Below, piece after piece: positions 1 through 64,000 of a stretch of 64,000 nt of DNA (its first letter is position 1; each line of letters starts with the position of its first letter). The notes under the pieces are model-generated. The model saw only the letters and a program-made list of their open reading frames with translations. It searched no databases and was not told the DNA's origin. The translations under genes were made by a program, and so were the position numbers. The DNA is from Alphaproteobacteria bacterium (GTDB taxonomy: Bacteria; Pseudomonadota; Alphaproteobacteria; GCA-2731375). Location of the stretch: contig JAJFGG010000161.1 in NCBI GenBank assembly GCA_021776235.1, positions 1-64,000 of the forward strand. Direction: 5' to 3'.

Positions 1-183
1 GACCAGCGCGGTGTTCAAAGCCGTCTGCGCATCCCAGCCACGGTCCAGAAGGATTTGTGTACCTTCGGCGATTTCATCGGCCAAGCCGTCGTAGATGTCA
101 TCGTGCATCTGCGCGACCAGGTCTTCATCACTCAATGCGGCCAGATCAATATCATCCTGGGCCTGGGTCGTTTCCGCCGCCAT
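1..183 (-). CDS. corrinoid (B12)-binding protein, N-terminal part, cut by window edge
   Basis: Only the first 61 codons are present; the gene runs off the left edge. The translation contains LSDEDLVAQMHDDIYDGLAD followed by EIAEGTQILLDRGWDAQ. This is typical of the helical cap domain that precedes the B12-binding domain in methyltransferase-associated corrinoid proteins (MtbC/MttC-like). Such proteins carry a methyl group on cobalamin between a methyltransferase and a folate or activating partner. The ATG at 183 has GGAG eight bases upstream; an in-frame ATG at 210 would add nine residues but has no ribosome site. The B12-binding motif would lie outside the window, so the family call rests on the cap domain alone. 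Confidence 0.6.
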   Translation of the reverse strand, partial: MAAETTQAQDDIDLAALSDEDLVAQMHDDIYDGLADEIAEGTQILLDRGWDAQTALNTALV

Positions 184-210
184 ATCCCCAACTCCGAACG
201 GTGCCAACAT

Positions 211-610
211 AGACTGCGCAATTATTACCTACCATTGCGAGCAAGGCGTATTTTGGACTGATCCCGCCATCCTACTATCGCTGGCGAGACCAAGACTGTA
301 CGATTCACGACATACTTCGCGTTTGTCGGCGGTTGCGGAGCAGTTGTTGCCGCTCGATAGCCGATCACGTTAAGTCACATACGCCCATGGTTTCAGAGTA
401 AACGCTGCGCCAAACCGGTACCACCCTGGCACCCGGGCACGGCCCAGGGCGGGCATCGGTGGGTGCTGCCTACACGACCACATTTCGGCTTTTGCGTATG
501 GAAATGTTGGCGCATTATCCGAGAATGGTATTACAACTAGAGCTCAATTTTTGGTTCTTCAATCCTGACTGAACTAAGATGGGTTTATTGGCACGAAGGG
601 AAGTGAGACC
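211..610. other. intergenic region between divergent genes
   Basis: About 400 bases without a convincing gene separate the leftward corrinoid protein from the rightward hypothetical protein. It should hold both promoters. Positions 421-475 are GC-rich and can form an imperfect hairpin (CCCTGGC pairing with GCCCAGGG with one bulged base, inside CCACC/GGTGG). I do not recognise a known riboswitch. The ribosome-binding site of the next gene (AAGGGAAGTGAG) lies at about 595-606. Confidence 0.5.
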
Positions 611-1189
611 ATGTCTGCAGATTCAAATCTTGTGCTCTGCTGCGGTGAGAATCCATTTATTCGTCTTTCGGATACGGACGGCGGGCCGGAAACAACGGTC
701 GCCAGTTTTTGGCGAAATGTCATGTCCCCTGCCGGACCAGGCCATGTGCTTTATCTGAAGAGCGAATTAACGGACGACAGTTGGCGAATTTGGTCCGACA
801 ACATTGCTATGGCGCGTTGGCTGCAAGAGACGATCCAGGGCGTGTTGATCCCGGAGTTGACCGACCTGGATATTCCGGTGGAGGAGGCGGCTTTTGAAAA
901 GGATGGCGATCCGCATCGTTTCTATACCGAGTATGTGACAGCCGAGGAGACGAGCCTCTCGCTAACGTGGTTCAATCTTGGCGATCCTCTGATGATCCAT
1001 ACCCAGCCCGGGACAGGGGCCGGAGAACGGCCCTATGGCGTCAACACGGTCCTCATCCCGGCGTCGGGGACACGTCTGGTCCTGGACGGCGCCCAAGCCG
1101 GCGGCCGGTCATGGCAACGGGAGCGCGACGGACGGCCCTTCAGTACCTCCGCGCTGGCGTTTTGTGAGAGTTGGACAGAGGCGCGCTAG
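611..1189 (+). CDS. hypothetical protein, 192 aa
   Basis: I do not recognise the family. The ATG at 611 is preceded by a good AAGGGAAGTGAG ribosome site. There is no signal peptide or membrane segment, and the composition is that of a soluble acidic cytoplasmic protein. Tryptophan-rich patches such as DDSWRIWSDNIAMARWLQET and a C-terminal stretch with small-residue turns suggest a compact mixed alpha/beta fold. It ends 17 bases before the next gene, a DUF1194 protein, on the same strand, so the two may be co-transcribed. Codon use matches the neighbours. Confidence 0.65.
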   Translation: MSADSNLVLCCGENPFIRLSDTDGGPETTVASFWRNVMSPAGPGHVLYLKSELTDDSWRIWSDNIAMARWLQETIQGVLIPELTDLDIPVEEAAFEKDGDPHRFYTEYVTAEETSLSLTWFNLGDPLMIHTQPGTGAGERPYGVNTVLIPASGTRLVLDGAQAGGRSWQRERDGRPFSTSALAFCESWTEAR

Positions 1190-1206
1190 GTTAGCTCGGC
1201 GCTGGT

Positions 1207-2037
1207 ATGTGCAGCGGGTTGGGGATCGGCTGGAATTTGACCGTGTATGGCGCCTTCAGAATCTCTATCGGTTTTCCAAAGTGTGGGTACGTCGCCCTAA
1301 CGATCATTTTGTCGATCGGCTTCGTCGCGGTCAGCGCCCTGCGCACGGCGGCCGCGGAAACCGTTGATCTGGCTTTGGTGCTGGGGATCGACTGTTCCTA
1401 CAGTGTCGATCAAACGGAATACGATTTGCAGGTCGACGGTTTGGCCAGTGCCTTCCGAAATTCCGAAGTTATTGCCGCCATCGCTGCCGGCCGCAACAGA
1501 CGCATAGGCGTTTCCCTGGTGCAATGGGCCGATAGCCTCAGCCAGGTCACGGTGATCCCCTGGCGTGTTGTTGGCGGCGTACGAAGCGCCCAGCAGTTGG
1601 CAGACGAAATTGCGCGTACGCCCCGTATGGTGAGCGGTGGGGGTACTTCGATTACCGGGATTATTGCCTATGGCTACCGGTTGTTGGGCCGCCTGCCGTT
1701 CGCTGCCCACCGCATGGCGATTGACATCGTTGCCGATGGCCGCAACAACAACGGCGGCGATCCCCGCGCCGCCCGTGATCTGCTCAGATCCCAGGGCATT
1801 ACCATCAACGGCCTAACGATCCTGAACGAAATTCAAACACTGGACATTTACTTCCGGCGCAACATTGTCGGCGGGCCTGGACATTTTGTCATAAAGGCGA
1901 ATGGCTACGAGCAGTTCGACGAGGCCATTTTGCGGAAGCTGCGCCAGGAGATTTTGGGGCCAGGCATCGCAGCGCTGCCCGGAAATACTCTAACCGGGAC
2001 TTATGCCGCGCAGACGCTCGCCTCTTCGACGCAATAA
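1207..2037 (+). CDS. DUF1194 family, VWA-like secreted protein
   Basis: A hydrophobic export segment (YVALTIILSIGFVAVSALRT, ending near AAA) is followed by DLALVLGIDCSYSVDQTEYD, a von Willebrand factor A-like start with the metal-binding D-x-S-x-S motif. The rest (RIGVSLVQWADS, GGGTSITGIIAYG, DIVADGRNNNGGDP) matches the DUF1194 family of alphaproteobacterial periplasmic proteins, whose function is unknown. At 276 aa it has the usual length. The start is uncertain: ATG 1207 gives a long N-terminal tail, and GTG 1243 would place the signal peptide more conventionally. The last 48 bases overlap the 3' end of the opposite-strand permease gene, a tail-to-tail overlap. Confidence 0.8.
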   Translation: MCSGLGIGWNLTVYGAFRISIGFPKCGYVALTIILSIGFVAVSALRTAAAETVDLALVLGIDCSYSVDQTEYDLQVDGLASAFRNSEVIAAIAAGRNRRIGVSLVQWADSLSQVTVIPWRVVGGVRSAQQLADEIARTPRMVSGGGTSITGIIAYGYRLLGRLPFAAHRMAIDIVADGRNNNGGDPRAARDLLRSQGITINGLTILNEIQTLDIYFRRNIVGGPGHFVIKANGYEQFDEAILRKLRQEILGPGIAALPGNTLTGTYAAQTLASSTQ

Positions 2038-2841
2038 TTCCAACGTCGCCAGCAAAGCAATCGAAATCATCACCAGAATTGTCGCTACGGCCAAAATGGT
2101 CGGGCTGATCTGTTCGCGAATGCCGGACCACATTTGACGCGGTATGGTGCGTTGGTCGAACCCGGCCAGGAACAGCACGACCACGACTTCATCAAACGAA
2201 GTGATGAAGGCGAAAAGGGCGCCCGAAATCACGCCGGGCAAAATCAAGGGCATGATGACCTTGAAGAATGTCGTTGTCGGCCCGGCGCCCAGGTTGGCCG
2301 AGGCCCGAGTCAGGGAATGATCAAAACCGACCAGCGTGGCAGTAACGGTAATGACCACAAAGGGTGTGCCCAGGGTCGTATGGGCAAGAATGATGCCCAG
2401 GAAGGTCTGATCCAGGCCGATATTGGAATAGAAGAAATACATGCCCGCGGCGGAAATAATCAGCGGGACGATCATCGGCGAAATCAGCAGGCCCATGGTG
2501 AGGGAGCGGTAGGGCATATTGGCATTGCTCAAACCCAAGGCCGCGAGAGTACCAAGGATGGTCGCTAGAATGGTTGAGGCGATGGCGATGATAAAGCTGT
2601 TCTTAACGGAATGGGTCCATTGGGTGTTGGAAATGAAATCCTCATACCAGCGCATCGAATAGGCGTCCGGATCGAAGGTCAGCATGCCCTGGGTGAAGGT
2701 GAAGTAGGGCTCCACATTGAAGCTCAGGGGGATGATCACCAGGATGGGCGTGATTAGGAAGATGAAGATGCAGGCGCAGATGAGACGGAAGGCGTAATAC
2801 CAGCTCGTCTCCAGGGGTCCGGCATAGGAAGGTAGGGCCAT
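1990..2841 (-). CDS. potC: ABC transporter permease, PotC-type
   Basis: Inner-membrane subunit of a spermidine/putrescine-type importer. It has about six transmembrane helices and the conserved cytoplasmic loop ASANLGAGPTTTFFKVIMPL, which docks onto the ATPase (EAA motif). Length 283 aa fits the PotC/PotI family. It is the last gene of a four-gene operon on the minus strand and starts 4 bases after the upstream permease stop, so translation is probably coupled. Its final 16 codons overlap the DUF1194 gene on the other strand. The exact ligand cannot be told from the sequence: polyamines are the family norm, but related systems take up GABA, betaines and other small cations. Confidence 0.85.
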   Translation of the reverse strand: MALPSYAGPLETSWYYAFRLICACIFIFLITPILVIIPLSFNVEPYFTFTQGMLTFDPDAYSMRWYEDFISNTQWTHSVKNSFIIAIASTILATILGTLAALGLSNANMPYRSLTMGLLISPMIVPLIISAAGMYFFYSNIGLDQTFLGIILAHTTLGTPFVVITVTATLVGFDHSLTRASANLGAGPTTTFFKVIMPLILPGVISGALFAFITSFDEVVVVLFLAGFDQRTIPRQMWSGIREQISPTILAVATILVMISIALLATLELLRRRGERLRGISPG

Positions 2842-2845
2842 GGTT

Positions 2846-4108
2846 CTATCCCAGCCTCATGTTATCGATGCCGACAATTCTGTTGTACAACAGATACAGC
2901 GCCAGCACCGAAGCCAACAATAAAGCGCCCAACGCACCGGCCAAGCCCCAGTTCAATGATGATTGCATGTGATAGGCGATCTGGTTCGATATTAATGTAC
3001 CGTCCGTGCCGCCCACCAGGGCCGGGGTGATGTAGTAGCCGATGGACAGAATGAAGACGAGGACACTGCCCGCACCGATCCCCGACAGGGTTTGCGGCAT
3101 ATAGACCCGCACGAACGCCACGACCGGATTGGCCCCAAGCGACAGGGCCGCCCGCATATAGGTCGGCGGTATGGTCTTCATGACGCTGTATAGCGGCAGC
3201 ACCATGAAGGGCAGCAAAATGTGCGTCATGGCGATGATGGTGCCGGTCAGATTATGAATGAGCTGCAATCTGTTGTCGTCATCCACCATGCCGAAAAAGA
3301 CAAACAGATCGTTCAGAACGCCCTGGCTTTGCAACATGGCAATCCAGGCGGTAGTGCGAACCAGCAAAGATGTCCAGAACGGCAACAGGACAAAAATCAT
3401 CAGCAGGTTGGAATAACGCAGCGGCAGGGTTGCCAGCAGGAAAGCGATTGGATAGGCCAGAATGACGCAGATTATCGTGATCGCCAGACTGATGGCAAAC
3501 GTTCGCATGAACAATTTACCATAGATGCGCCGGTTTTCGGGCTGCATGACAATCTCGCCGTTCTTGTCGTATTTCATGTCAACGGCGTTCAAGTAATAGC
3601 CGATGGTATAGGGCGTGGTATTGCGTTTGATCACCGTCCAGGTTTCCAACTGTCCCCATTTTTTGTGCAGCTTCAAGACTTTGGCCTTGTATGGACCGTC
3701 TTTGAGCTTTTTCGATTTACGCGCCGAACCGGTGATCAGGCCACGCATGCCGGATTTCTCGTAGTTCAGGCGGGTACCTACTTTACCGATTTGCCGTGAT
3801 TTCGCGCCGGCCCGCAAATCTGCGACCAGAGCGGCGAAAACCGGCTCTTCGGGAAGATCCTTGCCATCCCAATCCGCCAGAGCAACGGTGGTCTTCGGCA
3901 TCAGGGTTCCCACGTGCCAGTTGTCGACACTGCGGAATGTCATATCGAATATGGGGATCAGGAAGGAGAACAGGACAAACAACATAAGCGGCGCCACCAG
4001 CAAGAGGGCCCGCATGCGGTTCTTGCGCAGAGCCCGGTTCAGGCTGGCCTTCAGAGGTGTGCCGTCAGCGGCAAGAACAACCCCATTGCCCGCAGTCTGG
4101 TCAGTCAT
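2846..4108 (-). CDS. potB: ABC transporter permease, PotB-type, with periplasmic insertion
   Basis: First permease of the importer. A transmembrane helix near residues 34-55 is followed by about 130 mostly polar, lysine-rich residues that lie in the periplasm, then five further helices. The ATPase-docking loop reads LSLGANPVVAFVRVYMPQTL. At 420 aa it is over 100 residues longer than E. coli PotB; the extra length is the insertion between helices 1 and 2, seen in a subset of alphaproteobacterial Pot-type permeases. It lies 92 bases downstream of the binding-protein gene and 4 bases upstream of potC. The insertion could contact the substrate-binding protein, but that is inference. Confidence 0.85.
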   Translation of the reverse strand: MTDQTAGNGVVLAADGTPLKASLNRALRKNRMRALLLVAPLMLFVLFSFLIPIFDMTFRSVDNWHVGTLMPKTTVALADWDGKDLPEEPVFAALVADLRAGAKSRQIGKVGTRLNYEKSGMRGLITGSARKSKKLKDGPYKAKVLKLHKKWGQLETWTVIKRNTTPYTIGYYLNAVDMKYDKNGEIVMQPENRRIYGKLFMRTFAISLAITIICVILAYPIAFLLATLPLRYSNLLMIFVLLPFWTSLLVRTTAWIAMLQSQGVLNDLFVFFGMVDDDNRLQLIHNLTGTIIAMTHILLPFMVLPLYSVMKTIPPTYMRAALSLGANPVVAFVRVYMPQTLSGIGAGSVLVFILSIGYYITPALVGGTDGTLISNQIAYHMQSSLNWGLAGALGALLLASVLALYLLYNRIVGIDNMRLG

Positions 4109-4200
4109 CCTTTTGCCCCGGCAAAATCATTATAGCATAAAATTTCGAATAAGCCGGCGGCGGGGCAGGCTGTCCTGCCCCGCGCACCGTAATGTTGGCC

Positions 4201-5292
4201 TTATTGCAGAAGCCAGGCCGCGAAACGTTCCTTCATTTCATCGGAATTATCGGCCCACCATTTGAAATTGGTGAGGAAGCCCTGGTCGGCATACTTGGTC
4301 GGCATATGCGGGCCCATGTCTATGCCCAGCGTGGCGTGTTTTGAGACCATCGGGCCGGATGACTTCCGGGCCGGACCGTAGGAGATGTATTTCGCCTGAT
4401 CCGCCAGCCGTTGGGTGTCGGTGGAAAATTTCAGGAACTTCATCACCTCATCGACATTCTTGCCCTTGGCAGGAACGGCAAAGCCGTCAATGTCCAGGAC
4501 CTGACCGTCCCACAACATCGCGAACGGCTGTTTCTCCTCCGCGATGGCCGAGAACCAGCGGCCATTGTAGCCGGTGCCGAAAACCGCCTCGCCGTCGGCC
4601 AGCAGTTGCGGCGGTACCGCGCCGACCGTCCACCAGATCACATCCTTCTTGATGGTGGCGAGTTTGGCGAATGCGCGGTCCTTGCCTTCATCGGTATCGA
4701 GAACGTCATAGACCTTGGCCAGGGGCACACCATCCGCCAGCAGGGCCCATTCCAGATTATTCACCGGACTTTTCTGCAGCGTGCGTTTGCCGGGGAAGTT
4801 CTTGGTGTCGAACACGTCCTTGATGGAGGTCGGTTTCTTGCCACTCCAGGCGTCCGCGCGATAGGCGAAGACCGTGGAATAGATAATCAGCGGAACAAAA
4901 CACTCCGACTGCAGAGTACCGTCAAGGAAATCCTTCGAGGCGGGTGTGCCGTCCGGCGCCGCGGCCATTTCCTTATCGATGTTGATGGGACGGAACATAC
5001 CCTCGTCACAGCCGGTAATGGCGTCGGACAGAACGACATCAACCAGATCCCAGGTCACATTGCCGGCTTCGGTCTGTGCCCGCATTTCGGCCAGACCGCC
5101 GCTGTAATCGATAGAGTTGATCTTCACACCGGTCTTCTTGGTGTAGGGCTTGTGATAGGCATTTATCTGACTGGCGGTATAGGCCCCGCCCCATGACACC
5201 ACGTTAAGGTCGACGGCATGAGCCGACCATGCCATGGTGGCAACGGCAACGCTCGTGATGGCGATTGCCGAAGATTTCAAGATTTTTTTCAT
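4201..5292 (-). CDS. potD: ABC transporter substrate-binding protein, PotD-type
   Basis: Periplasmic receptor of the importer, 363 aa. The start chosen is ATG at 5292 (MKKILKSSAIAITSV), with AGGGAG upstream and a signal peptide cleaved near AWSAHA-VDLNV. An upstream in-frame start would add 35 residues before the signal peptide and is unlikely. The mature protein has the PotD/PotF pattern LNVVSWGGAYTASQINAYHK near its N terminus and an FAVPAKGKNVDEVMKFLKF region typical of family 1 binding proteins. It sits between the ATPase and the first permease, a common order in alphaproteobacteria. The ligand class (polyamine or related cationic or zwitterionic solute) is inferred from the family. Confidence 0.85.
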   Translation of the reverse strand: MKKILKSSAIAITSVAVATMAWSAHAVDLNVVSWGGAYTASQINAYHKPYTKKTGVKINSIDYSGGLAEMRAQTEAGNVTWDLVDVVLSDAITGCDEGMFRPINIDKEMAAAPDGTPASKDFLDGTLQSECFVPLIIYSTVFAYRADAWSGKKPTSIKDVFDTKNFPGKRTLQKSPVNNLEWALLADGVPLAKVYDVLDTDEGKDRAFAKLATIKKDVIWWTVGAVPPQLLADGEAVFGTGYNGRWFSAIAEEKQPFAMLWDGQVLDIDGFAVPAKGKNVDEVMKFLKFSTDTQRLADQAKYISYGPARKSSGPMVSKHATLGIDMGPHMPTKYADQGFLTNFKWWADNSDEMKERFAAWLLQ

Positions 5293-5375
5293 TGCTAGAG
5301 TTCTCCCTTGTTCATGTTTCACAGTTTTTAATCCGCCCCGATTATCCGGACGCATTTCCGTTGTCTTCCACCCTC

Positions 5376-6470
5376 TTACGCATCCAAGGCCCGGCAATCC
5401 TCCGCTTCCCAGCCGATCTGGGTCACTTCGCCTTCCTTGAGATGCACATGGCCGTGCGAATTGGGCACCTTGACGATGAACTCATCGTTGCCCGAAAGGC
5501 TCACCCGGCTGCGGATGTGATCGCCCAGATAAATTAATTCCACGACCTTGGCTTCCAGGGAATTCGCCGATTGTCCCGGCGCCGCACCGATGGTCACCCG
5601 CTCCGGTCGAAGCGATAAAGTGGTGCGCGAGCCGACGCCATCCACATTGACGCTCAACGCCTTCACCATGCCGCCGCCGCCTTCCAGCTCCACCTGGCAG
5701 AAATCGCCGTCGATGGCCTTGATTTCGCCGAACAGCCGATTGTTCTCGCCAATGAAACCGGCGACGAAGGCATTCATGGGTTTTTCATAAAGTTCGTCGG
5801 GCGGGGCCAGTTGCTGCACGATACCGTCATCAAATACGGCAATGCGGTTCGACATGGTCAATGCTTCGGACTGATCATGGGTGACATAGACCATGGTCAC
5901 TTGCAGTTCCTCATGAATATGCTTGATTTCATACTGCATCTCTTCGCGCAAATTCTTGTCCAGGGCGCCCAGCGGCTCGTCCATCAGGACCAGTTGCGGC
6001 CTGAATACCAGGGCGCGGGCCACCGCCACACGTTGCTGCTGTCCGCCGGAAAGCTGCGCGGGACGGCGGTCGCCGAAACCGCCCAGGCGCACCATTTCCA
6101 GGGCGCCATTCACCTTCTCGGAGGTTTCCGATTTGCCCATGCCCCGCACCTGCAGTGGAAACGCCAGGTTCTCCGCCACCGTCATGTGTGGGAATAGGGC
6201 GTAATTCTGGAATACCATGCCGAAGCCGCGCTTGTGCGGCGGTACGTTGTTAATGGGGACGCCGTCCAGATAGATCTCGCCATGGGTTGCAGGCTCGAAG
6301 CCCGCCAGCATCATCAGACAGGTCGTCTTGCCGGAACCCGAGGGCCCCAACATGGTGACGAATTCGCCACGGGCAACATCAAGGTTGAAATCCTTAACGA
6401 CCAGCGTTTCGCCATCGTAGCTTTTTTGCACGGAATCGAATTTGACAAGCGTATCCGACGCTTCAGACAT
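5376..6470 (-). CDS. potA: ABC transporter ATP-binding protein, PotA-type
   Basis: Energises the Pot-type importer at the inner face of the membrane. Walker A GPSGSGKTT is at residues 42-50. The signature LSGGQQQRVAVARAL, Walker B LVLMDEPLGALD and switch histidine VTHDQ follow in order. The C-terminal 80 or so residues form a TOBE-like regulatory domain (SLRPERVTIG, LIYLGDHIRSRV). The 364-aa length matches PotA. It is the first gene of the operon, with about 320 non-coding bases upstream, and the binding protein follows after 83 bases. All catalytic motifs are intact. Confidence 0.9.
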   Translation of the reverse strand: MSEASDTLVKFDSVQKSYDGETLVVKDFNLDVARGEFVTMLGPSGSGKTTCLMMLAGFEPATHGEIYLDGVPINNVPPHKRGFGMVFQNYALFPHMTVAENLAFPLQVRGMGKSETSEKVNGALEMVRLGGFGDRRPAQLSGGQQQRVAVARALVFRPQLVLMDEPLGALDKNLREEMQYEIKHIHEELQVTMVYVTHDQSEALTMSNRIAVFDDGIVQQLAPPDELYEKPMNAFVAGFIGENNRLFGEIKAIDGDFCQVELEGGGGMVKALSVNVDGVGSRTTLSLRPERVTIGAAPGQSANSLEAKVVELIYLGDHIRSRVSLSGNDEFIVKVPNSHGHVHLKEGEVTQIGWEAEDCRALDA

Positions 6471-6791
6471 GTAAAATCACCGCCCCTGTTCATTCTTACT
6501 GGGTCGAGACCATTAAGTTGTCACGAGACCCTTATAGACCCGACTGTAACATAAAATTGTCTTAGTGACAGTTCAGAATTATTCGCATTAAACCGGGGTA
6601 TGAAAGGGTTCATGGCGTGGCACTCTGCCGCGGCGGAACCGGGGGCGTCTGGCAACAGTTTGGCGACCGCCTGACCTATGCAATTTTTGCATATCAGCAT
6701 TGCAAACATACCGCATTCCTCGCGTAATATTCGGACCTATATGTGCGCCACCGACGATCAATTAACGCATGCGCCCTTAGGGAGATTTGCC
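6471..6791. promoter_or_regulatory. divergent promoter region of potA and a small gene
   Basis: This 321-base stretch contains no convincing gene and must hold the potA promoter (leftward) and that of the small rightward gene at 6792. A perfect inverted repeat, TATGCAA-TTT-TTGCATA, spans 6677-6693 and is followed by another TTGCAA at 6700-6705. It looks like a transcription-factor operator. A rightward promoter could use TTGCAA (6700) and TAATAT (6725), but the 19-base spacing is long. The remaining sequence is unremarkable. Confidence 0.45.
6677..6693. promoter_or_regulatory. perfect 7+3+7 inverted repeat, candidate operator
   Basis: TATGCAA and TTGCATA are exact inverted copies separated by TTT. 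A further half site, TTGCAA, follows at 6700. The site lies about 207 bases upstream of potA and about 100 bases upstream of the small gene at 6792. Dimeric repressors of the GntR or LysR type bind such palindromes, but no regulator gene is adjacent, so the binding protein is unknown. Confidence 0.4.
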
Positions 6792-7028
6792 ATGAACGTT
6801 CAACCAAACACAGTATCGCTGGCGCCCCATTCGGTGCTCGTTTCCAGCCTTAGCGACATCATCGCGCCCATTGCGATTGCAATGTCCACGGCCATCGTTG
6901 CTGCATTTTCGCGGGCCAAAAGGCTCGGTCAATCTGGGCCTGCGAAGCCGGTCGGAATTCACGCGCCCCATGTTGCCATGGTTATGGTGCCCGGTAACTT
7001 TGTGACGGGTCCGTTCACCCACCGTTAA
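6792..7028 (+). CDS. small orphan protein, 78 aa
   Basis: Not a family I recognise. The ATG is preceded by AGGGAGA at good spacing, and the frame ends 28 bases before a strong intrinsic terminator on the same strand, so the unit looks like a genuine monocistronic gene. The N-terminal third is polar. Residues about 19-41 (SLSDIIAPIAIAMSTAIVAA) form a hydrophobic segment able to span or lie on a membrane. The C-terminal half is basic and histidine-containing (FSRAKRLGQ, GPFTHR). It stands alone between the potA promoter and the convergent M24 gene. It could be a small membrane or stress protein; no function can be assigned. Confidence 0.5.
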   Translation: MNVQPNTVSLAPHSVLVSSLSDIIAPIAIAMSTAIVAAFSRAKRLGQSGPAKPVGIHAPHVAMVMVPGNFVTGPFTHR

Positions 7029-7056
7029 AGGTCTTTTCCTTGAGTCTGTTGATGAC

Positions 7057-7083
7057 GGCCGGTCCGTTGGGCCGGCCATTTTT
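7057..7083 (+). terminator. intrinsic terminator of the small gene
   Basis: GGCCGGTCC and GGGCCGGCC pair over nine positions, with one G-U pair, around a GTT loop, followed at once by ATTTTT. This is a classic rightward rho-independent terminator. The stem could also help stop leftward transcription from the convergent M24 gene, although no U-tract is present in that direction. Confidence 0.8.
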
Positions 7084-7096
7084 CGCTCTTCGGAAG

Positions 7097-8248
7097 CTAC
7101 CGCACAGCCAGATCAAGCGACGCTGAGGACAGTCTTTCGTTGCCATTGTCGGTGACGATCACCGTCTCGCCCAATGTCATGGCGAGGCCCGCGGCGCTGT
7201 CCATCAATATCATATGCAGGAAAAATACCATTCCTGGCGCGGCCAGGACGGGGTTGCCATGATAGAACATGGGTCTATCCACCCAGATTGGCGCAAAAAC
7301 AGCACCCAGGGAATAGCCGCAGGCGTTCAGGCGGGCTTGCTTCAGGCCCGCATCATCCATGACTTTTGCATGGGCATCAAAGACCTCGCCGATCGGTCGG
7401 CCCGCGGTGAGAGCGGCCTTGCAGGATGCCAATGCCTCAACACAGGCGCCATACATATGCCATTGATGCGGTGACGCCTCACCAACAACAATGGTGCGCA
7501 TCATGCAAGCGTGATAGTGCCGGTAGGCGCCTGCGAACTCCAAGGTCAATTGATCCCGGGGCTGCAAGACTTTCCGCCCGCTAAAATAGCGGCATAACAA
7601 TGCGTCCGCGCCCGAACCGACAATGAATTCATTGCCGGCATAGTCACCACCGCCTCGAAACACCGCACCCTGCATCGCGGCCAGGATATCGCCCTCATCG
7701 GCGCCGGCGGCTGTGGTGTCGAGCGCTTCGCGCCAGGCGTCATCGGCAAGTTCACCCGCACGCCGTACATAGTCCAGTTCGCGCGGGCTTTTTATCAGGC
7801 GCTGCATACTGACCAGGTCGGATGCGTCCTCGAGAGAGCAAAACCCATCCAGGGTGGCATTCAATATCATGCCGTTCTTGGCGTTTAGACCATAGGCGTC
7901 ATATTCGACCCCTAGGTGGTGGCCGGCGCATCCGCGGTCACGCAGAACGGATTTCAGGTCATCGCACGGCTTGGCGGCGTCTCCGTCGATCCAGATCCGG
8001 ATATCGTCGATAATGCTGGTATTCTGCGCCTGGCGTAAATCCGGCGCGCGGGTGAGCAGCGTCAATCGCCCGTCGGCGCCAAGAAAAAGACACTGAAAAA
8101 AACAAAATCCAAATGTGTCATAGCCAGTCAGATAGTACATGCTTTCCTGGCGGAACATCAAAAGGCCGTCGAGACCGCGGTCCTGCAGCATCGAAACCGT
8201 CGCCGATATACGTTGCTGATATTCTGATAGGTCAAAATGAAGTGCCAT
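7097..8248 (-). CDS. creatinase-like M24 family hydrolase
   Basis: A pita-bread-fold (M24) protein of 383 aa: a creatinase N-terminal domain (RGLDGLLMFRQESMYYLTGY) followed by the catalytic half. At the usual metal-site segment it reads LEFAGAYRHYHACMMRT, so the second aspartate of the dinuclear site (normally D-x-TRT) is absent. This places it with creatinase and ectoine hydrolase, which act without metals on C-N bonds of small molecules, rather than with true aminopeptidases. It lies 122 bases downstream of doeB in the same direction and resembles DoeA over the first 60 residues. It may serve ectoine or a related amidine or betaine-like compound. The ATG at 8248 has only a weak ribosome site. 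Confidence 0.75.
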   Translation of the reverse strand: MALHFDLSEYQQRISATVSMLQDRGLDGLLMFRQESMYYLTGYDTFGFCFFQCLFLGADGRLTLLTRAPDLRQAQNTSIIDDIRIWIDGDAAKPCDDLKSVLRDRGCAGHHLGVEYDAYGLNAKNGMILNATLDGFCSLEDASDLVSMQRLIKSPRELDYVRRAGELADDAWREALDTTAAGADEGDILAAMQGAVFRGGGDYAGNEFIVGSGADALLCRYFSGRKVLQPRDQLTLEFAGAYRHYHACMMRTIVVGEASPHQWHMYGACVEALASCKAALTAGRPIGEVFDAHAKVMDDAGLKQARLNACGYSLGAVFAPIWVDRPMFYHGNPVLAAPGMVFFLHMILMDSAAGLAMTLGETVIVTDNGNERLSSASLDLAVR

Positions 8249-8370
8249 GATCTTATCTTTCGATATGCTGCTGCCGCGGTTTTCCGCTAATGCGGGAGGT
8301 CATCCAAAACATAGGGCCATGATGCGAGTGCAGCGGCAGACTGCGGTGCCGTCATGGCCCCGGCCCACGA

Positions 8371-9360
8371 TCATATTTCCACCGCGATGACGGCGACCAT
8401 GTCGCCCACTGAAATCAAACCTGGGACGTGTCGCCCGGTGAAGATACCGTCGATGGGACTATGATAGGCTGTCGGGCTGAGACCAGTCCGTTCGGTGTCG
8501 TAGATGCGCGCAACTGTCTGTCCTTTGCTAACCACATCTCCCAATTCCAGGCAGACTTCCAGCAGGCCGGTGGTTTCACTCAGAACGAAACATCGGTGAT
8601 CCGGCATTTCCAGGCGTATGGTCTGGGAATGCTCCGGCGCGCCCGGCATGACGCCGGCGTGTCTGAGGACGTTGCTGATGCCCCTTTTCGCCAGGGCCAC
8701 CGTGGCTGGCCGCGCGGTGCCGCCGCCGCCCAGCTCTGTGGTGATGAAGGTTTTTCCCATTTCCTCCGCCGCGCTGTCGTACATGCCCATGGCATCGGGC
8801 TCGCGCATCATGACCGAGTAAGGCGCATTGAAGGCCGTCATGGCATCGACACAGCGCGCTTGCTGGGCCTTGTCGTCCAGGACGTGCGCGGCGCAAAACG
8901 GGATGAAATCCAGCGACTTGCCGCCGGAATGCAGATCGATCACCCAGTCAGCCAGGGGTAACAGACGGCGCTGGAAATAGTCGGCGATCTTTTCCGTTAT
9001 GCTGCCGCCCGGATGGCCTGGAAATGTGCGGTTAAGATTGCCGCTATCAACTGGCGAGGTACGGCTGCCTGTTCGGAAGGCCGGATAATTCATTGCCGGT
9101 ACGATGATGACCCGGCCGGTGAGTTCATCCGCCTTGATCCGGGCGGCCAGATCGAACAATGCGATGGGGCCTTCATACTCGTCGCCGTGATTGCCGCCGG
9201 TAATCAAAACGGTGGGCCCGACGCCGTTCCTGGCCACTGTGATCGGGATCATGATAGAGCCCCAGGCCGAGGCATCGGTCGAGTGCGGCAGCTTCAGAAA
9301 GCCGTGCTGCACGCCGTCCCTGTCGAAATCGGTGGTCGCGGTGATGGGGCTGTCGCGCAC
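8371..9360 (-). CDS. doeB: N-alpha-acetyl-L-2,4-diaminobutyrate deacetylase DoeB
   Basis: Zinc-dependent deacylase of the AspA/AstE family. It contains GGNHGDEYEGPIALFDLA (H and E metal ligands), DLHSGG (third ligand) and TTELGGGGTARPATV (catalytic glutamate region). The VQHGFLKLPHSTDASAWGS start and 329-aa length match DoeB, which removes the acetyl group from the product of ectoine hydrolase to give L-2,4-diaminobutyrate. The start is a GTG at 9360. The terminus of a mobile element lies only 5 bases upstream, so the native leader has been replaced; the best available Shine-Dalgarno-like string (CGGAAG) lies inside the element end at a long spacing. Confidence 0.88.
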   Translation of the reverse strand: MRDSPITATTDFDRDGVQHGFLKLPHSTDASAWGSIMIPITVARNGVGPTVLITGGNHGDEYEGPIALFDLAARIKADELTGRVIIVPAMNYPAFRTGSRTSPVDSGNLNRTFPGHPGGSITEKIADYFQRRLLPLADWVIDLHSGGKSLDFIPFCAAHVLDDKAQQARCVDAMTAFNAPYSVMMREPDAMGMYDSAAEEMGKTFITTELGGGGTARPATVALAKRGISNVLRHAGVMPGAPEHSQTIRLEMPDHRCFVLSETTGLLEVCLELGDVVSKGQTVARIYDTERTGLSPTAYHSPIDGIFTGRHVPGLISVGDMVAVIAVEI

Positions 9361-9365
9361 GGATC

Positions 9366-9628
9366 TAGAGCACTTCCGGGCTATTCTGGATCATATGACC
9401 GCCTCCCAAGGCCCCGTGGGTAGGCGCGGTTTGCAGGTTTTTGTGGGACATCGTCCAAAAACCGCAACGCCGCCACGGGGCCTTGGGAGGCGGCCTTCGG
9501 TGGCGCCCCTAAGCCATTCGGATGTGTTGCGCCGCTTGCCCGATGTACCACATCGCGCTGCGCGTCGCGCCTACCCGAATGGCTTAGGGACGCCATCAGA
9601 TGAACCAGAATAACCCGGAAGTGCTCTA
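9366..9628. mobile_element. MITE-like hairpin element, copy A (intact)
   Basis: 263 bases. The terminal inverted repeats begin TAGAGCACTTCCGGG and agree at about 22 of 23 positions. Inside are two long hairpins: 9401-9419 with 9473-9491 (19 of 19 paired) and 9508-9521 with 9575-9588 (14 of 14 paired). The ends TA...TA fit a TA target duplication of the IS630/Tc1 type. No open frame for a transposase is present, so it is non-autonomous. The right end supplies the TAG stop of doeA (9628-9626), and the left end lies 5 bases before the doeB start. Copy B at 55254 is the same element in inverted orientation. Confidence 0.85.
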
Positions 9629-10807
9629 AGCTTTCACTAAAAGTTTTCTCGGCACATCGGCAAGACGTTCGGGCGCGCCATCGGTAATGACGATGCTTTC
9701 AGTTGTTTCCAGGCCCCAATCCTGCATCCACAAACCCGTCATGAAATGAAATGTCATGCCGGTTTCCAGCAGATTGCGATCGCCTGGCCGCAGGCTCATG
9801 GTACGTTCGCCCCAGTCCGGAGGATAACTTATCCCGATGGGGTAGCCGGCGCGGTTGTCCTTCTTGATGCCGTATTTGTCCAATACCTTGAAGAACGCTT
9901 TGGCAATGTCCTCGCAGCGCATGCCGGCGCGGGCCCTCTCGAGGCCGGCATCCAAGCCTTCCTGAACGGCCTTGTCCGCATCCAGGAAGGTCTGCGGCGG
10001 ACGGCCGAGAAAGACTGTTCGCGACAGTGGCACATGGTATCGGCGATGGCAGCCGGCGATCTCAAAGAATGTTCCCTCGCCCTTCTTCAGCGGTTTATCG
10101 TCCCAGGTCAAATGTGGCGCCGCCGCGTCCTGTCCGGATGGCAACAACGGCACGATGGCTGGGTAGTCACCGCCATGACCATCAACGCCTCTGATGCCCG
10201 TGGCATAAATTTCGGCAACAAGATCGTTCTTGCGCATGCCGGGTTCGATCACCTCGGCGATCCGTTTATGCATTGCCGTCACAATGCGGCCGGCGCGGCG
10301 CATGTAGACCAGTTCCCGTTCGGACTTTACGGCGCGGCACCAATTGACCATTGCCGTAGCGTCGTGGAACGCCGCATTCGGCAGATGCTGAAGCAGTGAA
10401 CGATATGCGGCAGCCGAGAAATAATAATTGTCCATCTCGACGCCAATGTTGTGTTTGCCCCAGCCTCTGTTCGTGAGAATCTCGCTCAGATGGTCCATGG
10501 GATGGCGTTCGAAGGACTGCACATAATGATCCGGATAGGAAAGGATGCTTTCGTCATCCATAAAAACCGTGCGGACGGCGCCGTTGGCGTCCTGCTGCCG
10601 ACCATACCATAGCGGTGCTCCATCCAATGCCAACAGGACGCATTGATGCACGTAAAATGACCAGCCATCATAGCCGGTCAGCCAGGCCATGTTCGAGGGG
10701 TCGGTTACGATCAGCAGGTCGACGCCTGCGGCACCCATGGCGCGGCGGACCTTTGCAATGCGGGCGTCGTATTCCGCGCGGCTGAAATGAAGGTCTGGAC
10801 TTGGCAT
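9626..10807 (-). CDS. doeA: ectoine hydrolase DoeA (M24 family)
   Basis: Creatinase-like hydrolase that opens the ectoine ring to N-acetyl-diaminobutyrate, 393 aa. The N terminus (PDLHFSRAEYDARIAKVRRA, then NMAWLTGYDGWSFYVHQ) and the C-terminal MTGLWMQDWGLETTESI region are characteristic of DoeA/EutD. As in that family, the metal-site segment reads TFFEIAGCHRRYHVPLSRT, with the second aspartate replaced. It is followed by doeB, the next enzyme of the pathway, with a mobile element in between. The last sense codon is GCT and the TAG stop belongs to the element's terminus, so the native C-terminal end may be slightly altered. The transaminase and dehydrogenase steps (DoeD, DoeC) are not in this window. 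Confidence 0.88.
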   Translation of the reverse strand: MPSPDLHFSRAEYDARIAKVRRAMGAAGVDLLIVTDPSNMAWLTGYDGWSFYVHQCVLLALDGAPLWYGRQQDANGAVRTVFMDDESILSYPDHYVQSFERHPMDHLSEILTNRGWGKHNIGVEMDNYYFSAAAYRSLLQHLPNAAFHDATAMVNWCRAVKSERELVYMRRAGRIVTAMHKRIAEVIEPGMRKNDLVAEIYATGIRGVDGHGGDYPAIVPLLPSGQDAAAPHLTWDDKPLKKGEGTFFEIAGCHRRYHVPLSRTVFLGRPPQTFLDADKAVQEGLDAGLERARAGMRCEDIAKAFFKVLDKYGIKKDNRAGYPIGISYPPDWGERTMSLRPGDRNLLETGMTFHFMTGLWMQDWGLETTESIVITDGAPERLADVPRKLLVKA

Positions 10808-11083
10808 GAGCAGCTCTAAGTTAACGGCAACGGACGGGCATCCGTTTGATTGCGTGATATTCCCAGACTTATCAAGTAGTTTGAATTTGCCAACTTATAC
10901 TTTTTTGCTGCGTATCCAATCGTCCGGATCTGCATTGCCGGGTTATACTGTTGCTGCAAACGCCATGAATTCTTTGCGCATAGATTCCGCAATTGAAACA
11001 CGCGTAGGGGCCGTTCAAGGTCCTTATTTGCATAAAGGGGCAGGGAGGGTTTGCATGATCTGGGGGTGGGGGAGGACGGCAGA

Positions 11084-12385
11084 GTGGCCGAGTGGCGACT
11101 AGATAGACGGGAATGCCTGTCCTGGTTCCTCGTGATCTTCTGGTCAGCTGTTATTTTTGTGAGCGTTCCATACGTCCGCGCAGCTGTGGATTATGTGCGG
11201 CAGCATTGGGGTGCGGCGGTTTTCACCTATTTGGTCGCCGCCTGCGTAATCCTGGTTTTGGCGGCGACCGTGGTATTGTTGCTGAAACGGCGCCAAAATT
11301 CACTCGCGGGCCATGTCTGGCTCGCTGCAATTTTCGGCGTCGTCATCTACCAGATATTTGACCTCCAGGCCGGCAGCCCGGTAGAGGCAGTCCACTTCCT
11401 GCAGTACGGCATGCTTTCCCTATTGCTGTTTCGCGCATTCGCCCATCGGGTTCGCGACAACAGTGTCTATGCCGCGGCCGCGATCACCGGAAGTTTCGTC
11501 GGCATGCTGGATGAGACCGTTCAATGGCTAACGCCGGGGCGCGTGTTTGATCTTGCAGATATCCGGCTGAACTTCACGGCGGTCGCCTTGGTCCAGATCG
11601 CCTTGGCGGCAGGTATCAGGCCGCGGCGCATATCCGGCTGGCCCGACGGCCTGAGCTTACGGCGGTTGTGCCGACTGGCTGCCGTGGCTACCGCGTTCCT
11701 TGGCTTATGTTATCTCAACACACCTGATCGCATCGCCTGGTTTTCGGCTCGTATGCCCCTGCCGGAATTCGTTGCCAATAATCACAATGTCATGGTCGAG
11801 TATGGCTATCTGCATGACGCCGCCCCACGGGTGCTATTCCGTTCCCGCCTGACGATCGAGGCATTGCGCCGTCTCGCCCGGGACAGGGCCCTTGAGGGAG
11901 CCCGAGTCCTGGATCTGTACCGGCCCCCGGAGCGGTTCAGCGACTTCCTGGAAGCCTACACGCCGATGAATGACCCCTTTTTGCATGAAGCCGGGGTTCG
12001 TCTTTACAGCCGAGACATTTATCTGCAGCGCGCGCGGGATGCTACCGACGATGACTGGCGGCACCGGCAATTCACCAGCGCCTATTGGGAGAACCGTATA
12101 CTCGAAAGCTACTTCGGTGGATTGCTGCGCGCGTCGAGCGCCCGTTGGCCAAACGCATTGGAGGTGGAGATTACGGAAAAGATTGACACCGAGGGAGAAT
12201 TCGAAAGCTGGGTCAGCCGCCACTTGATTACAGCTTTTACCCGTCAGCAAGCCCTTTGGTTCTTCGTCTGCGCCGTTGTTGGCCTATTGTTGTTGGCTCG
12301 ATTTTTCGGTAGTTGGGTGCCTGGCTGGAGCAAATCCGCTTCCGCCCAGACGATGCACAGGGACAACGAGCAGCAAGATGCCTGA
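11084..12385 (+). CDS. VanZ-like integral membrane protein with C-terminal extension
   Basis: About four N-terminal helices include the VanZ-like motifs VHFLQYGMLSLLLFRAF and LDETVQWLTPGRVFDLADIRLN. VanZ proteins are small membrane proteins linked to glycopeptide resistance and cell-envelope functions. Here the VanZ part is followed by a helix (ATAFLGLCYL), a soluble region of roughly 150 residues (arginine- and aspartate-rich, with VLDLYRPPERFSDFLEAYTP) and a final C-terminal helix, more than doubling the usual length. GTG 11084 is preferred because GGGGGAGGA lies just upstream; TTG 11051 is an alternative. The stop overlaps the next gene's start by 8 bases (ATGCCTGA), so the two are translationally coupled. 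Confidence 0.75.
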   Translation: MAEWRLDRRECLSWFLVIFWSAVIFVSVPYVRAAVDYVRQHWGAAVFTYLVAACVILVLAATVVLLLKRRQNSLAGHVWLAAIFGVVIYQIFDLQAGSPVEAVHFLQYGMLSLLLFRAFAHRVRDNSVYAAAAITGSFVGMLDETVQWLTPGRVFDLADIRLNFTAVALVQIALAAGIRPRRISGWPDGLSLRRLCRLAAVATAFLGLCYLNTPDRIAWFSARMPLPEFVANNHNVMVEYGYLHDAAPRVLFRSRLTIEALRRLARDRALEGARVLDLYRPPERFSDFLEAYTPMNDPFLHEAGVRLYSRDIYLQRARDATDDDWRHRQFTSAYWENRILESYFGGLLRASSARWPNALEVEITEKIDTEGEFESWVSRHLITAFTRQQALWFFVCAVVGLLLLARFFGSWVPGWSKSASAQTMHRDNEQQDA

Positions 12386-13322
12386 ACAAATCCCCCGCCG
12401 CCGCCTTCTTCACGCGTTAGCTGCGGGCAGCGCCATGGCTGTGGCCTCGCCGGCCCTGGGACTGAGCACATGGCCCATGCAGGGCTCTGGGCGCGGCCCA
12501 TTGCGAATTGCCTTCTATTCCGATGTTCATGCCAGGCGGGAAGGTGACACTCCCGCCGCCCTGACGATGGCTGCCAACAGGATCAATGCATTGAAGCCGG
12601 ATCTGGTCCTGGGTGGCGGCGATCTGGTTGACGGTAAATTCAGCTCCAGCGCGGCGGACGTCGCGCCCTGTTGGGACGCCTATATGGCCATGCACAGGGC
12701 GATCAAGGGCGAACACCATGTCGCCATCGGCAATCGAGATCTCGCGGGCGTGCTGCCCGAGGATGGAACGCCGCCTGTCGAGGACCCGCGGCTGATTTTC
12801 AAGCAGCGCCTCGGACTTAGGCGCACATATCAGGCTTTTGACGCCCTGGGCTATCATATAATGTTGCTGGATTCGGTGCACATCTCGGGCGACAAGTATA
12901 AATACCACGGTCGCATATCGACCGAGCAACAGGAATGGATCAAGGCCGAACTTTCGCGCCTTCCCCGTGGGAAGCCCATTGTCCTGGCCCTTCATCTGCC
13001 TCTGGCGACGGCCTTCTTCGGCGTCACCAGGGGTATGACTTTTCAAGCAAAACCAAACCGGGTCGTGGTCAACAACACCGAGGTGCTGGACCTGTTCGCC
13101 GAGCACAATTTGGTCCTGGTACTGCAGGGCCATCTGCATGTGAGCGAGTTGCTGCGCTGGCGTGGGATCACCTTTATCACCGGCGGCGCCATCTGTGGCA
13201 AATGGTGGCGCGGATCCCGTTTCGGCACGCCAGAGGGGTTTTGTGACATTACGCTGCATCCCGACCGCATAGAATGGGAATACCTCACCTACGGCTGGCA
13301 CGCTTCTCATCCTGCACGGTAG
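12378..13322 (+). CDS. Tat-exported metallophosphoesterase
   Basis: Calcineurin-like phosphoesterase of 314 aa. The N terminus PRRRLLHALAAGSAMAV is a twin-arginine-like signal, so the enzyme is probably exported. The metal-binding signatures are IAFYSDVHA (D-x-H), LVLGGGDLVDG (GGD) and AIGNRDL (GNRD in place of GNHD), then LALHLP and LQGHLHVSE (GH-x-H) further on. It probably hydrolyses a phosphomonoester or phosphodiester in the periplasm. The ATG at 12378 overlaps the VanZ-like gene by 8 bases, implying a shared envelope role. The asparagine-arginine-aspartate variant of the third motif also occurs in purple acid phosphatase-like relatives. Confidence 0.85.
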   Translation: MPEQIPRRRLLHALAAGSAMAVASPALGLSTWPMQGSGRGPLRIAFYSDVHARREGDTPAALTMAANRINALKPDLVLGGGDLVDGKFSSSAADVAPCWDAYMAMHRAIKGEHHVAIGNRDLAGVLPEDGTPPVEDPRLIFKQRLGLRRTYQAFDALGYHIMLLDSVHISGDKYKYHGRISTEQQEWIKAELSRLPRGKPIVLALHLPLATAFFGVTRGMTFQAKPNRVVVNNTEVLDLFAEHNLVLVLQGHLHVSELLRWRGITFITGGAICGKWWRGSRFGTPEGFCDITLHPDRIEWEYLTYGWHASHPAR

Positions 13323-13430
13323 CTAAACCCGAATTGAGCTTGGCGGCCGCACCTGGAATGTTGCCTGATCGGGCATTCCGCACGTGGGTGCATCGTTTAG
13401 CGGAGAACGGCACATACCGGTAAATGTATC

Positions 13431-13823
13431 CTAAGACCCGGTGCCGGAACCGCCCTGCAGGCCCCAATGACCGTCGATTTCTGTAATGATATACAGGGAA
13501 TGATAGCTGCCGATCTCAGAGCCATCGGCCCGCAGACGGCGGAAATTGACGCTAACATGGGCCTTTGTGGGGATGGTGAAAATAGCCTGCATGTCATCGA
13601 CAACGCTGCGGTGCCAGCCATCGGCGCTGGTGCGGTTGCGAAAATTCCCCAGATGATCGGCGCTGGCGTCGGCATAGTAGATGACATTGCCTCGGGAACC
13701 GATACGGAAATGAGGGAAATTGAGGCTGTCCTGCACAGCTTCGCCATCGCCGGCATTGATGGCGGCGATATAGCGGTCCACCACGTCATAGGCCGTGGCG
13801 GCGACGGTTGCATCAATCTCCAT
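13431..13823 (-). CDS. SnoaL/NTF2-like small protein
   Basis: 130 aa with the NTF2-fold pattern VVDRYIAAINAGDGEAVQD near the start, then FRIGSRGNVIYYADA, and a beta-rich C terminus ending DGHWGLQGGSGTGS. Members of this fold are small cone-shaped enzymes or ligand-binding proteins; no catalytic residue can be assigned. The start chosen is ATG 13823, which has AAGGAA upstream. The longer open frame further upstream merely overlaps the preceding gene out of phase. It overlaps the 3' end of the glycosidase-like gene by 11 bases, so both are probably translated from one message. Confidence 0.75.
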   Translation of the reverse strand: MEIDATVAATAYDVVDRYIAAINAGDGEAVQDSLNFPHFRIGSRGNVIYYADASADHLGNFRNRTSADGWHRSVVDDMQAIFTIPTKAHVSVNFRRLRADGSEIGSYHSLYIITEIDGHWGLQGGSGTGS

Positions 13824-14859
13824 TATTCGGTTCCTTGAAATCCGCGATCTGCCTGGCGAGCCCGAAAAACCCGGATTTGCGTTCGGAACTGATCTCCCAG
13901 TTGACGGGTACATTCTGATACCCGTCATCATAAGCCTCGCCCTCGAAGCGGTAGTCGAAGTAACCCCAGGATGCGTATTCATCGACGGCGGCAATAAAAT
14001 TATTGTCCGGCCGGTCAAAATCAAAATGGTCGTCCTCGTTGAACAGGATCGGTTTTGCCGTGTAGCCGCTGACCTGACGGGTCTGCCGCACCATCTCGCG
14101 GATGCGGGCGGGATCGTCCACGCGGTTGCCATGCAGCAGAAGGAAATCGCTCTCCTTCACTACATTTTCCTGCGGCACCACCCCACCGCCGTAGCTGGTT
14201 CCGACCAGCAGACGGTTGCCGTCACGGCTGCGGCTTTTGGCCCGTGCAATCAAATTGTGCACGCCATCGGGCATCAGCAGCGGCTGGCGGTAGCGGACGT
14301 TGCATTCGTTATTGATCTCGATCAGCACATTGCGATAGCCATGTTCGAGGACCCAGTCAGTGGCATTGTCGACACCGGCGATGATCGCGGCTTCGTCCTG
14401 CATGTTTGCTTCCTGGCCAAAATAGAACAGACCCAGGATCACCACCATGCCAAGACCGTCGGCACGATCGAGGATCTGGCTAAGCCGCGCCAGATAGTCT
14501 TCGCGCAGGCTGCCGTCAGGGGCGATGGCGGAATTGATCCAGGGCTGTTCCTTGGAATAGCCATAGGGACTGCCGCCCTGCAGGTTCACCGTGAAGGCCA
14601 GGATACCGTGCGCCCGCCAAGCCGGCATGGCGGCGATGAATTCACGGGTATTCCGCTCCGCATCCCACTCACCTGTGTCGGGGTAGGCCCATAGGCCGCG
14701 GGTTTCCGGGTTCAGGTCGTCGAAGATGCCCTGCACCATGCGGCTGTTGAGAAGCAGCCCCTCGATCCGCCGGCCCTGCCAGGTGACACCCGGATAGGTG
14801 ACCTCGCCATTGATGAAAAATTGCACGCCATGGATGCTGACTTCGGTTTTGCCGGTCAT
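13813..14859 (-). CDS. cytoplasmic GH-A clan glycosidase-like protein
   Basis: 348 aa with a TIM-barrel glycosidase pattern. The acid/base glutamate is in VLIEINNECN (the clan A N-E motif), and a candidate nucleophile glutamate is in PILFNEDDHFDF. The N terminus VSIHGVQFFINGEVTYPGVT resembles cellulase-like family 5 or DUF4038-type proteins. There is no signal peptide, so it would act on an imported sugar or glycoside. It lies between a dimeric alpha-beta-barrel protein and a SnoaL-like protein, downstream of an enolase-superfamily dehydratase, which suggests a small sugar or sugar-acid module. The exact substrate is unknown. Confidence 0.7.
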   Translation of the reverse strand: MTGKTEVSIHGVQFFINGEVTYPGVTWQGRRIEGLLLNSRMVQGIFDDLNPETRGLWAYPDTGEWDAERNTREFIAAMPAWRAHGILAFTVNLQGGSPYGYSKEQPWINSAIAPDGSLREDYLARLSQILDRADGLGMVVILGLFYFGQEANMQDEAAIIAGVDNATDWVLEHGYRNVLIEINNECNVRYRQPLLMPDGVHNLIARAKSRSRDGNRLLVGTSYGGGVVPQENVVKESDFLLLHGNRVDDPARIREMVRQTRQVSGYTAKPILFNEDDHFDFDRPDNNFIAAVDEYASWGYFDYRFEGEAYDDGYQNVPVNWEISSERKSGFFGLARQIADFKEPNNGD

Positions 14860-14915
14860 GCTGTTGTCTCCCCCGTTTATGTATGGCCATCATCTGTTCG
14901 GGCTGGGATGGGGGA

Positions 14916-15263
14916 TCAATTCTCTTCGTCCGATGCAAACTGCTTTTCGCCGATCGGCGAAAACACCCACATGGAAAGGCTCTTCCGGTCGAAGGCGTCG
15001 CTTGGTGTGCGTTCGGCCCGGGTCGCGTCGAGCGCATTCAGGATTGCTTGCGGATCATCGCCTTCCAGTTCATAGACGGCGAGGTAGCGCTGGCTGGGCT
15101 CGCCGTGCAGGCTGGCGCTTAGCTTGAAACGTTGACCGCTCTTGAAACCTGGGACGCGCAGGCATTCGGGTACATGTTTGCTGTCGTACCACGCATTATA
15201 GTCATCCTCCTGCCCTTCGACCGGGTTGCTGAGCGCGATAAAAAGATGTCGGTTTTTTTCCAC
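14916..15263 (-). CDS. EthD-like dimeric alpha-beta barrel protein
   Basis: 115 aa. HLFIALSNPVEGQEDDYNAW followed by YDSKHVPECLRVPGFKSGQR is the ferredoxin-like fold signature of EthD/YciI-like stress-responsive proteins, which often accompany ring-cleaving or dehydratase enzymes. The start chosen is GTG 15263, preceded by GGAGGAG; a TTG further up would lie inside that ribosome site. It is 56 bases upstream of the glycosidase-like gene in the same direction. No catalytic role can be fixed. Confidence 0.7.
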   Translation of the reverse strand: MEKNRHLFIALSNPVEGQEDDYNAWYDSKHVPECLRVPGFKSGQRFKLSASLHGEPSQRYLAVYELEGDDPQAILNALDATRAERTPSDAFDRKSLSMWVFSPIGEKQFASDEEN

Positions 15264-15446
15264 GAGTATCGACTCCTCCAATAGGTCTTAGTTTATTCGG
15301 ATTTAACGGAGATGTGGTCAAATTGTCGCCGCTGTCGGCAAGCCTTGCCGCCGCGTTTACCCAAATTCTTTTTGCGATCTCCAAAGACGCCGGACGATAA
15401 CAATACACTCAACAAAGGCGCTGCCTGGCGACGGTTTACTGGCAGC

Positions 15447-16655
15447 CTATTCGTTCTTCCGCATCGCCCAATCCGCATTGCCGGTGGTGCCGGTCGGAGG
15501 GTGGGCCTCCAATGCGTCCTCAACTGGGTCGGTACCCCATCCTGGCCGGTCAGGAACCACGATGTGGCCATCCTCGAATTCAGGCTTGTGAGTGAATAGC
15601 TCGTCGTCCCAGGCCAGCCGGTCGACGTCGATCTCCATAATTCGCAAATTCGGCACGGCGGCTGCGAAATGTAAATTCATAAACGAGCATAAATGACCGT
15701 AAAAATTATGTGGTGCGACATTGACTTCATACGCTTCGGCCAAATTGGCGATTTTCATTGACTGCCAGACGCCGTTCCAGACCGCGTCGATGATGGCGAC
15801 ATCCATGGATCGAGCCGCGAAGTATGGCAGAAAATCCCGCAGCCCCAACAAGGTTTCACACGAGCTGATAGGGTGCGGGCTTTGTTGACGGATATAAGCC
15901 AGGGCATCGGCATTGTAGCTGTCGATCTCGATCCAGAACATATCCAGATCGGCTATTTCCCGCAGGATCTTTACATAGCCTTCCGTTTTGGCGTTGAAAT
16001 TCAAATCCAGCAGAATTTCCATCTCGGGCCCCGCCCCCTCGCGAAAGGCCTCAAGATGGGTACGCAAATTGCGCAACACCTTTTTGTCGACATTCAGTTC
16101 CGGATAGAAGGGCGAGCCAAAGCCGGGGCGCCAGCCACGCGCATCGCCGTCGTCGTGCATGAAAATATTGGTCTTCAAGGCGCCAAAGCCCTTTTCCCGC
16201 ACTTCGGCGCCCATCGCCTTAACCCCGTCCAAATCGGTGATCTGCGGTGGGTAATATTTTGGGTGATTGATCCGCCAAGTACCACAGTGGGACCAGTAAA
16301 CACGAACCCGATCCCGCATTTTGCCGCCAAGCAATTGATAACAAGGCACGCCTAGGCCTTTGGCTTTGGCATCGAGCAGCGCGTTCTCGATCGCCCCGAG
16401 GCCCTCGGCCACAACGCCGCCGGCGGCGGGACGGGTCATGGCATACATCAGCGCATAAAGCGGTTCGTGATCATTGGCTGATTGGCCGATGATCTTTGAT
16501 CCCATGCTATCGATCACCTGTGCGACACCGGGCGAGCCAAACCCTTCGTCAAATTCGCTCCAACCGACGATGCCGGATTCTGTCGTTACCTTGACGAAGT
16601 GATAGTTTCGCCAGCCCGCATCACAATGCCGTGTCTCAACTTTGGCAATCTTCAT
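15447..16655 (-). CDS. enolase-superfamily (mandelate racemase/muconate lactonizing) enzyme
   Basis: 402 aa with the two-domain enolase-superfamily layout: N-terminal capping domain to about residue 120, then a TIM barrel. Magnesium ligands are visible in order as LLDLNFN (D), WIEIDSYN (E) and SSCETL (E). The general base histidine is in VAPHNFYGH. The pattern resembles sugar-acid (galactonate-type) dehydratases, which turn aldonates into 2-keto-3-deoxy acids. A strong GGAGGAGG ribosome site precedes ATG 16655. It starts the leftward module of EthD-like, glycosidase and SnoaL genes and is divergent from hyuA. The substrate cannot be read from the sequence. Confidence 0.82.
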   Translation of the reverse strand: MKIAKVETRHCDAGWRNYHFVKVTTESGIVGWSEFDEGFGSPGVAQVIDSMGSKIIGQSANDHEPLYALMYAMTRPAAGGVVAEGLGAIENALLDAKAKGLGVPCYQLLGGKMRDRVRVYWSHCGTWRINHPKYYPPQITDLDGVKAMGAEVREKGFGALKTNIFMHDDGDARGWRPGFGSPFYPELNVDKKVLRNLRTHLEAFREGAGPEMEILLDLNFNAKTEGYVKILREIADLDMFWIEIDSYNADALAYIRQQSPHPISSCETLLGLRDFLPYFAARSMDVAIIDAVWNGVWQSMKIANLAEAYEVNVAPHNFYGHLCSFMNLHFAAAVPNLRIMEIDVDRLAWDDELFTHKPEFEDGHIVVPDRPGWGTDPVEDALEAHPPTGTTGNADWAMRKNE

Positions 16656-16942
16656 GCTTATCCCTCCTCCAGTGGCTAGTCATTCTTTGGCGATTGTCGC
16701 ACGACATGATCCGCAGCGGATACTCACCCATCTGCCGGCAATAGTCGACCACGTGGTGCGCCGCGCCAAGGAAGCCTGCTATTCCCGCAGTTCGGACGGG
16801 GCAGGCCCACTGCGTCCATCACGACATTGCATATCCTGGCTTCGTTGACGCTCCAGAGCGGAGACCTCATAGTACCGCCGGTCTGGTAAGGCCGCTTGAA
16901 CGATGGCGATTTTAAGGATTTGGGCAAAATGGTAGCGTGTTT

Positions 16943-19033
16943 ATGAGTGATGGGGCGAGGCTGGCTGTCGATATCGGCGGCACTTTCACCGACGTGGTTA
17001 TGGAACAGGGCGGTGTTCAGGAAAGCCTGAAAATATTGACAACACCGGAGGCACCGGAAAGCGCGGTTCTCGAAGGCATCAACGAAATCCTGCAGCGGAC
17101 AGGCATCAATGCCTCGGATGTCGGGTTGGTCATTCACGGAACAACGCTCGCGACAAATGCCTTGATTGAACGCAAGGGCGCGCGCACCGCGCTGATTACG
17201 ACGGATGGTTTTCGCGACTCCATTGAAATCGCCTACGAACACCGGTTCGAACAATACGATCTGTACATGGAGCGGCCGCAGCCGCTGATTGAACGGAATT
17301 GGCGTTTTTCCGTTCCCGAGAGGATCGCAGCGGATGGATCAGTGCTGCTGGAACTTGACGAACAGGCCGTCCACGCATTGGCCGGCGTTTTGGGCAAAGC
17401 CGGCGTCGAGGCGGTGGCTGTCTGTTTTTTGCACAGCTACGTGAATCCGGACCATGAACGGCGGGCCGGCGCCATCCTGGCAGCGGCCCTGCCGCATGTT
17501 TCGATTACCCTGTCAGCCGATGTCTGCCCGGAGATCCGTGAGTACGACCGCATGTCGACGGCCTGTGCGAATGCCTATGTGCAGCCGATGATGGCGGGAT
17601 ACCTCATCCGGCTGGAAACCGGTCTGCGGGCCCGCGGCCTCGATTGTCCGTTGCTGCTGATGATGTCGAGCGGTGGGGTCACCACAGTGGAAACAGCCGT
17701 TGCGTTGCCGATCCGTCTCGTCGAGTCCGGCCCTGCCGGTGGCGCGATCCTGGCCCGCAACATCGCCCAGGAAAATGATCTAAGTAGAATTCTCTCGTTT
17801 GACATGGGGGGCACTACCGCGAAGATCACTTTGATTGACAACTTTCAGCCCCATATTGCGCGCTCGTTCGAAGTCGCACGAATGCACCGCTTCCTGAAAG
17901 GCAGTGGGTTACCATTGCGGATCCCGGTTATCGACATGGTCGAAATCGGTGCCGGCGGCGGCTCTATTGCCGCGGTTGATACGATGCAACGCATACAGGT
18001 CGGCCCGAAAAGCGCCGGGGCGGCACCTGGACCCGCCTGTTATGGCAATGGTGGCACTGCACCGACGGTGACAGACGCCGATACGGTTCTGGGCCGGATC
18101 GATCCGTCACGCTTCGCGGGTGGCCAAGTGACGTTGCAGCCGGAACGCGCGGCGGCGGCGGTCGAACGCGAAATCAGCGGCGCCTTGGGCGTGGAAACGA
18201 ATGTTGCCGCCGCGGGCGTTACGGAAATCGTCGATGAGCATATGGCCAATGCCGCGAGAATCCATGCGATTGAGAATGGCAAGGACATGGTCGGGCGTTC
18301 GATGGTTGCCTTTGGCGGCGCGGCGCCGCTGCATGCGGCGCGGCTTGCGGACAAGCTGGGGATCGACACTATTGTGGTGCCACAGGGTGCCGGTGTCGGT
18401 TCGGCAATCGGCTTTCTGCGGGCGCAAATTTCCTACGAAGTGGTGCGGACACGGTATTTGGATCTACGTGAATTCAACCCGGATACGGTCAACGATATCT
18501 ATGCCGGGATGCGGGCCGAGGCGGCTTCCGTCGTCCGGCTTGGTGCGCCGGACGAGCCCTTGCTCGAGACCCGGGGCGCTTTCATGCGCTACCGCGGACA
18601 AGGCCACGAGATCATGGTGTCAATGCCGGTCAGGGCATTGGCACCGGAGGATGGCGTGGCAATGGCAGGCTGGTTTGCCGATGCCTATAAACAGCTGTTC
18701 AGCCGCACCATTCCCAACCTCGGTGTCGAGGTTCTGACCTGGACGCTATCCTTGGCGACTGACAGGCCCGGGGCGGAACCCGCGCCACTGCAAAAGGTGC
18801 GCCATCACCCGGAACCGCAGTCCCAACGCAGGTTGTTTGATCCGGCCAGCGGTGCCTGGATCGGGGCGGACGTTTATTCACGGGCGGAACTGCGACCCGG
18901 TGCGGAGATCCAGGGGCCAGCGATTATCGTCGAGGATGAAACCACGACGCTGGTGACAAACGGTTTCGGCGCGACCATCAATGCGCTGGGTCAGGTCGTG
19001 ATGACCAGGGGCGAGGAGAGGAACCGGGCATGA
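16943..19033 (+). CDS. hyuA: hydantoinase/oxoprolinase subunit A (HyuA)
   Basis: ATP-using subunit of a hydantoinase, oxoprolinase or acetone-carboxylase-type complex, 696 aa. An ASKHA phosphate-binding motif opens the protein (LAVDIGGTFTDVV), with a second one at ILSFDMGGTTAKITLI. GAGGGSIA and GPACYGNGGTAPTVTDA are family hallmarks. The partner hyuB overlaps its stop by 4 bases (ATGA), so the subunits are made in step. ATG 16943 is chosen; GTG 16937 is equally possible since the ribosome site is weak. Such complexes hydrolyse cyclic amides (N-methylhydantoin, 5-oxoproline) with ATP. Which substrate is used here is not determinable. Confidence 0.88.
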   Translation: MSDGARLAVDIGGTFTDVVMEQGGVQESLKILTTPEAPESAVLEGINEILQRTGINASDVGLVIHGTTLATNALIERKGARTALITTDGFRDSIEIAYEHRFEQYDLYMERPQPLIERNWRFSVPERIAADGSVLLELDEQAVHALAGVLGKAGVEAVAVCFLHSYVNPDHERRAGAILAAALPHVSITLSADVCPEIREYDRMSTACANAYVQPMMAGYLIRLETGLRARGLDCPLLLMMSSGGVTTVETAVALPIRLVESGPAGGAILARNIAQENDLSRILSFDMGGTTAKITLIDNFQPHIARSFEVARMHRFLKGSGLPLRIPVIDMVEIGAGGGSIAAVDTMQRIQVGPKSAGAAPGPACYGNGGTAPTVTDADTVLGRIDPSRFAGGQVTLQPERAAAAVEREISGALGVETNVAAAGVTEIVDEHMANAARIHAIENGKDMVGRSMVAFGGAAPLHAARLADKLGIDTIVVPQGAGVGSAIGFLRAQISYEVVRTRYLDLREFNPDTVNDIYAGMRAEAASVVRLGAPDEPLLETRGAFMRYRGQGHEIMVSMPVRALAPEDGVAMAGWFADAYKQLFSRTIPNLGVEVLTWTLSLATDRPGAEPAPLQKVRHHPEPQSQRRLFDPASGAWIGADVYSRAELRPGAEIQGPAIIVEDETTTLVTNGFGATINALGQVVMTRGEERNRA

Positions 19034-20742
19034 GAGATACGAATATGGACCGGATCAGATATCAGGTCATGTGGGACAGGTTGCTCTCTGTCGTGGAGGA
19101 ACAGGCGCAGACGCTCATGCGTACGGCATTCAGCACGTCGAGCCGCGAAGCCGGCGATATTTCCGCCGGCGTTTTCGATCTCAAGGGCCAAATGCTGGCG
19201 CAGGCGGTCACGGGTACGCCTGGGCATATCAATTCCATGGCCCGGGCGGTCGTGCATTTCCTCGACGTCTTCCCTGCGGACATTATGAAGGATGGCGACA
19301 TCTACATCACCAATGATCCCTGGAAGGGAACGGGTCATCTGCATGATTTCACGGTTGTGACCCCCACCTTTCGGAACGGCGTGATGGTTGCGCTGTTTGC
19401 CTGTACCAGCCATGTCGTCGATATCGGCGGTGTCGGCATGTCGCCCGATGGCCGGCAGATCTATCATGAAGGATTGTCCGTACCGATCATGCCGCTGGCC
19501 GTGGCCGGCGAGATGAACGAATGGCTGTTGAACCTGGTCCGCGCCAATGTCCGCGAGCCGGTTCAGGTCGAGGGCGATATCTATGCCCTTGCCGCGTGCA
19601 ATGACACGGGCGCGCGCCGGCTGTTCGCGATGATGGATGAATATGATCTTGAAAATCTCGACGCGCTGGGCGCGCATATTATCGAGCAAAGCCAAACCGC
19701 GATCACGGCCGCGATCAATGCTCTGCCGCAGGGCAGCTGGAAGCATTCCATGCGCATCGACGGCTTCGAACAGCCGATCGATCTGGTTGCGAATTTGACC
19801 ATATCAAATGGCATCATTCACGTGGATTATGATGGCTCCTCGGGCACCTCGGACTTCGGGATTAACTGCCCCATGTGCTACACGGAAGCCTATACCGCAT
19901 TCGGCGTGAAATGCGTTGTTGCGCCAGAGATCCCCAACAATGCGGGGACATTGGATGCCATAACCGTGTCCGCGCCCGACCATACCATCGTCAATGCCCC
20001 GCATCCCTGCGCCGTGGTTGCACGCTCGACCATCGGCCATATGCTGCCCGACGTCATATTCGGTTGTCTGCATCAGGCATTGCCGGACCGAGTCCCGGCG
20101 GAAGGCACCTCGAACCTTTGGAACGTCAAACTCGGCGCCGGCCATGGTATTACCAAACGGACCGAGCATGATGCCACGGCATTTATGTTGATGAGCTTTC
20201 ACAGCGGCGGCGCCGGTGCGCGACCAAAACTGGATGGTTTGTCGGCGACGCCCTATCCAAGCGGCGTTCGCAATGTACCTGTCGAAATCAGCGAGGCGAT
20301 TACGCCGATTGTCGTGTGGCGAAAGGAATTGCGCATTGATTCCGGTGGCATCGGGTCACAACGTGGTGGCTTGGGGCAGACCATGGAGATAACCAGCCGC
20401 GAGGACGCACCGTTTGGTATCTTCGCGAGTTTCGAGCGTGTGCTGTTTCCGGCCCGTGGTCGCGATGGTGCGGGCGCCGGCGCGACCGGGCAATTGCGCC
20501 TTGGCTCAGGTGAAAACCTCAGAAACAAGGGTTTTCAAACAATTCCGGCGCGGGAGCGGCTGATTATTGAAATGCCCGGCGGTGGCGGCTTTGGCGACCC
20601 TAAGGCCCGCGATCCGGAGGCCGTAGCGACTGACGTGCGTCTTGGCCTTGTCAGCGCCGAGGCAGCGGCGCGTGATTATGGCGTCGTTGTAGGGGAAAAC
20701 GGGCAGGTCAATTCGCCGGCGACGGCGAAGAACCGGGGTTAA
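19030..20742 (+). CDS. hyuB: hydantoinase/oxoprolinase subunit B (HyuB)
   Basis: 570 aa catalytic partner of HyuA. Characteristic segments are STSSREAGDISAGVFD near the start, ITNDPWKGTGHLHDFTVVTP, FACTSHVVDIGGVG and the C-terminal IEMPGGGGFGDPKARDPEAV, all standard in the HyuB/AcxA-related family. The gene overlaps hyuA by 4 bases and ends 3 bases from the convergent FAD oxidoreductase gene. The length is as expected and nothing is broken. It works with HyuA in the cytoplasm. Confidence 0.88.
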   Translation: MRDTNMDRIRYQVMWDRLLSVVEEQAQTLMRTAFSTSSREAGDISAGVFDLKGQMLAQAVTGTPGHINSMARAVVHFLDVFPADIMKDGDIYITNDPWKGTGHLHDFTVVTPTFRNGVMVALFACTSHVVDIGGVGMSPDGRQIYHEGLSVPIMPLAVAGEMNEWLLNLVRANVREPVQVEGDIYALAACNDTGARRLFAMMDEYDLENLDALGAHIIEQSQTAITAAINALPQGSWKHSMRIDGFEQPIDLVANLTISNGIIHVDYDGSSGTSDFGINCPMCYTEAYTAFGVKCVVAPEIPNNAGTLDAITVSAPDHTIVNAPHPCAVVARSTIGHMLPDVIFGCLHQALPDRVPAEGTSNLWNVKLGAGHGITKRTEHDATAFMLMSFHSGGAGARPKLDGLSATPYPSGVRNVPVEISEAITPIVVWRKELRIDSGGIGSQRGGLGQTMEITSREDAPFGIFASFERVLFPARGRDGAGAGATGQLRLGSGENLRNKGFQTIPARERLIIEMPGGGGFGDPKARDPEAVATDVRLGLVSAEAAARDYGVVVGENGQVNSPATAKNRG

Positions 20743-20745
20743 TCT

Positions 20746-21912
20746 TTACGCCGAAAACCCGACTTCCAGCAACGGTTCATCGTCGATCACCCGCTGATAC
20801 GACATGCGCGATAAATCAATTGTCCCATAACCGCCGTCGAGCAGCAGTTCCGTCATGGCCCGGCCAATTGCGGGGCCCTTTTGCAAGCCGGCACCGGTAA
20901 AGCCCGTTGCGACATAGAAGTTGTCCAAGCCGCCGATCCACTTGCCGATGATCGTGTTGCCGTCCATCCGGTTATAGGCGTAGTGCCCGGCCCAGCCCCG
21001 CTTGACCTGCAGGGCCTCGAAGGCGGGCACACGATGGGCCAAAGCCGGCCAGAATTTTGTCTCGAACAAATCGTGATAGACGTCCCAATCGAAGCCAAAG
21101 GGCACATCTGTGTCGGTCTGCCCAACGGTAAAACCGGCGCCTTCCTGGCGGAAGGCAACCCCGCTCGGGTCCTTGGTCAGCGGCATGGTCTCGATCTTGC
21201 CGCGGATCTCGAAATAGAAGGTATTGCGGCTCAGGGGTTCCACCGGCACGGTCATCCCGACCATGGCACAGATTTCCGGCCCCCAGGCCCCGGCAACGTT
21301 GACGATAATATCGCCCGCGACGCGGTCTCCCGATGCCAGCACGACCTGCCGGGCCAGGCCGCCGCTGACCGAAATATCGACCACCTTGTCCTGAATGTAC
21401 TCGACCCCCAGGCTGATCGCCTTGCGCCGAAATCCCAGTACGGCGGCATTGGGATCGATGAAGCCATCATGGGGCGCGTGTATGGCCGCATCGATACCGG
21501 CCACGTTCATCGACGGGAAGCGCGCCGCCAGTTCATCCCGGTCCAGAAAATCATTGGGTACGCCAAAACTGGTCTGGGTGCGCCAGCTTTCCTCGGCACT
21601 TGCGACTTCCTCCGCACCGGCGACAAGATAAAGATAGCCTTGTTCGAGAAAATCGAAGCTGCCGGGCTGGCCATCGACGTCCATCAGGCGTGCGAAGTCC
21701 TTATAGACTTCGCGTCCGTAACGCGACATTTCGATATTTTCCGGCAATCCATGCATCAACCTGACGCCGCCAGACGAGCGTGGCGCCGCCGCCCACTCAT
21801 AGCTCGGATCCGGCTCGATAACACAAATATTGCCGGCGCGGCCGGTCATCGCCAGATGGTAGGCGATACTCGAACCCATGATGCTGCCGCCGATAATGAT
21901 AATATCCGCCAT
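20746..21912 (-). CDS. FAD-dependent oxidoreductase, DAO family
   Basis: 388 aa glycine/sarcosine-oxidase-like flavoprotein. It starts with the dinucleotide-binding motif DIIIIGGSIMGSSIAYHLA (residues 3-21). The C-terminal flavin segment FYVATGFTGAGLQKGPAIGR is typical of DadA, SoxB and dimethylglycine dehydrogenase relatives. ATG 21912 has GGAAGAGAG upstream; an in-frame extension of 32 codons upstream lacks the motif and is not used. It would oxidise a secondary or primary amine, such as an N-methyl amino acid. It converges on hyuB, whose complex may release N-methyl amino acids from cyclic amides, so a shared pathway is plausible but inferred. Confidence 0.82.
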   Translation of the reverse strand: MADIIIIGGSIMGSSIAYHLAMTGRAGNICVIEPDPSYEWAAAPRSSGGVRLMHGLPENIEMSRYGREVYKDFARLMDVDGQPGSFDFLEQGYLYLVAGAEEVASAEESWRTQTSFGVPNDFLDRDELAARFPSMNVAGIDAAIHAPHDGFIDPNAAVLGFRRKAISLGVEYIQDKVVDISVSGGLARQVVLASGDRVAGDIIVNVAGAWGPEICAMVGMTVPVEPLSRNTFYFEIRGKIETMPLTKDPSGVAFRQEGAGFTVGQTDTDVPFGFDWDVYHDLFETKFWPALAHRVPAFEALQVKRGWAGHYAYNRMDGNTIIGKWIGGLDNFYVATGFTGAGLQKGPAIGRAMTELLLDGGYGTIDLSRMSYQRVIDDEPLLEVGFSA

Positions 21913-22075
21913 AACTGTCTCTCTCTTCCGGTTCGCAGAGGCTCCGCCGATCTTACGCTTGGTTGGAATTCGGCGATAGATTTTTGGCGTCGGTCCGGGT
22001 TTTATCAATGAAGACTGGCTGGGCCCATTTTGCCACGGGCAATCCTTTACCTAGTTGAATGTGTTACACTGCCCT

Positions 22076-23128
22076 ATGCCGCGCGAAGCCAAATCCGCTC
22101 TGACAGCATCTGATGTTAAGGCCAAGGCCCTGGAATTGGGCGCCGATCTGGTGGGTATCGCCTCGGCCAAGGTACTAAACGCATTTCCGCCCGATCCCAG
22201 GTATCCGCAAACGCCGGAGCGCATTTCGCCTCGGGTGAAAAGTGTCGTGGTGATCGTGCAGCACATTCCTGTCGCCGCGTTCCGTTGTAAACAGATGGTA
22301 CCGGTACAATACCTGGACATGATCGTACTGCGCCGCATGGACAAGGTCGCTGGACGCTTGGCCATGTGGATGGAGGAACGGGGCCACCCCAGCTTTGTTA
22401 CCGCCGCCCAGGAAACCGATTGGAACATGAAACGGGCCAGCTATGGCTACCTCAGTACCCGGCATCTGGGCATAGAGGCAGGCCTTGGCAGTTTTGGTCT
22501 GGAGGTCAATATTCTGACGCCTGAATTTGGCCCCCGGGTCTACCTCACAGGTATACTGACCGAGGTGGAATTGGAGGCCGACGGCCCCATGCAGGAGCAG
22601 GTCTGCATCGGTGAAGGTTGTTCCCGGTGCCTGTATTCCTGTCCCGGCGATGCGGTTGGCCATTTTGATATCGATAAGCCGGCCTGTGCCGAATTTGCCC
22701 AGGAATTCGGCTATATGACCGTGACGGCAATGTTGCAGAAATTCGCCAAGGCCGATAAGGCCGGGAAAATGCAAATGCTGACGTCGCGGGATTTGTTCGG
22801 CTTTTGGCAGGGCATTTTGCGCGTGGTCGGCTCGTTTGGCGATTGCCCCCGCTGCCTGGCCGTTTGTCCCGTCGGCGTCGATTACCATGCATTTCTGGCC
22901 GATGATCAAAAGCACATTCCGGAAAAGACCCCGGAAAAGGTGGCCCTGGGGCAAAAATTCAAACAATCCCGCAAGAATAATGAAGAAATTCCTGGCCTGA
23001 ACGATTGGAACATTCGCTGGGTCGGGCCCGCAGGCTATACCGGTCAGGCGGCGAAGACGGTTCGGCAAAACTTCAGGGACGAGCAAAAACGTTTAATCCA
23101 GGCGGCCGAATCCGCCGACGGCGAATAA
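22076..23128 (+). CDS. QueG-like/reductive dehalogenase-like [4Fe-4S] protein, first of a pair
   Basis: 350 aa. The N-terminal part (AKALELGADLVGIASAKVLN) resembles the start of epoxyqueuosine reductase (COG1600) and of reductive dehalogenase catalytic domains. Two iron-sulfur motifs follow: C177-x4-C182-x2-C185-x3-C189-P, and C257-x2-C260-x3-C264-P. The HEAT-repeat tail of true QueG is absent and there is no Tat signal, so it is a cytoplasmic redox protein that may bind a corrinoid. Its neighbour 21 bases downstream is a paralogue with the same layout. ATG 22076 is preferred over upstream GTG or TTG codons. The substrate is unknown. Confidence 0.72.
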   Translation: MPREAKSALTASDVKAKALELGADLVGIASAKVLNAFPPDPRYPQTPERISPRVKSVVVIVQHIPVAAFRCKQMVPVQYLDMIVLRRMDKVAGRLAMWMEERGHPSFVTAAQETDWNMKRASYGYLSTRHLGIEAGLGSFGLEVNILTPEFGPRVYLTGILTEVELEADGPMQEQVCIGEGCSRCLYSCPGDAVGHFDIDKPACAEFAQEFGYMTVTAMLQKFAKADKAGKMQMLTSRDLFGFWQGILRVVGSFGDCPRCLAVCPVGVDYHAFLADDQKHIPEKTPEKVALGQKFKQSRKNNEEIPGLNDWNIRWVGPAGYTGQAAKTVRQNFRDEQKRLIQAAESADGE

Positions 23129-23149
23129 TACTCTCGGGATCGCATCAAG

Positions 23150-24136
23150 ATGGACAAGGTATACGGCGCCCCCCTCACGTCTGATCGGATCAAGGATCAG
23201 GCGAAAAGCTTTGGCGCCGATGTCGCCGGTATTGCCGACGGCAAGGTGATGGACGAATACCCGCCTGATCCGGCAAATCCACGACGGCCGCTGGATGTGA
23301 CTGACTACGACGGCGGTCGGGCGATCGTCTTGGGCAAGCGCCTGTTGTCCGGGCCCACGCGGTTGCCTCGCTGGAACGAACGGCACAAGTATTACAACGA
23401 CGAACTGACCCTGACCATGCTGGAAGAAATTGCATTGGAAATGGTCCTTTGGTTGGAGAAACAGGGCTATCCGGCTCTGATCATTCCACCAACTCATGTT
23501 GACCCCTGGCTCTATTTCGGCGAACCGGCGGCGCATCTCTCGCCCCTCTTGTCAGCCTCTCATGCAGCAGTGGAAGCGGGCCTGGGCACACTGGGCTTGA
23601 ACGGCCAGCTGCTGACGCCCGAATTCGGCCCGCGCCTGATGGTGACCATAATCCTCTGTTCAATTGATGTGGCACCCGATAGCCGGATGACAGAACCCTT
23701 GTGCCACGGACCCGATTGCGGGCGCTGTCTCAAGGCCTGTCCCGGCGACGTCATCGGGCACTGGGACCGCGACTGGCAGGGCTGCGATCGATACCGCTCC
23801 CCGCATGGTTTCAAGGAGGTCTCGGACTTCCTGCAAAAAGTACTGGAAGCGCCCGACAGCGATGCGCAGATGAATTTGGTGCGTTCGGAAGAAAGCTTCA
23901 ACATCTGGCAAAGCACCTTGCGGGGCGCGGGCGTGGTAACCGGCTGCCGGCGCTGCCAGGACGTCTGCCCGGTGGGCGCAGACTATGCCGTTATGCTGGA
24001 AGATGCCCTTGATGACATCGCCGAGGACAATGCCGGTAAACAGTCACGCTTGGCCGATATGATCGATGCGGAAACCAAGGGCCAAATGCCGGACGCGTAT
24101 TTGCGGCAACTGCGCTGGATTGGGGATCGATCATGA
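23150..24136 (+). CDS. QueG-like/reductive dehalogenase-like [4Fe-4S] protein, second of a pair
   Basis: 328 aa paralogue of the preceding gene. It shares the opening (IKDQAKSFGADVAGIADGKV), the central VEAGLGTLGLNGQLLTPEFG segment and the cysteine spacing C185-x4-C190-x2-C193-x3-C197-P and C266-x2-C269-x3-C273-P. Three long insertions/deletions distinguish the two, so they are old duplicates rather than a recent copy. It is followed 25 bases later by a PaaK-like CoA ligase in the same direction. The three genes are likely one operon, suggesting a redox step on an activated carboxylic or aromatic acid. No signal peptide. Confidence 0.72.
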   Translation: MDKVYGAPLTSDRIKDQAKSFGADVAGIADGKVMDEYPPDPANPRRPLDVTDYDGGRAIVLGKRLLSGPTRLPRWNERHKYYNDELTLTMLEEIALEMVLWLEKQGYPALIIPPTHVDPWLYFGEPAAHLSPLLSASHAAVEAGLGTLGLNGQLLTPEFGPRLMVTIILCSIDVAPDSRMTEPLCHGPDCGRCLKACPGDVIGHWDRDWQGCDRYRSPHGFKEVSDFLQKVLEAPDSDAQMNLVRSEESFNIWQSTLRGAGVVTGCRRCQDVCPVGADYAVMLEDALDDIAEDNAGKQSRLADMIDAETKGQMPDAYLRQLRWIGDRS

Positions 24137-24161
24137 CCGAAGGCAAATCGAAGGCGGCGGC

Positions 24162-25451
24162 ATGCCCTTGAAGCTGCCGGAAAGCCGCGAAGACATCAGG
24201 CGCCTGCAATCCGCGCGCAAACGTGTCGCCGTGGAGCGGGCTTTGGCGTCGCCGTTTCACCGGGCGCGCATTCCCCATGACATCGATCTCGACCGCTTGG
24301 ACGATCCGGAGGAATGGCACCGTATTCCGGTCTTCGACAAAGAGATGCTGCGAGCGATCCCAGCGCAGGATTTTCTGAGCACCTTTTGCACGGCCCAGCG
24401 TACGGACATCGCCGAATTGTGGCGCTCCGGCGGGTCCACGGGGCTGCCCCTGTTTTATCCCAGAACCTTTCGCGATATGGATTATGGCCGCTTGTCCTTC
24501 GTCCGGGTTTTTCAATGCGCCGGCGCGACGGCGGCGGATACGGCTCATGTCTCTTTCCCATTGGGGATCCATCCGGTGGGCCACCTGATGGCGCGGGCGG
24601 CGCAGTCCATCGGCATCGGCGTCAACTGGGCCGGTGCCGGTAATTCGACGCCGTCGGCGGCGCAAATCGATCTGATAAACATGTTGGCTCCAACCATCTG
24701 GCTGGGTATGAGCAGTTACGGCCTGCATCTGGCGAACTTGGCCGAAGCAGACGGTATTGATCTGGCCAACGGTTCTGTAAACACCCTGATCTGTTCCGCC
24801 GAACAGGTCACCGAAGCCAAGCGCTGCAAGATAGAACGTATCTGGGGCGCCGAGCTGTACGATAGCTTCGGCATGACAGAGGCCGGCATGATGGGCTGTG
24901 AAGGCAGCGCCCACGATGGCTTCCACATCTGGACGGATATGTATTTTATCGAGGTGCTGGACCCTGACACATTAATGCCCGTGGCCGAAGGCGAACCGGG
25001 CACCCTGGTTGTTACGCCCTTGTGGACCAACAACGCCACGCCGTTTATCCGATGGGTGTCCGGCGATATCGTCGTTTACCGTGAACACGGGGACAGCGCC
25101 GGGCCTTTCTCGGTCTTTCCCTTGATCAAGCATACCCATCGCACCGCCGGGTTCTTCAAATTGCGTGGCGTCAACATGAACCATACGGAGTTTGAAGACT
25201 TCATGTTCGGCCACGATAATATCGCCGACTTCAAGGTGGAACTGGTTACCCGCGGCGATCTGGAGGATCTTGACGTTTTCGTCGAACTACCGGCGCATGA
25301 AGATGCTGCGGCGGTGTGCAGCGCGCTTCGGGAAAGCATCCGAAATACCTTCGAGGTAACGGCCCGTATCGAAGTCCTGGATCGGGGCACCTTGGCCCGT
25401 GAGTTTGAGCAAGACGTCAAGGCGCAACGGTTTCTCGACAAGCGCGTCTGA
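24162..25451 (+). CDS. PaaK-like AMP-forming CoA ligase
   Basis: 429 aa. The adenylate-forming enzyme signature SGGSTGLPLFYPRT (P-loop), YDSFGMTEAGMMGCEG (A5-like motif) and a GDIVVYREHG segment place it with phenylacetate-CoA ligase-type enzymes. These activate an aryl or acyl carboxylate with ATP and CoA. The start at ATG 24162 has AAGGCGGCGG just upstream; the longer frame running into the preceding gene is ignored. It is the last gene of the Fe-S operon and is convergent with the DUF3604 gene. Confidence 0.78.
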   Translation: MPLKLPESREDIRRLQSARKRVAVERALASPFHRARIPHDIDLDRLDDPEEWHRIPVFDKEMLRAIPAQDFLSTFCTAQRTDIAELWRSGGSTGLPLFYPRTFRDMDYGRLSFVRVFQCAGATAADTAHVSFPLGIHPVGHLMARAAQSIGIGVNWAGAGNSTPSAAQIDLINMLAPTIWLGMSSYGLHLANLAEADGIDLANGSVNTLICSAEQVTEAKRCKIERIWGAELYDSFGMTEAGMMGCEGSAHDGFHIWTDMYFIEVLDPDTLMPVAEGEPGTLVVTPLWTNNATPFIRWVSGDIVVYREHGDSAGPFSVFPLIKHTHRTAGFFKLRGVNMNHTEFEDFMFGHDNIADFKVELVTRGDLEDLDVFVELPAHEDAAAVCSALRESIRNTFEVTARIEVLDRGTLAREFEQDVKAQRFLDKRV

Positions 25452-25517
25452 TGCATAACCTGGGCATCATCCCTATGGATCACTGATCAATGATAGAAAA
25501 TTAGTGGCGGCGGTTAT

Positions 25518-27449
25518 CTATCCCGACGGCGTGTACCAGATAGGCGACGTGTAGGCACGTTCCTGGTGGCTCAAGGGAACCTGTTCAGGCATCTTGATGC
25601 GGAAGAATTTGGCATCATAGGCCTGCCAGGTCGGTGTTGGGATTTCAAGCACCCGGGCGTAATAGACGGATCGATGCGCCGGGTTGAAGTCAGGGTCTAT
25701 CCAAACACTACGTAACTCGGCATCGCCAATATTGTTGAGGTAAGTGGCATTTGCCTCATCCACGGTGCTGCCCACGGGGGTCTTGCAGCGTCCGTCAGCG
25801 TCGATTTTTCGGCCATCGGAAACGGCCACGTCATATACCCTTTCATGCCTTTTGCCATTCTCGTCGACCCAACCTTTGACAATCTGAATACGATCGAGAT
25901 TCCCGGACCAGGCGTCCTTGAGCGCGCCAACCATGAACACCGGCGCTTTCTTTCCCGCAGGTGGGCTGGGTAGATCACTCCCCATGGGCACCCCCTTGCG
26001 GTAACCAATCGCTAACGCGTCCGGGCGAAAGACCTCATCCGCACCGTAGTCCCAGCCACCAAAGAAACGCACCGTGATCCGTGTCCCGGTGGTGGCGTAA
26101 GTCTCTTTTTTCTGCATTGCTTCGAAGAGCGCCTCGCGGGTATTTTCACGGGCCCAGACGCCGGCCAGCCCGGAGGCAAGCGTTTCCCACGAGTATGTCG
26201 TCAGCGCTTCGTTCCCGGCGACGGAGCCAATTACCACATGTTCCCAGCGATCGGCCGACGGCTCCATGGTCGGCGTTTTGCTCCAGTTGTTTTCGTCCCG
26301 GGTCGTGGCCAGCGAGGTATGTGCGTCGGTGCTCCCGATCATGCCAAACTTGTAAGGGTTGACGCCAAACTTCTGCTCCAGCTGCTGGCCCAGTTGAAGC
26401 GCGGTGCGGGCATATTCGTACTGCAGCATCCAGTCCTCTTTGGGCTTGAGGCCGGCGATGTCGCCCTTGTCCCAGGTGCCGTAATCGGCAAACTCGTCAT
26501 TGGGCGAGAGGAAAGGATGCGCTTCGCCGTCGCCTTTCATCTGGGTGACTTCGTAGAGCGGTTCCGAACGGATCCGCGCCGCGGCATATTCCCGGTCAAT
26601 TGGCTCGCCGTTCAGACGCTCGAGAGGGAACATCTGCCCATTCGAGACATTGCCGTTGTGGGCGATGGCGAGCACGCTGCCGCCAGTCTTCTCTTCGTAG
26701 TTTGCAAGGTATTCCCACAACTTCTCGGGATCATTCGAGTGCACCGTGCTGAAAGGCAGGACCTGTCCGGCTTTGTCCTTGCCGTCCTTGAAGATGACGA
26801 CGCGATGCAGATTGCCCGGTCTTTTGGAGGTGGCAATCGAGCTCCATTCGAAGCCGACCAAGGCGGTGAACCGGCCAGGCTCGTTGTATTTCTCGGCGAA
26901 GGCGATTTGCCGGTCCCAGACTGTGCGGGTCATCTTCCGGTTGTCGATCGGGTCCTTGTTTACGGTAACGGCGTCTTTCAGCCATTGCTGGAACGCCTCC
27001 CGGCCTTTGCCGGCCTTCACCAGGTCGTGGACCTTCCGGCCCCACTTGTTTTTGAGGAGTTCCGGGTTGGACTCTGCGATCATGACGGAGAGTCCCAAGT
27101 TCTCGGCGTGATCGGCGACCACGAGGAAGTCCAGGGGTCGGATCAGACGGGCCCGGAGTCCCGCAGCGGACCTGACCTCCTCACCCCTGGCAAATCGATA
27201 GGCCTCTTCCGGGCCGAGGGTATTGCCGAGCATGCCGGAATCGGTGGAATAAGAAGTGTGTAGATGGGTGTCGCCCCAATAGACACCTTCCGCAAGGTTG
27301 GCGTCGCTGGCGGTCCTCTCCACCTAGGGAGAGTAAATCTTTGGCCGTTCGAGTACCCTGCCGGGATTGACGTCCTGTGCCATTGCATGGCTCGAGGCGG
27401 CCAAGGCCAGAGCCGCCAAAAAACACCCTGATTTAACTGCTCTTGTCAT
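25518..27449 (-). pseudogene. DUF3604 protein with in-frame amber codon after the signal peptide
   Basis: The reading frame from ATG 27449 encodes a signal peptide (MTRAVKSGCFLAALALAA, then SSHAMA) and the linker QDVNPGRVLERPKIYSP. It then meets TAG at 27326-27324 (codon 42). The same frame continues for 601 codons with VERTASDANLAEGVYWGDTH and LHTSYSTDSGMLGNTLGPEE, the conserved DUF3604 domain, whose HLHTS motif is PHP-like and metal-binding. Related proteins commonly have a tyrosine at this place, so TAT/TAC to TAG is the likely change. Without readthrough the exported enzyme is lost, or a GTG-initiated cytoplasmic form is made. The domain itself shows no further damage. Confidence 0.8.
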
Positions 27450-27538
27450 GGTCATCACTTTTAACCCTGGTCTCATCACAACCCACGCGCCGGCTCAATG
27501 CCGGTGCCCATGCCTTTGCGCCTGACATAATAGGCGCT

Positions 27539-28768
27539 CTAAAGTATGCCGCGTTTCTTCAAATCGGCAAGTTCAGTTGGATCCAAATGGAGTAGCCGGC
27601 CGTATACGTCCTCGTTGTGATGGCCAAGCATGGCCCCACCTTCGAGCCGCGGCAGCGCTCCACCGGAGAAGGTCACGGGAAAGCCTGCGACAATGCCGCG
27701 TTCCACAGGCTCTTCCGACCCCTGACGGTACATCGGTTTCAGGGTGCCGCGGTCACGGAAGTGGTCGTCTTCCATGATCTCGGGCAGGGTCCGGACCCGG
27801 GCGATGGGAATGCCGGCGCTCTGCAGCAGCGCAATCCCATCTTCGCAATCGAACCTGCCCAACCGATCCTGGATCTCCCGCCGCAATTCCTCGACATGCG
27901 TCTCTCGGTCCTGGACCGTGGCGTAACGGGGATTTTCCAGCAATTCACCAGCGCCCAATGCCTTGCATAATCTTTGCCAGCGCGCCAGGCCCCCGACCGT
28001 AATGATCACATCGCCATCCTTGAGACGGTAAAGCCCGGTGATCCCGTTGCGGCTGTCGTTGCCGGCCCGGACCGGCAGGCCATCGTGCAGGACTTGTTCC
28101 ATGGGTTCCATGAACATCAACGTGGCCAGGGTATCGATCATCGAAGCATCGAGATATTGACCCTTTCCGGTTTTCTCCTTGTGCCGCAGTGCGCCGAGAA
28201 TTGAATAGGCGGCGTAAAGCGGTGTTACCAGATCACCGACGAATACGCCGATCCGTGTTGGCGGTCCGTCGGGCGTACCGTTCATATCCATGATGCCGGA
28301 CATCGCCTGGATTTGATGGTCGTGGGCTGGCAGGTCCTTGTAGGGACCGCTCTGGCCGTAGCCCGCGATGGAGCAATAGACGATGCCCGGGTTGACCTCG
28401 GCGACATCCGGATATCCAAGGCCAAGGCGCGTCATGGAGCCTGGCGACAGATTTTCGATCACCACGTCGGCTTTCTTCGCCAGCTCCAGAAACATGCGTT
28501 TGCCCTCTGGGTCCTTTAAATTCAAGGTGACGCTCTTCACGCCTTCCGAGCGCTTGAGGAAGCGGATTGAGAGGTCTTCCTCTGTCTCTCTGTCGGCGCT
28601 CATGCCCTTGGGGCCCGTAAAGGGGCCAATATTGCGAATGGGATCGCCAATACCCGGCATCTCGATTTTGATGACTTCGGCCCCGAAGCGCGCCAGCGTC
28701 ATGCCAAGGAAGGGACCGGCGAGGAAAACCGTGACAGAGAGAACGCGAATGTCGTCTAGGGGTTTCAT
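27539..28768 (-). CDS. CaiB/BaiF family CoA transferase
   Basis: Class III CoA transferase, 409 aa, which moves CoA between carboxylic acids. It opens with LDDIRVLSVTVFLAGPFLGM and LARFGAEVIKIEMPGIGDPI. The catalytic aspartate is expected in VGDLVTPLYAAYSILGAL, and TLNLKDPEGKRMFLELAKKA is a standard family segment. It is followed (in transcription order) by the DUF3604 gene and preceded by an enoyl-CoA hydratase, consistent with acyl-CoA catabolism. Length and motifs are normal. Confidence 0.87.
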   Translation of the reverse strand: MKPLDDIRVLSVTVFLAGPFLGMTLARFGAEVIKIEMPGIGDPIRNIGPFTGPKGMSADRETEEDLSIRFLKRSEGVKSVTLNLKDPEGKRMFLELAKKADVVIENLSPGSMTRLGLGYPDVAEVNPGIVYCSIAGYGQSGPYKDLPAHDHQIQAMSGIMDMNGTPDGPPTRIGVFVGDLVTPLYAAYSILGALRHKEKTGKGQYLDASMIDTLATLMFMEPMEQVLHDGLPVRAGNDSRNGITGLYRLKDGDVIITVGGLARWQRLCKALGAGELLENPRYATVQDRETHVEELRREIQDRLGRFDCEDGIALLQSAGIPIARVRTLPEIMEDDHFRDRGTLKPMYRQGSEEPVERGIVAGFPVTFSGGALPRLEGGAMLGHHNEDVYGRLLHLDPTELADLKKRGIL

Positions 28769-28875
28769 GCAATGTCCTTTGGCCAGGCTGGTTCACAGGT
28801 AACCGGCAATGCCGCCGTGGAAAACGAACGCCGTCATTTTCGCTCTTGTCCTTTCGGACCGCCAAATGTTCTGTT

Positions 28876-29724
28876 CTAGACGCCCCGGAACTTTGGTTTG
28901 CGCTTCTCGATGAAGGCAAGGCGGGCTTCCTTGGCATCCTCCGAGCTCTGTAGAATGCCGCCGGCGTTCGAGGTCAGCACCATTGTGGTCTCGAGCGTGC
29001 TGTCGACAGCGGCGCGCATGATACGCTTGGAGGTCCATTGCACCAGCGGCGGTTGGGCGATGATCCGGTCGCAAAGTTCCCTTGTTGTCGCCTCGAGCTC
29101 CTCCGAAGAGACCAGATGATTGAGCATACCCCACTCGTAGGCGCGATCTGCTGACAACGAACCAGTATAGGCAAATTCCAGCGCCCGGCCCAGCCCGACC
29201 ATTTTCGGTAGATAGTAGGAACCGCCATTCTCGATGATTTGGCCGGCCTGCTGATAGCCGATAAACCGGGTTTTCTCGCAGCCGATGCGGATATCGCAAT
29301 GCAGTGCCATATCCATGCCGGAGCCGACGGCGGCGCCATTTATCATGGCGATGGTGGGTTTGCGGATGAGCGAGATGTCACGGTGCAGTTTGGTAAAGCC
29401 GTGATAGAAGTGCTGGCGCATGGCGTCCGGCCCTTCGTGGCCGCCGCGGGCGCCGTCCACATTGGGGCCGATCTCGTCCTCCGACGGCCGGCTTTTGAGG
29501 TCGGCGCCTGAACAAAAGCCCCGGCCCACGCCGGTGAGAACGATGACGCGCACATCCGGGTCGTCATCACCTGCGCGCATGTATTCGCCGACCTTGGCCA
29601 CCGTGCCCAGCTGTTCCGCCGTGCCGTAGAGCGCGTTCATCTTCTCCGGCCGATTGAACTTGATCCAGAGGAGGCCGTTATCCTCTTTCTCATAAAGCAG
29701 ATAGTCGACGATCTTTGGTCCCAT
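28876..29724 (-). CDS. enoyl-CoA hydratase/isomerase family protein
   Basis: 282 aa crotonase-fold enzyme. Conserved segments are FNRPEKMNALYG, FCSGADL and MINGAAVGSGMDMALHCDIR, the latter two forming the oxyanion hole and CoA pocket. ATG 29724 is chosen because GGAGAAGAG precedes it directly; TTG 29739 lies within that ribosome site. It belongs to a leftward run GST - hydratase - CoA transferase and would hydrate or isomerise an unsaturated acyl-CoA. The substrate is unknown. Confidence 0.87.
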   Translation of the reverse strand: MGPKIVDYLLYEKEDNGLLWIKFNRPEKMNALYGTAEQLGTVAKVGEYMRAGDDDPDVRVIVLTGVGRGFCSGADLKSRPSEDEIGPNVDGARGGHEGPDAMRQHFYHGFTKLHRDISLIRKPTIAMINGAAVGSGMDMALHCDIRIGCEKTRFIGYQQAGQIIENGGSYYLPKMVGLGRALEFAYTGSLSADRAYEWGMLNHLVSSEELEATTRELCDRIIAQPPLVQWTSKRIMRAAVDSTLETTMVLTSNAGGILQSSEDAKEARLAFIEKRKPKFRGV

Positions 29725-29809
29725 ATTGCTCTTCTCCAATTCGGCGTGGCGAAATGCGTGTGCGCAATACTTTTTGATCCGTTCTCATTTCGTACAGGGC
29801 AAAATGCCG

Positions 29810-30460
29810 CTAGCTGCCCTGAATCTGCTGGGTTCGCGGTGCATTCGCCTCGACGACGTGTTCCTGGTAGGCCGAACGAGCGAGCAACCGTTCATAATAC
29901 GCCTCTACGTTTGGGTGCGAGGGCCGGTTCGGCGTCCATTGCATCCAGCGATGCGTAATCGACCCGGCCGGGAAGTCGGCCATCGTCAGCCGCTCACCGC
30001 CGATATAGGCATTGTCGGCCAGATGCTGGTCGAGAATATCAAACCAGAGGCTGGCTTGCGCCGCTGCCTCCTCTATCGCCGTTTTGCGCCGGTCCGCTTC
30101 CGGCAGACGAAAATAGTGATCCAGGTAGGCAACGTTGAAGTTGGCTAGATTGAGCGAACTCCAATCCATCCACTTGTCGGCCGAGGCCCGCTCTCGAAGG
30201 TCTTCCGGATAGAGGTTCCCCGGGCTGTGTTTGGCGCAAAGATAGCGCACGACGGCACCGGACTCCCACAGTGTGAAGCCGTCGTCTTCTTCGAGTGTCG
30301 GCAGCCGCCCGTTGGGATTCTTCCGCCGGTACTCCGGATCATCGTTGCCTCCGAACGGCCCGCCCCAATCTATGCGTTCAAACTCGATCCCGAGTTCCCC
30401 GACACACCACATCGCCTTGATGACATTCGAGCCGTCATTCCGGCCCCAGATCTTGAGCAT
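29810..30460 (-). CDS. glutathione S-transferase
   Basis: 216 aa with the two GST domains: thioredoxin-like N terminus (MLKIWGRNDGSNVIKAMWCV, with NPNGRLPTLEEDDGFTLWES forming the glutathione-binding cis-proline and acid/serine loop) and an all-helical C-terminal domain containing ERLTMADFPAG. ATG 30460 has AGGAC upstream. It may conjugate an electrophilic intermediate of the surrounding catabolic genes. It lies 86 bases upstream of the enoyl-CoA hydratase in the same direction. Confidence 0.87.
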   Translation of the reverse strand: MLKIWGRNDGSNVIKAMWCVGELGIEFERIDWGGPFGGNDDPEYRRKNPNGRLPTLEEDDGFTLWESGAVVRYLCAKHSPGNLYPEDLRERASADKWMDWSSLNLANFNVAYLDHYFRLPEADRRKTAIEEAAAQASLWFDILDQHLADNAYIGGERLTMADFPAGSITHRWMQWTPNRPSHPNVEAYYERLLARSAYQEHVVEANAPRTQQIQGS

Positions 30461-30609
30461 TTTTTGTCCTTTCCCACAGTCGCAATGAGCGTAATCAGAT
30501 CGGCCCTGGCCGGCAAGGCGGTCGTATGGTGCATCAACAGTCAACGGCCGCATGTCGCACCGTCGATTAGTCCGCGGCACGAATTTCAGCTTGATGCCGC
30601 CCGGGTTCT

Positions 30610-31269
30610 CTACGTCGCAATCACCAGGTCGATATCGGTTTCGAACGCGCCGTGGGATGATGCGACCCGCGGTCTGATGGCCATCAAGACGCGGTCTTGC
30701 TCTTCCGGTGTAAGGCGGCGGAACAGTAAGTCGCCAGGGTTTTGATGATGGCCTAAACGGTAGATCTGGGTAGTAAGTAGAGTGCGCCCATCATGCCGTA
30801 CCTTGACGTGAATATGCGGTGCCCGGCCAGGATACGGAACCGGCACAATGGTGCGGAAAGCGAAACGCCCGGCCGGGTCAACCGGAGCGTGACCAAAGCC
30901 CTGAAAGCCGGCGTCGCGGAAATTTATCCGGCGCTCGCCAGGATGCAAGTAGACGCCGTTGGCATCGCATTGCCATATCTCAATCCGGGCGCCTGCGATA
31001 GCTTGGGCATTGGCGTCCAGGACGCGTCCGGTGAGATGCAGAATATCTCCACCCGCGTCTCGTACGGCACCTTCGACGCGGACCAGGTCGGCGTCATCGT
31101 CGCGGGGCCTTTCTACCGGATAGAACGGCCCCTCGGTGCTGCCGGTAGTTGGCGCCAGTGCTGCCATTGCCAGCCCCGGCACGAGAAGCGATGGCACCGT
31201 AAGAACCAGGGCGCGGCGCGTCAGTGTTGCAACCGGGACGGTTCGGTCTTGCGCTTTATCGGCACTCAT
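30610..31269 (-). CDS. intradiol ring-cleavage dioxygenase-like protein
   Basis: 219 aa. The non-haem iron ligands of catechol/protocatechuate 3,4-dioxygenases are visible: Tyr in CDANGVYLHPG, Tyr in VPVPYPGRAP and two His in HIHVKVR. The N terminus TLTRRALVLTVPSLLVPGLA looks like a Tat or lipid-anchor-type export signal, so it may act outside the cytoplasm, as several small relatives do. The substrate (a catechol or protocatechuate-like diol) is not fixed. It is the first of several catabolic genes read leftward. Confidence 0.82.
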   Translation of the reverse strand: MSADKAQDRTVPVATLTRRALVLTVPSLLVPGLAMAALAPTTGSTEGPFYPVERPRDDDADLVRVEGAVRDAGGDILHLTGRVLDANAQAIAGARIEIWQCDANGVYLHPGERRINFRDAGFQGFGHAPVDPAGRFAFRTIVPVPYPGRAPHIHVKVRHDGRTLLTTQIYRLGHHQNPGDLLFRRLTPEEQDRVLMAIRPRVASSHGAFETDIDLVIAT

Positions 31270-31316
31270 TGCACACCATCGAGTAGTTTCAATTTATCGG
31301 GCCGGGAAAGCAGTCA

Positions 31317-31802
31317 TTATAACTCCTTGCGACGGCCATACGGGCGGCGCAAGCGGACCCATCCAACGTCACGACCACATAAGGGCCGCTGAAATACGCC
31401 AACTGTTTGGAACCCCTGAATGCGATACCATGCAAGCGAACGCCGGGCCGCCGCCAGACATTGCAGTGTCATTGCGCCGCCCATCATCTCCTGCGCCCCG
31501 TTCAGGAGGCTGCCGCCAATCCCATTGCCCTGGAGATCGGGTTCGACAAATAGGTACCAGACATGCCGTTGCGTCGAATTAAAATCAGCGAACCCGGCAA
31601 CAAAATTCGGCATCTCGGCGATCAGCCGATGGCGGCCTCCAGCCGGCATGGGTGCGCCGTCATCAAACATATCCAATGCGTGCGGCAATTGGTTGGGTAC
31701 TTCAGAAGCCATCCAAGCCGCCGCCATGATCTGACCGCTACGGATATCGTCCTCCGGCCTGGCGGCGCGAATCGTGAGATTGCTATGCAACGAAATTGGC
31801 AT
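31317..31802 (-). CDS. GNAT family N-acetyltransferase
   Basis: 161 aa. The acetyl-CoA-binding motif A, LFVEPDLQGNGIGGSLLNGA, follows a beta strand VWYLFV, and motif B ARRSLAWYRIQGFQTVGVF ends the fold. The start at ATG 31802 gives a normal GNAT length; upstream codons in frame extend into sequence without ribosome site or homology. The C-terminal tail VRLRRPYGRRKEL is unusually basic. The acceptor substrate is unknown. Confidence 0.72.
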   Translation of the reverse strand: MPISLHSNLTIRAARPEDDIRSGQIMAAAWMASEVPNQLPHALDMFDDGAPMPAGGRHRLIAEMPNFVAGFADFNSTQRHVWYLFVEPDLQGNGIGGSLLNGAQEMMGGAMTLQCLAAARRSLAWYRIQGFQTVGVFQRPLCGRDVGWVRLRRPYGRRKEL

Positions 31803-32066
31803 ATCCGGCGGGCGACAAGCGCCCTTGTTTCCCCGCGTGCATGGTGTAGTCGTGTCGCGTCGGTCGATCCTAACACCTGGCGGCCAGGAAGGCATGATTT
31901 CGACTCGCGCAATCAATCGTCGCCGCGAGAACCGATCGCCTACCCGGCGGCCGCCAACAAACCCGTAATGCCTGGAGTTTCGAGCGGATTTGGCGTCTTT
32001 ACAAGAAGCCGGTTTCCATCTTCACGATTTGGATTGGCGATGATCCAAGTCGCTGACCATTGCCGC

Positions 32067-34751
32067 TCAATCGGCCGCAATTGTGCGGTTCGGCGCTATT
32101 CGCGGGTCCTGGTCGGATAAAACGCGCTCAGGGGGCAAATAGACCGATACCGTGGTGCCAACGCCTTTCGCGCTGGCGATTTCCAGGTCACCGCCATGCA
32201 GCCGGCATAGCGATCGAGACAGGGGCAAGCCTAGACCAGTGCCCTCATGATCGCGGGTCATGACGTCATCAATTTGGCTAAACGGTTGCAGAGACAGTTC
32301 CACTTCAGCCTCTGTCATGCCGGTACCCGTGTCGCGCACGGACAGCTCTATGCTGCCATTTTCGTGGACTCCCGCCGAGACGACGATGGCGCCATTCCTG
32401 GGGGTGAATTTGACGGCGTTCGATAATAGATTCAACATGACCTGCTTTAGTTTTCGTTCATCCGCCCACAAAAGCGGCATATCGCCATCCACATTGTTCG
32501 ATATCCGCAGGCCGGCGTCCCGGGCGCGGCCATCCACCTGACGCAGGCTGGTCGCAATGACTTCGCCGAGATCCACACCGCCTTCCTCCAGATCCGTATG
32601 ACCCGCTTCGATCTTGGCTAGATCCAATAGATCGTTGATCACTTCAAGCAGATGGGTACCGCTATCAAATATGTCGGTAGCGTATTCATGTACCCGATCA
32701 ATCTGGTCCGTAGGCAGCAGGCCCGCCATCATCATTTGCGAAAAGCCCAGGATGGCATTCAACGGTGTGCGCAATTCGTGACTCATATGGGCCAGAAAAT
32801 CTGACTTGGTGCGATTTGCAACTTCCGCCTGCTGCTTTGCTTCAATCAGAGCCTGCTCCGCCCGCTTGCGTTCACTGATGTCGTGCAGGAGGACGGTAAA
32901 CACGGTTTCATTCGCCAGGCGCAATTTGGATATGCTGGCCAGGGCCGGGAATATGCTGCCGTCTTTTCGTCGCCCGAAGATATCGCGTTGTTTGTTTAGG
33001 TCCAAGAGGTCGCTGGCGCCGTCGGCGAAGGCCCGAACGTGGGTGTCGTCACGCTCCCGTAGAGCTTCGGGAATGAGGATCTCCAGTGGTTGCCCCAGCA
33101 CCTCCGAATCTTCATAGCCGAATATCCGCGAAGCGCTATTGGAAAACAGCGTAATGCGTTGCGCGGTGTCGATGGTGATGACGGCTTCCGGCGCCATGCG
33201 CAAAATGCCCGCCAGGCGCTCTTCCGAGGTCCGCAACGCTTCTTCTATGTGGAATTTGTCGGTTACATCCAGGATGCAGGAGATGGAGCCAACAATGCGG
33301 CCCTGGGGATCGCGCACCACCGCTGCCGAGCTGTGACCGCGAAATAGTGTGCCGGTGCGATGGCGCAGCCAAATATCGAATTGCGCGCTTCCTTCCCTGT
33401 TGGCAACCGGCGCCATCTCGCTCCAAAACCGCTGCCTGTCTTGAGGCGCGATAAAGAACTCAATATTGCGGCCAATGGCTTGTTCGGCAGGGTAGCCCGA
33501 TTGCTGCTCGGCGCCGTGGTTCCAGCTCAAGACATTGCCTTTGGTATCGGTATAGATTACGGCGTCATGAATCTGGTCGAATATTTGGGCCTGCTGGCGC
33601 AGCCGTTCTTCGGCCTGCCGTCGCTCGGTCACATCATGCACAGTGCCGGACAGGTGCAGACGGATACCATTGCCGTCGAATTCAAAGGTGCCCTGTTCGT
33701 GAATATAGCTTTCCACGCCATCCGGGCGCGTGATGCGATAATCCACACCATAATCTTGGCCGTTAATCAGCGCGAAGCGCCTGGCTTTGCGCGCCGCTAA
33801 GCGGTCCTCGGGGTGAATTGCGCTGAATAACGCCTTGGAGACATTCTCTACCTCGCCGGCCCGCACCCCAAAAAGCCGATAGGTTTCGTCCGTGGCATCG
33901 AGTTTCCGATTCTGAAAGTTATAATGCCAACCGCCCAGTTTAGCGATCCGTTGCGCATCGGATAAGTGCGCCTCGCTTTGATGCAGCTGCGCCATGGCTC
34001 GATCGCGCTGCATCATGCTCTTGCTGACGCGATGCCAACCACCCAATACCAGGATCAGGGATACGATCAGGCCGCCGGAACTTATTGCGCCAGCCAGCAC
34101 AAACGGACGCCGCACTTCCGACAGGTCAATTTTCGCCACCACTGCCAACTCATAGCCTGGTATGGGCTCGTGCGCGGCCAGGACCCGGACGCCAGCATAA
34201 TCCAGGACAGTTACGATGCCTGATCTACCCATCAGCCCAAAGCGGGCAGGGGCCGCCAGATCCGAATGCATGGGTACAGCTCGTGTCGGGCCCGGCACAA
34301 ATGGGTCACCACGGCGGGATAGGATAATCTGATCGTCTCGGCGGAAAGCCAGAATAAATTCACCGCTTTCACCGAATTTAGCCTTCGGCAGACGGTGGGT
34401 CAGACTTTCGATCAGTTTGCCCAGGCCGGAGGTAAGCCGGGCATTGGGCCTTTGCGGTTCCGGCCTGGCCGCAATCAATGTTTCGATCAGCCGTGCTTCG
34501 CCCATGGCTAATTCCTGCAACAGCCTGGATTGCCGGTCTAGTTCGGAGCCATATAGCAGGGATAATGACATGGCGATGGCTGACGCGATGACCGTCACCA
34601 TTATTGCGGCAAGAATAATTAAACGCTTTCGTTGCGCCTTTGTATCCGTGGCCGATAGGTTTTCCTTGCCGCCGGCACCATGGCCGCGCGGCATCAAGCC
34701 GGATCCAACCCGTCCCGCGTCATCGAATGCGATATTGGAACCCTTGAGCAC
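32067..34751 (-). CDS. membrane-bound PAS sensor histidine kinase
   Basis: 894 aa. Two transmembrane helices (residues about 44-67 and 217-238) flank a periplasmic sensor region. Three PAS domains (about 265-375, 385-500, 510-630) come next, then HisKA with the phospho-acceptor H658 in FLAHMSHELRTPLNAILGF, and an HATPase domain with NLLSNAVKF (N box), DTGTGM (G1) and GTGLGL (G2). No receiver domain is attached and no response regulator gene is adjacent, so the partner is elsewhere. The start is GTG 34751 with AGGAGAGAG upstream. It may sense a solute outside and redox or ligand state inside; the signal is unknown. Confidence 0.88.
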   Translation of the reverse strand: MLKGSNIAFDDAGRVGSGLMPRGHGAGGKENLSATDTKAQRKRLIILAAIMVTVIASAIAMSLSLLYGSELDRQSRLLQELAMGEARLIETLIAARPEPQRPNARLTSGLGKLIESLTHRLPKAKFGESGEFILAFRRDDQIILSRRGDPFVPGPTRAVPMHSDLAAPARFGLMGRSGIVTVLDYAGVRVLAAHEPIPGYELAVVAKIDLSEVRRPFVLAGAISSGGLIVSLILVLGGWHRVSKSMMQRDRAMAQLHQSEAHLSDAQRIAKLGGWHYNFQNRKLDATDETYRLFGVRAGEVENVSKALFSAIHPEDRLAARKARRFALINGQDYGVDYRITRPDGVESYIHEQGTFEFDGNGIRLHLSGTVHDVTERRQAEERLRQQAQIFDQIHDAVIYTDTKGNVLSWNHGAEQQSGYPAEQAIGRNIEFFIAPQDRQRFWSEMAPVANREGSAQFDIWLRHRTGTLFRGHSSAAVVRDPQGRIVGSISCILDVTDKFHIEEALRTSEERLAGILRMAPEAVITIDTAQRITLFSNSASRIFGYEDSEVLGQPLEILIPEALRERDDTHVRAFADGASDLLDLNKQRDIFGRRKDGSIFPALASISKLRLANETVFTVLLHDISERKRAEQALIEAKQQAEVANRTKSDFLAHMSHELRTPLNAILGFSQMMMAGLLPTDQIDRVHEYATDIFDSGTHLLEVINDLLDLAKIEAGHTDLEEGGVDLGEVIATSLRQVDGRARDAGLRISNNVDGDMPLLWADERKLKQVMLNLLSNAVKFTPRNGAIVVSAGVHENGSIELSVRDTGTGMTEAEVELSLQPFSQIDDVMTRDHEGTGLGLPLSRSLCRLHGGDLEIASAKGVGTTVSVYLPPERVLSDQDPRIAPNRTIAAD

Positions 34752-35063
34752 CTGCTCTCTCCTGCCCCATCAATCGCGACATTCGGTTTTTCAGCCTTGT
34801 CATCGTCGAGACTTGCCTCATTCGTGACTTATGCTGGCTTGATTTGGTTAATTCTCTCTTAATTTTCCATGCGGAAGGTCGCGAAACCGGCGGAAAACAA
34901 CATGTAAATTAAGGCGTGTTCCTGGGAAGTCGTGGTGTGCGGCGCCGGACGCCCCAGGCTGGAGCTGACGCTTCGACGAGACCCCGAGCCGCCGCGAACG
35001 CATGCCTGCCAACGGGGCCTTGGTGGACTGGCAAATAATGACCCAGAATTACCCGGAAATACG
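34752..35063. other. intergenic region with decayed repeat
   Basis: About 310 bases between the convergent-looking ends of two leftward genes. The part nearest the histidine kinase (34752-34909) should hold its promoter and shows nothing else. The remainder is the decayed repeat copy C. No gene was found. Confidence 0.55.
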
Positions 35064-35066
35064 CTA
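34910..35066. mobile_element. MITE-like hairpin element, copy C (decayed, shortened)
   Basis: The right end, CCAGAATTACCCGGAAATACG then CTA at 35064-35066, aligns well with the right terminus of copies A and B. Inside, ACGGGGCCTTGGTGGACTGG matches their hairpin arm. The left end is degraded (TA at 34910-34911, then GGCGTGTTCCTGGG). Most of the internal hairpins are lost. As in the other copies, the terminal TA is the first two bases of a stop codon: reading leftward, TAG of the acyl-CoA ligase gene. Confidence 0.65.
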
Positions 35067-36620
35067 ATGCACGGCCTTGTCCTGACCGGCCCAGTATGGT
35101 TCGCGTAACGAAGTCTTCAGAATTTTCCCGGCACCCGAAAGCGGCAGGGGATCGGTGCGGAATTCAACGGATCTGGGACATTTAAAAGCCGCGATGAGGG
35201 CGTGGCAATGGTCTATGATCGCTTGTTCATCCGCATCTTGGCCGTCATGCCGGCGGATGATGGCATGTACTTGCTCGCCCCATTTTTCATCGGGTATGCC
35301 GATTACGGCGCATTCTGCTACCGCCGCATGTTGATAGATTGCATCCTCTACCTCCGCCGAATAGACATTTTCACCGCCCGATATGATCATGTCCTTGACC
35401 CGGTCGACGATATAGACGAAACCGTCCTCATCCATGCGGGCGCCATCGCCGGTATGCAACCAGCCATCGCGCAGAGCTTGCGCGGTCAACTCCGGCTGCT
35501 GCCAATATCCCAGCATGACGTTGTCGCCACGGGCGCAGATTTCGCCAACCGTACCGGCGGGAACCTCCATATCGTCTTCATCGACGATCCGCAGTTCCAC
35601 TCCCATGATGGCCTGGCCGCATGAACCCAATTTGCTTAGGCCGGGATCGAGCACGTGGCGATCAGGTTCCAACATGGTCAGAATGGGTGCGGATTCCGTT
35701 TGTCCGTAGGCGTGGTGAAAGCGGGTATGAGGCATCACCTCCATGGCCCTGCGTACCACGGCCTCGGGCATGGGCGACGCGCCATACATCATGTCGGCCA
35801 GACTCGATAGATCGAACGCTTCGACGCCCGGAAAATGCACCGCCATGTTGACCATGGTCGGCACCCAGAGGGTTATGGTGATTTTGTGTTCCTGAATGGC
35901 GCGCAAGGCCAGTTCCGGCTCAAAGCCCGGAATAATGACCGATGACCCGGCAGACGTGGCGATGGCATAGGTGCAGGTTCCGTCCGCGATATGGAACATT
36001 GGCGCGGCGTGCAAATAGACGGAATGGCTACGATAACCCACCTTCGGCGCGAATTGCAGGGCGTTGTAAAGCACATTGTGCTGGCTCAACATCACGCCTT
36101 TTGAACGCCCTGTGGTGCCGCCCGTATAGTAAAGCATGGCCAGGTCTTCGCTTTGGCTCTCAACTGCCGGCCCGGCAGACACGCCGTCCAGCAAGCCCTC
36201 AAACGACAGCATACCCTGTGGTGGCGAGCCGTCGCCCAGATAGACCACATGTTTTACGGTTTCCAATTGATCCTGGATTTTTGGCAGCATGGCGGCGAAA
36301 CTTTCATCCACCATCAGGACCTTTGCACCGGCATCGTTCAGCCAGAAGACTATTTCAGGCGGCGCCAGACGAGTATTGATCGGGACCAGGACATAGCCGC
36401 CCCACGGCACGCCAAAATAACTTTCCATATAACGGTCATTGTTGAGGGACAAAACCGCAACGCGGTCACCGCGTTGCAAACCCAGATTTGCCAAACCGGC
36501 CGCCTGCCTGGCAATGCGCTCGCCGAATTGAAGCCAATTGTGCCGCCGGTCCTGGAAGACCGTCGCGGTGCCGTTGCCGTTTATCTGCATATTTCGGCGG
36601 ATGGTGCTTGAAATTTTCAT
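35064..36620 (-). CDS. AMP-dependent acyl-CoA synthetase/ligase
   Basis: 518 aa adenylate-forming enzyme. It has YYTGGTTGRSKGVMLSQHN (ATP P-loop), YGQTESAPI (A5), GWLHTGDGARMDEDGF (A7), DRVKDMIISGGENVY (A8) and the C-terminal lysine in LSGAGKILKTSLREPYW. It activates a fatty or aromatic acid to its CoA ester. ATG 36620 (MKISSTIRRNMQINGNGTA) is favoured over an in-frame ATG 20 codons upstream. The TAG stop at 35066-35064 is formed by the terminus of repeat copy C, so the last residues (DKAVH) may be post-insertion. Confidence 0.87.
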   Translation of the reverse strand: MKISSTIRRNMQINGNGTATVFQDRRHNWLQFGERIARQAAGLANLGLQRGDRVAVLSLNNDRYMESYFGVPWGGYVLVPINTRLAPPEIVFWLNDAGAKVLMVDESFAAMLPKIQDQLETVKHVVYLGDGSPPQGMLSFEGLLDGVSAGPAVESQSEDLAMLYYTGGTTGRSKGVMLSQHNVLYNALQFAPKVGYRSHSVYLHAAPMFHIADGTCTYAIATSAGSSVIIPGFEPELALRAIQEHKITITLWVPTMVNMAVHFPGVEAFDLSSLADMMYGASPMPEAVVRRAMEVMPHTRFHHAYGQTESAPILTMLEPDRHVLDPGLSKLGSCGQAIMGVELRIVDEDDMEVPAGTVGEICARGDNVMLGYWQQPELTAQALRDGWLHTGDGARMDEDGFVYIVDRVKDMIISGGENVYSAEVEDAIYQHAAVAECAVIGIPDEKWGEQVHAIIRRHDGQDADEQAIIDHCHALIAAFKCPRSVEFRTDPLPLSGAGKILKTSLREPYWAGQDKAVH

Positions 36621-36838
36621 GGTCTTGCATGCTCCGAACTGGTTGACCGCAGCATATCCAGAGGCCATCGGTTTTGCCATCCGTTTTGCACGTAAGATTT
36701 CTCAATTGCGGCTCGGGAAAGGCCCTTATCAAGCGCCAGCGCTAATAGCAGCAAAGCCATCTCGTATTGGGACTCAATTTTGGCCATTGCGATTTTGTCG
36801 CCGGGGCGGCACATTGCGCAGAAATAGCGGTTTATGTG

Positions 36839-37603
36839 ATGGAGGAAGCCTTGCAAATACGAGCGGATACCGGCCAGATGCGGATCGATTTAGCGGCGTC
36901 GCTGCGTTGGGCGGCCCGACTTGGCCTCAACGAAGGTGTGGACAATCATTTTTCCATGGCCGTGCCAGGAGACGACGGTGTGGTGCGTGGTGACCGCTTC
37001 CTGATTAATCCCATCGGCTGGCATTGGTCTGAAATCACCGCGTCATCCCTGGTCTTGTGCGATGTGGAAGGCAACGTGTTGGAAGGGAATAACCAGGTCG
37101 AAGACACGGCCTTTTATATTCATAGCCGGGTCCACCTGGCCTGTCCGTCCGCAACGGTAGCCATGCACACGCATATGCCCCACGCCACGGCCTTGACCCT
37201 TTTAGAGGGTGGCCGGCTGGAAATGTGCGAACAAAATGCACTGATGTTTGACGAACGTATTGCCTATGACGACGAATACGATGGTTTGGCCCTGGATGCG
37301 GAAGAAGGCGACCGCCTGGCGCATAAAATGGGCAATCGCAGCCTGTTGATGATGGCCAGTCACGGTGTCATGGCGGTCGGGCCCAGTGTGGCCGAATGTT
37401 TCAACGATCTCTATTATCTGGAACGGGCAGCGCGGTTTCAGATATTGGCCCGCTCCACGGGCGGAAAATTACGCACGATCTCCCAAGACGTACGCGACCG
37501 GGTGCGCCAGCAAATGGGCACGGAGCGGGTCATGGTGGCGGATCGGCACTTTGCCGCCCTGCGGCGCATGCTGGACCAGGAAGAGCCGGAGTATCGAAAC
37601 TAA
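36839..37603 (+). CDS. class II aldolase/adducin family protein
   Basis: 254 aa. Zinc ligands are in AMHTHMPHAT (H-x-H) with a later histidine in MMASHGVMAVG, and the LGLNEGVDNHFSMAVPGDDG opening is typical of fuculose-phosphate-aldolase-like proteins. It is divergent from the acyl-CoA ligase and converges on the Gfo/Idh/MocA gene. Start codons ATG 36839 and GTG 36836 both have weak ribosome sites. Some members are decarboxylases or structural homologues rather than aldolases, so the reaction is uncertain. Confidence 0.8.
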   Translation: MEEALQIRADTGQMRIDLAASLRWAARLGLNEGVDNHFSMAVPGDDGVVRGDRFLINPIGWHWSEITASSLVLCDVEGNVLEGNNQVEDTAFYIHSRVHLACPSATVAMHTHMPHATALTLLEGGRLEMCEQNALMFDERIAYDDEYDGLALDAEEGDRLAHKMGNRSLLMMASHGVMAVGPSVAECFNDLYYLERAARFQILARSTGGKLRTISQDVRDRVRQQMGTERVMVADRHFAALRRMLDQEEPEYRN

Positions 37604-37646
37604 CCGGATTTGGCTTGAAGCTGAACCGCGTTGCGGATTATCCGAC

Positions 37647-38624
37647 CTAAATGACGCCGCTTTGTTCCAACAGGCGGCGATGGGCTTGCAGGCTGTCGGT
37701 GATTTTCAGCGCCGCCTGTACGGCATCCCGGCCGGCTTCCCCAGTGACGGCCGGGGTTTCGCGTCGGCGCACGCAGCCGATAAAGGCCGCGATCTCGTTC
37801 GCCAGAGCGTCCGCCTCCTCGAAACTGAACTCCTCGGTTTCGATATTCGGGATGCCGGGAAACATCTCGCCATCCCCTTTGCGCCGGAAGGTCACCTTGC
37901 GCTGGGCCAGATCGGCCACCAGATAGGCGTCGGGCTGAAAAATCCGCATGCTGCGTTCGGTTTTCAGGGAAACCCTGCTGGCGGTCAAATTGGCGGCGCA
38001 ACCCGAGGCGAAGCCAAGCCGGGCCGAGACGATATCCTCCCTTTCCGAAACCACCGCCGCGCCCACGGCATCGACCGAGATAAGCGGAGACTGGACCAGC
38101 GCCATAATCAGGTCGATGTCATGGATCATCAGATCCAGTACCACATTCACGTCCGTCGCCCGGGGCCGGAAGGCGGCGATACGGTTGGCCTCGATAAATA
38201 GAGGTTTGCTCACCCGCTCGGCCAATGCGAAGTAGGCTGGCGAGAAGCGTTCCAGGTGCCCCACCTGCAGGGTCAAGCCCCGCGCCTCGGCCGCCGCAAT
38301 CAGGTTGTTGGCACTCTCGACGGTTTCGGTGATTGGTTTTTCGACCAGTAAATGAATGCCCATTTCCAGCAACTCATGGCCTACCTGATGGTGCAGATTG
38401 GTGGGTACAGTCAGGGATGCCGCATCGATCTGGCCGGCCAATTGCCGGTAATCTTGCAGGGCAGGGCAACCCAAGGCCGCGGCGACCTCTTTGCCGCGGG
38501 CCAGGTCCTGATCGACCACCGCAACTAGTTCAACGTCCTCCATGGCGGCATATTTTTCACCGTGCAGGCGGCCAAAATGGCCAACCCCGACAACCGCAAC
38601 ACGCAATTTTTCGGGCACCGTCAT
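37647..38624 (-). CDS. Gfo/Idh/MocA family NAD(P)-dependent oxidoreductase
   Basis: 325 aa with a Rossmann N terminus (RVAVVGVGHFGRLHGEKYAA) and the catalytic EKP motif in HLLVEKPITETVES, then a C-terminal alpha/beta sheet domain. Such enzymes oxidise or reduce sugar or inositol hydroxyls. It starts 3 bases downstream of the SDR gene's stop, so the two are co-translated. Whether it acts on a sugar, a cofactor or a nucleotide sugar is not clear. Confidence 0.85.
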   Translation of the reverse strand: MTVPEKLRVAVVGVGHFGRLHGEKYAAMEDVELVAVVDQDLARGKEVAAALGCPALQDYRQLAGQIDAASLTVPTNLHHQVGHELLEMGIHLLVEKPITETVESANNLIAAAEARGLTLQVGHLERFSPAYFALAERVSKPLFIEANRIAAFRPRATDVNVVLDLMIHDIDLIMALVQSPLISVDAVGAAVVSEREDIVSARLGFASGCAANLTASRVSLKTERSMRIFQPDAYLVADLAQRKVTFRRKGDGEMFPGIPNIETEEFSFEEADALANEIAAFIGCVRRRETPAVTGEAGRDAVQAALKITDSLQAHRRLLEQSGVI

Positions 38625-38627
38625 GGC

Positions 38628-39452
38628 TTAGCTCGTGACGCTGGTAAAGGCGGCAAGAATGCCATTGAAACGTTCGCTCAACATCGCCTCGTTCTCAGGA
38701 TGGGTGAATATATGCAGGCGATTGGCGCGGACCCCAGACAACACGGTCGCGGCCACCGCGTCGGGGTCCAAGCCGGCAGCGATAATCTGTGCGATTTCCG
38801 ACCGGCGCGCGGGGTCCACCTTCATGGCCTGCGTGCCGCGCAGAGCGGCCGGGCGATTGCGGTCGCTTTCGTGAATTCGGGTGCGTACCCACATGGGACA
38901 AAGCACCGAGGCGCCGATGTTGCTCTCTGCCAGCTCTGCCGCCAGGGTCTCGGTCATAGCGACGACGGCAAACTTGGTCGCACAATAGGGCCCCATATTG
39001 GGTAGGCAAAGCATCCCGGCGATGGAGGCGGTGTTGACAATATGGGCCGCTTCGCCATGCGCCTTCATGTGCGGCATGAAAGCTTGCAGACCGTGCACCA
39101 CGCCCATCAGGTTGACACCAATAATCCATTGCCAACTTTCCGCGGTCACTTCTTCTATTGGGCCGCCGGCGCCCACCCCGGCGTTGTTGCAAAGGACATG
39201 GACATTACCGAACCTCGCGATGGTCCGTTGCGCCGCATCCTGAACCGCGTCAGCATCCGCGACATCACAGATCAGATTGTCAACCTGGCCGCCAGTGCCT
39301 TCCAGGCCGGCCACGGCGCGTTCCAGCGCTTCTGTTTCGATATCGGCCAACATCACATTGGCGCCCTCGGCCAGAAAGGCCCGGGCCAGCGACAGGCCAA
39401 TGCCGCTTGCCGCACCGGTCACAAAGGCTGTTCGGTCCTGAAAATCCTGCAC
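38628..39452 (-). CDS. short-chain dehydrogenase/reductase
   Basis: 274 aa classical SDR. It has FVTGAASGIGLSLARAFLAE (cofactor loop), VLCNNAGVG, a serine in VNTASIAGM and YCATKFAVVAM (YxxxK catalytic pair). The aspartate in MLADIETEAL suggests a preference for NAD(H). It is read leftward into the Gfo/Idh/MocA gene. The decayed repeat copy D lies just upstream, in the leader. Confidence 0.88.
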   Translation of the reverse strand: MQDFQDRTAFVTGAASGIGLSLARAFLAEGANVMLADIETEALERAVAGLEGTGGQVDNLICDVADADAVQDAAQRTIARFGNVHVLCNNAGVGAGGPIEEVTAESWQWIIGVNLMGVVHGLQAFMPHMKAHGEAAHIVNTASIAGMLCLPNMGPYCATKFAVVAMTETLAAELAESNIGASVLCPMWVRTRIHESDRNRPAALRGTQAMKVDPARRSEIAQIIAAGLDPDAVAATVLSGVRANRLHIFTHPENEAMLSERFNGILAAFTSVTS

Positions 39453-39494
39453 TGCTTTGCCTCATCTTGATGGAAACCCGATTGCTCGATGCCT

Positions 39495-39614
39495 ACCCCA
39501 TGGCGGCGGCGAGGCAAAGCCTAATTCGCACAGGTAACATTTGCACCCGAACCGCGCCTACCCACGGGCCCATGGCGGACGGTCAAATGACCCAGGACAC
39601 TAGGTTCGGCCCTA
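39495..39614. mobile_element. MITE-like element, copy D (fragment)
   Basis: ACCGCGCCTACCCACGGGCC and GGCGGACGGTCAAATGACCC (39550-39593) match the right half of copy B nearly base for base. The left hairpin arm is partly recognisable (CCCCATGGCGGCGGC). The terminal inverted repeat itself is degenerate. The fragment lies between the SDR and dsbA-like genes, and its last bases CCCTAG carry the TAG stop (39614-39612) of the dsbA-like gene. The left boundary is approximate. Confidence 0.55.
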
Positions 39615-40394
39615 GCAGACTGAGCAGTTCACCCGCGCCTCGTCGATCAATTGGGTCAGCTGTTCGTAGCTGATGGCGCCGGGCGCCAGTTGTTCGCCGA
39701 TCACGATGCTGGGCGTGCCGCGAATGCCCAGGGCTTCGGCCAAATCCCTGTTGGCCTTGATGATCCGGGCAATTTCTGGCCGGGCCATGTCCGTTTTCAG
39801 GCGGGCCATGTCGATGCCCACATCCGTGGCGGTTTGATATATCAATGCTTCGGTCAAGCTCCGGCGCTGGCCCATCATCGCATCATGAAAGGCCTGGTAC
39901 TTGCCCTGCATTTTGGCGGCCAGGGCTGCCCGGCTGGCCACCACCGATACTTCGCCAAGAATGGGGAACTCCTTGAAGACAAAGCGTACGGACTTATCCG
40001 TTTTTAACAGGCGTGTAACGGTCGGCAGGAAACGTTTGCAGTAGCCGCACTGGTAATCGAAAAACTCAACAACTGGAATTTTCCCTGCCGGGTTGACGAT
40101 GAAATCATCAGCGGACGCAAACAGGGCAGTGCGGTTGGCCATGATTTTGCCAACCAGGCCGGCCGCTTCTTCTGCCTTTTGCCGGGCCTCCAACTTCCGC
40201 ATCACTTCGACCAGCAATTCCGGATTGGCCAGCAGATAGTTGCGAATAATCTGTTCGATGCGGCCGCGTTCCGGGTCGGTGGATTGTTGCAGCTCTTTGT
40301 CATCGGCCGCTTGCAAGGCTGCGGTGGGCAACAGCGCGGCCATGAGCAAAAGCGTCAATGCCAGGCCGATGCGTTGAATAACTGTTTGGATCAT
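39612..40394 (-). CDS. DsbA-family thiol-disulfide protein
   Basis: 260 aa exported thioredoxin-fold protein. The signal peptide MIQTVIQRIGLALTLLLMAA is cleaved near LQAA. A helical N-terminal region (IIRNYLLANPELLVEVMRKL) comes next, then the active site C116-GY-C119 in VVEFFDYQCGYCKRF and the cis-proline loop GIRGTPSIVIG. This is the ScsC/BdbD-like type common in alphaproteobacteria and probably oxidises or isomerises periplasmic disulfides. ATG 40394 is chosen for its signal peptide. The extreme C terminus, NCSVC then TAG, adjoins repeat copy D and offers an extra C-x2-C pair of uncertain meaning. Confidence 0.87.
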   Translation of the reverse strand: MIQTVIQRIGLALTLLLMAALLPTAALQAADDKELQQSTDPERGRIEQIIRNYLLANPELLVEVMRKLEARQKAEEAAGLVGKIMANRTALFASADDFIVNPAGKIPVVEFFDYQCGYCKRFLPTVTRLLKTDKSVRFVFKEFPILGEVSVVASRAALAAKMQGKYQAFHDAMMGQRRSLTEALIYQTATDVGIDMARLKTDMARPEIARIIKANRDLAEALGIRGTPSIVIGEQLAPGAISYEQLTQLIDEARVNCSVC

Positions 40395-40479
40395 GCTGTC
40401 TCCGTGCGGGTTATCGGCAGATTCAAGCCGAGGGTACCAGGGAATCATGCGGCTGGATGCATTGCGGCGCAAGGGGTGA

Positions 40480-42003
40480 TCACGGAACCGTGCGCACCCG
40501 TGCCACCGCCTGTTGCCAGGCCGTGTACAGACGATCCCGCGTTTCCACCGCCATATTGGGAACGAAGCTCGACTGTTTGCGCCACTGGGCGGTGATGGCG
40601 TCCAATGAGGCGAAGACGCCTGTTTGCAGACCGGCAAGGTAAGCCGCGCCCAGGGCTGTCGTCTCGGTGGTGACGGGCCGGTCGACTGCGACGTCCAGAA
40701 TGTCCGACAGGAACTGCATCAGCCAATCGTTTTCGGCCATGCCGCCGTCGACCCGCAAAACGTCAAGGGACAGTTTGCCGCTATCCGCAAAAGCCGTGGT
40801 GGATAGTGCGTCCGCGTGCATAGCCAGCAATAAATCACGCGACTGAAAGCAGACCGCTTCCAGTCCAGCACGAACGATTTGGGCTATGCCGCTATCGCGG
40901 GTCAGGCCCAGTATGGCGCCTTTGGCCTCGGCATCCCAATACGGCGCGCCAAGGCCGGTGAAGGCCGGCACCATGATGACCCCACTGGTGGAGTCCAGGC
41001 TTTTGGCCAGGGCCTCGGATTCGGGCGCCGCGTCGATGAGTTGCAGGCCGTCGCGCAGCCATTGCAAGGCGGCCCCGGCGACGAAAATACTGCCTTCCAA
41101 GGCATAGGTCGTCTGGTCACCCAGGCGATAGGCCACGGTGGTCAACATACGGTTCTGCGAGGTGACGGCCTGCGCGCCGGTGTTCAGCATGACGAAGCAA
41201 CCGGTGCCATAGGTTGATTTGATCATACCTGGCGCGAAGCAGGCTTGTCCGATCGCGGCCGCCTGTTGGTCCCCGGCCATGCCGGTGATGGCGATGGGTG
41301 ACTCGAACAAATCCTTCGCGGTATGTCCGAAATCGGCGGCACAATCGTACACCGCGGGCAACAGGTTCATGGGAATATTGAACAGTTGGCACAGTTCTTC
41401 GTCCCAGCATTGCCGATGAATATCGAACAGCATTGTGCGGGATGCGTTGGTGGCGTCGGTGGCGTGGCTGGCGCCGCCGGTCAGGTTCCACAGCAACCAG
41501 GTGTCGATGGTGCCAAACGCTAGTTCCCCTGCCTCGGCTGCGGCCCGGGCCCCATCAATATTATCCAGCAGCCAGGCGATCTTGGTGGCTGAAAAATAGG
41601 GGTCGACGATCAGGCCGGTCCGAGCCTGGATCAACTGGTCATCTCCGCTTCGCCGCAGACGCTCGCAATGGGCGGCGGTGCGCCGGTCCTGCCAGACGAT
41701 CGCATTGTGGATCGGAAGCGAAGTATCCCGGCGCCAAATCACAGTGGTTTCCCGTTGATTGGCAATGCCGACGCCGGTGATTTGCCCCGCGCCGACCCCG
41801 CCATCGGCCAGGGCCGCCTGGGCGGTGGCAAGGGTATCGCGCCAAATGCGTCGGGCGTCATGTTCGACCAAGCCAGGTCCCGGAAAAATCTGCGGCAGTT
41901 CCCGCTGTGCGCTGGCCCGCGCGACCCCGTCGCCATCGAACAAAATTGCCCGGCTGGAAGTGGTGCCTTGATCCAAGGCGAGAATGTAGTGGTCCTTGCT
42001 CAT
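40480..42003 (-). CDS. glpK: glycerol kinase
   Basis: FGGY-family kinase, 507 aa, which phosphorylates glycerol to sn-glycerol-3-phosphate with ATP. Diagnostic segments are [20 protein letters not shown] at the N terminus, [39 protein letters not shown] and [18 protein letters not shown]. No glpF or glpD lies beside it. The start ATG overlaps the stop of the upstream M48 gene by 4 bases, implying coupled translation of two unrelated functions. Confidence 0.93.
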
Positions 42004-43361
42004 TTGCCCTGTTTCCGTCGTTTCAGCGCTTGTTCCGCGGCTATCTTCAGATCCTGGGCCCGCAGCCAGCCCGGCGTACCCTTGGCCAGGGACCGTTCTG
42101 CCCGCGCCGCCTGACCTGCGGCGTCGCGAAACTTGCCCAGCAACATGTAACGTTCCGCGGTTGCCAGTGCCGCCAGGCCGATTTTCCCAAGGCGGCCATG
42201 TGCCATGCCCAACCAGCGCCAGGCGGATGGATTGCCGGGCGCCAGTTGCACGGCGCGACGCATATTGGTAATCGCCGCTTCGACATAGCGATCATGCTCG
42301 ACGGAAATCTGGGCCTGGCCCAAGCCTATTCGCAATAAAGCTTCATTGGGCCGCAAGTCCACCGACCGTTGATAAGGCGCAATGGCTGCTTCCGGATTGC
42401 CGCTTTCAAACAGGATCTGGCCGTGAAATTCGTGAAAATAGGGGTCCTGGGGGTGTTCCGCCAACAGCCCCTCAATCAGGGCCAGCGCTCTATCGGTTTC
42501 CCGCTTTTTGTGCCTGGCGATAGACCGTGCGTAACGGCTCGCCAGGCTATCGTCGTCAAGTGGATACTTGCGGAAGGTGATTGTCGGCGAACGCAGGAAA
42601 GCGATCAGCTTGGCCCGCATCCGACTATGCCGTTCGACAAATTCCGGCCTTTCCGCCGCGTTGGAATTGGCCGAACGCGCCACATGGGCCCGGATCGTGT
42701 CGATCCGATCGCGGGTCAGAGGATGAGTCCGGACATAGGGATCCTGGCTGGCGCTCAGCAGGGCTTCCTGGTCGCCCAGCTTGTCAAAGAACGCGAGCAT
42801 ACCGCCGGCGGACTGCCCGGTCTGATCCAGCATGGTCAGCGCCGCCTGATCCGCCGAACTTTCCTGGACACGGCTGTACTTCAGAAAGGAACGCTGCGCT
42901 ACCTGGGCCCCACCCGCGATGATAGCTTGCCCCGCCCCGCCCTGGCCGGCGACCGCGGCGGCGGCGCCCAAGACAAATGATACGATCGATTGTGCGGACG
43001 CGTTGCGCAGGGCGTCCTGGGAACGGGCCAGGTGGCCGCCGGTTATGTGGCCGGTTTCATGGGCGATTACACCGATCACTTGATTGGCGTTGTCCGAGGC
43101 GATCAGCAGGCCGGTATTGAGGAATATCTTTTGGCCACCGGCGACAAATGCGTTGAGCGCCGGATCGTTGATCAAGTATACCTGCACCGCGGATGGTTCT
43201 AATCCTGCTGCGGCGAATAGTGGTTTGCCGAACAGACGAATGGTATCCTCGATTTCCGCATCGCGGATAAAGCTGAACGTCCGCGCCTGGGCAGGCTCGC
43301 GCAGGACCAAAAGCGTCAAGATAGGAAGTAACAAAATTCCGATTATGTATCGCAAGCGCAC
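42000..43361 (-). CDS. BepA-like M48 metalloprotease with TPR domain
   Basis: 453 aa periplasmic protease. After a signal peptide ([20 protein letters not shown]) the M48 catalytic motif HETGH lies at residues 101-105 in [20 protein letters not shown], with the third zinc ligand expected in ESSADQAAL. Residues from about 270 on form TPR repeats ([20 protein letters not shown] and [20 protein letters not shown]). BepA-type proteins assemble or degrade outer-membrane LptD/BamA. It precedes and overlaps glpK and is divergent from the GGT-like lipoprotein. Confidence 0.87.
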
Positions 43362-43422
43362 GGCCTCATATTCTAACCACGATCAAACTAGGTTCGGCAT
43401 ACGGTGCCGTCAACGCAAGGCT

Positions 43423-44730
43423 ATGCTGGCCTCGCTCTTGGTCCTTGGAGCGTGTGGCGGACCGGCGCCAAAGGTTGGGGAAATTGGCGCAATTGAGGGA
43501 TTCCTGGGTGCCGCCGTAGTTGAAGAACCGCGGGCCGCCCTGATGGCCCGGGACGTTCTATCGGCAGGCGGTACTGCCGCCGATGCGGCAACAGCAGCCT
43601 TTTTTACCATGACCGTGACCTATCCTGTTGCTGTCGGATTGGGTGGCGGCGGGATCTGCCTACATTACGATCATCGCAGCAACAAGACAGAGACTCTGGA
43701 TTTTAGGGCGGCGGCGGCGCCGGCCGGCGGTACTATTGCGGTGCCGGGGACGCTGCGGGGGATGGCCCTGTTGCACAGCCGCTATGGCCGTTTGCCGTGG
43801 ACGAAATTGGTGGCGCCCGCGGAAACCATGGCCCGCTTTGGCCATCAAATCAGCCGCGCCCTGGCGACGCGACTAGGGCCGCAGGCGGAACGGCTGCGGC
43901 GCGACACGACGGCTGCGGCGCTGTTTCTGCATGCTGACGGCACGGCGCCGGCCGAGGCGGAAAATCTGCTCCAAGTCGAATTGGCCTCGATCCTGACCCG
44001 AATACGGACCCGTGGGGTCGGCGATTTATACGGCGGCGAGTCGGGCCGGCAGTTGCTGCGGGCCAGTACCGCGCACGGCGGCAAGGTCACGATCGCCGAC
44101 TTGCGCGGTTATCGCGCAGTTTGGCGAGAAACGGCCCGAAGGCCCATTGGCAATAATGTGCTGCATCATCCAATACTTGATTCGGGAGATAATCCGGCGT
44201 TCGAGTTGACCTCCCTGCTGCAAGAAGAATCCATGACCGAAGCCGCCACCCAGACCTTCGAGCAGGGCGATGTGGCACTAGACCTCGACAGGGGCGAGGC
44301 GGCCATTGTGGTCGGCGACAGCTTTGGCTCGGCTGTCGCCTGCGTCTACTATATGAACGGCGCCTTCGGCAGCGGTGTCATGGTGCGTGACCTGGGTATC
44401 TTCCTGGCGTCCAGCCCCGCCGACCGCTGGCGCGGTTATCCCTTGCCCTTGCTGGGGGTCAATGAACATGTACACCAGACAGTGATGGCTGCGGCCGGCG
44501 CCGGGGGACCGGCTGGCGGGATGGCGGCGGCGGCGGTTAGCGTTGCGGTGATGGTGAACGGCAGCAGCCTGGCCCAGGCCATGGCCGCGCCTAGGCTTCC
44601 AGCACCGGGCAAAAGTACGGGCCGGGTACAGGCGTTGTGGTGCCCAAAGGGCAGTCGCGATGGCCCGGAAAGCTGTCAGTTCGCCTCTGATGCTAGGGGC
44701 TTTGGCTTGGCCGCATTCGATAAATTTTGA
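43423..44730 (+). CDS. gamma-glutamyltranspeptidase-like lipoprotein without the catalytic threonine
   Basis: 435 aa. The lipobox LVLGACG follows a short hydrophobic signal from ATG 43423. Typical Ggt segments are AALMARDVLSAGGTAADAAT, YPVAVGLGGGGICL, AVPGTLRGMALLHSRYG and VYYMNGAFGSG. Where Ggt has its processing and nucleophile threonines (TTH), the aligned stretch reads DRGEAAIVVGDSFGSAVA, with no threonine, and the region between large and small subunits is about 100 residues shorter. It is therefore probably an inactive homologue or has another function. It may be translated with the aminotransferase that starts 7 bases later. Confidence 0.72.
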   Translation: MLASLLVLGACGGPAPKVGEIGAIEGFLGAAVVEEPRAALMARDVLSAGGTAADAATAAFFTMTVTYPVAVGLGGGGICLHYDHRSNKTETLDFRAAAAPAGGTIAVPGTLRGMALLHSRYGRLPWTKLVAPAETMARFGHQISRALATRLGPQAERLRRDTTAAALFLHADGTAPAEAENLLQVELASILTRIRTRGVGDLYGGESGRQLLRASTAHGGKVTIADLRGYRAVWRETARRPIGNNVLHHPILDSGDNPAFELTSLLQEESMTEAATQTFEQGDVALDLDRGEAAIVVGDSFGSAVACVYYMNGAFGSGVMVRDLGIFLASSPADRWRGYPLPLLGVNEHVHQTVMAAAGAGGPAGGMAAAAVSVAVMVNGSSLAQAMAAPRLPAPGKSTGRVQALWCPKGSRDGPESCQFASDARGFGLAAFDKF

Positions 44731-44737
44731 GGCTGTC

Positions 44738-45886
44738 ATGAAAATCTCTCAACGCGGCGCCATTCCGGCCTTTATCGTGATGGATGTGATGAAAGCCGCG
44801 GCCGATCACGAAAACGCGGGTGACCGGGTATTGCACATGGAAGTCGGCCAGCCGTCAACACCGGCGCCAAGGGGCGTGGTGGCGGCGGCGAAACAGGCCC
44901 TGGACGACAATGTTTTAGGCTATACCCTGGCCATGGGGATAGAGCCGTTGCGCGCGCGCATCAGCCAGCACTACCAGGATTTTTACGGCGTCGCGGTGCC
45001 GAGCGAACGAATTTGCGTCACGACCGGGTCGTCGGGCGCGTTCCTGCTGACATTCCTGGCAGCTTTTGATCCAGGCGACAAAGTCGCCATCCTGCGTCCG
45101 GGCTATCCCTGTTACCGAAATATTCTCGGCGCCCTGGATATTCAGCCGGTGGAAGTGCCGGTCGGGCCGGAGAACCGCTTTCAGCCCACGCTGGAGGCGT
45201 TGGAGGCGGCGGGAGGCCGCGCCTTGGACGGTTTGCTGATTGCCTCGCCGGCCAATCCAACCGGGTCCATGTTGCGCGGGGACGAGCTGCGGCAAATCCT
45301 GGATTATTGCCGTGCCAATGAAATTCGCTATATTTCGGACGAGATCTATCACGGGATCACCTATGGCGAGCCGGCGGCAACCGCGGCTGCCCTCGATTCC
45401 AATGCCGTGGTCATCAATTCGTTCTCAAAATATTTTTCCATGACCGGTTGGCGGTTGGGCTGGATGGTCCTGCCCGAGGAGATGATCCGTCCGGTTGAGC
45501 GGTTGGCCCAGAACCTTTTTATTTCCGCCCCCAGTCTAGCCCAGCATGCCGCCACCGCCGCCTTTGATTGCGGTCAGGAACTGGACGCCAATGTGGCGCG
45601 TTATGCCCGCAACCGGGAACTATTGCTGGCAGAATTGCCCAAGGCCGGCCTGGACCAATTGGCCCCTGCTGACGGTGCCTTTTACATCTATGCCGACGTT
45701 CGCAAATTCACCAACGATGCGGTTGCCTTCTGCGCCGAATTATTGGAACAAACGGGTGTGGCAGCAACACCGGGTAATGATTTTGATCCCGTTGACGGGG
45801 CATCCTATATCCGCTTTTCTTTCGCCGGTTCGACCGAGGAAATGGCCGAAGCCTGCCGACGTCTGAACAAGTGGCTGGCCCGGTAA
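44738..45886 (+). CDS. class I/II aminotransferase
   Basis: 382 aa PLP-dependent enzyme. SPANPTGSML (substrate-binding loop), YISDEIYHGITYG (PLP aspartate/tyrosine) and SFSKYFSMTGWRLGW (Schiff-base lysine) are present. MEVGQPSTPAPRGVVAAAKQ and GYTLAMGIEPLRARISQHYQ near the start match aspartate/aromatic-type transaminases of subgroup I. ATG 44738 lies 7 bases after the GGT-like gene. The amino-group donor cannot be fixed from the sequence. Confidence 0.87.
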   Translation: MKISQRGAIPAFIVMDVMKAAADHENAGDRVLHMEVGQPSTPAPRGVVAAAKQALDDNVLGYTLAMGIEPLRARISQHYQDFYGVAVPSERICVTTGSSGAFLLTFLAAFDPGDKVAILRPGYPCYRNILGALDIQPVEVPVGPENRFQPTLEALEAAGGRALDGLLIASPANPTGSMLRGDELRQILDYCRANEIRYISDEIYHGITYGEPAATAAALDSNAVVINSFSKYFSMTGWRLGWMVLPEEMIRPVERLAQNLFISAPSLAQHAATAAFDCGQELDANVARYARNRELLLAELPKAGLDQLAPADGAFYIYADVRKFTNDAVAFCAELLEQTGVAATPGNDFDPVDGASYIRFSFAGSTEEMAEACRRLNKWLAR

Positions 45887-45908
45887 TGCCGGTCAAACCG
45901 GAAAAATA

Positions 45909-48557
45909 CTAGAACAGCCGGCCCTTTTGCCACCAGCCGCGCCGCTTTGGTTTGACGTCGCTATCGGCGTCTATTGCGTCGGTTTCGACGGTCACCGTTT
46001 CGGGTTCTTCGGTATCCACCTGAACAACGGCGTCGCCTGCATTTTCAACCGGCGTCACCTCTATAACCTCTGCAACAATGACCGGGTCCGGTACAATCGG
46101 CTCCTGCATCATTGGTTCCGCCGGTACAGGTTCGGGCGCCGGGCGTTCACTTCCCGATTGGGCCGCATCGTTGGCAGGCGCATCGTTTGAGGCGTCGCCA
46201 TCGGTTTCCGGCCCGGCGGGAGGCTCGTTCATTAACACCCCCGATGCCGCGAAGCCAATTGGAGCCGCCGGTTCGCGTATTTCCGCAGCCTCGTTGTTCG
46301 CATCGCCGTTTGTTTCGATGTTGCCTTTATCCGCAGCTTGATCGGTTGGTTCACCATTGCTCCGACGCCGACGCCCGCCACGGCGGCCACGCCGACGCCG
46401 CCGCGTCTTCTCTTCGCCGTCGCCTCCGGCGTCGTCGGATCCATTTTCGCCGGTTTGCCGGCTGCCCTGCCTGCCGTTAGCCTCGACATCGGCACCGGCA
46501 TCGGCATCGGCATCAGCATCGACATCGGCGGTGGTCGTGCTGGGTTCGATGCTATCGCCGTTTTCCCCGCTCTTCCTCTCCTCGCCACGGTTCCGAGACC
46601 GGCGGCGCCGTCGCGGGCGCCTTTCCCGGGTTTTCTCGCCGCTCTCTTCATCGTCGGCTGCCGTCTCGGCAATTGTATTGGCCGCGTCATCGTCATCATC
46701 GTCGTCGACCGACGCCACCTGCAGGGCCGCTGTTCGCCGCCGTTCAGATTCTATTTCTTCGACCTCTTCCGCCGTGCGGGTTTGATCAATGGTCACGCGG
46801 CATTCAGGTGCCACCAAGGTCTCGTCACCTAAAATATAGACCTGCATGCCGTACCGTTGTTGGATCTCCGCCAGATGGTCACGCTTCTGGTTCAACAGAT
46901 ACAGCGCCACTTCCGCCGGGGCGTGCACTGTCAGTTGGGCGGCGCGGCCCCTGATGCCCTCTTCCTCAATCGACCGCAGGACATGCAGAGACGTTGATTC
47001 CGTGGTGCGCACAAAGCCTGTACCGCCACAAATTTCGCAGGCCTTCGTGGAGGCTTCGAACAGGCTGGGGCGCAACCGTTGGCGTGACAATTCCATCAGC
47101 CCAAATGACGATATACGGCCGACCTGAATTCGCGCCCGATCATCCTTTAAAGCTTCTTTCATGCGACGCTCAACCGCACGGTTGTTGCGATTCTCGTCCA
47201 TATCGATGAAATCTATTACGACCAGACCGGCCAGATCCCGCAGACGCAATTGCCGGCCTATTTCCTCCGACGCCTCCAGATTGGTCTTTAGGGCGGTTTC
47301 TTCGATATTCCGCTCCTTAGTGGACCGGCCTGAGTTCACGTCGACGGCGACCAAGGCTTCGGTCTGGGCCAATACCAGATAACCACCGGATTTCAGCTGC
47401 ACCACGTTGGAATGCATGCTGTCCAATTGCTGTTCCACCTGATAACGGTGGAACAACGGGATGCGGTCGCGATAGGGCTGAACCTTTTTTGCATGCGAGG
47501 GCATCAGCATGCGCATGAAATCCTTGGCGACTCGATAGCCGTCTTCTCCATCGACCAGGATTTCGTCAATGTCCTTGGCATACATATCGCGGATCGCGCG
47601 CTTTATCAGGTCAGCCTCTTCATAGACCACAGTCGGCGCGGTCGAATCCAGGGTCAGATCCCGCACACTGTTCCAAAGCCGCAGCAAATACTCAAAATCA
47701 CGGCGGATTTCCGCCTTTGTGCGGTTCTGACCTGCGGTCCGGACGATAACGCCCATGCCCTCGGGCACGTCCAGGTCGCTGACTATGCTTTTTAATTTGC
47801 GCCGCGAGGTCTGGTTGGCGATCTTACGGCTTATGCCACCGCCCCGCGCCGTATTGGGCATCAGAACGCAATAACGGCCGGCCAGGGACAGATAGGTGGT
47901 CAACGCAGCGCCTTTGTTGCCACGTTCTTCCTTGACGACCTGGATCAGCAAAATTTGCCGACGCTTAATTACCTCTTGAATCTTATAGCTGCGCCGGCTG
48001 CGGCCGCGGGGCCGAGGCACCTCGTCCATGGCGTCGACTGTTCCGGTTTCCTGGCTTTCCTCGGGACGACCGCCGTCGCCGTCATCATTTTGATCGTCGT
48101 CAACAAGCGCTGCTTCGGCATCGCCGTTGAATTCCCCGTCAGGCATGCCATCCGCCGCATTATCGACAACAGCATCGACATCGACATCGTCGACATCGAC
48201 ATCGTCAGCATCGTCGCCGTTGTCGTCTACGCGATCCTCCAACTCCGCCTGACGGGCAGCCTGTTCGGCTTCGTCAAGCAGTAGCGCCTCGCGGTCAGCC
48301 ACCGGGATTTGGTAATAATCCGGGTGAATTTCGTTGAAAGACAGAAATCCATGGCGATTACCGCCATAATCCACGAAGGCCGCCTGCAACGAGGGTTCGA
48401 CCCTGGTCACCTTGGCCAGATAAATATTGCCTTTAAGTTGTCGTTTGGTGGCGGTTTCAAAATCGAAATCTGCCAACCGCTTTCCATCAACAACGACGAT
48501 GCGGGTTTCTTCCGCATGCGTCGCGTCAACCAACATACGCGTCGTCATATTTGCCAT
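45909..48557 (-). CDS. rne: ribonuclease E/G with acidic S1 insertion
   Basis: Endoribonuclease core of the RNA degradosome, 882 aa. It has an N-terminal S1 domain (IYLAKVTRVEPSLQAAFVDY), catalytic segment ALVAVDVNSG and LAGLVVIDFIDMDENRNNRA (magnesium aspartates), and the zinc-link CEICGGTGFV. The S1 domain is interrupted by about 80 acidic residues (105-185, with repeats such as DDVDVDDVDVD). The C-terminal third is low-complexity, arginine-rich (RERRPRRRRRSRNRG, RRRRRGRRGGRRRRS) with acidic and proline-rich stretches, as expected for RNA and partner binding. The long 5' leader (48558-49047) may allow autoregulation by decay, as in other bacteria. Confidence 0.93.
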   Translation of the reverse strand: MANMTTRMLVDATHAEETRIVVVDGKRLADFDFETATKRQLKGNIYLAKVTRVEPSLQAAFVDYGGNRHGFLSFNEIHPDYYQIPVADREALLLDEAEQAARQAELEDRVDDNGDDADDVDVDDVDVDAVVDNAADGMPDGEFNGDAEAALVDDDQNDDGDGGRPEESQETGTVDAMDEVPRPRGRSRRSYKIQEVIKRRQILLIQVVKEERGNKGAALTTYLSLAGRYCVLMPNTARGGGISRKIANQTSRRKLKSIVSDLDVPEGMGVIVRTAGQNRTKAEIRRDFEYLLRLWNSVRDLTLDSTAPTVVYEEADLIKRAIRDMYAKDIDEILVDGEDGYRVAKDFMRMLMPSHAKKVQPYRDRIPLFHRYQVEQQLDSMHSNVVQLKSGGYLVLAQTEALVAVDVNSGRSTKERNIEETALKTNLEASEEIGRQLRLRDLAGLVVIDFIDMDENRNNRAVERRMKEALKDDRARIQVGRISSFGLMELSRQRLRPSLFEASTKACEICGGTGFVRTTESTSLHVLRSIEEEGIRGRAAQLTVHAPAEVALYLLNQKRDHLAEIQQRYGMQVYILGDETLVAPECRVTIDQTRTAEEVEEIESERRRTAALQVASVDDDDDDDAANTIAETAADDEESGEKTRERRPRRRRRSRNRGEERKSGENGDSIEPSTTTADVDADADADAGADVEANGRQGSRQTGENGSDDAGGDGEEKTRRRRRGRRGGRRRRSNGEPTDQAADKGNIETNGDANNEAAEIREPAAPIGFAASGVLMNEPPAGPETDGDASNDAPANDAAQSGSERPAPEPVPAEPMMQEPIVPDPVIVAEVIEVTPVENAGDAVVQVDTEEPETVTVETDAIDADSDVKPKRRGWWQKGRLF

Positions 48558-49047
48558 GCCCGCAGCCAGCCGACATAGCCATGCCAGATACCGCGGTCCC
48601 TAATTATAGCGAAGCCGGTAATGGGGATTTCAACCCGTCAAACGGCGCGGCCCAAGATTGCGGTCTCAACATTCTTGCCTTGATTTTCAACGCAGAACAA
48701 GTATGCCGCATTGACACCATGGGCCGACCAGGACGGGGATCCTTCTACCATCACCCGATCGGCATACCGCCGAATCTGGCTTCGAATTCACCTATCCAAT
48801 CCGTCTATCCAACCGCGTAACAGCGTTGGTCTGGAACCTGCGGCGACCGATAAAATTTTGGCGCCGGAACAACTCAGCCTTTCGCTGCCACGCTTTCGCT
48901 GGCTATGAACATCCAGCGAAACGGTGACGGAACTTATACACAATCACCATGATATACGCTTAATCTTGGTTTTCTCAAAGAGAAATACGGCCAAGCGACA
49001 ATTACTTCAATAAATTCACCTTCCTCCCTGGCCGCAGATAGCAATTC
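48558..49047. promoter_or_regulatory. divergent rne/amidase intergenic region
   Basis: 490 bases without a convincing gene. It contains the leader of rne (leftward) and of the amidase (rightward). A 9+10+9 inverted repeat (TTTCGCTGG with CCAGCGAAA) lies at 48894-48921 and could be a hairpin or an operator. No T-run follows it, so it is not a terminator. The amidase start has no clear Shine-Dalgarno site. Confidence 0.5.
48894..48921. promoter_or_regulatory. 9-bp inverted repeat, candidate operator or hairpin
   Basis: TTTCGCTGG and CCAGCGAAA are exact inverted copies separated by 10 bases, about 127 bases upstream of the amidase and 337 bases upstream of rne. No known protein site is matched. 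Confidence 0.4.
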
Positions 49048-50286
49048 ATGGTGACATTAGATATTGTGGTTCAGCGATTCGCAGCTACTAAATATTGGAT
49101 GTTTGGTAATATACGCTCTTACTTGATTTTGCTTGCAGGCCTGTGCTGCGCGCTGTCGCAAAGCGCCTGGGCGGAAACTATTGCCCGCGACATCAGAATC
49201 GGCGTGCACGAAGGCAGGACCCGGTTCGTGCTTGATCTGTCCGCGCCTGTCAGCTTTCAGGTATTCGCGTTGGCCGATCCTTACCGCATCGTTTTGGATT
49301 TACCCGATATCGGCTGGCAGGTTCCCGCCGGTACCGCTCGGCGCAAGGGCGGCCTGATCGCGGGCCTGCGCTATGGCCATTTTCGACGGGGCAACGCGCG
49401 CGTTGTGTTGGATTTGAACGGCCCAGGTGTGGTCGGCAAGTCGTTCCTGTTGCCGGCAGCGAAAGGATATGGCCCACGCCTCGTTATCGACATTAAACCG
49501 GCCTCGCGCCAGGCCTTTATGGCGTCTCGTAAGCCGCCTCCCGTATGGGACACAGGTCGGAGCGATAGGGCGCCAACGCCGAAACGGAAACGGCAACCAA
49601 CACAAATGCCTTTGGTCATGATTGATCCCGGCCATGGCGGCGTGGATCCAGGGGCCATCGGTATCAGTGGTACTTTTGAAAAAGGCGTAACCCTGCGCAT
49701 GGCGCGGCAGATCCGCAAAGCGATTTCTGCCCTTGGCCGGCAGCGGGTTCGTCTGACCCGTGACAGGGATGTGTTCATTTCTCTGCGCCGGCGGGTGGCC
49801 GTGGCCCGGGCCGCGGGGGCGGATTTGTTTGTTTCCATCCACGCGGATTCGATAGCCAACAAAAGGGTCCGCGGCGGCGGTATCTATACATTGTCGGAAA
49901 AATCGTCCGACAGGGAATCCGCTGCGTTGGCGGCCAAGGAGAACCGCGCCGATGTGATCGCCGGCGTGAACTTGACCGGCCATGATGATCAGGTTGCCTC
50001 GATCTTGATCGATCTGACCCAGCGCGAGACGATGAATTATTCAGCCCAGTTTGCAACTGCCCTGGTGCCGGAACTGAAACAACTTATCCATATGCGGCGC
50101 AAACCTCACCGTTTCGCCGGGTTCCGGGTTCTAAAAGCGCCGGATGTGCCGTCGGTGCTGATCGAACTGGGATATCTTTCGAACCGCCGGGACGAAAGGA
50201 TGCTGACCAACGCCACCTCCCGGGCCGCCATTGCCAAAGCCATCGCGCGGGCGGTGGATAACTACTTCAAGGCCCAGAAATCATAG
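49048..50286 (+). CDS. amiC: N-acetylmuramoyl-L-alanine amidase (AmiC-like)
   Basis: Periplasmic cell-wall hydrolase that cleaves peptide side chains from murein during cell separation. An AMIN domain (DIRIGVHEGRTRFVLDLSAP, residues about 45-150) is followed by the Amidase_3 domain. Zinc and catalytic residues are H in MIDPGHGGVDPG, E in TFEKGVTLRMA, H in VSIHADSIAN and E in VLIELGYLSN. The signal peptide (YLILLAGLCCALSQSAWA) fits better from the internal ATG 49099, so the true start may be there. The order rne - amidase - mrcA - prfB is conserved among alphaproteobacteria. Confidence 0.9.
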   Translation: MVTLDIVVQRFAATKYWMFGNIRSYLILLAGLCCALSQSAWAETIARDIRIGVHEGRTRFVLDLSAPVSFQVFALADPYRIVLDLPDIGWQVPAGTARRKGGLIAGLRYGHFRRGNARVVLDLNGPGVVGKSFLLPAAKGYGPRLVIDIKPASRQAFMASRKPPPVWDTGRSDRAPTPKRKRQPTQMPLVMIDPGHGGVDPGAIGISGTFEKGVTLRMARQIRKAISALGRQRVRLTRDRDVFISLRRRVAVARAAGADLFVSIHADSIANKRVRGGGIYTLSEKSSDRESAALAAKENRADVIAGVNLTGHDDQVASILIDLTQRETMNYSAQFATALVPELKQLIHMRRKPHRFAGFRVLKAPDVPSVLIELGYLSNRRDERMLTNATSRAAIAKAIARAVDNYFKAQKS

Positions 50287-50351
50287 CCGAAGCGTATAGT
50301 TTCTGGCATTTTGCCCGGGGATAAACCCAAACCAAGGATAGGGCGTCACGC

Positions 50352-51389
50352 ATGAGCGACAAAGATCTGTTGGAGATTTCGCCACTAGGCATGCATTGGC
50401 CCTGCCAGGATCCGTTTTTGTTTTGTGCCCATCACAACGATGCCTATCCGCCCGGCGACGAGCATATGGCCCCGGCCACCTCTCTGGCGGGGCGCTCAAT
50501 CGGCCAGGACTTCAGCGGCAAGAATGGCTGGAGTATGTATCATGGCGATAAAGTACCCGGTTTTCCACAACATCCCCATCGCGGGTTCGAAACCGTGACC
50601 CTGGCCCGCCGAGGATATATTGATCACGCCGATTCCATGGGCGCTTGTGCCCGGTTTGGCGAAGGCGATCTGCAATGGATGACGGCCGGCCGCGGCATTG
50701 TGCATTCGGAAATGTTTCCCTTGCGGCAACAGGATCGGGGAAACCAAACGGAGTTGTTTCAAATATGGCTCAATCTGCCGGCCAAGGACAAGATGGTGGA
50801 ATCTCATTTTTCGATGTTCTGGCAGGACAGCATCCCAAGTTTGACCACCGCTGATGCCGCCGGCCGGGAAACCACAGTGGTCAGCTATTGCGGCGCCCTG
50901 GACGATGGCCGCCTGCCACCTTCGCCTCCGCCCTATTCATGGGCCGCGGACAAGGACAATGGCGTTACAATCTGGATCGTCAAAATGGCGGCCGGGGCCA
51001 GTTGGACACTGCCGGGGGTGGATCCGCGATGTAACCGACGATTGTTCTTTTTCCACGGTGGCAGCCTGCGAATGGGCCGTCACCAAGTCGCGGTGGGGCA
51101 TGGTGTCACCTGGGCGGCGGACGCTAAGGTGGAAATTCAGAATGGACCGCAGAACGCCGAAATTTTGCTTTTGCAGGGACGGCCCATTGGCGAGCCGGTG
51201 GCGCAACACGGACCTTTCGTGATGAACAGCCGGGAGGAATTGCAACAAGCCTTCGCGGATTTCCAGCGCACCGGATTTGGCGGCTGGCAATGGCCCGCCC
51301 ACGGACCCGTGCATACGCGAGAGACCGGGCGGTTCGCCAAATACCCTGATGGCCGCGTTGAGAAAGCCGGGCCGACCGACGCGGATTAA
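50352..51389 (+). CDS. pirin family protein (bicupin)
   Basis: 345 aa two-cupin protein. FPQHPHRGFETVTLARRGYI and GIVHSEMFPLRQ carry the metal-binding histidines and glutamate of the N-terminal cupin, and the C-terminal cupin is metal-free as usual. Pirins act as quercetin dioxygenases or regulatory proteins. It sits between the amidase and PBP1A, interrupting an otherwise conserved envelope gene order, and was perhaps acquired there. Confidence 0.88.
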   Translation: MSDKDLLEISPLGMHWPCQDPFLFCAHHNDAYPPGDEHMAPATSLAGRSIGQDFSGKNGWSMYHGDKVPGFPQHPHRGFETVTLARRGYIDHADSMGACARFGEGDLQWMTAGRGIVHSEMFPLRQQDRGNQTELFQIWLNLPAKDKMVESHFSMFWQDSIPSLTTADAAGRETTVVSYCGALDDGRLPPSPPPYSWAADKDNGVTIWIVKMAAGASWTLPGVDPRCNRRLFFFHGGSLRMGRHQVAVGHGVTWAADAKVEIQNGPQNAEILLLQGRPIGEPVAQHGPFVMNSREELQQAFADFQRTGFGGWQWPAHGPVHTRETGRFAKYPDGRVEKAGPTDAD

Positions 51390-51637
51390 TGGGCTGCGCG
51401 CGCCGTGGCTCTGGATCAGGCGCACCGCGCCGCACCTTGCGGTTGAGAAACCATCATGGTCGATCCGGATTGTGCCGTGACACGATGCCACGAAGCTGAC
51501 ACATTATGCCCCTAAAGGCAGTGATCTTGAATTTTAAGGAGGGCCAGTACGGCGTTTCTGGAAACATGTGAGGATCAGGCAGGACGATCGACAAAGAGGC
51601 TTGATTTGCGACCTCAGAGAGGCGTTTCGACAGCAGA

Positions 51638-54070
51638 ATGATACGGTTTTTGGCGCTATTTTTCTCTTTTGTCCTCTTGCTGGTGGTGGTGGCGGGCGGC
51701 GGCGGCTTGTACGTGCTGTGGCGTTATGGCCGGGATTTGCCGGATTACAGCCAACTGGCCGACTACCGCCCGCCGGTGATGAGCCGTGTTCATGCGGGCG
51801 ATGGTACCTTGATTGCCGAATTCGCCCATCAGCGCCGGCTGTTCGTGCCTATTGCCGCAATGCCGCGCCGGGTTATCCAGGCCTTCCTCTCAGCTGAGGA
51901 CAAGACTTTCTATAGCCATCCAGGCATCGACTTTGCCGGCATTGCCTCTGCGCTAATCCGCAATATCCGCAATTTTGGCGCAAATCGCCGTCCGGTGGGT
52001 GCCTCAACAATAACGCAGCAGGTGGCGAAAAACTTCCTCTTAACCAACGAAGTTTCCCTGGCCCGCAAAATCAAGGAAATGATTCTGGCTTTTCGCATCG
52101 AACATGCTTTTTCCAAGGACCGGATACTGGAATTGTATCTGAACGAAATTTATCTTGGCCTGGGCAGTTATGGCGTGGCCGCCGCCGCCCTGAACTATTT
52201 CGATAAGTCCTTGGATGAGCTCAGCCTGGAAGAAACCGCCTACTTGGCGGCGTTGCCCAAAGGTCCGAATAATTATCATCCCATTCGCCACCGCAAAGCG
52301 GCCCAGTCGCGGCGGAATTTGATCTTGAGCCGCATGCAGGACAACGGGGTTATCAGCGCGTTGGAAGCGGAACGGGCATCAGCCTATCCCCTGTTGATGC
52401 GGCGGCCGAATGCGACAAGGATTCTGGAGGCGGGCTATTTTGCCGAGGAAGTGCGCCGGGACTTGTTGCAACGCTATGGTGAAGACCACTTGTATGAGGG
52501 CGGTTTGTCGGTCCGCACCACGTTGGAGCCGGCTCTGCAGGCTGTTGCCGACGCCAGCCTGCGTGCCGGTCTGCTGGCCTATGACCGCCGCCACGGGTGG
52601 CGCGGGCCATTGGACCGGATAAAGGCTAGTCGGACCATCGGCCTGGAAAACTGGATGGCCGCCCTGGCCAACGTGCCGATCCCGCCGGCCATTGGCACCT
52701 GGTACATGGCCGTGGTGCTGGCGCTGGACAATGATCGGGCCCAGATCGGTTTTTCCAATGGAGTGGAAGGACAGATATTTTTGCCGCACCTTTCTTGGGC
52801 CCGGCGATGGCGCAAGGGCGAAACCTTGGGCCCACGGGTTCGCCGGCCAGCAGATGTGCTGTCAGTAGGCGATGTGGTCGCGGTCACCGCAGTGCCGAAA
52901 GACGCCGCCGACTATCAACCTGGCAGCTACGATCTGCAACAAATCCCGGCTATCAACGGCGCCTTGGTAGCCATGGATCCTCATACCGGCCGGGTCCTGG
53001 CAATGTCCGGGGGGTATGCCTATCGGGCCTCGCAATTTAACCGCGCCACCCAGGCGCTGCGCCAGCCTGGATCCGCCTTCAAGCCAATTGTCTATGCGGC
53101 CGCCCTGGAGAACGGTTTCACGCCGTCATCCATGGTGCTGGACGCCCCTTTTGTGGTCGACGCCGGTCCCGGCCAGGGTAAATGGAAGCCGGCGAACTAT
53201 ACCAAACGCTTCTACGGGCCTTCGACCTTGCGTCTGGGTATCGAGAAGTCGCGTAACCTGATGACCGTCCGCCTGGCCAACTATATTGGCATGAAGGTGG
53301 TGGTGGATTACGCCAGTCGGTTTGGCGTAATGTCCGATATGCCCGCCCTTTTGCCCATGTCTCTTGGGGCGGGCGAAACCACCCTGCTACGATTGACCAC
53401 GGCCTACGCGATGCTGGTCAATGGCGGCAAGAGGGTCGTCCCGGCGTTGATTGACCGCATTCAGGATCGCCGGGGGCAGACGGTTTTTCGTCATGATAAA
53501 CGGGACTGCCCGGGCTGTCTGAGCAGTGGCTGGCGCGATCAAACAGTGCCGGTCATTCCCGATCCAAGGGCCCAGATCATCCAGAAGGGCACCGCCTATC
53601 AGGTGACTTCGATGTTGGAAGGGGTGGTGCAGCGGGGCACGGGGCGGCGCATCAGGGCGGTCGGAAAACCCTTGGCGGGCAAAACCGGAACAACCAATAA
53701 AAGCCGTGATACCTGGTTCATCGGTTTCTCCACGGACCTGGCGGTTGGCGTCTATGTTGGTTTTGACAATCCGCGCAGTTTGGGCCGGCGCGAGACCGGC
53801 AGCTCGGTCGCAGTGCCGGTGTTTCGTGACTTCATGGCCCAGGCGTTGGCCAATCAACCCGCCATTCCCTTTCGAATACCGCCCGGCATTCAATTGGTCC
53901 GGATTGCGGGCAATACCGGTCTGCCGGCCGGGCCCGACGACCAGCAGGTGGTGCTGGAAGCCTTCAAACCCGGCACCATACCAAAAAGATCAGGACCAGT
54001 GCTTGACGGCACCCAGGCCAAGGCGGCAATTAGCGGGGGCAAGCGGGCCGGCACGGGCGGCCTCTACTAG
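51638..54070 (+). CDS. mrcA: penicillin-binding protein 1A
   Basis: Bifunctional peptidoglycan synthase, 810 aa. One N-terminal transmembrane helix anchors it. The GT51 glycosyltransferase domain has the catalytic glutamate in FLSAEDKTFYSHPGIDFAGI and VGASTITQQVAKNFLL. The transpeptidase domain has SxxK in PGSAFKPIVYAA, SxN in IEKSRNLMT and KTG in LAGKTGTTNKS. It is the core wall-building enzyme of the cluster and is followed by prfB after 57 bases. No motif is missing. Confidence 0.93.
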   Translation: MIRFLALFFSFVLLLVVVAGGGGLYVLWRYGRDLPDYSQLADYRPPVMSRVHAGDGTLIAEFAHQRRLFVPIAAMPRRVIQAFLSAEDKTFYSHPGIDFAGIASALIRNIRNFGANRRPVGASTITQQVAKNFLLTNEVSLARKIKEMILAFRIEHAFSKDRILELYLNEIYLGLGSYGVAAAALNYFDKSLDELSLEETAYLAALPKGPNNYHPIRHRKAAQSRRNLILSRMQDNGVISALEAERASAYPLLMRRPNATRILEAGYFAEEVRRDLLQRYGEDHLYEGGLSVRTTLEPALQAVADASLRAGLLAYDRRHGWRGPLDRIKASRTIGLENWMAALANVPIPPAIGTWYMAVVLALDNDRAQIGFSNGVEGQIFLPHLSWARRWRKGETLGPRVRRPADVLSVGDVVAVTAVPKDAADYQPGSYDLQQIPAINGALVAMDPHTGRVLAMSGGYAYRASQFNRATQALRQPGSAFKPIVYAAALENGFTPSSMVLDAPFVVDAGPGQGKWKPANYTKRFYGPSTLRLGIEKSRNLMTVRLANYIGMKVVVDYASRFGVMSDMPALLPMSLGAGETTLLRLTTAYAMLVNGGKRVVPALIDRIQDRRGQTVFRHDKRDCPGCLSSGWRDQTVPVIPDPRAQIIQKGTAYQVTSMLEGVVQRGTGRRIRAVGKPLAGKTGTTNKSRDTWFIGFSTDLAVGVYVGFDNPRSLGRRETGSSVAVPVFRDFMAQALANQPAIPFRIPPGIQLVRIAGNTGLPAGPDDQQVVLEAFKPGTIPKRSGPVLDGTQAKAAISGGKRAGTGGLY

Positions 54071-54127
54071 AACTACTGGACCCCTACAGTCCCACCTTTT
54101 GCGTCTTGTCAGTACCGGAGAAATTTC

Positions 54128-55256
54128 ATGCGCGCCGAGAACCAAGCCAATATCGACGAGATCGGCCAGAATCTGGCCCTTCTAAGGAGGCATCTTTGAC
54201 TGGGATGCCTCCCTGAAACGTCTGGATGAACTCAACAAGTTGATCGAAGATCCCAGTCTTTGGGATGATGCCGGGCGGGCGCAAAAACTGATGCGCGAAC
54301 GGACCAACCTGGACAATGGCATAACCGGCTTGCGTGCATTGCAAGGGGAGTTATCCGACGCGATCGAGTTGATAGACCTGGGGGAGCTTGAAGGCGACAC
54401 AGAGATCGTAACCGAGGCCGAGGCACAACTGAGCGAGCTATGCGACCGAGCCAGGCGGCTGCGCTTGGAATCCATGCTGTCGGGCGAGGCGGATGGCAAC
54501 AATTGCTATGTGGAAATACATGCTGGCGCCGGTGGCACCGAATCCCAGGACTGGGCCGAAATGTTGTTGCGCATGTACAGCCGCTGGAGCGACCAGCGGA
54601 AGTTTAAAAGCGAATTGGTCGAGGCCAGCGCCGGCGAAGAGGCGGGGCTGAAGTCGGCTACGCTGCATGTGCGTGGCTCGGATGCCTATGGCTGGATGAA
54701 AACAGAAAGCGGGGTGCACCGTTTGGTTCGCATCTCGCCGTTTGATTCCGCGTCGCGGCGACATACCTCCTTCGCCTCTGTCTGGATCTACCCGGAAATC
54801 GATGACGATATCGAGATCGAGATCAATGACGGTGATTTGCGGGTCGATACATACCGCGCCTCGGGCGCCGGCGGCCAGCATGTGAACCGGACGGACAGTG
54901 CCGTCCGAATTACCCACGAGCCGACCGGGATCGTCGTGCAATGCCAGGCCGAACGCTCCCAGCATAAGAATCGCGCTGCGGCTATGAAGATGTTGAAAGC
55001 GCGCCTGTATGAATCTGAATTACAGAAGCGAGAGGCCGAAAAACAGGCCATCGAGGATCAAAAAACGGACATCGGTTGGGGCCACCAAATCCGCAGTTAC
55101 GTTTTGCAACCCTATCAAATGGTCAAGGATCTGCGTACCGGCTTGGAACGGGGTGACGCCCAGCGGGTGTTGGATGGCGATCTGGACCGCTTCATGGAAG
55201 CCTCGCTGGCGGCCCGGTTAGGCGGCGATGATCCGAATGTCAAAGGCGAGGGCTAG
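54128..55256 (+). CDS. prfB: peptide chain release factor 2 with programmed +1 frameshift
   Basis: RF2 terminates at UAA/UGA. The zero frame starts at ATG 54128 and stops after 23 codons at TGA 54197-54199. The ribosome must skip one base (T54197) to continue [20 protein letters not shown] for 352 further residues, 375 aa in all. The stop recognition tripeptide SPF ([11 protein letters not shown]) and the GGQ motif ([17 protein letters not shown]) are intact. The site AGGAGG-CAT-CTT-TGA-C has the same spacing as in E. coli, so RF2 level autoregulates its own synthesis. The TAG stop at 55254-55256 is the terminus of repeat copy B. Confidence 0.93.
54185..54200 (+). promoter_or_regulatory. prfB programmed frameshift site
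   Basis: An internal Shine-Dalgarno AGGAGG (54185-54190), three bases (CAT), the slippery CTT codon (54194-54196), TGA (54197-54199) and a following C. Poor termination at UGA-C when RF2 is scarce gives +1 slippage onto TTT and restores RF2. All canonical elements are present at canonical spacing. Confidence 0.92.
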
Positions 55257-55527
55257 AGCAATTCCGGGCTATTGTGAGTCATTTGATGGTGACCCTAAGC
55301 CATTCGGGTAGGCGCGTCGCGTAGCGCGATGTGGTTCATCGGGCAAGCGGCGCCCAGAGCCTTGGGCATCCGAATGACTTAGGATCGCCACCGAAGGCCG
55401 CCCACCAAGGCCCCGTGGCGGCGTTGCGGTTCTTGGTCGATGTCCCCCACATCGACCGGCAAACCGCGCCTACCCACGGGGCCTTGGCGGACGGTCAGAT
55501 GCCCCAGAATAGCCCGGAAATGCTCTA
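55254..55527. mobile_element. MITE-like hairpin element, copy B (intact, inverted relative to A)
   Basis: 274 bases. Terminal repeats begin TAGAGCAATTCCGGGCTATT and close with AGCCCGGAAATGCTCTA. Hairpin 1 pairs 55294-55307 with 55370-55383 (CCTAAGCCATTCGG arm, one mismatch). Hairpin 2 pairs 55405-55418 with 55474-55487 (CCAAGGCCCCGTGG arm, perfect). The order of the two hairpins is the reverse of copy A, so it is the same element flipped. The first bases TAG form the stop codon of prfB. The convergent bactofilin gene ends 159 bases beyond it. No transposase is encoded. Confidence 0.85.
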
Positions 55528-55685
55528 GACAATTCCCGACATCCTCTAATTGAACTGACGGCACCCCGGGTGCCGGGTACTTTCCCCTAAAACAGATAAA
55601 GTTCAAATGCGGCCGAGGCCTTTGAAACGAAGACATGGTGCCGATTGCTTAAGCGCGTTGGGGCTCTAACCGGCTGGAATGTGTA
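55257..55685. other. intergenic region filled mainly by repeat copy B
   Basis: 429 bases between the convergent prfB and bactofilin genes. Repeat copy B fills 55254-55527. The remaining 158 bases hold nothing I can identify, and no terminator with a T-run is evident, although the repeat's hairpins could fold in the message. Confidence 0.6.
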
Positions 55686-56225
55686 TCAGTTTCCAGACGC
55701 AGTTTTGGCGATTGTCTTACCGGCGCCATCTTGCACGGGGCTGGTCCGGGCGGCGTCGGGATTGCGGGACTGTGCCGCCTCTACCTTTGCGGTTGACGCC
55801 GTAACCACAACTGAAGCCGTAGGTGCTGTTGCGGCCTTAGTCTGTGGCGTCTGTGCGCTGGCCGGGACAGTTTCGTTTCGCCGGCAATGGCCTTCCAGGA
55901 AGGCGCCGGCTTCCACTGTCAGGGTATTGTGCAGAATATCACCACTTACCTGGGCCGTTTTGGTCAGATGCACACTTCCGCCCTTAATCCGGCCGGTTAT
56001 TCGGCCCTTGATCACGACTTCGTCTGCTTCGATTTGGCCAATGACGACGGCTTTTTCACCAATCATCAACTTGCCGCAAATGACATCACCTTCCACGGCT
56101 CCGTCCAATTGCACCTCACCGGAAGTTTTTATATTACCTGTAAGCTCCAGATCCGAGGAGATTAACGACGGCGCGGCACGGGTTGTCGCCGCTGCTGCCT
56201 TGGTCTTATCAGCCTTTGAAAACAT
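55686..56225 (-). CDS. bactofilin
   Basis: 179 aa polymer-forming cytoskeletal protein. A beta-helix core (SLISSDLELTGNIKTSGEVQ, LDGAVEGDVICGKLMIGEKA, VVIGQIEADEVVIKGRITGR) of short hydrophobic repeats is flanked by an alanine-rich tail. The gene overlaps the 3' end of the M23 metallopeptidase gene by 17 bases. Bactofilins recruit LytM/M23 wall hydrolases in several bacteria and help set cell shape, so the pair probably acts together at the inner face of the membrane and the wall. Confidence 0.9.
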   Translation of the reverse strand: MFSKADKTKAAAATTRAAPSLISSDLELTGNIKTSGEVQLDGAVEGDVICGKLMIGEKAVVIGQIEADEVVIKGRITGRIKGGSVHLTKTAQVSGDILHNTLTVEAGAFLEGHCRRNETVPASAQTPQTKAATAPTASVVVTASTAKVEAAQSRNPDAARTSPVQDGAGKTIAKTASGN

Positions 56226-57684
56226 ATTTCCCCGCTTTCAGAAACAATTTCGGATTCAGCGGTTTGCCGTCATACACAACCTCGTAGTGAACATGGGTAC
56301 CGGTACTACGGCCACTGCTGCCCATCAATCCGATTTTATGGCGAAAGTCCACCTTCTGACCGCGTTTGACCAGAATTTTATGCAGATGGCCATATCGTGT
56401 ACGCAGACCCAGGCCATGGTCGATTTCCACCAGACGGCCATAGGGGCCTTTCCAGCCGACGTAGGTCACCACGCCTGGCGATGTGGCATAAATGCTGGTG
56501 CGCTTCACCCCGGCGAGATCTATGCCGGCATGATAGGCCATCTTTCGCGTGAAGGGATCTCGGCGTTTGCCAAATCTGGAAGAGACGGAAAAATTGTCCA
56601 CGGGCGGTGCGATCGGCAACCGTTCCAGTACGGCGTTTAGGGCGGTCCAGCGCGACAGACGGATTTCCAGTTGGCCCAAAGAGGCGTGTAAGGGCGAGGA
56701 TTGTAAAAGCGTCCATTCACCCGCGTGGACCTTTTCGTCCTCCGAGGCAAGCAAGGGTCCGCCAACCCCAATTTGCTTGTAATCTACCCGATCCAGCAAT
56801 TTTTCCAAGTTCAGGCCAGTGAGTTGAACAACCGTTTCCAGTTCTAAAATGTTGGCATCGGTGCGATAGTGGATATTACGGACCAGATCACTTTGCGCTG
56901 TTTGTAACGTTTTCAGGCGGCTTTCCAGGTTGGCAATTCGATCATTCAAGGTCTGGTTGGCGGAAAAGGCACGATCGCGCTGGTCGGTAAGCCGCGCCAC
57001 CATGGTTTCACTATTATTCAGGTTGGACTGTAAATGATGCTGGGCCCTTTCCAGACCCAATACGTTATTCTTCATCATGCCCAAATTATTGGCCAGGGCC
57101 TTGCGCTCCTGTTGCATCTGGACGCGGCGCATTTCCGTTGTGGACAGTTGATTTGTAATCTGGCTTAAATTCGATTGAAGATCATTGGACTGGTCCACGC
57201 TTCGGCGCAGGTTGTTTTCCAACGCGGCAAGCTGCGTTTGTAGTTTCGCGCTTTGGTTCAGGGCCAAATCACGCTGGTCACGGGTCTGGCGCAATTCGCG
57301 CAGCAGCTCCGTCCGTACCCGATCCAGATTGGCGCGTTGTCGCAGGACGTCGCCCAGAATTTTCTGATTGTATTCCAGATTTACGGTAATTTTCCGGTAT
57401 CGGTTTTCGACGGCGCGCAAATCCGCGTTCAAAAGTTCCTGCGCCCCGACCATGTGGGCGATATGATCATCTTTATCGGCTAGGATACCCTCATGGCGAT
57501 ACAGGCCGGCGCTGGCGTAGGTCAGCCAACCCGCTAACATAAGACAGGCCAGGCTGAGGCTAATTTGGCTTCGCTGCCCAAGCGTGACAAAGCTGATATT
57601 GCCACGGCTACGGAGAATTATCTGCCGTTCCGGATAGCATCGATCCAACAGCCGCTTGCCGACGATAGTAAGGCCCTCACTCAT
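56209..57684 (-). CDS. M23 (LytM) metallopeptidase with membrane anchor and coiled coil
   Basis: 491 aa. One transmembrane helix (LSLACLMLAGWLTYASAGLY, near residues 45-65) is followed by a long coiled coil (about 70-260, including NNLRRSVDQSNDLQSNLSQI) and a C-terminal LytM domain. Its zinc ligands are in HAGIDLAG and HVHYEV; HGLGLRTRYGH is the third conserved segment. Such proteins are endopeptidases or, when degenerate, amidase activators like EnvC. ATG 57684 has GGAGAAAGATC upstream. The overlap with bactofilin suggests a shape-controlling module. Confidence 0.88.
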   Translation of the reverse strand: MSEGLTIVGKRLLDRCYPERQIILRSRGNISFVTLGQRSQISLSLACLMLAGWLTYASAGLYRHEGILADKDDHIAHMVGAQELLNADLRAVENRYRKITVNLEYNQKILGDVLRQRANLDRVRTELLRELRQTRDQRDLALNQSAKLQTQLAALENNLRRSVDQSNDLQSNLSQITNQLSTTEMRRVQMQQERKALANNLGMMKNNVLGLERAQHHLQSNLNNSETMVARLTDQRDRAFSANQTLNDRIANLESRLKTLQTAQSDLVRNIHYRTDANILELETVVQLTGLNLEKLLDRVDYKQIGVGGPLLASEDEKVHAGEWTLLQSSPLHASLGQLEIRLSRWTALNAVLERLPIAPPVDNFSVSSRFGKRRDPFTRKMAYHAGIDLAGVKRTSIYATSPGVVTYVGWKGPYGRLVEIDHGLGLRTRYGHLHKILVKRGQKVDFRHKIGLMGSSGRSTGTHVHYEVVYDGKPLNPKLFLKAGKYVFKG

Positions 57685-57858
57685 GCGTCGATCTTTCTCC
57701 AATACAATTACCTACGCGGGACCCGAAAATTTTTGCCATTGCATCCGATCCAAACAGGCAATGCAATGAAAAACACCCTAAAATGACCCGGTCCCGGCCG
57801 GAAAAACCGTTCACGTCTTACCTTCACGGCAAATAGGTCTCCGGTCCATTCACATCAT

Positions 57859-58656
57859 TCAAGCATCAGATTGATAATAAATCGTTGTCATGCCGGCCTG
57901 GCTTCTGGCCGCGTGATTGAAAGGTGGTTTCAGAACGCCTTTGCAATGTTTGCCCACGAGATCGCGCCAATGGTCAACCGGGTTCACACCCAGCCGTCGG
58001 CAGGACCATTCGAACCAGCGGCGCCCCAGGGCAACATGGTTGATTTCTTCTTCATAAATCAATTGCAATATATTGGCCGATCGCAGGTCACCGGCATTGC
58101 TTAGTTTGTCTACCATGGCAGGGGTTACGTCCAGGCCGCGGGCTTCCAGCAGCATAGGGACAACGGCAAGACGGGCGGTCAAATCACCCGTGGTATTTTC
58201 CGCGGCCCGCCACAAACCGTCATGAGCGGGCAAATCACCATACGCGGCCTGCAACTCGGCCAGACGCGCCGCAAGCAAAGTGAAATGCCGGCCCTCATCC
58301 GCCGCGACACTGATCCAGTCGTCATAGAAGGTGCGCGGCAAATCGGGGCTCGCAAAGCGCGCGATTAAATCCCAGGCCAGGTCCACCGCGTTCAATTCGA
58401 TGTGGGCAATGGCATGCAATAATGCCGTGCGGCCCCGCTGGCCAGAGGTGGAACGCCGCGGCATATCCCGCGGCCAGCGTAGTTCCGGGTACGCGGGCCG
58501 TGCCGGGCGCAACGGCGGCTGGCAGACACCAATGTGGCAGATTGTGCCAGCGCGCCAAGCCTCGGCGACCGCGGCGCCCGCCGCGATCTTGGCCGTCGGA
58601 TCAGCTTCCTGCAAAACTGCGCAGGCCAGGGCGCACAAATTAGTTGCCGTCGTCAT
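57859..58656 (-). CDS. DUF455 ferritin-like protein
   Basis: 265 aa. A DUF455 family member: ALLHAIAHIELNAVDLAWDL and VAADEGRHFTLLAARLAELQ give the E-x2-H style metal ligands of a ferritin-like four-helix diiron bundle, and a second pair lies in IYEEEINHVALGRRWFEW. The function is unproven; MiaE-like hydroxylation or ferritin-like oxidase roles have been suggested for relatives. ATG 58656 matches the usual N terminus; ATG 58674 would add six residues. It is divergent from the receiver-like gene. Confidence 0.82.
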   Translation of the reverse strand: MTTATNLCALACAVLQEADPTAKIAAGAAVAEAWRAGTICHIGVCQPPLRPARPAYPELRWPRDMPRRSTSGQRGRTALLHAIAHIELNAVDLAWDLIARFASPDLPRTFYDDWISVAADEGRHFTLLAARLAELQAAYGDLPAHDGLWRAAENTTGDLTARLAVVPMLLEARGLDVTPAMVDKLSNAGDLRSANILQLIYEEEINHVALGRRWFEWSCRRLGVNPVDHWRDLVGKHCKGVLKPPFNHAARSQAGMTTIYYQSDA

Positions 58657-58872
58657 GGGTAGTTCACCAAGCATATTTCATACTTCATCTTGTCAGACCG
58701 TGGATGCTGATTTTCTGTGGTTTGGCGCTTTGCGCGTGGAGCGGCAGCATTTTAACCACGTTTGCTCAGGAAGACTTAAGACAACTCATGGAATATCCAG
58801 AGATTGATGAAAATGTATCGTTAACACCCGCGCCGTCAGAAGGCGTGAGGAGAGTCACGGGGTTATACCATA

Positions 58873-59853
58873 ATGCAGACGGTTCAATATGCCGAAGCGA
58901 CAATCCTGTTGTTCGACCCAAAACTCGCTGTGCGCAGCCAGACCAGATCCATTTTAACCGTTCTTGGCTTCAAGAATTTTGTGGAGTTTCAAGGACTGGC
59001 CGATATCCGTACCGCGCTCTCTAATCAACGTGTGGACCTGGTGATCCTGGCAGTGGACAAGACGGATAACGGGGCATTGCGTCTGGTTGATGATATTCGC
59101 CGGCAGCGCTGCGGCCAGGATCCCTTCATGCCTATTCTGCTGACTGCCTGGAACAGCAACTTAAACGCTTTGCGTCCGGTCGTTGACTCCGGGGCGGATG
59201 ACGTGTTGTTGCATCCATTCTCGACCGCGCAAATGGGAGAGCGGATCGATGCATTGGTGCGTTGCCGCAAGCCCTTTGTCGTCTCCGAGGATTACTTCGG
59301 CCCTGACCGCCGGACGACAGTGGCCCGTCTGGCGGGTGCGCCGCCAATCATGGTTCCCAATGCCTTGCAAGCCCGGGTTCTGGGCCAAAGCGAATTGGGC
59401 CCGACGCCGGAACGGATCGAGGAAACCTTTTTGGAATTGCGGCGGTTCAAACTGCGCAATCTTTCGCGCCGTATTTGGCACATTGCCAATAGCCTGAAAG
59501 ATGCGCTGCTTGATCCGACGCTGCCCGATCGCTACGACAGCGAATTGAAAAAGTTGGGCAAATCCATCCATGTCTATCGCAAGACACTGGCGGCGGATGA
59601 ATCCTCTGATATGAGAAGCCTTTGCGACGCTCTGGCAGCAGTGGTGAAAAAACAAATTGGCAAAAGGCCCGCCCGACGAGGCCTGGAACTGCTGGAGCAG
59701 AACGCGCTGGCCCTTCGCGTTGCCTCCAAACTGGAACATGATCAGTCCGTCAGCAAGGACGCTGACAATGCCGCCATCGGCAGGGAAGAGGCCAAGGTCA
59801 GTAACAAGATCAGCGACGTTGACCCCGATCTGATCCGGGCTGTTATGGGCTGA
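58873..59853 (+). CDS. CheY-like pseudo-receiver protein
   Basis: 326 aa. An N-terminal receiver fold (ATILLFDPKLAVRSQTRSIL, RVDLVILAVDKTDNG, PFMPILLTAW, VDSGADDVLLHPFSTAQMGE) is followed by DYFGPDRR and a C-terminal helical region. The position of the phosphoacceptor aspartate reads alanine (VILA-VDK), and the conserved lysine before PF is histidine, so phosphorylation by a kinase is unlikely. It may instead work by protein-protein contact. The ATG at 58873 lacks a clear ribosome site. It lies between DUF455 and an SDR on the same strand as the latter. Confidence 0.75.
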   Translation: MQTVQYAEATILLFDPKLAVRSQTRSILTVLGFKNFVEFQGLADIRTALSNQRVDLVILAVDKTDNGALRLVDDIRRQRCGQDPFMPILLTAWNSNLNALRPVVDSGADDVLLHPFSTAQMGERIDALVRCRKPFVVSEDYFGPDRRTTVARLAGAPPIMVPNALQARVLGQSELGPTPERIEETFLELRRFKLRNLSRRIWHIANSLKDALLDPTLPDRYDSELKKLGKSIHVYRKTLAADESSDMRSLCDALAAVVKKQIGKRPARRGLELLEQNALALRVASKLEHDQSVSKDADNAAIGREEAKVSNKISDVDPDLIRAVMG

Positions 59854-59944
59854 GAATTCACACAAAGCAAAACTTCCTGCCTTCGTCAGGCGCTGTGGTA
59901 TAAGCTGTTGCTCACGAACAGCAACGACAGGCGGAGACGACAGC

Positions 59945-60718
59945 GTGGAATTGTTTGATTTAAGCGACCGGGTCGCCATCGTCACGGGGTCCAGCAAGGG
60001 CATCGGCAAGGCCATCGCCGCGCGAATGTGCCAGCATGGCGCCAAAGTCGTAATCTCTTCCCGCAAGGCTGATGCCTGTCAGGCCGTCATGGAAGAGATC
60101 AACCGCGATTATGCCGATAATGGCGGCGAGGCCATAGCCATTCCAGCCCACGTGGGCGTAGTTGATGACCTGCGTAACCTGGTTGACCGAACATTGGATA
60201 AGTGGGGCAAGATTACCACACTGGTCCCCAACGCTGCCGCCAATCCCTACTACGGCCCTTCCGCCGAGATGCCAGATTCGGCCTTTGACAAGATTTGGGA
60301 AGTCAATGTCAAAAGCGTCTTCAAGTTGTGCCACATGGTCCTGCCGGGCATGGTGGCGGCGGGTGGCGGTTCGATCATCATCATCGCCTCGAATTCAGGT
60401 CTGAAAGGTTCTCCGCAGCTATCGGGATATGCTATTTCGAAGGTGGCGGAACATCAGATCGCGCGCAATCTGGCCGTGGAATACGGACCCGATGGTGTGC
60501 GCGTCAATGCCATAGCGCCGGGCTTGATCAAGACCGATTTCGCCAAGACCCTATGGACCAATCCGGATCGTTTGGCGCGGGTGGAAAACCTCTTGCCACT
60601 GCGCCGCATTGGCGAGCCCGATGAAATCGCGGGCACCGCCGTTTTCCTTGCCAGTCAGGCAGCAGCTTTTCTGACCGGACAAGTGTTGAACGTGGATGGC
60701 GGCAACGCGGTCGTGTAG
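59945..60718 (+). CDS. short-chain dehydrogenase/reductase
   Basis: 257 aa classical SDR. It has AIVTGSSKGIGKAIAARMCQ, VPNAAANPYYG, IIIASNSGLKGSPQLSGYAI (serine) and YAISKVAEHQIARNLAVEYG (tyrosine and lysine). The C-terminal GQVLNVDGGNAVV is standard. GTG 59945 has GGCGGAG upstream. It is followed 11 bases later by an epimerase and then a flavin oxidoreductase, apparently one operon. Confidence 0.87.
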   Translation: MELFDLSDRVAIVTGSSKGIGKAIAARMCQHGAKVVISSRKADACQAVMEEINRDYADNGGEAIAIPAHVGVVDDLRNLVDRTLDKWGKITTLVPNAAANPYYGPSAEMPDSAFDKIWEVNVKSVFKLCHMVLPGMVAAGGGSIIIIASNSGLKGSPQLSGYAISKVAEHQIARNLAVEYGPDGVRVNAIAPGLIKTDFAKTLWTNPDRLARVENLLPLRRIGEPDEIAGTAVFLASQAAAFLTGQVLNVDGGNAVV

Positions 60719-60729
60719 GAAGTCTGGCC

Positions 60730-61731
60730 ATGAAAGCATTGATTGTTGGCGGCTGCGGTTTCGTCGGTCTGAATATCGCCGAGGCCATTCTGCGTGGCGG
60801 GGACAGCGCCGTGTTATTCGATGCGAACCCACTGCACACTGCCGCCGCCGCGGCATTTGATGCTTTGCCAGGCGAACTGGCGGTGCTGCAAGGGGACGTC
60901 CGGGACGCAAATTCAATTGGCGAGGCATTTTCCCGGTACGCCCCAGACGCAGTGTTCCATGGTGCGGCCCTGACATCCGGGCCGGAACGGGAGAGAGAGG
61001 CGCCAGCGCAAGTGCTGCAGGTTAATCTGTTGGGCTTTGTCAATGTCCTGACGGCGGCGGCGGAAAGAGGAACGGTACGCCGGGTAATCAACATCGGATC
61101 CGGATCCGCCTATGGCCGCCATCGTGTGGTGGGGCAGGGACCGTTGCAGGAAGACCTGACCCCGTCGGCGCCTGAAAGTCTCTATGGCATAACCAAACAT
61201 GCATCCGAGGCAGTAGGCCGGCGGTTGGGGGATTTACTCGAACTCGATGTACGTTCCGTCCGTCTGGCCGCGGTCTACGGGCCATGGGAGGTTGATAGCG
61301 GCGCCCGCGATACCCTTAGCCCACTCATGCAGGCGGCGTTGGCCGCCCTGCACGGTGATGCGGTTGTCTTGGCGCGCCGGGACAGCCAGGACTGGGTCTA
61401 TTCCCGCGATGTGGCGGCCGCTCTTGTGGCGTTAATGCAGGCTCCCGCGCCGGCGCATGATCTTTATCATATCGCCTCCGCCACCCCGTGCGGCGTGATG
61501 GACTGGTGCGCCGCATTGGCCGGGCAATATCCTGATTTTCGTTACGCCCTGGCGGCGGGCAAGGCGCAGGCGAGTATCAACCTGCATGGCGATACGGACC
61601 GCCGGCCCCTGTCCGGCGCCCGCCTGACGGCGGATATCGGTCATACCTTGCCAGATGACCCGGCCGCCGCATTTACGAATTTTCTCGATTGGATGGACCA
61701 ACATGGGGCATTCTGGGAAAAGCAAGAATAA
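60730..61731 (+). CDS. NAD-dependent epimerase/dehydratase family protein
   Basis: 333 aa extended SDR. GGCGFVGLNIAEAILRGGDS binds NAD, GSGSAYGRH supplies the serine/threonine region and SLYGITKHASEAVGRR carries the YxxxK pair. It is probably a sugar-nucleotide or sugar-acid epimerase, dehydratase or dehydrogenase. It sits between the SDR and LLM-class oxidoreductase genes with gaps of 11 and 15 bases. The substrate is unknown. Confidence 0.87.
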   Translation: MKALIVGGCGFVGLNIAEAILRGGDSAVLFDANPLHTAAAAAFDALPGELAVLQGDVRDANSIGEAFSRYAPDAVFHGAALTSGPEREREAPAQVLQVNLLGFVNVLTAAAERGTVRRVINIGSGSAYGRHRVVGQGPLQEDLTPSAPESLYGITKHASEAVGRRLGDLLELDVRSVRLAAVYGPWEVDSGARDTLSPLMQAALAALHGDAVVLARRDSQDWVYSRDVAAALVALMQAPAPAHDLYHIASATPCGVMDWCAALAGQYPDFRYALAAGKAQASINLHGDTDRRPLSGARLTADIGHTLPDDPAAAFTNFLDWMDQHGAFWEKQE

Positions 61732-61746
61732 TGAGGAAGCGCAGAG

Positions 61747-63006
61747 ATGAAATTCGGTATTTTTTACGAGCACCAGTTGCCGCGTCCCTGGCAGGAAGAC
61801 GGCGAATTTAATCTGCTGCAAAACTCACTAACTCAGATCGAACTGGCCGACCGTCTGGGCTATGACTACGCCTGGATGGTGGAACACCACTTCCTGGAAG
61901 AATACTCCCACGCCTCCTCGCCCGAAACCTTCCTGGGCGCCGCCAGTCAGCGCACACATAACATTCGTCTGGGCTTTGGCATCATTCAATTGACCACCAA
62001 CCAGCCCCACCGGGTGGCGGAGAAAGTCTCGACCCTGGATCTGCTTTCGAGCGGTCGGGTGGAATTTGGTATGGGAGAGGGTGCGGGCCCGGCTGAATTG
62101 CATCCCTTTGGCACCCGGGTGCGTGACAAACGGGAACGCTGGGAAGAGGGCGTGAAGGCCACGATCCCCATGTTCACCAAGGAAGATTGGAAATTCCACG
62201 GTGAGTATTACGATTTTCCGGCCCGTAGCGTGTTGCCAAAGCCATTTCAGAAACCGCACCCGCCATTGTGGGTCGCTTGTTCCAACATTCAGACCATTAC
62301 CCTGGCCGGGCAATGGGGCATGGGCGCCCTGGGCTTTACCTTCATATCACCGGATGCGGCCAAGGCCTGGGTACACCATTACTACGACAACCTGTTGCAC
62401 CATCGAGCGCTGCTGACCGACTATCCGATCAACCCCAATGTCGCCATGGTTTCCGGTTTTATGTGTGCCGATACGGACCAGGAAGCGATCGAGAAGGCGG
62501 CGGGATGGACCTTTTTCATTTTCGCCTTGTCTCACTACGGCCGGGCCGGCATTGATGCCCCGGGAAAGGGTGATCTGTGGAAGTTGTACCAGGACTGGCG
62601 CGGCTCGGAGAAAGCCCAGGCGGCCTTGAAGGCGGGGCTGATTGGCTCGCCCGCGACCATCCGTGACAAGCTGCGCCAGTTCGAGGCAGCCCATGTTGAT
62701 CAGGTGATCCTGTTAAATCAGGCCGGCAAAACCTCGCATCAGGATATTTGCGACAGCCTGAAACTCTTCGCCGAAGAGGTGATGCCGGAATTCCACGAAC
62801 GTCAGCCGGAACACGAGGCCTGGAAGGCAAAGGTGTTGGACGGCAGCATCGATCTGGAGGCTCTCGATACCCAGCCCTATGACCTCTACAGCCACCAGAA
62901 CGAGGATATCGTGCGTCTCAGCCCGGAACAGTTGAAGGCGCACATGGCGGCCAAGGAGGCCGAACAGAAAGCCGCCGCCAAGGTTGCCGACGGCGCAGCG
63001 GACTGA
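61747..63006 (+). CDS. LLM-class flavin-dependent oxidoreductase
   Basis: 419 aa luciferase-like monooxygenase family protein. It starts MKFGIFYEHQLPRPWQEDG and contains YDYAWMVEHHFLEEYSHASS, RLGFGIIQLTTNQPHRVAEK and DLLSSGRVEFGMGEGAGPAE. It is a bacterial-luciferase-type alpha/beta barrel using FMNH2 or F420. It is a member of the operon with the epimerase and SDR. The oxidised substrate is unknown. The tail KAEQ-rich segment is low-complexity and charged. Confidence 0.88.
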   Translation: MKFGIFYEHQLPRPWQEDGEFNLLQNSLTQIELADRLGYDYAWMVEHHFLEEYSHASSPETFLGAASQRTHNIRLGFGIIQLTTNQPHRVAEKVSTLDLLSSGRVEFGMGEGAGPAELHPFGTRVRDKRERWEEGVKATIPMFTKEDWKFHGEYYDFPARSVLPKPFQKPHPPLWVACSNIQTITLAGQWGMGALGFTFISPDAAKAWVHHYYDNLLHHRALLTDYPINPNVAMVSGFMCADTDQEAIEKAAGWTFFIFALSHYGRAGIDAPGKGDLWKLYQDWRGSEKAQAALKAGLIGSPATIRDKLRQFEAAHVDQVILLNQAGKTSHQDICDSLKLFAEEVMPEFHERQPEHEAWKAKVLDGSIDLEALDTQPYDLYSHQNEDIVRLSPEQLKAHMAAKEAEQKAAAKVADGAAD

Positions 63007-63102
63007 CCCGGCTGGTTCGCGGCAGATGCTCCGCCGGGGCGTCTTTGGGATTTGGAGCAGGTTTGAATCACTTCAGCCTTCCTGACAAGGGGCAAGTCAA
63101 CA

Positions 63103-64000
63103 ATGGATCCACAAGGCACCGAGCCCGAAGGCTATAACGTCGAGGCGGTCGAAACCTGGATTGCCGAGAATGTAACCGGATTGACGCCGCCCTTTACCTG
63201 GACCCGCCTGCAGGGCGGTCATTCCAATCTTACATACCGTATTGATGACCCCGAGGGGCGCTCGGCCGTTGTCCGCCGGCCGCCACAGGGCGAGTTATTG
63301 CCCAAGGCCCATGACATGAGCCGCGAATGGGCGCTGATATCGGCGCTGGGTCCAACGCCGGTACCGGTCGCGCCGGCCATGGGGTTTTGCGAAAGTCCCG
63401 ATGTCACCGGCGCCTGGTTCTATGTGATGGGACTGATAGACGGCCGCCCGCTTTATAATGCAACGGATACGGAAGCCTTGGTCCCTTACGAGAAACGGCC
63501 GACGTTGGCGTGGTCCTTCGTCGATGTCCTCGCCGGACTGCACGCGCTCGACCCCGACGAGATCGGTCTCGGCGAACTGGGTAGAAAAGAAAATTATGTC
63601 GGGCGCCAGCTTCATACCTGGTTCCGCTCTTGGACTTCTTCGGCGGAAGATGCCGAATACGATGACCCGAGGGCCCACGAGCTACAGGAATTCTTGAGCG
63701 GCAATATCCCCGACCAGGGACCGGCCAGAGTTGTTCATGGGGACTATGGCCTGCACAACTGCCTGATCGGATCTGATGCCTGTGTTGCCGCCGTGGTCGA
63801 TTGGGAAATATCCACCCTTGGCGATCCCCTGGCCGACCTCGCCTATGCCTTGAACCAATGGGCGGAACCTGATGAGGATCGCGACGGTGCCGCCACGGCC
63901 TTGCCGGGATTTCCAAGACGGGCCGAGTTGGCCGCCCGGTACGCCGAAAAGTCCGGCCGGGATTTATCCCTGCTGGACTACTACATCGGCTTCAACTGGT
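63103..64000 (+). CDS. APH-family phosphotransferase, cut by the right edge
   Basis: The first 299 codons are present. It is a kinase-like (aminoglycoside phosphotransferase) protein, with RLQGGHSNLTYRI (nucleotide loop), VVHGDYGLHNCLI (catalytic HGD-x4-N) and VVDWEISTLGDPLADLAYA (metal-binding aspartate). This type is common next to acyl-CoA dehydrogenase genes and is thought to phosphorylate small acyl or hydroxy-acid substrates. ATG 63103 is preceded by AAGGGG at good spacing. It is the last, incomplete gene of the operon starting at 59945. Confidence 0.82.
   Translation, partial: MDPQGTEPEGYNVEAVETWIAENVTGLTPPFTWTRLQGGHSNLTYRIDDPEGRSAVVRRPPQGELLPKAHDMSREWALISALGPTPVPVAPAMGFCESPDVTGAWFYVMGLIDGRPLYNATDTEALVPYEKRPTLAWSFVDVLAGLHALDPDEIGLGELGRKENYVGRQLHTWFRSWTSSAEDAEYDDPRAHELQEFLSGNIPDQGPARVVHGDYGLHNCLIGSDACVAAVVDWEISTLGDPLADLAYALNQWAEPDEDRDGAATALPGFPRRAELAARYAEKSGRDLSLLDYYIGFNW

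Follow-up and report, generated by a model that had tools for sequence, protein, structure and literature searches.

A question raised by this locus is what two proteins resembling the epoxyqueuosine reductase QueG, each with the cysteine pattern of a double [4Fe-4S] protein, contribute when they are encoded directly before an adenylate-forming CoA ligase. The window, a stretch of 64,000 nucleotides from an alphaproteobacterial genome, contains three genes of this kind in tandem, designated ORF1, ORF2, and LIG, the last encoding a PaaK-like ligase. All three are co-directional on the plus strand, as the initial annotation had described, and ORF1 and ORF2 are separated by a gap of 21 nucleotides. 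The LIG reading frame is open already from position 24066; family alignment favors the start listed in Table 1.

Table 1. Positions in the window of the three genes and of the conserved cysteines
Feature	Position	Strand	Size or conservation	Remarks
ORF1	22076..23128	+	350 aa	ATG 22076; predicted class-III-cobalamin-fold (QueG/RDase-like) double [4Fe-4S] protein
ORF1 first Cys group, C177-x4-C182-x2-C185-x3-C189-P	22604..22642	+	invariant, 80/80
ORF1 C204	22685..22687	+	invariant, 80/80	putative eighth ligand; matches QueG C210 in order (PMC4646009)
ORF1 second Cys group, C257-x2-C260-x3-C264-P	22844..22867	+	invariant, 80/80
ORF2	23150..24136	+	328 aa	ORF1 paralogue, same predicted fold, eight Cys; proposed second subunit
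ORF2 first Cys group, C185-x4-C190-x2-C193-x3-C197-P	23702..23740	+	invariant, 78/78
ORF2 C212	23783..23785	+	invariant, 78/78	putative eighth ligand
ORF2 second Cys group, C266-x2-C269-x3-C273-P	23945..23968	+	invariant, 78/78
LIG	24162..25451	+	429 aa	PaaK-like AMP-forming acyl/aryl-CoA ligase; family-fitting start ATG 24162

Predicted fold and cluster ligands

AlphaFold models of ORF1 and ORF2, for which the initial annotation had called, were built from deep alignments of the window and locus sequences and have mean pLDDT values of 84.8 and 89.9, respectively; the presumed active-site loop of the ORF1 model (residues 114–124) is of low confidence. Z scores were obtained by re-alignment of Foldseek matches. 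The ORF1 model gives a Z score of 17.7 with both QueG (5d6s; 204 residues, 2.7 Å) and a reductive dehalogenase (RDase; 8q4h), and the ORF2 model gives 17.9 with 8q4h and 17.7 with 5d6s, so that QueG and the RDases are tied as structural neighbors at Z 17–18 over 204–243 residues. The next structural group is the B12 chaperone CblC/MMACHC with a Z score of about 10. The match to QueG stops near residue 273 of ORF1 and residue 283 of ORF2. By these models, ORF1 and ORF2 share the cobalamin class-III fold, comprising a corrinoid domain and a two-cluster ferredoxin domain. A common fold does not by itself establish function.

Each protein has eight cysteines that are invariant in all aligned sequences, and this number would be enough for two [4Fe-4S] clusters. 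Their order and spacing agree with those of the ligands of the two clusters in QueG, which are C184, C187, C190, and C243 for one and C194, C210, C236, and C239 for the other (PMC4646009). The spacings given in the initial annotation are as found here; it overlooked the eighth cysteine, C204 in ORF1 and C212 in ORF2, which is expected to complete the second cluster as its fourth ligand. Searches of Pfam returned Fer4-type [4Fe-4S] matches in both proteins, that of ORF1 lying below the curated cut-off.

Relationship to QueG and the RDases

The cobalamin class-III family has been described as being of two kinds, RDases and QueG (PMC7585037). In sequence searches of Pfam, NCBIfam, and the PDB, ORF1 and ORF2 are near both kinds and far under the family cut-offs: with the QueG model TIGR00276 (cut-off 200 bits) ORF1 scores 48.6 bits and ORF2 38.7 bits, and with the RDase model TIGR02486 (cut-off 160 bits) the respective scores are 28.3 and 25.0 bits. 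A search of plasmid records gave weak QueG-like matches only. In a tree of 59 sequences, which has several long branches and in which the deeper joins and their order are unsure, ORF1 and ORF2 form separate clades (support 99/100 and 100/99) that are sisters at 99/99, as expected of the ancient paralogues proposed initially, and the RDases form a clade of their own (99/99) that leaves out both. The same genome encodes a genuine QueG elsewhere (G000:C3; 422 bits against the cut-off of 200) and two RDase-family genes (G000:C172 and G000:C49). The absence of a HEAT tail and of a Tat signal, also remarked on in the initial annotation, is borne out by the lack of a Pfam HEAT match in either protein and of a twin-arginine signal at either N terminus. 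Identity as a genuine QueG is therefore ruled out by score, the missing HEAT tail, the tree, and the presence of a second, genuine QueG in the genome, and membership in the RDases by score and by the separate clade.

The pair resembles QueG (TIGR00276; 5d6s and 5d08) in its predicted corrinoid-binding nitroreductase-like fold, two putative [4Fe-4S] clusters, eight cysteines, and lack of a Tat signal but differs in having no HEAT tail, in its sub-cut-off scores and clade of its own, and in being duplicated and linked to a CoA ligase. With the RDases (TIGR02486; PceA, 4uqu; NpRdhA, 4ras; 8q4h) it shares the fold at the same Z score and a TPEFGPR-type motif, and cytoplasmic catabolic RDases also lack a Tat signal; it is distinguished from them by low scores, the well-supported separation in the tree, its two subunits, the ligase linkage, and the residue at a key active-site position. 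The active-site arginine of RDases, R305 in PceA, aligns in ORF1 with Tyr156, a residue conserved to at least 98%, and in ORF2 with a position that varies. Tyr79 of ORF1, in a V-Q-Y-x-D motif, is at the expected site of the catalytic tyrosine of QueG, as placed by spacing and not by superposition; the DYH motif of QueG is not kept as such in the pair. With the RDase arginine not conserved and the DYH motif not kept in its QueG form, the chemistry of neither family can be transferred to the pair. Positions that are at least 98% conserved number 119 of 350 in ORF1 (80 sequences) as compared with 76 of 328 in ORF2; ORF1, the more strongly conserved of the two, is favored as the candidate catalytic subunit.

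Conservation of the pair, the ligase, and their neighbors

A single scan of 84,980 species yielded 80 species-level loci with identities of 61–89%, in which the presence of the core genes was scored by tblastn; gene calls on high-GC loci had lost genes to antisense ORFs. The hosts are mostly marine and soil bacteria and belong for the most part to the Alphaproteobacteria, with some Beta- and Gammaproteobacteria, SAR324, and Rokubacteria. ORF1 and ORF2 are in tandem in 79 of the 80 loci, the remaining one (L097) having a contig end inside ORF2, and this excludes a chance arrangement. In two loci, L113 and L114, the pair is fused into one ORF of 675–684 residues.

LIG scores above the Pfam cut-offs for AMP-binding (PF00501, 39.3 bits; cut-off 29.9) and AMP-binding_C_2 (PF14535, 25.4 bits; cut-off 25), and by its sequence is a member of the AMP-forming acyl-CoA ligase (ANL) superfamily. 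It matches PaaK structures over its full length and has a conserved P-loop (WRSGGSTGxPLFYP), a DxFGMTE motif, and a C-terminal lysine. The AMP-forming domains and motifs are common to PaaK and PaaK-like ligases (TIGR02155; 4r1l and 2y27; 2-hydroxyisobutyryl-CoA synthetase, 6hdw), but LIG, at 146.2 bits, is far below the TIGR02155 cut-off of 646 and constitutes a conserved family of its own that is tied to ORF1 and ORF2. An orthologue of LIG is found within 6 kb of the pair in 62 of the 80 loci, directly downstream and on the same strand in 55 of these, so that the three-gene linkage, the co-occurrence of which the initial annotation had proposed to check, is strongly conserved. Six further loci have a different CoA ligase next to the pair: (i) a member of the benzoate-CoA-ligase family in L102, L113, L117, and L122; (ii) another AMP-forming ligase in L114; and (iii) another PaaK-like ligase in L119. 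The same-genus relatives L044, L045, and L048 and a few others have the pair with no adjacent ligase; LIG is elsewhere in the genome in G001, and no LIG orthologue was found in the genomes G002 and G008. Among 385 genomes of the class, full-length ORF1 is present in 11, and the same 11 contain LIG (hypergeometric probability 2e-21, a value that ignores kinship); sister species in the genus of the window that lack ORF1 also lack LIG.

The genes that recur around the pair point to aromatic-acid catabolism. Liv-type ABC transporters are near it in 15–18 of the 80 loci; PRK08255, an enzyme of the salicylyl-CoA 5-hydroxylase/2-aminobenzoyl-CoA monooxygenase-reductase type, is near the cassette in seven loci and kynureninase in five; and further recurring neighbors are benzoate-CoA-ligase family members, acyl-CoA dehydrogenase, crotonases, and MarR and TetR regulators. 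The CoA-linked aromatic route suggested in the initial annotation is thus backed by aryl-CoA ligases, PRK08255, Liv transporters, and RDases in other genomes. The context from which it had been deduced, a glutathione S-transferase (GST), an intradiol dioxygenase, and a CoA transferase in the window, did not hold: these genes, like a crotonase gene in the window, are on the opposite strand and are absent from the recurring neighbors of the other loci, and were rejected as conserved context. A cobalamin riboswitch was not found in the window or in the four other cassette loci in which it was sought.

Proposed function and alternatives

We propose, with a probability of roughly one-half, that the pair together with LIG forms a catabolic cassette in which a heteromeric corrinoid/Fe-S reductase uses as substrate an aromatic acid, either free or in the form of its CoA thioester. 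ORF1 and ORF2 would be the two subunits of one soluble, presumably heterodimeric reductase, because they are in tandem in nearly all loci and fused in two; each would contribute a nitroreductase-like corrinoid-binding domain and a two-cluster ferredoxin domain. The aromatic acid would be imported and then converted by LIG to the CoA thioester, and the reductase would remove or reduce a group carried by either the acid or the thioester, with low-potential electrons passing through the four putative [4Fe-4S] clusters of the pair to the corrinoid. The product may then enter an aryl-CoA pathway.

One alternative is that the cassette carries out CoA-dependent reductive dehalogenation, in which the pair would strip halogenated aromatic acids or aryl-CoAs of a halogen. 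The pair has the same predicted fold as the RDases, many hosts are marine, and RDases (threshold E 1e-30) are present in five of seven ORF1 genomes as compared with 16 of 190 overall. In L096 the gene immediately after the pair encodes a bona fide RDase (TIGR02486, 175.6 bits; cut-off 160). Homologues occupy this position in L095 and in L173, where a compact operon combines a pair of the second type and the RDase with genes for an acyl-CoA dehydrogenase, an AMP-forming ligase, and a TPP enzyme. However, the RDase of these loci is encoded next to the pair by a gene of its own, and the pair therefore probably does something else; most loci have no adjacent RDase, and the low TIGR02486 scores of the pair and the lack of conservation of PceA R305 also argue against dehalogenation, which we consider unlikely.

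Another group might instead be the one removed: the pair might reductively eliminate an amino or hydroxyl ring substituent, or an epoxide, from an aryl-CoA and so feed the 2-aminobenzoyl-CoA or a similar pathway from tryptophan/kynurenine or indole compounds. QueG reduces an epoxide with cobalamin (PMC4646009), and 2-aminobenzoyl-CoA is converted to benzoyl-CoA by reductive loss of the 2-amino group under anaerobic conditions in Azoarcus evansii (PMC4539516). The aerobic 2-aminobenzoyl-CoA pathway of this organism also resembles the cassette in its CoA-activated aromatic acid and PRK08255-type enzyme and, in some loci, in the crotonase and acyl-CoA dehydrogenase neighbors, but its description mentions no QueG-like pair (PMC4539516). 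PRK08255 is encoded in all 11 ORF1 genomes as compared with 75 of 385 overall, and kynureninase (E < 1e-40) in 10 of the 11 as compared with 78 of 385. The association with PRK08255 is suggestive only, because it falls to about 0.003 after collapse to genera and a rough correction for size, in which the genome-size fraction was estimated from 46 genomes, and it may reflect large, catabolically rich genomes. Moreover, PRK08255 and kynureninase are near the cassette in a minority of loci, some of the loci with PRK08255 carry a second ligase of their own, and several genomes that lack ORF1 have both enzymes; on balance this specific role is improbable. Least probable is a non-catalytic role in electron transfer or corrinoid handling for another enzyme such as an adjacent RDase or oxygenase, for which the four clusters would make a good electron wire and the structural match to CblC/MMACHC is a further parallel, given that LIG is the sole recurring partner enzyme and that ORF1 has many invariant non-cysteine residues around its presumed pocket, as is typical of an active site.

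The proposed ligase-linked reductase leads to a broader and more tentative possibility, that the pair represents a third functional branch of the cobalamin class-III family, a heteromeric ligase-coupled reductase of aryl-CoA or aromatic acids in aerobic bacteria that catalyzes a reductive step distinct from both dehalogenation and epoxyqueuosine reduction. The fold and the clusters are already known. In the open-access PMC literature, no account was found of such QueG-like paralogues, of this cassette, or of an RDase clustered with a PaaK-like ligase, in keeping with the statement in the initial annotation that no characterized pathway is known to have this arrangement. If the proposal is correct, this duplicated, sometimes fused pair, associated with aryl-CoA ligases across many Proteobacteria, would be a further class-III branch. 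Communities of the sea, of sponges, and of soil would then probably degrade aromatic acids by way of a new reductive step, and the two subunits and the ligase would constitute a testable gene set in cultured hosts such as Amorphus coralli and relatives of Tateyamaria and Aestuariivita.

Genes flanking the cassette and RDase relatives in the genome

The cassette comprises ORF1 and ORF2, the paired QueG/RDase-like double [4Fe-4S] proteins, and a PaaK-like CoA ligase. The large DUF3604 gene lies directly downstream of it on the opposite strand and is not conserved together with the cassette. The hydantoinase A/B-type pair comes closest to caprolactamase subunits, but its scores of 489 and 222 bits fall short of the cut-offs of 1000. 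The window's genome contains two RDase-family genes.

Coordinates of the features (L-numbers, loci in other genomes; G000, the window's genome)
Feature	Location	Strand	Remark
Hydantoinase A/B-type pair	window 16937-20742		
Large DUF3604 protein	window 25518-27323	minus	763 bits
RDase-family gene	G000:C172:4450-5169		170 bits
RDase-family gene	G000:C49:15099-15650		740-aa frame, long catabolic type
Compact operon	L173:1303-10156	minus	
MetE-like gene	L090:13818-14927; also L178, L182		PF01717
Third QueG-like type	L080:13404-15333; L058:13275-14524; L179:6703-10025		
Priestia megaterium plasmid genes matching ORF1	NZ_CP048889.1:36447-36920; NZ_CP058266.1:85068-85541		

Other QueG-like families and distant matches

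Another QueG-like family (382–425 aa), with just one standard C-x2-C-x3-CP group, occurs in same-genus genomes (L015, L017, L018, and L028), most of which are without ORF1 and ORF2. The plasmid genes match ORF1 at ~28% over 45% of its length and are annotated as SCP2 sterol-binding proteins. Contig L105 is labeled Candidatus Dependentiae, yet its cassette looks alphaproteobacterial and the contig is therefore probably misbinned.

Partners of the ligase orthologues and the second-type pair

In several genomes, the ligase orthologue is adjoined by a MetE-like gene with a cobalamin-independent methionine synthase domain. In others, it adjoins a third QueG-like type of ~300 aa in which the first cysteine group differs. 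This type is present as two tandem genes in L179, is accompanied by a small conserved 110-aa protein in L080 and L058, and in L080 also by a transglutaminase-like gene. The L173 operon combines a second-type ORF1/ORF2 pair with an RDase, a 562-aa acyl-CoA dehydrogenase, an AMP-forming ligase, and a TPP enzyme of the acetolactate-synthase type.
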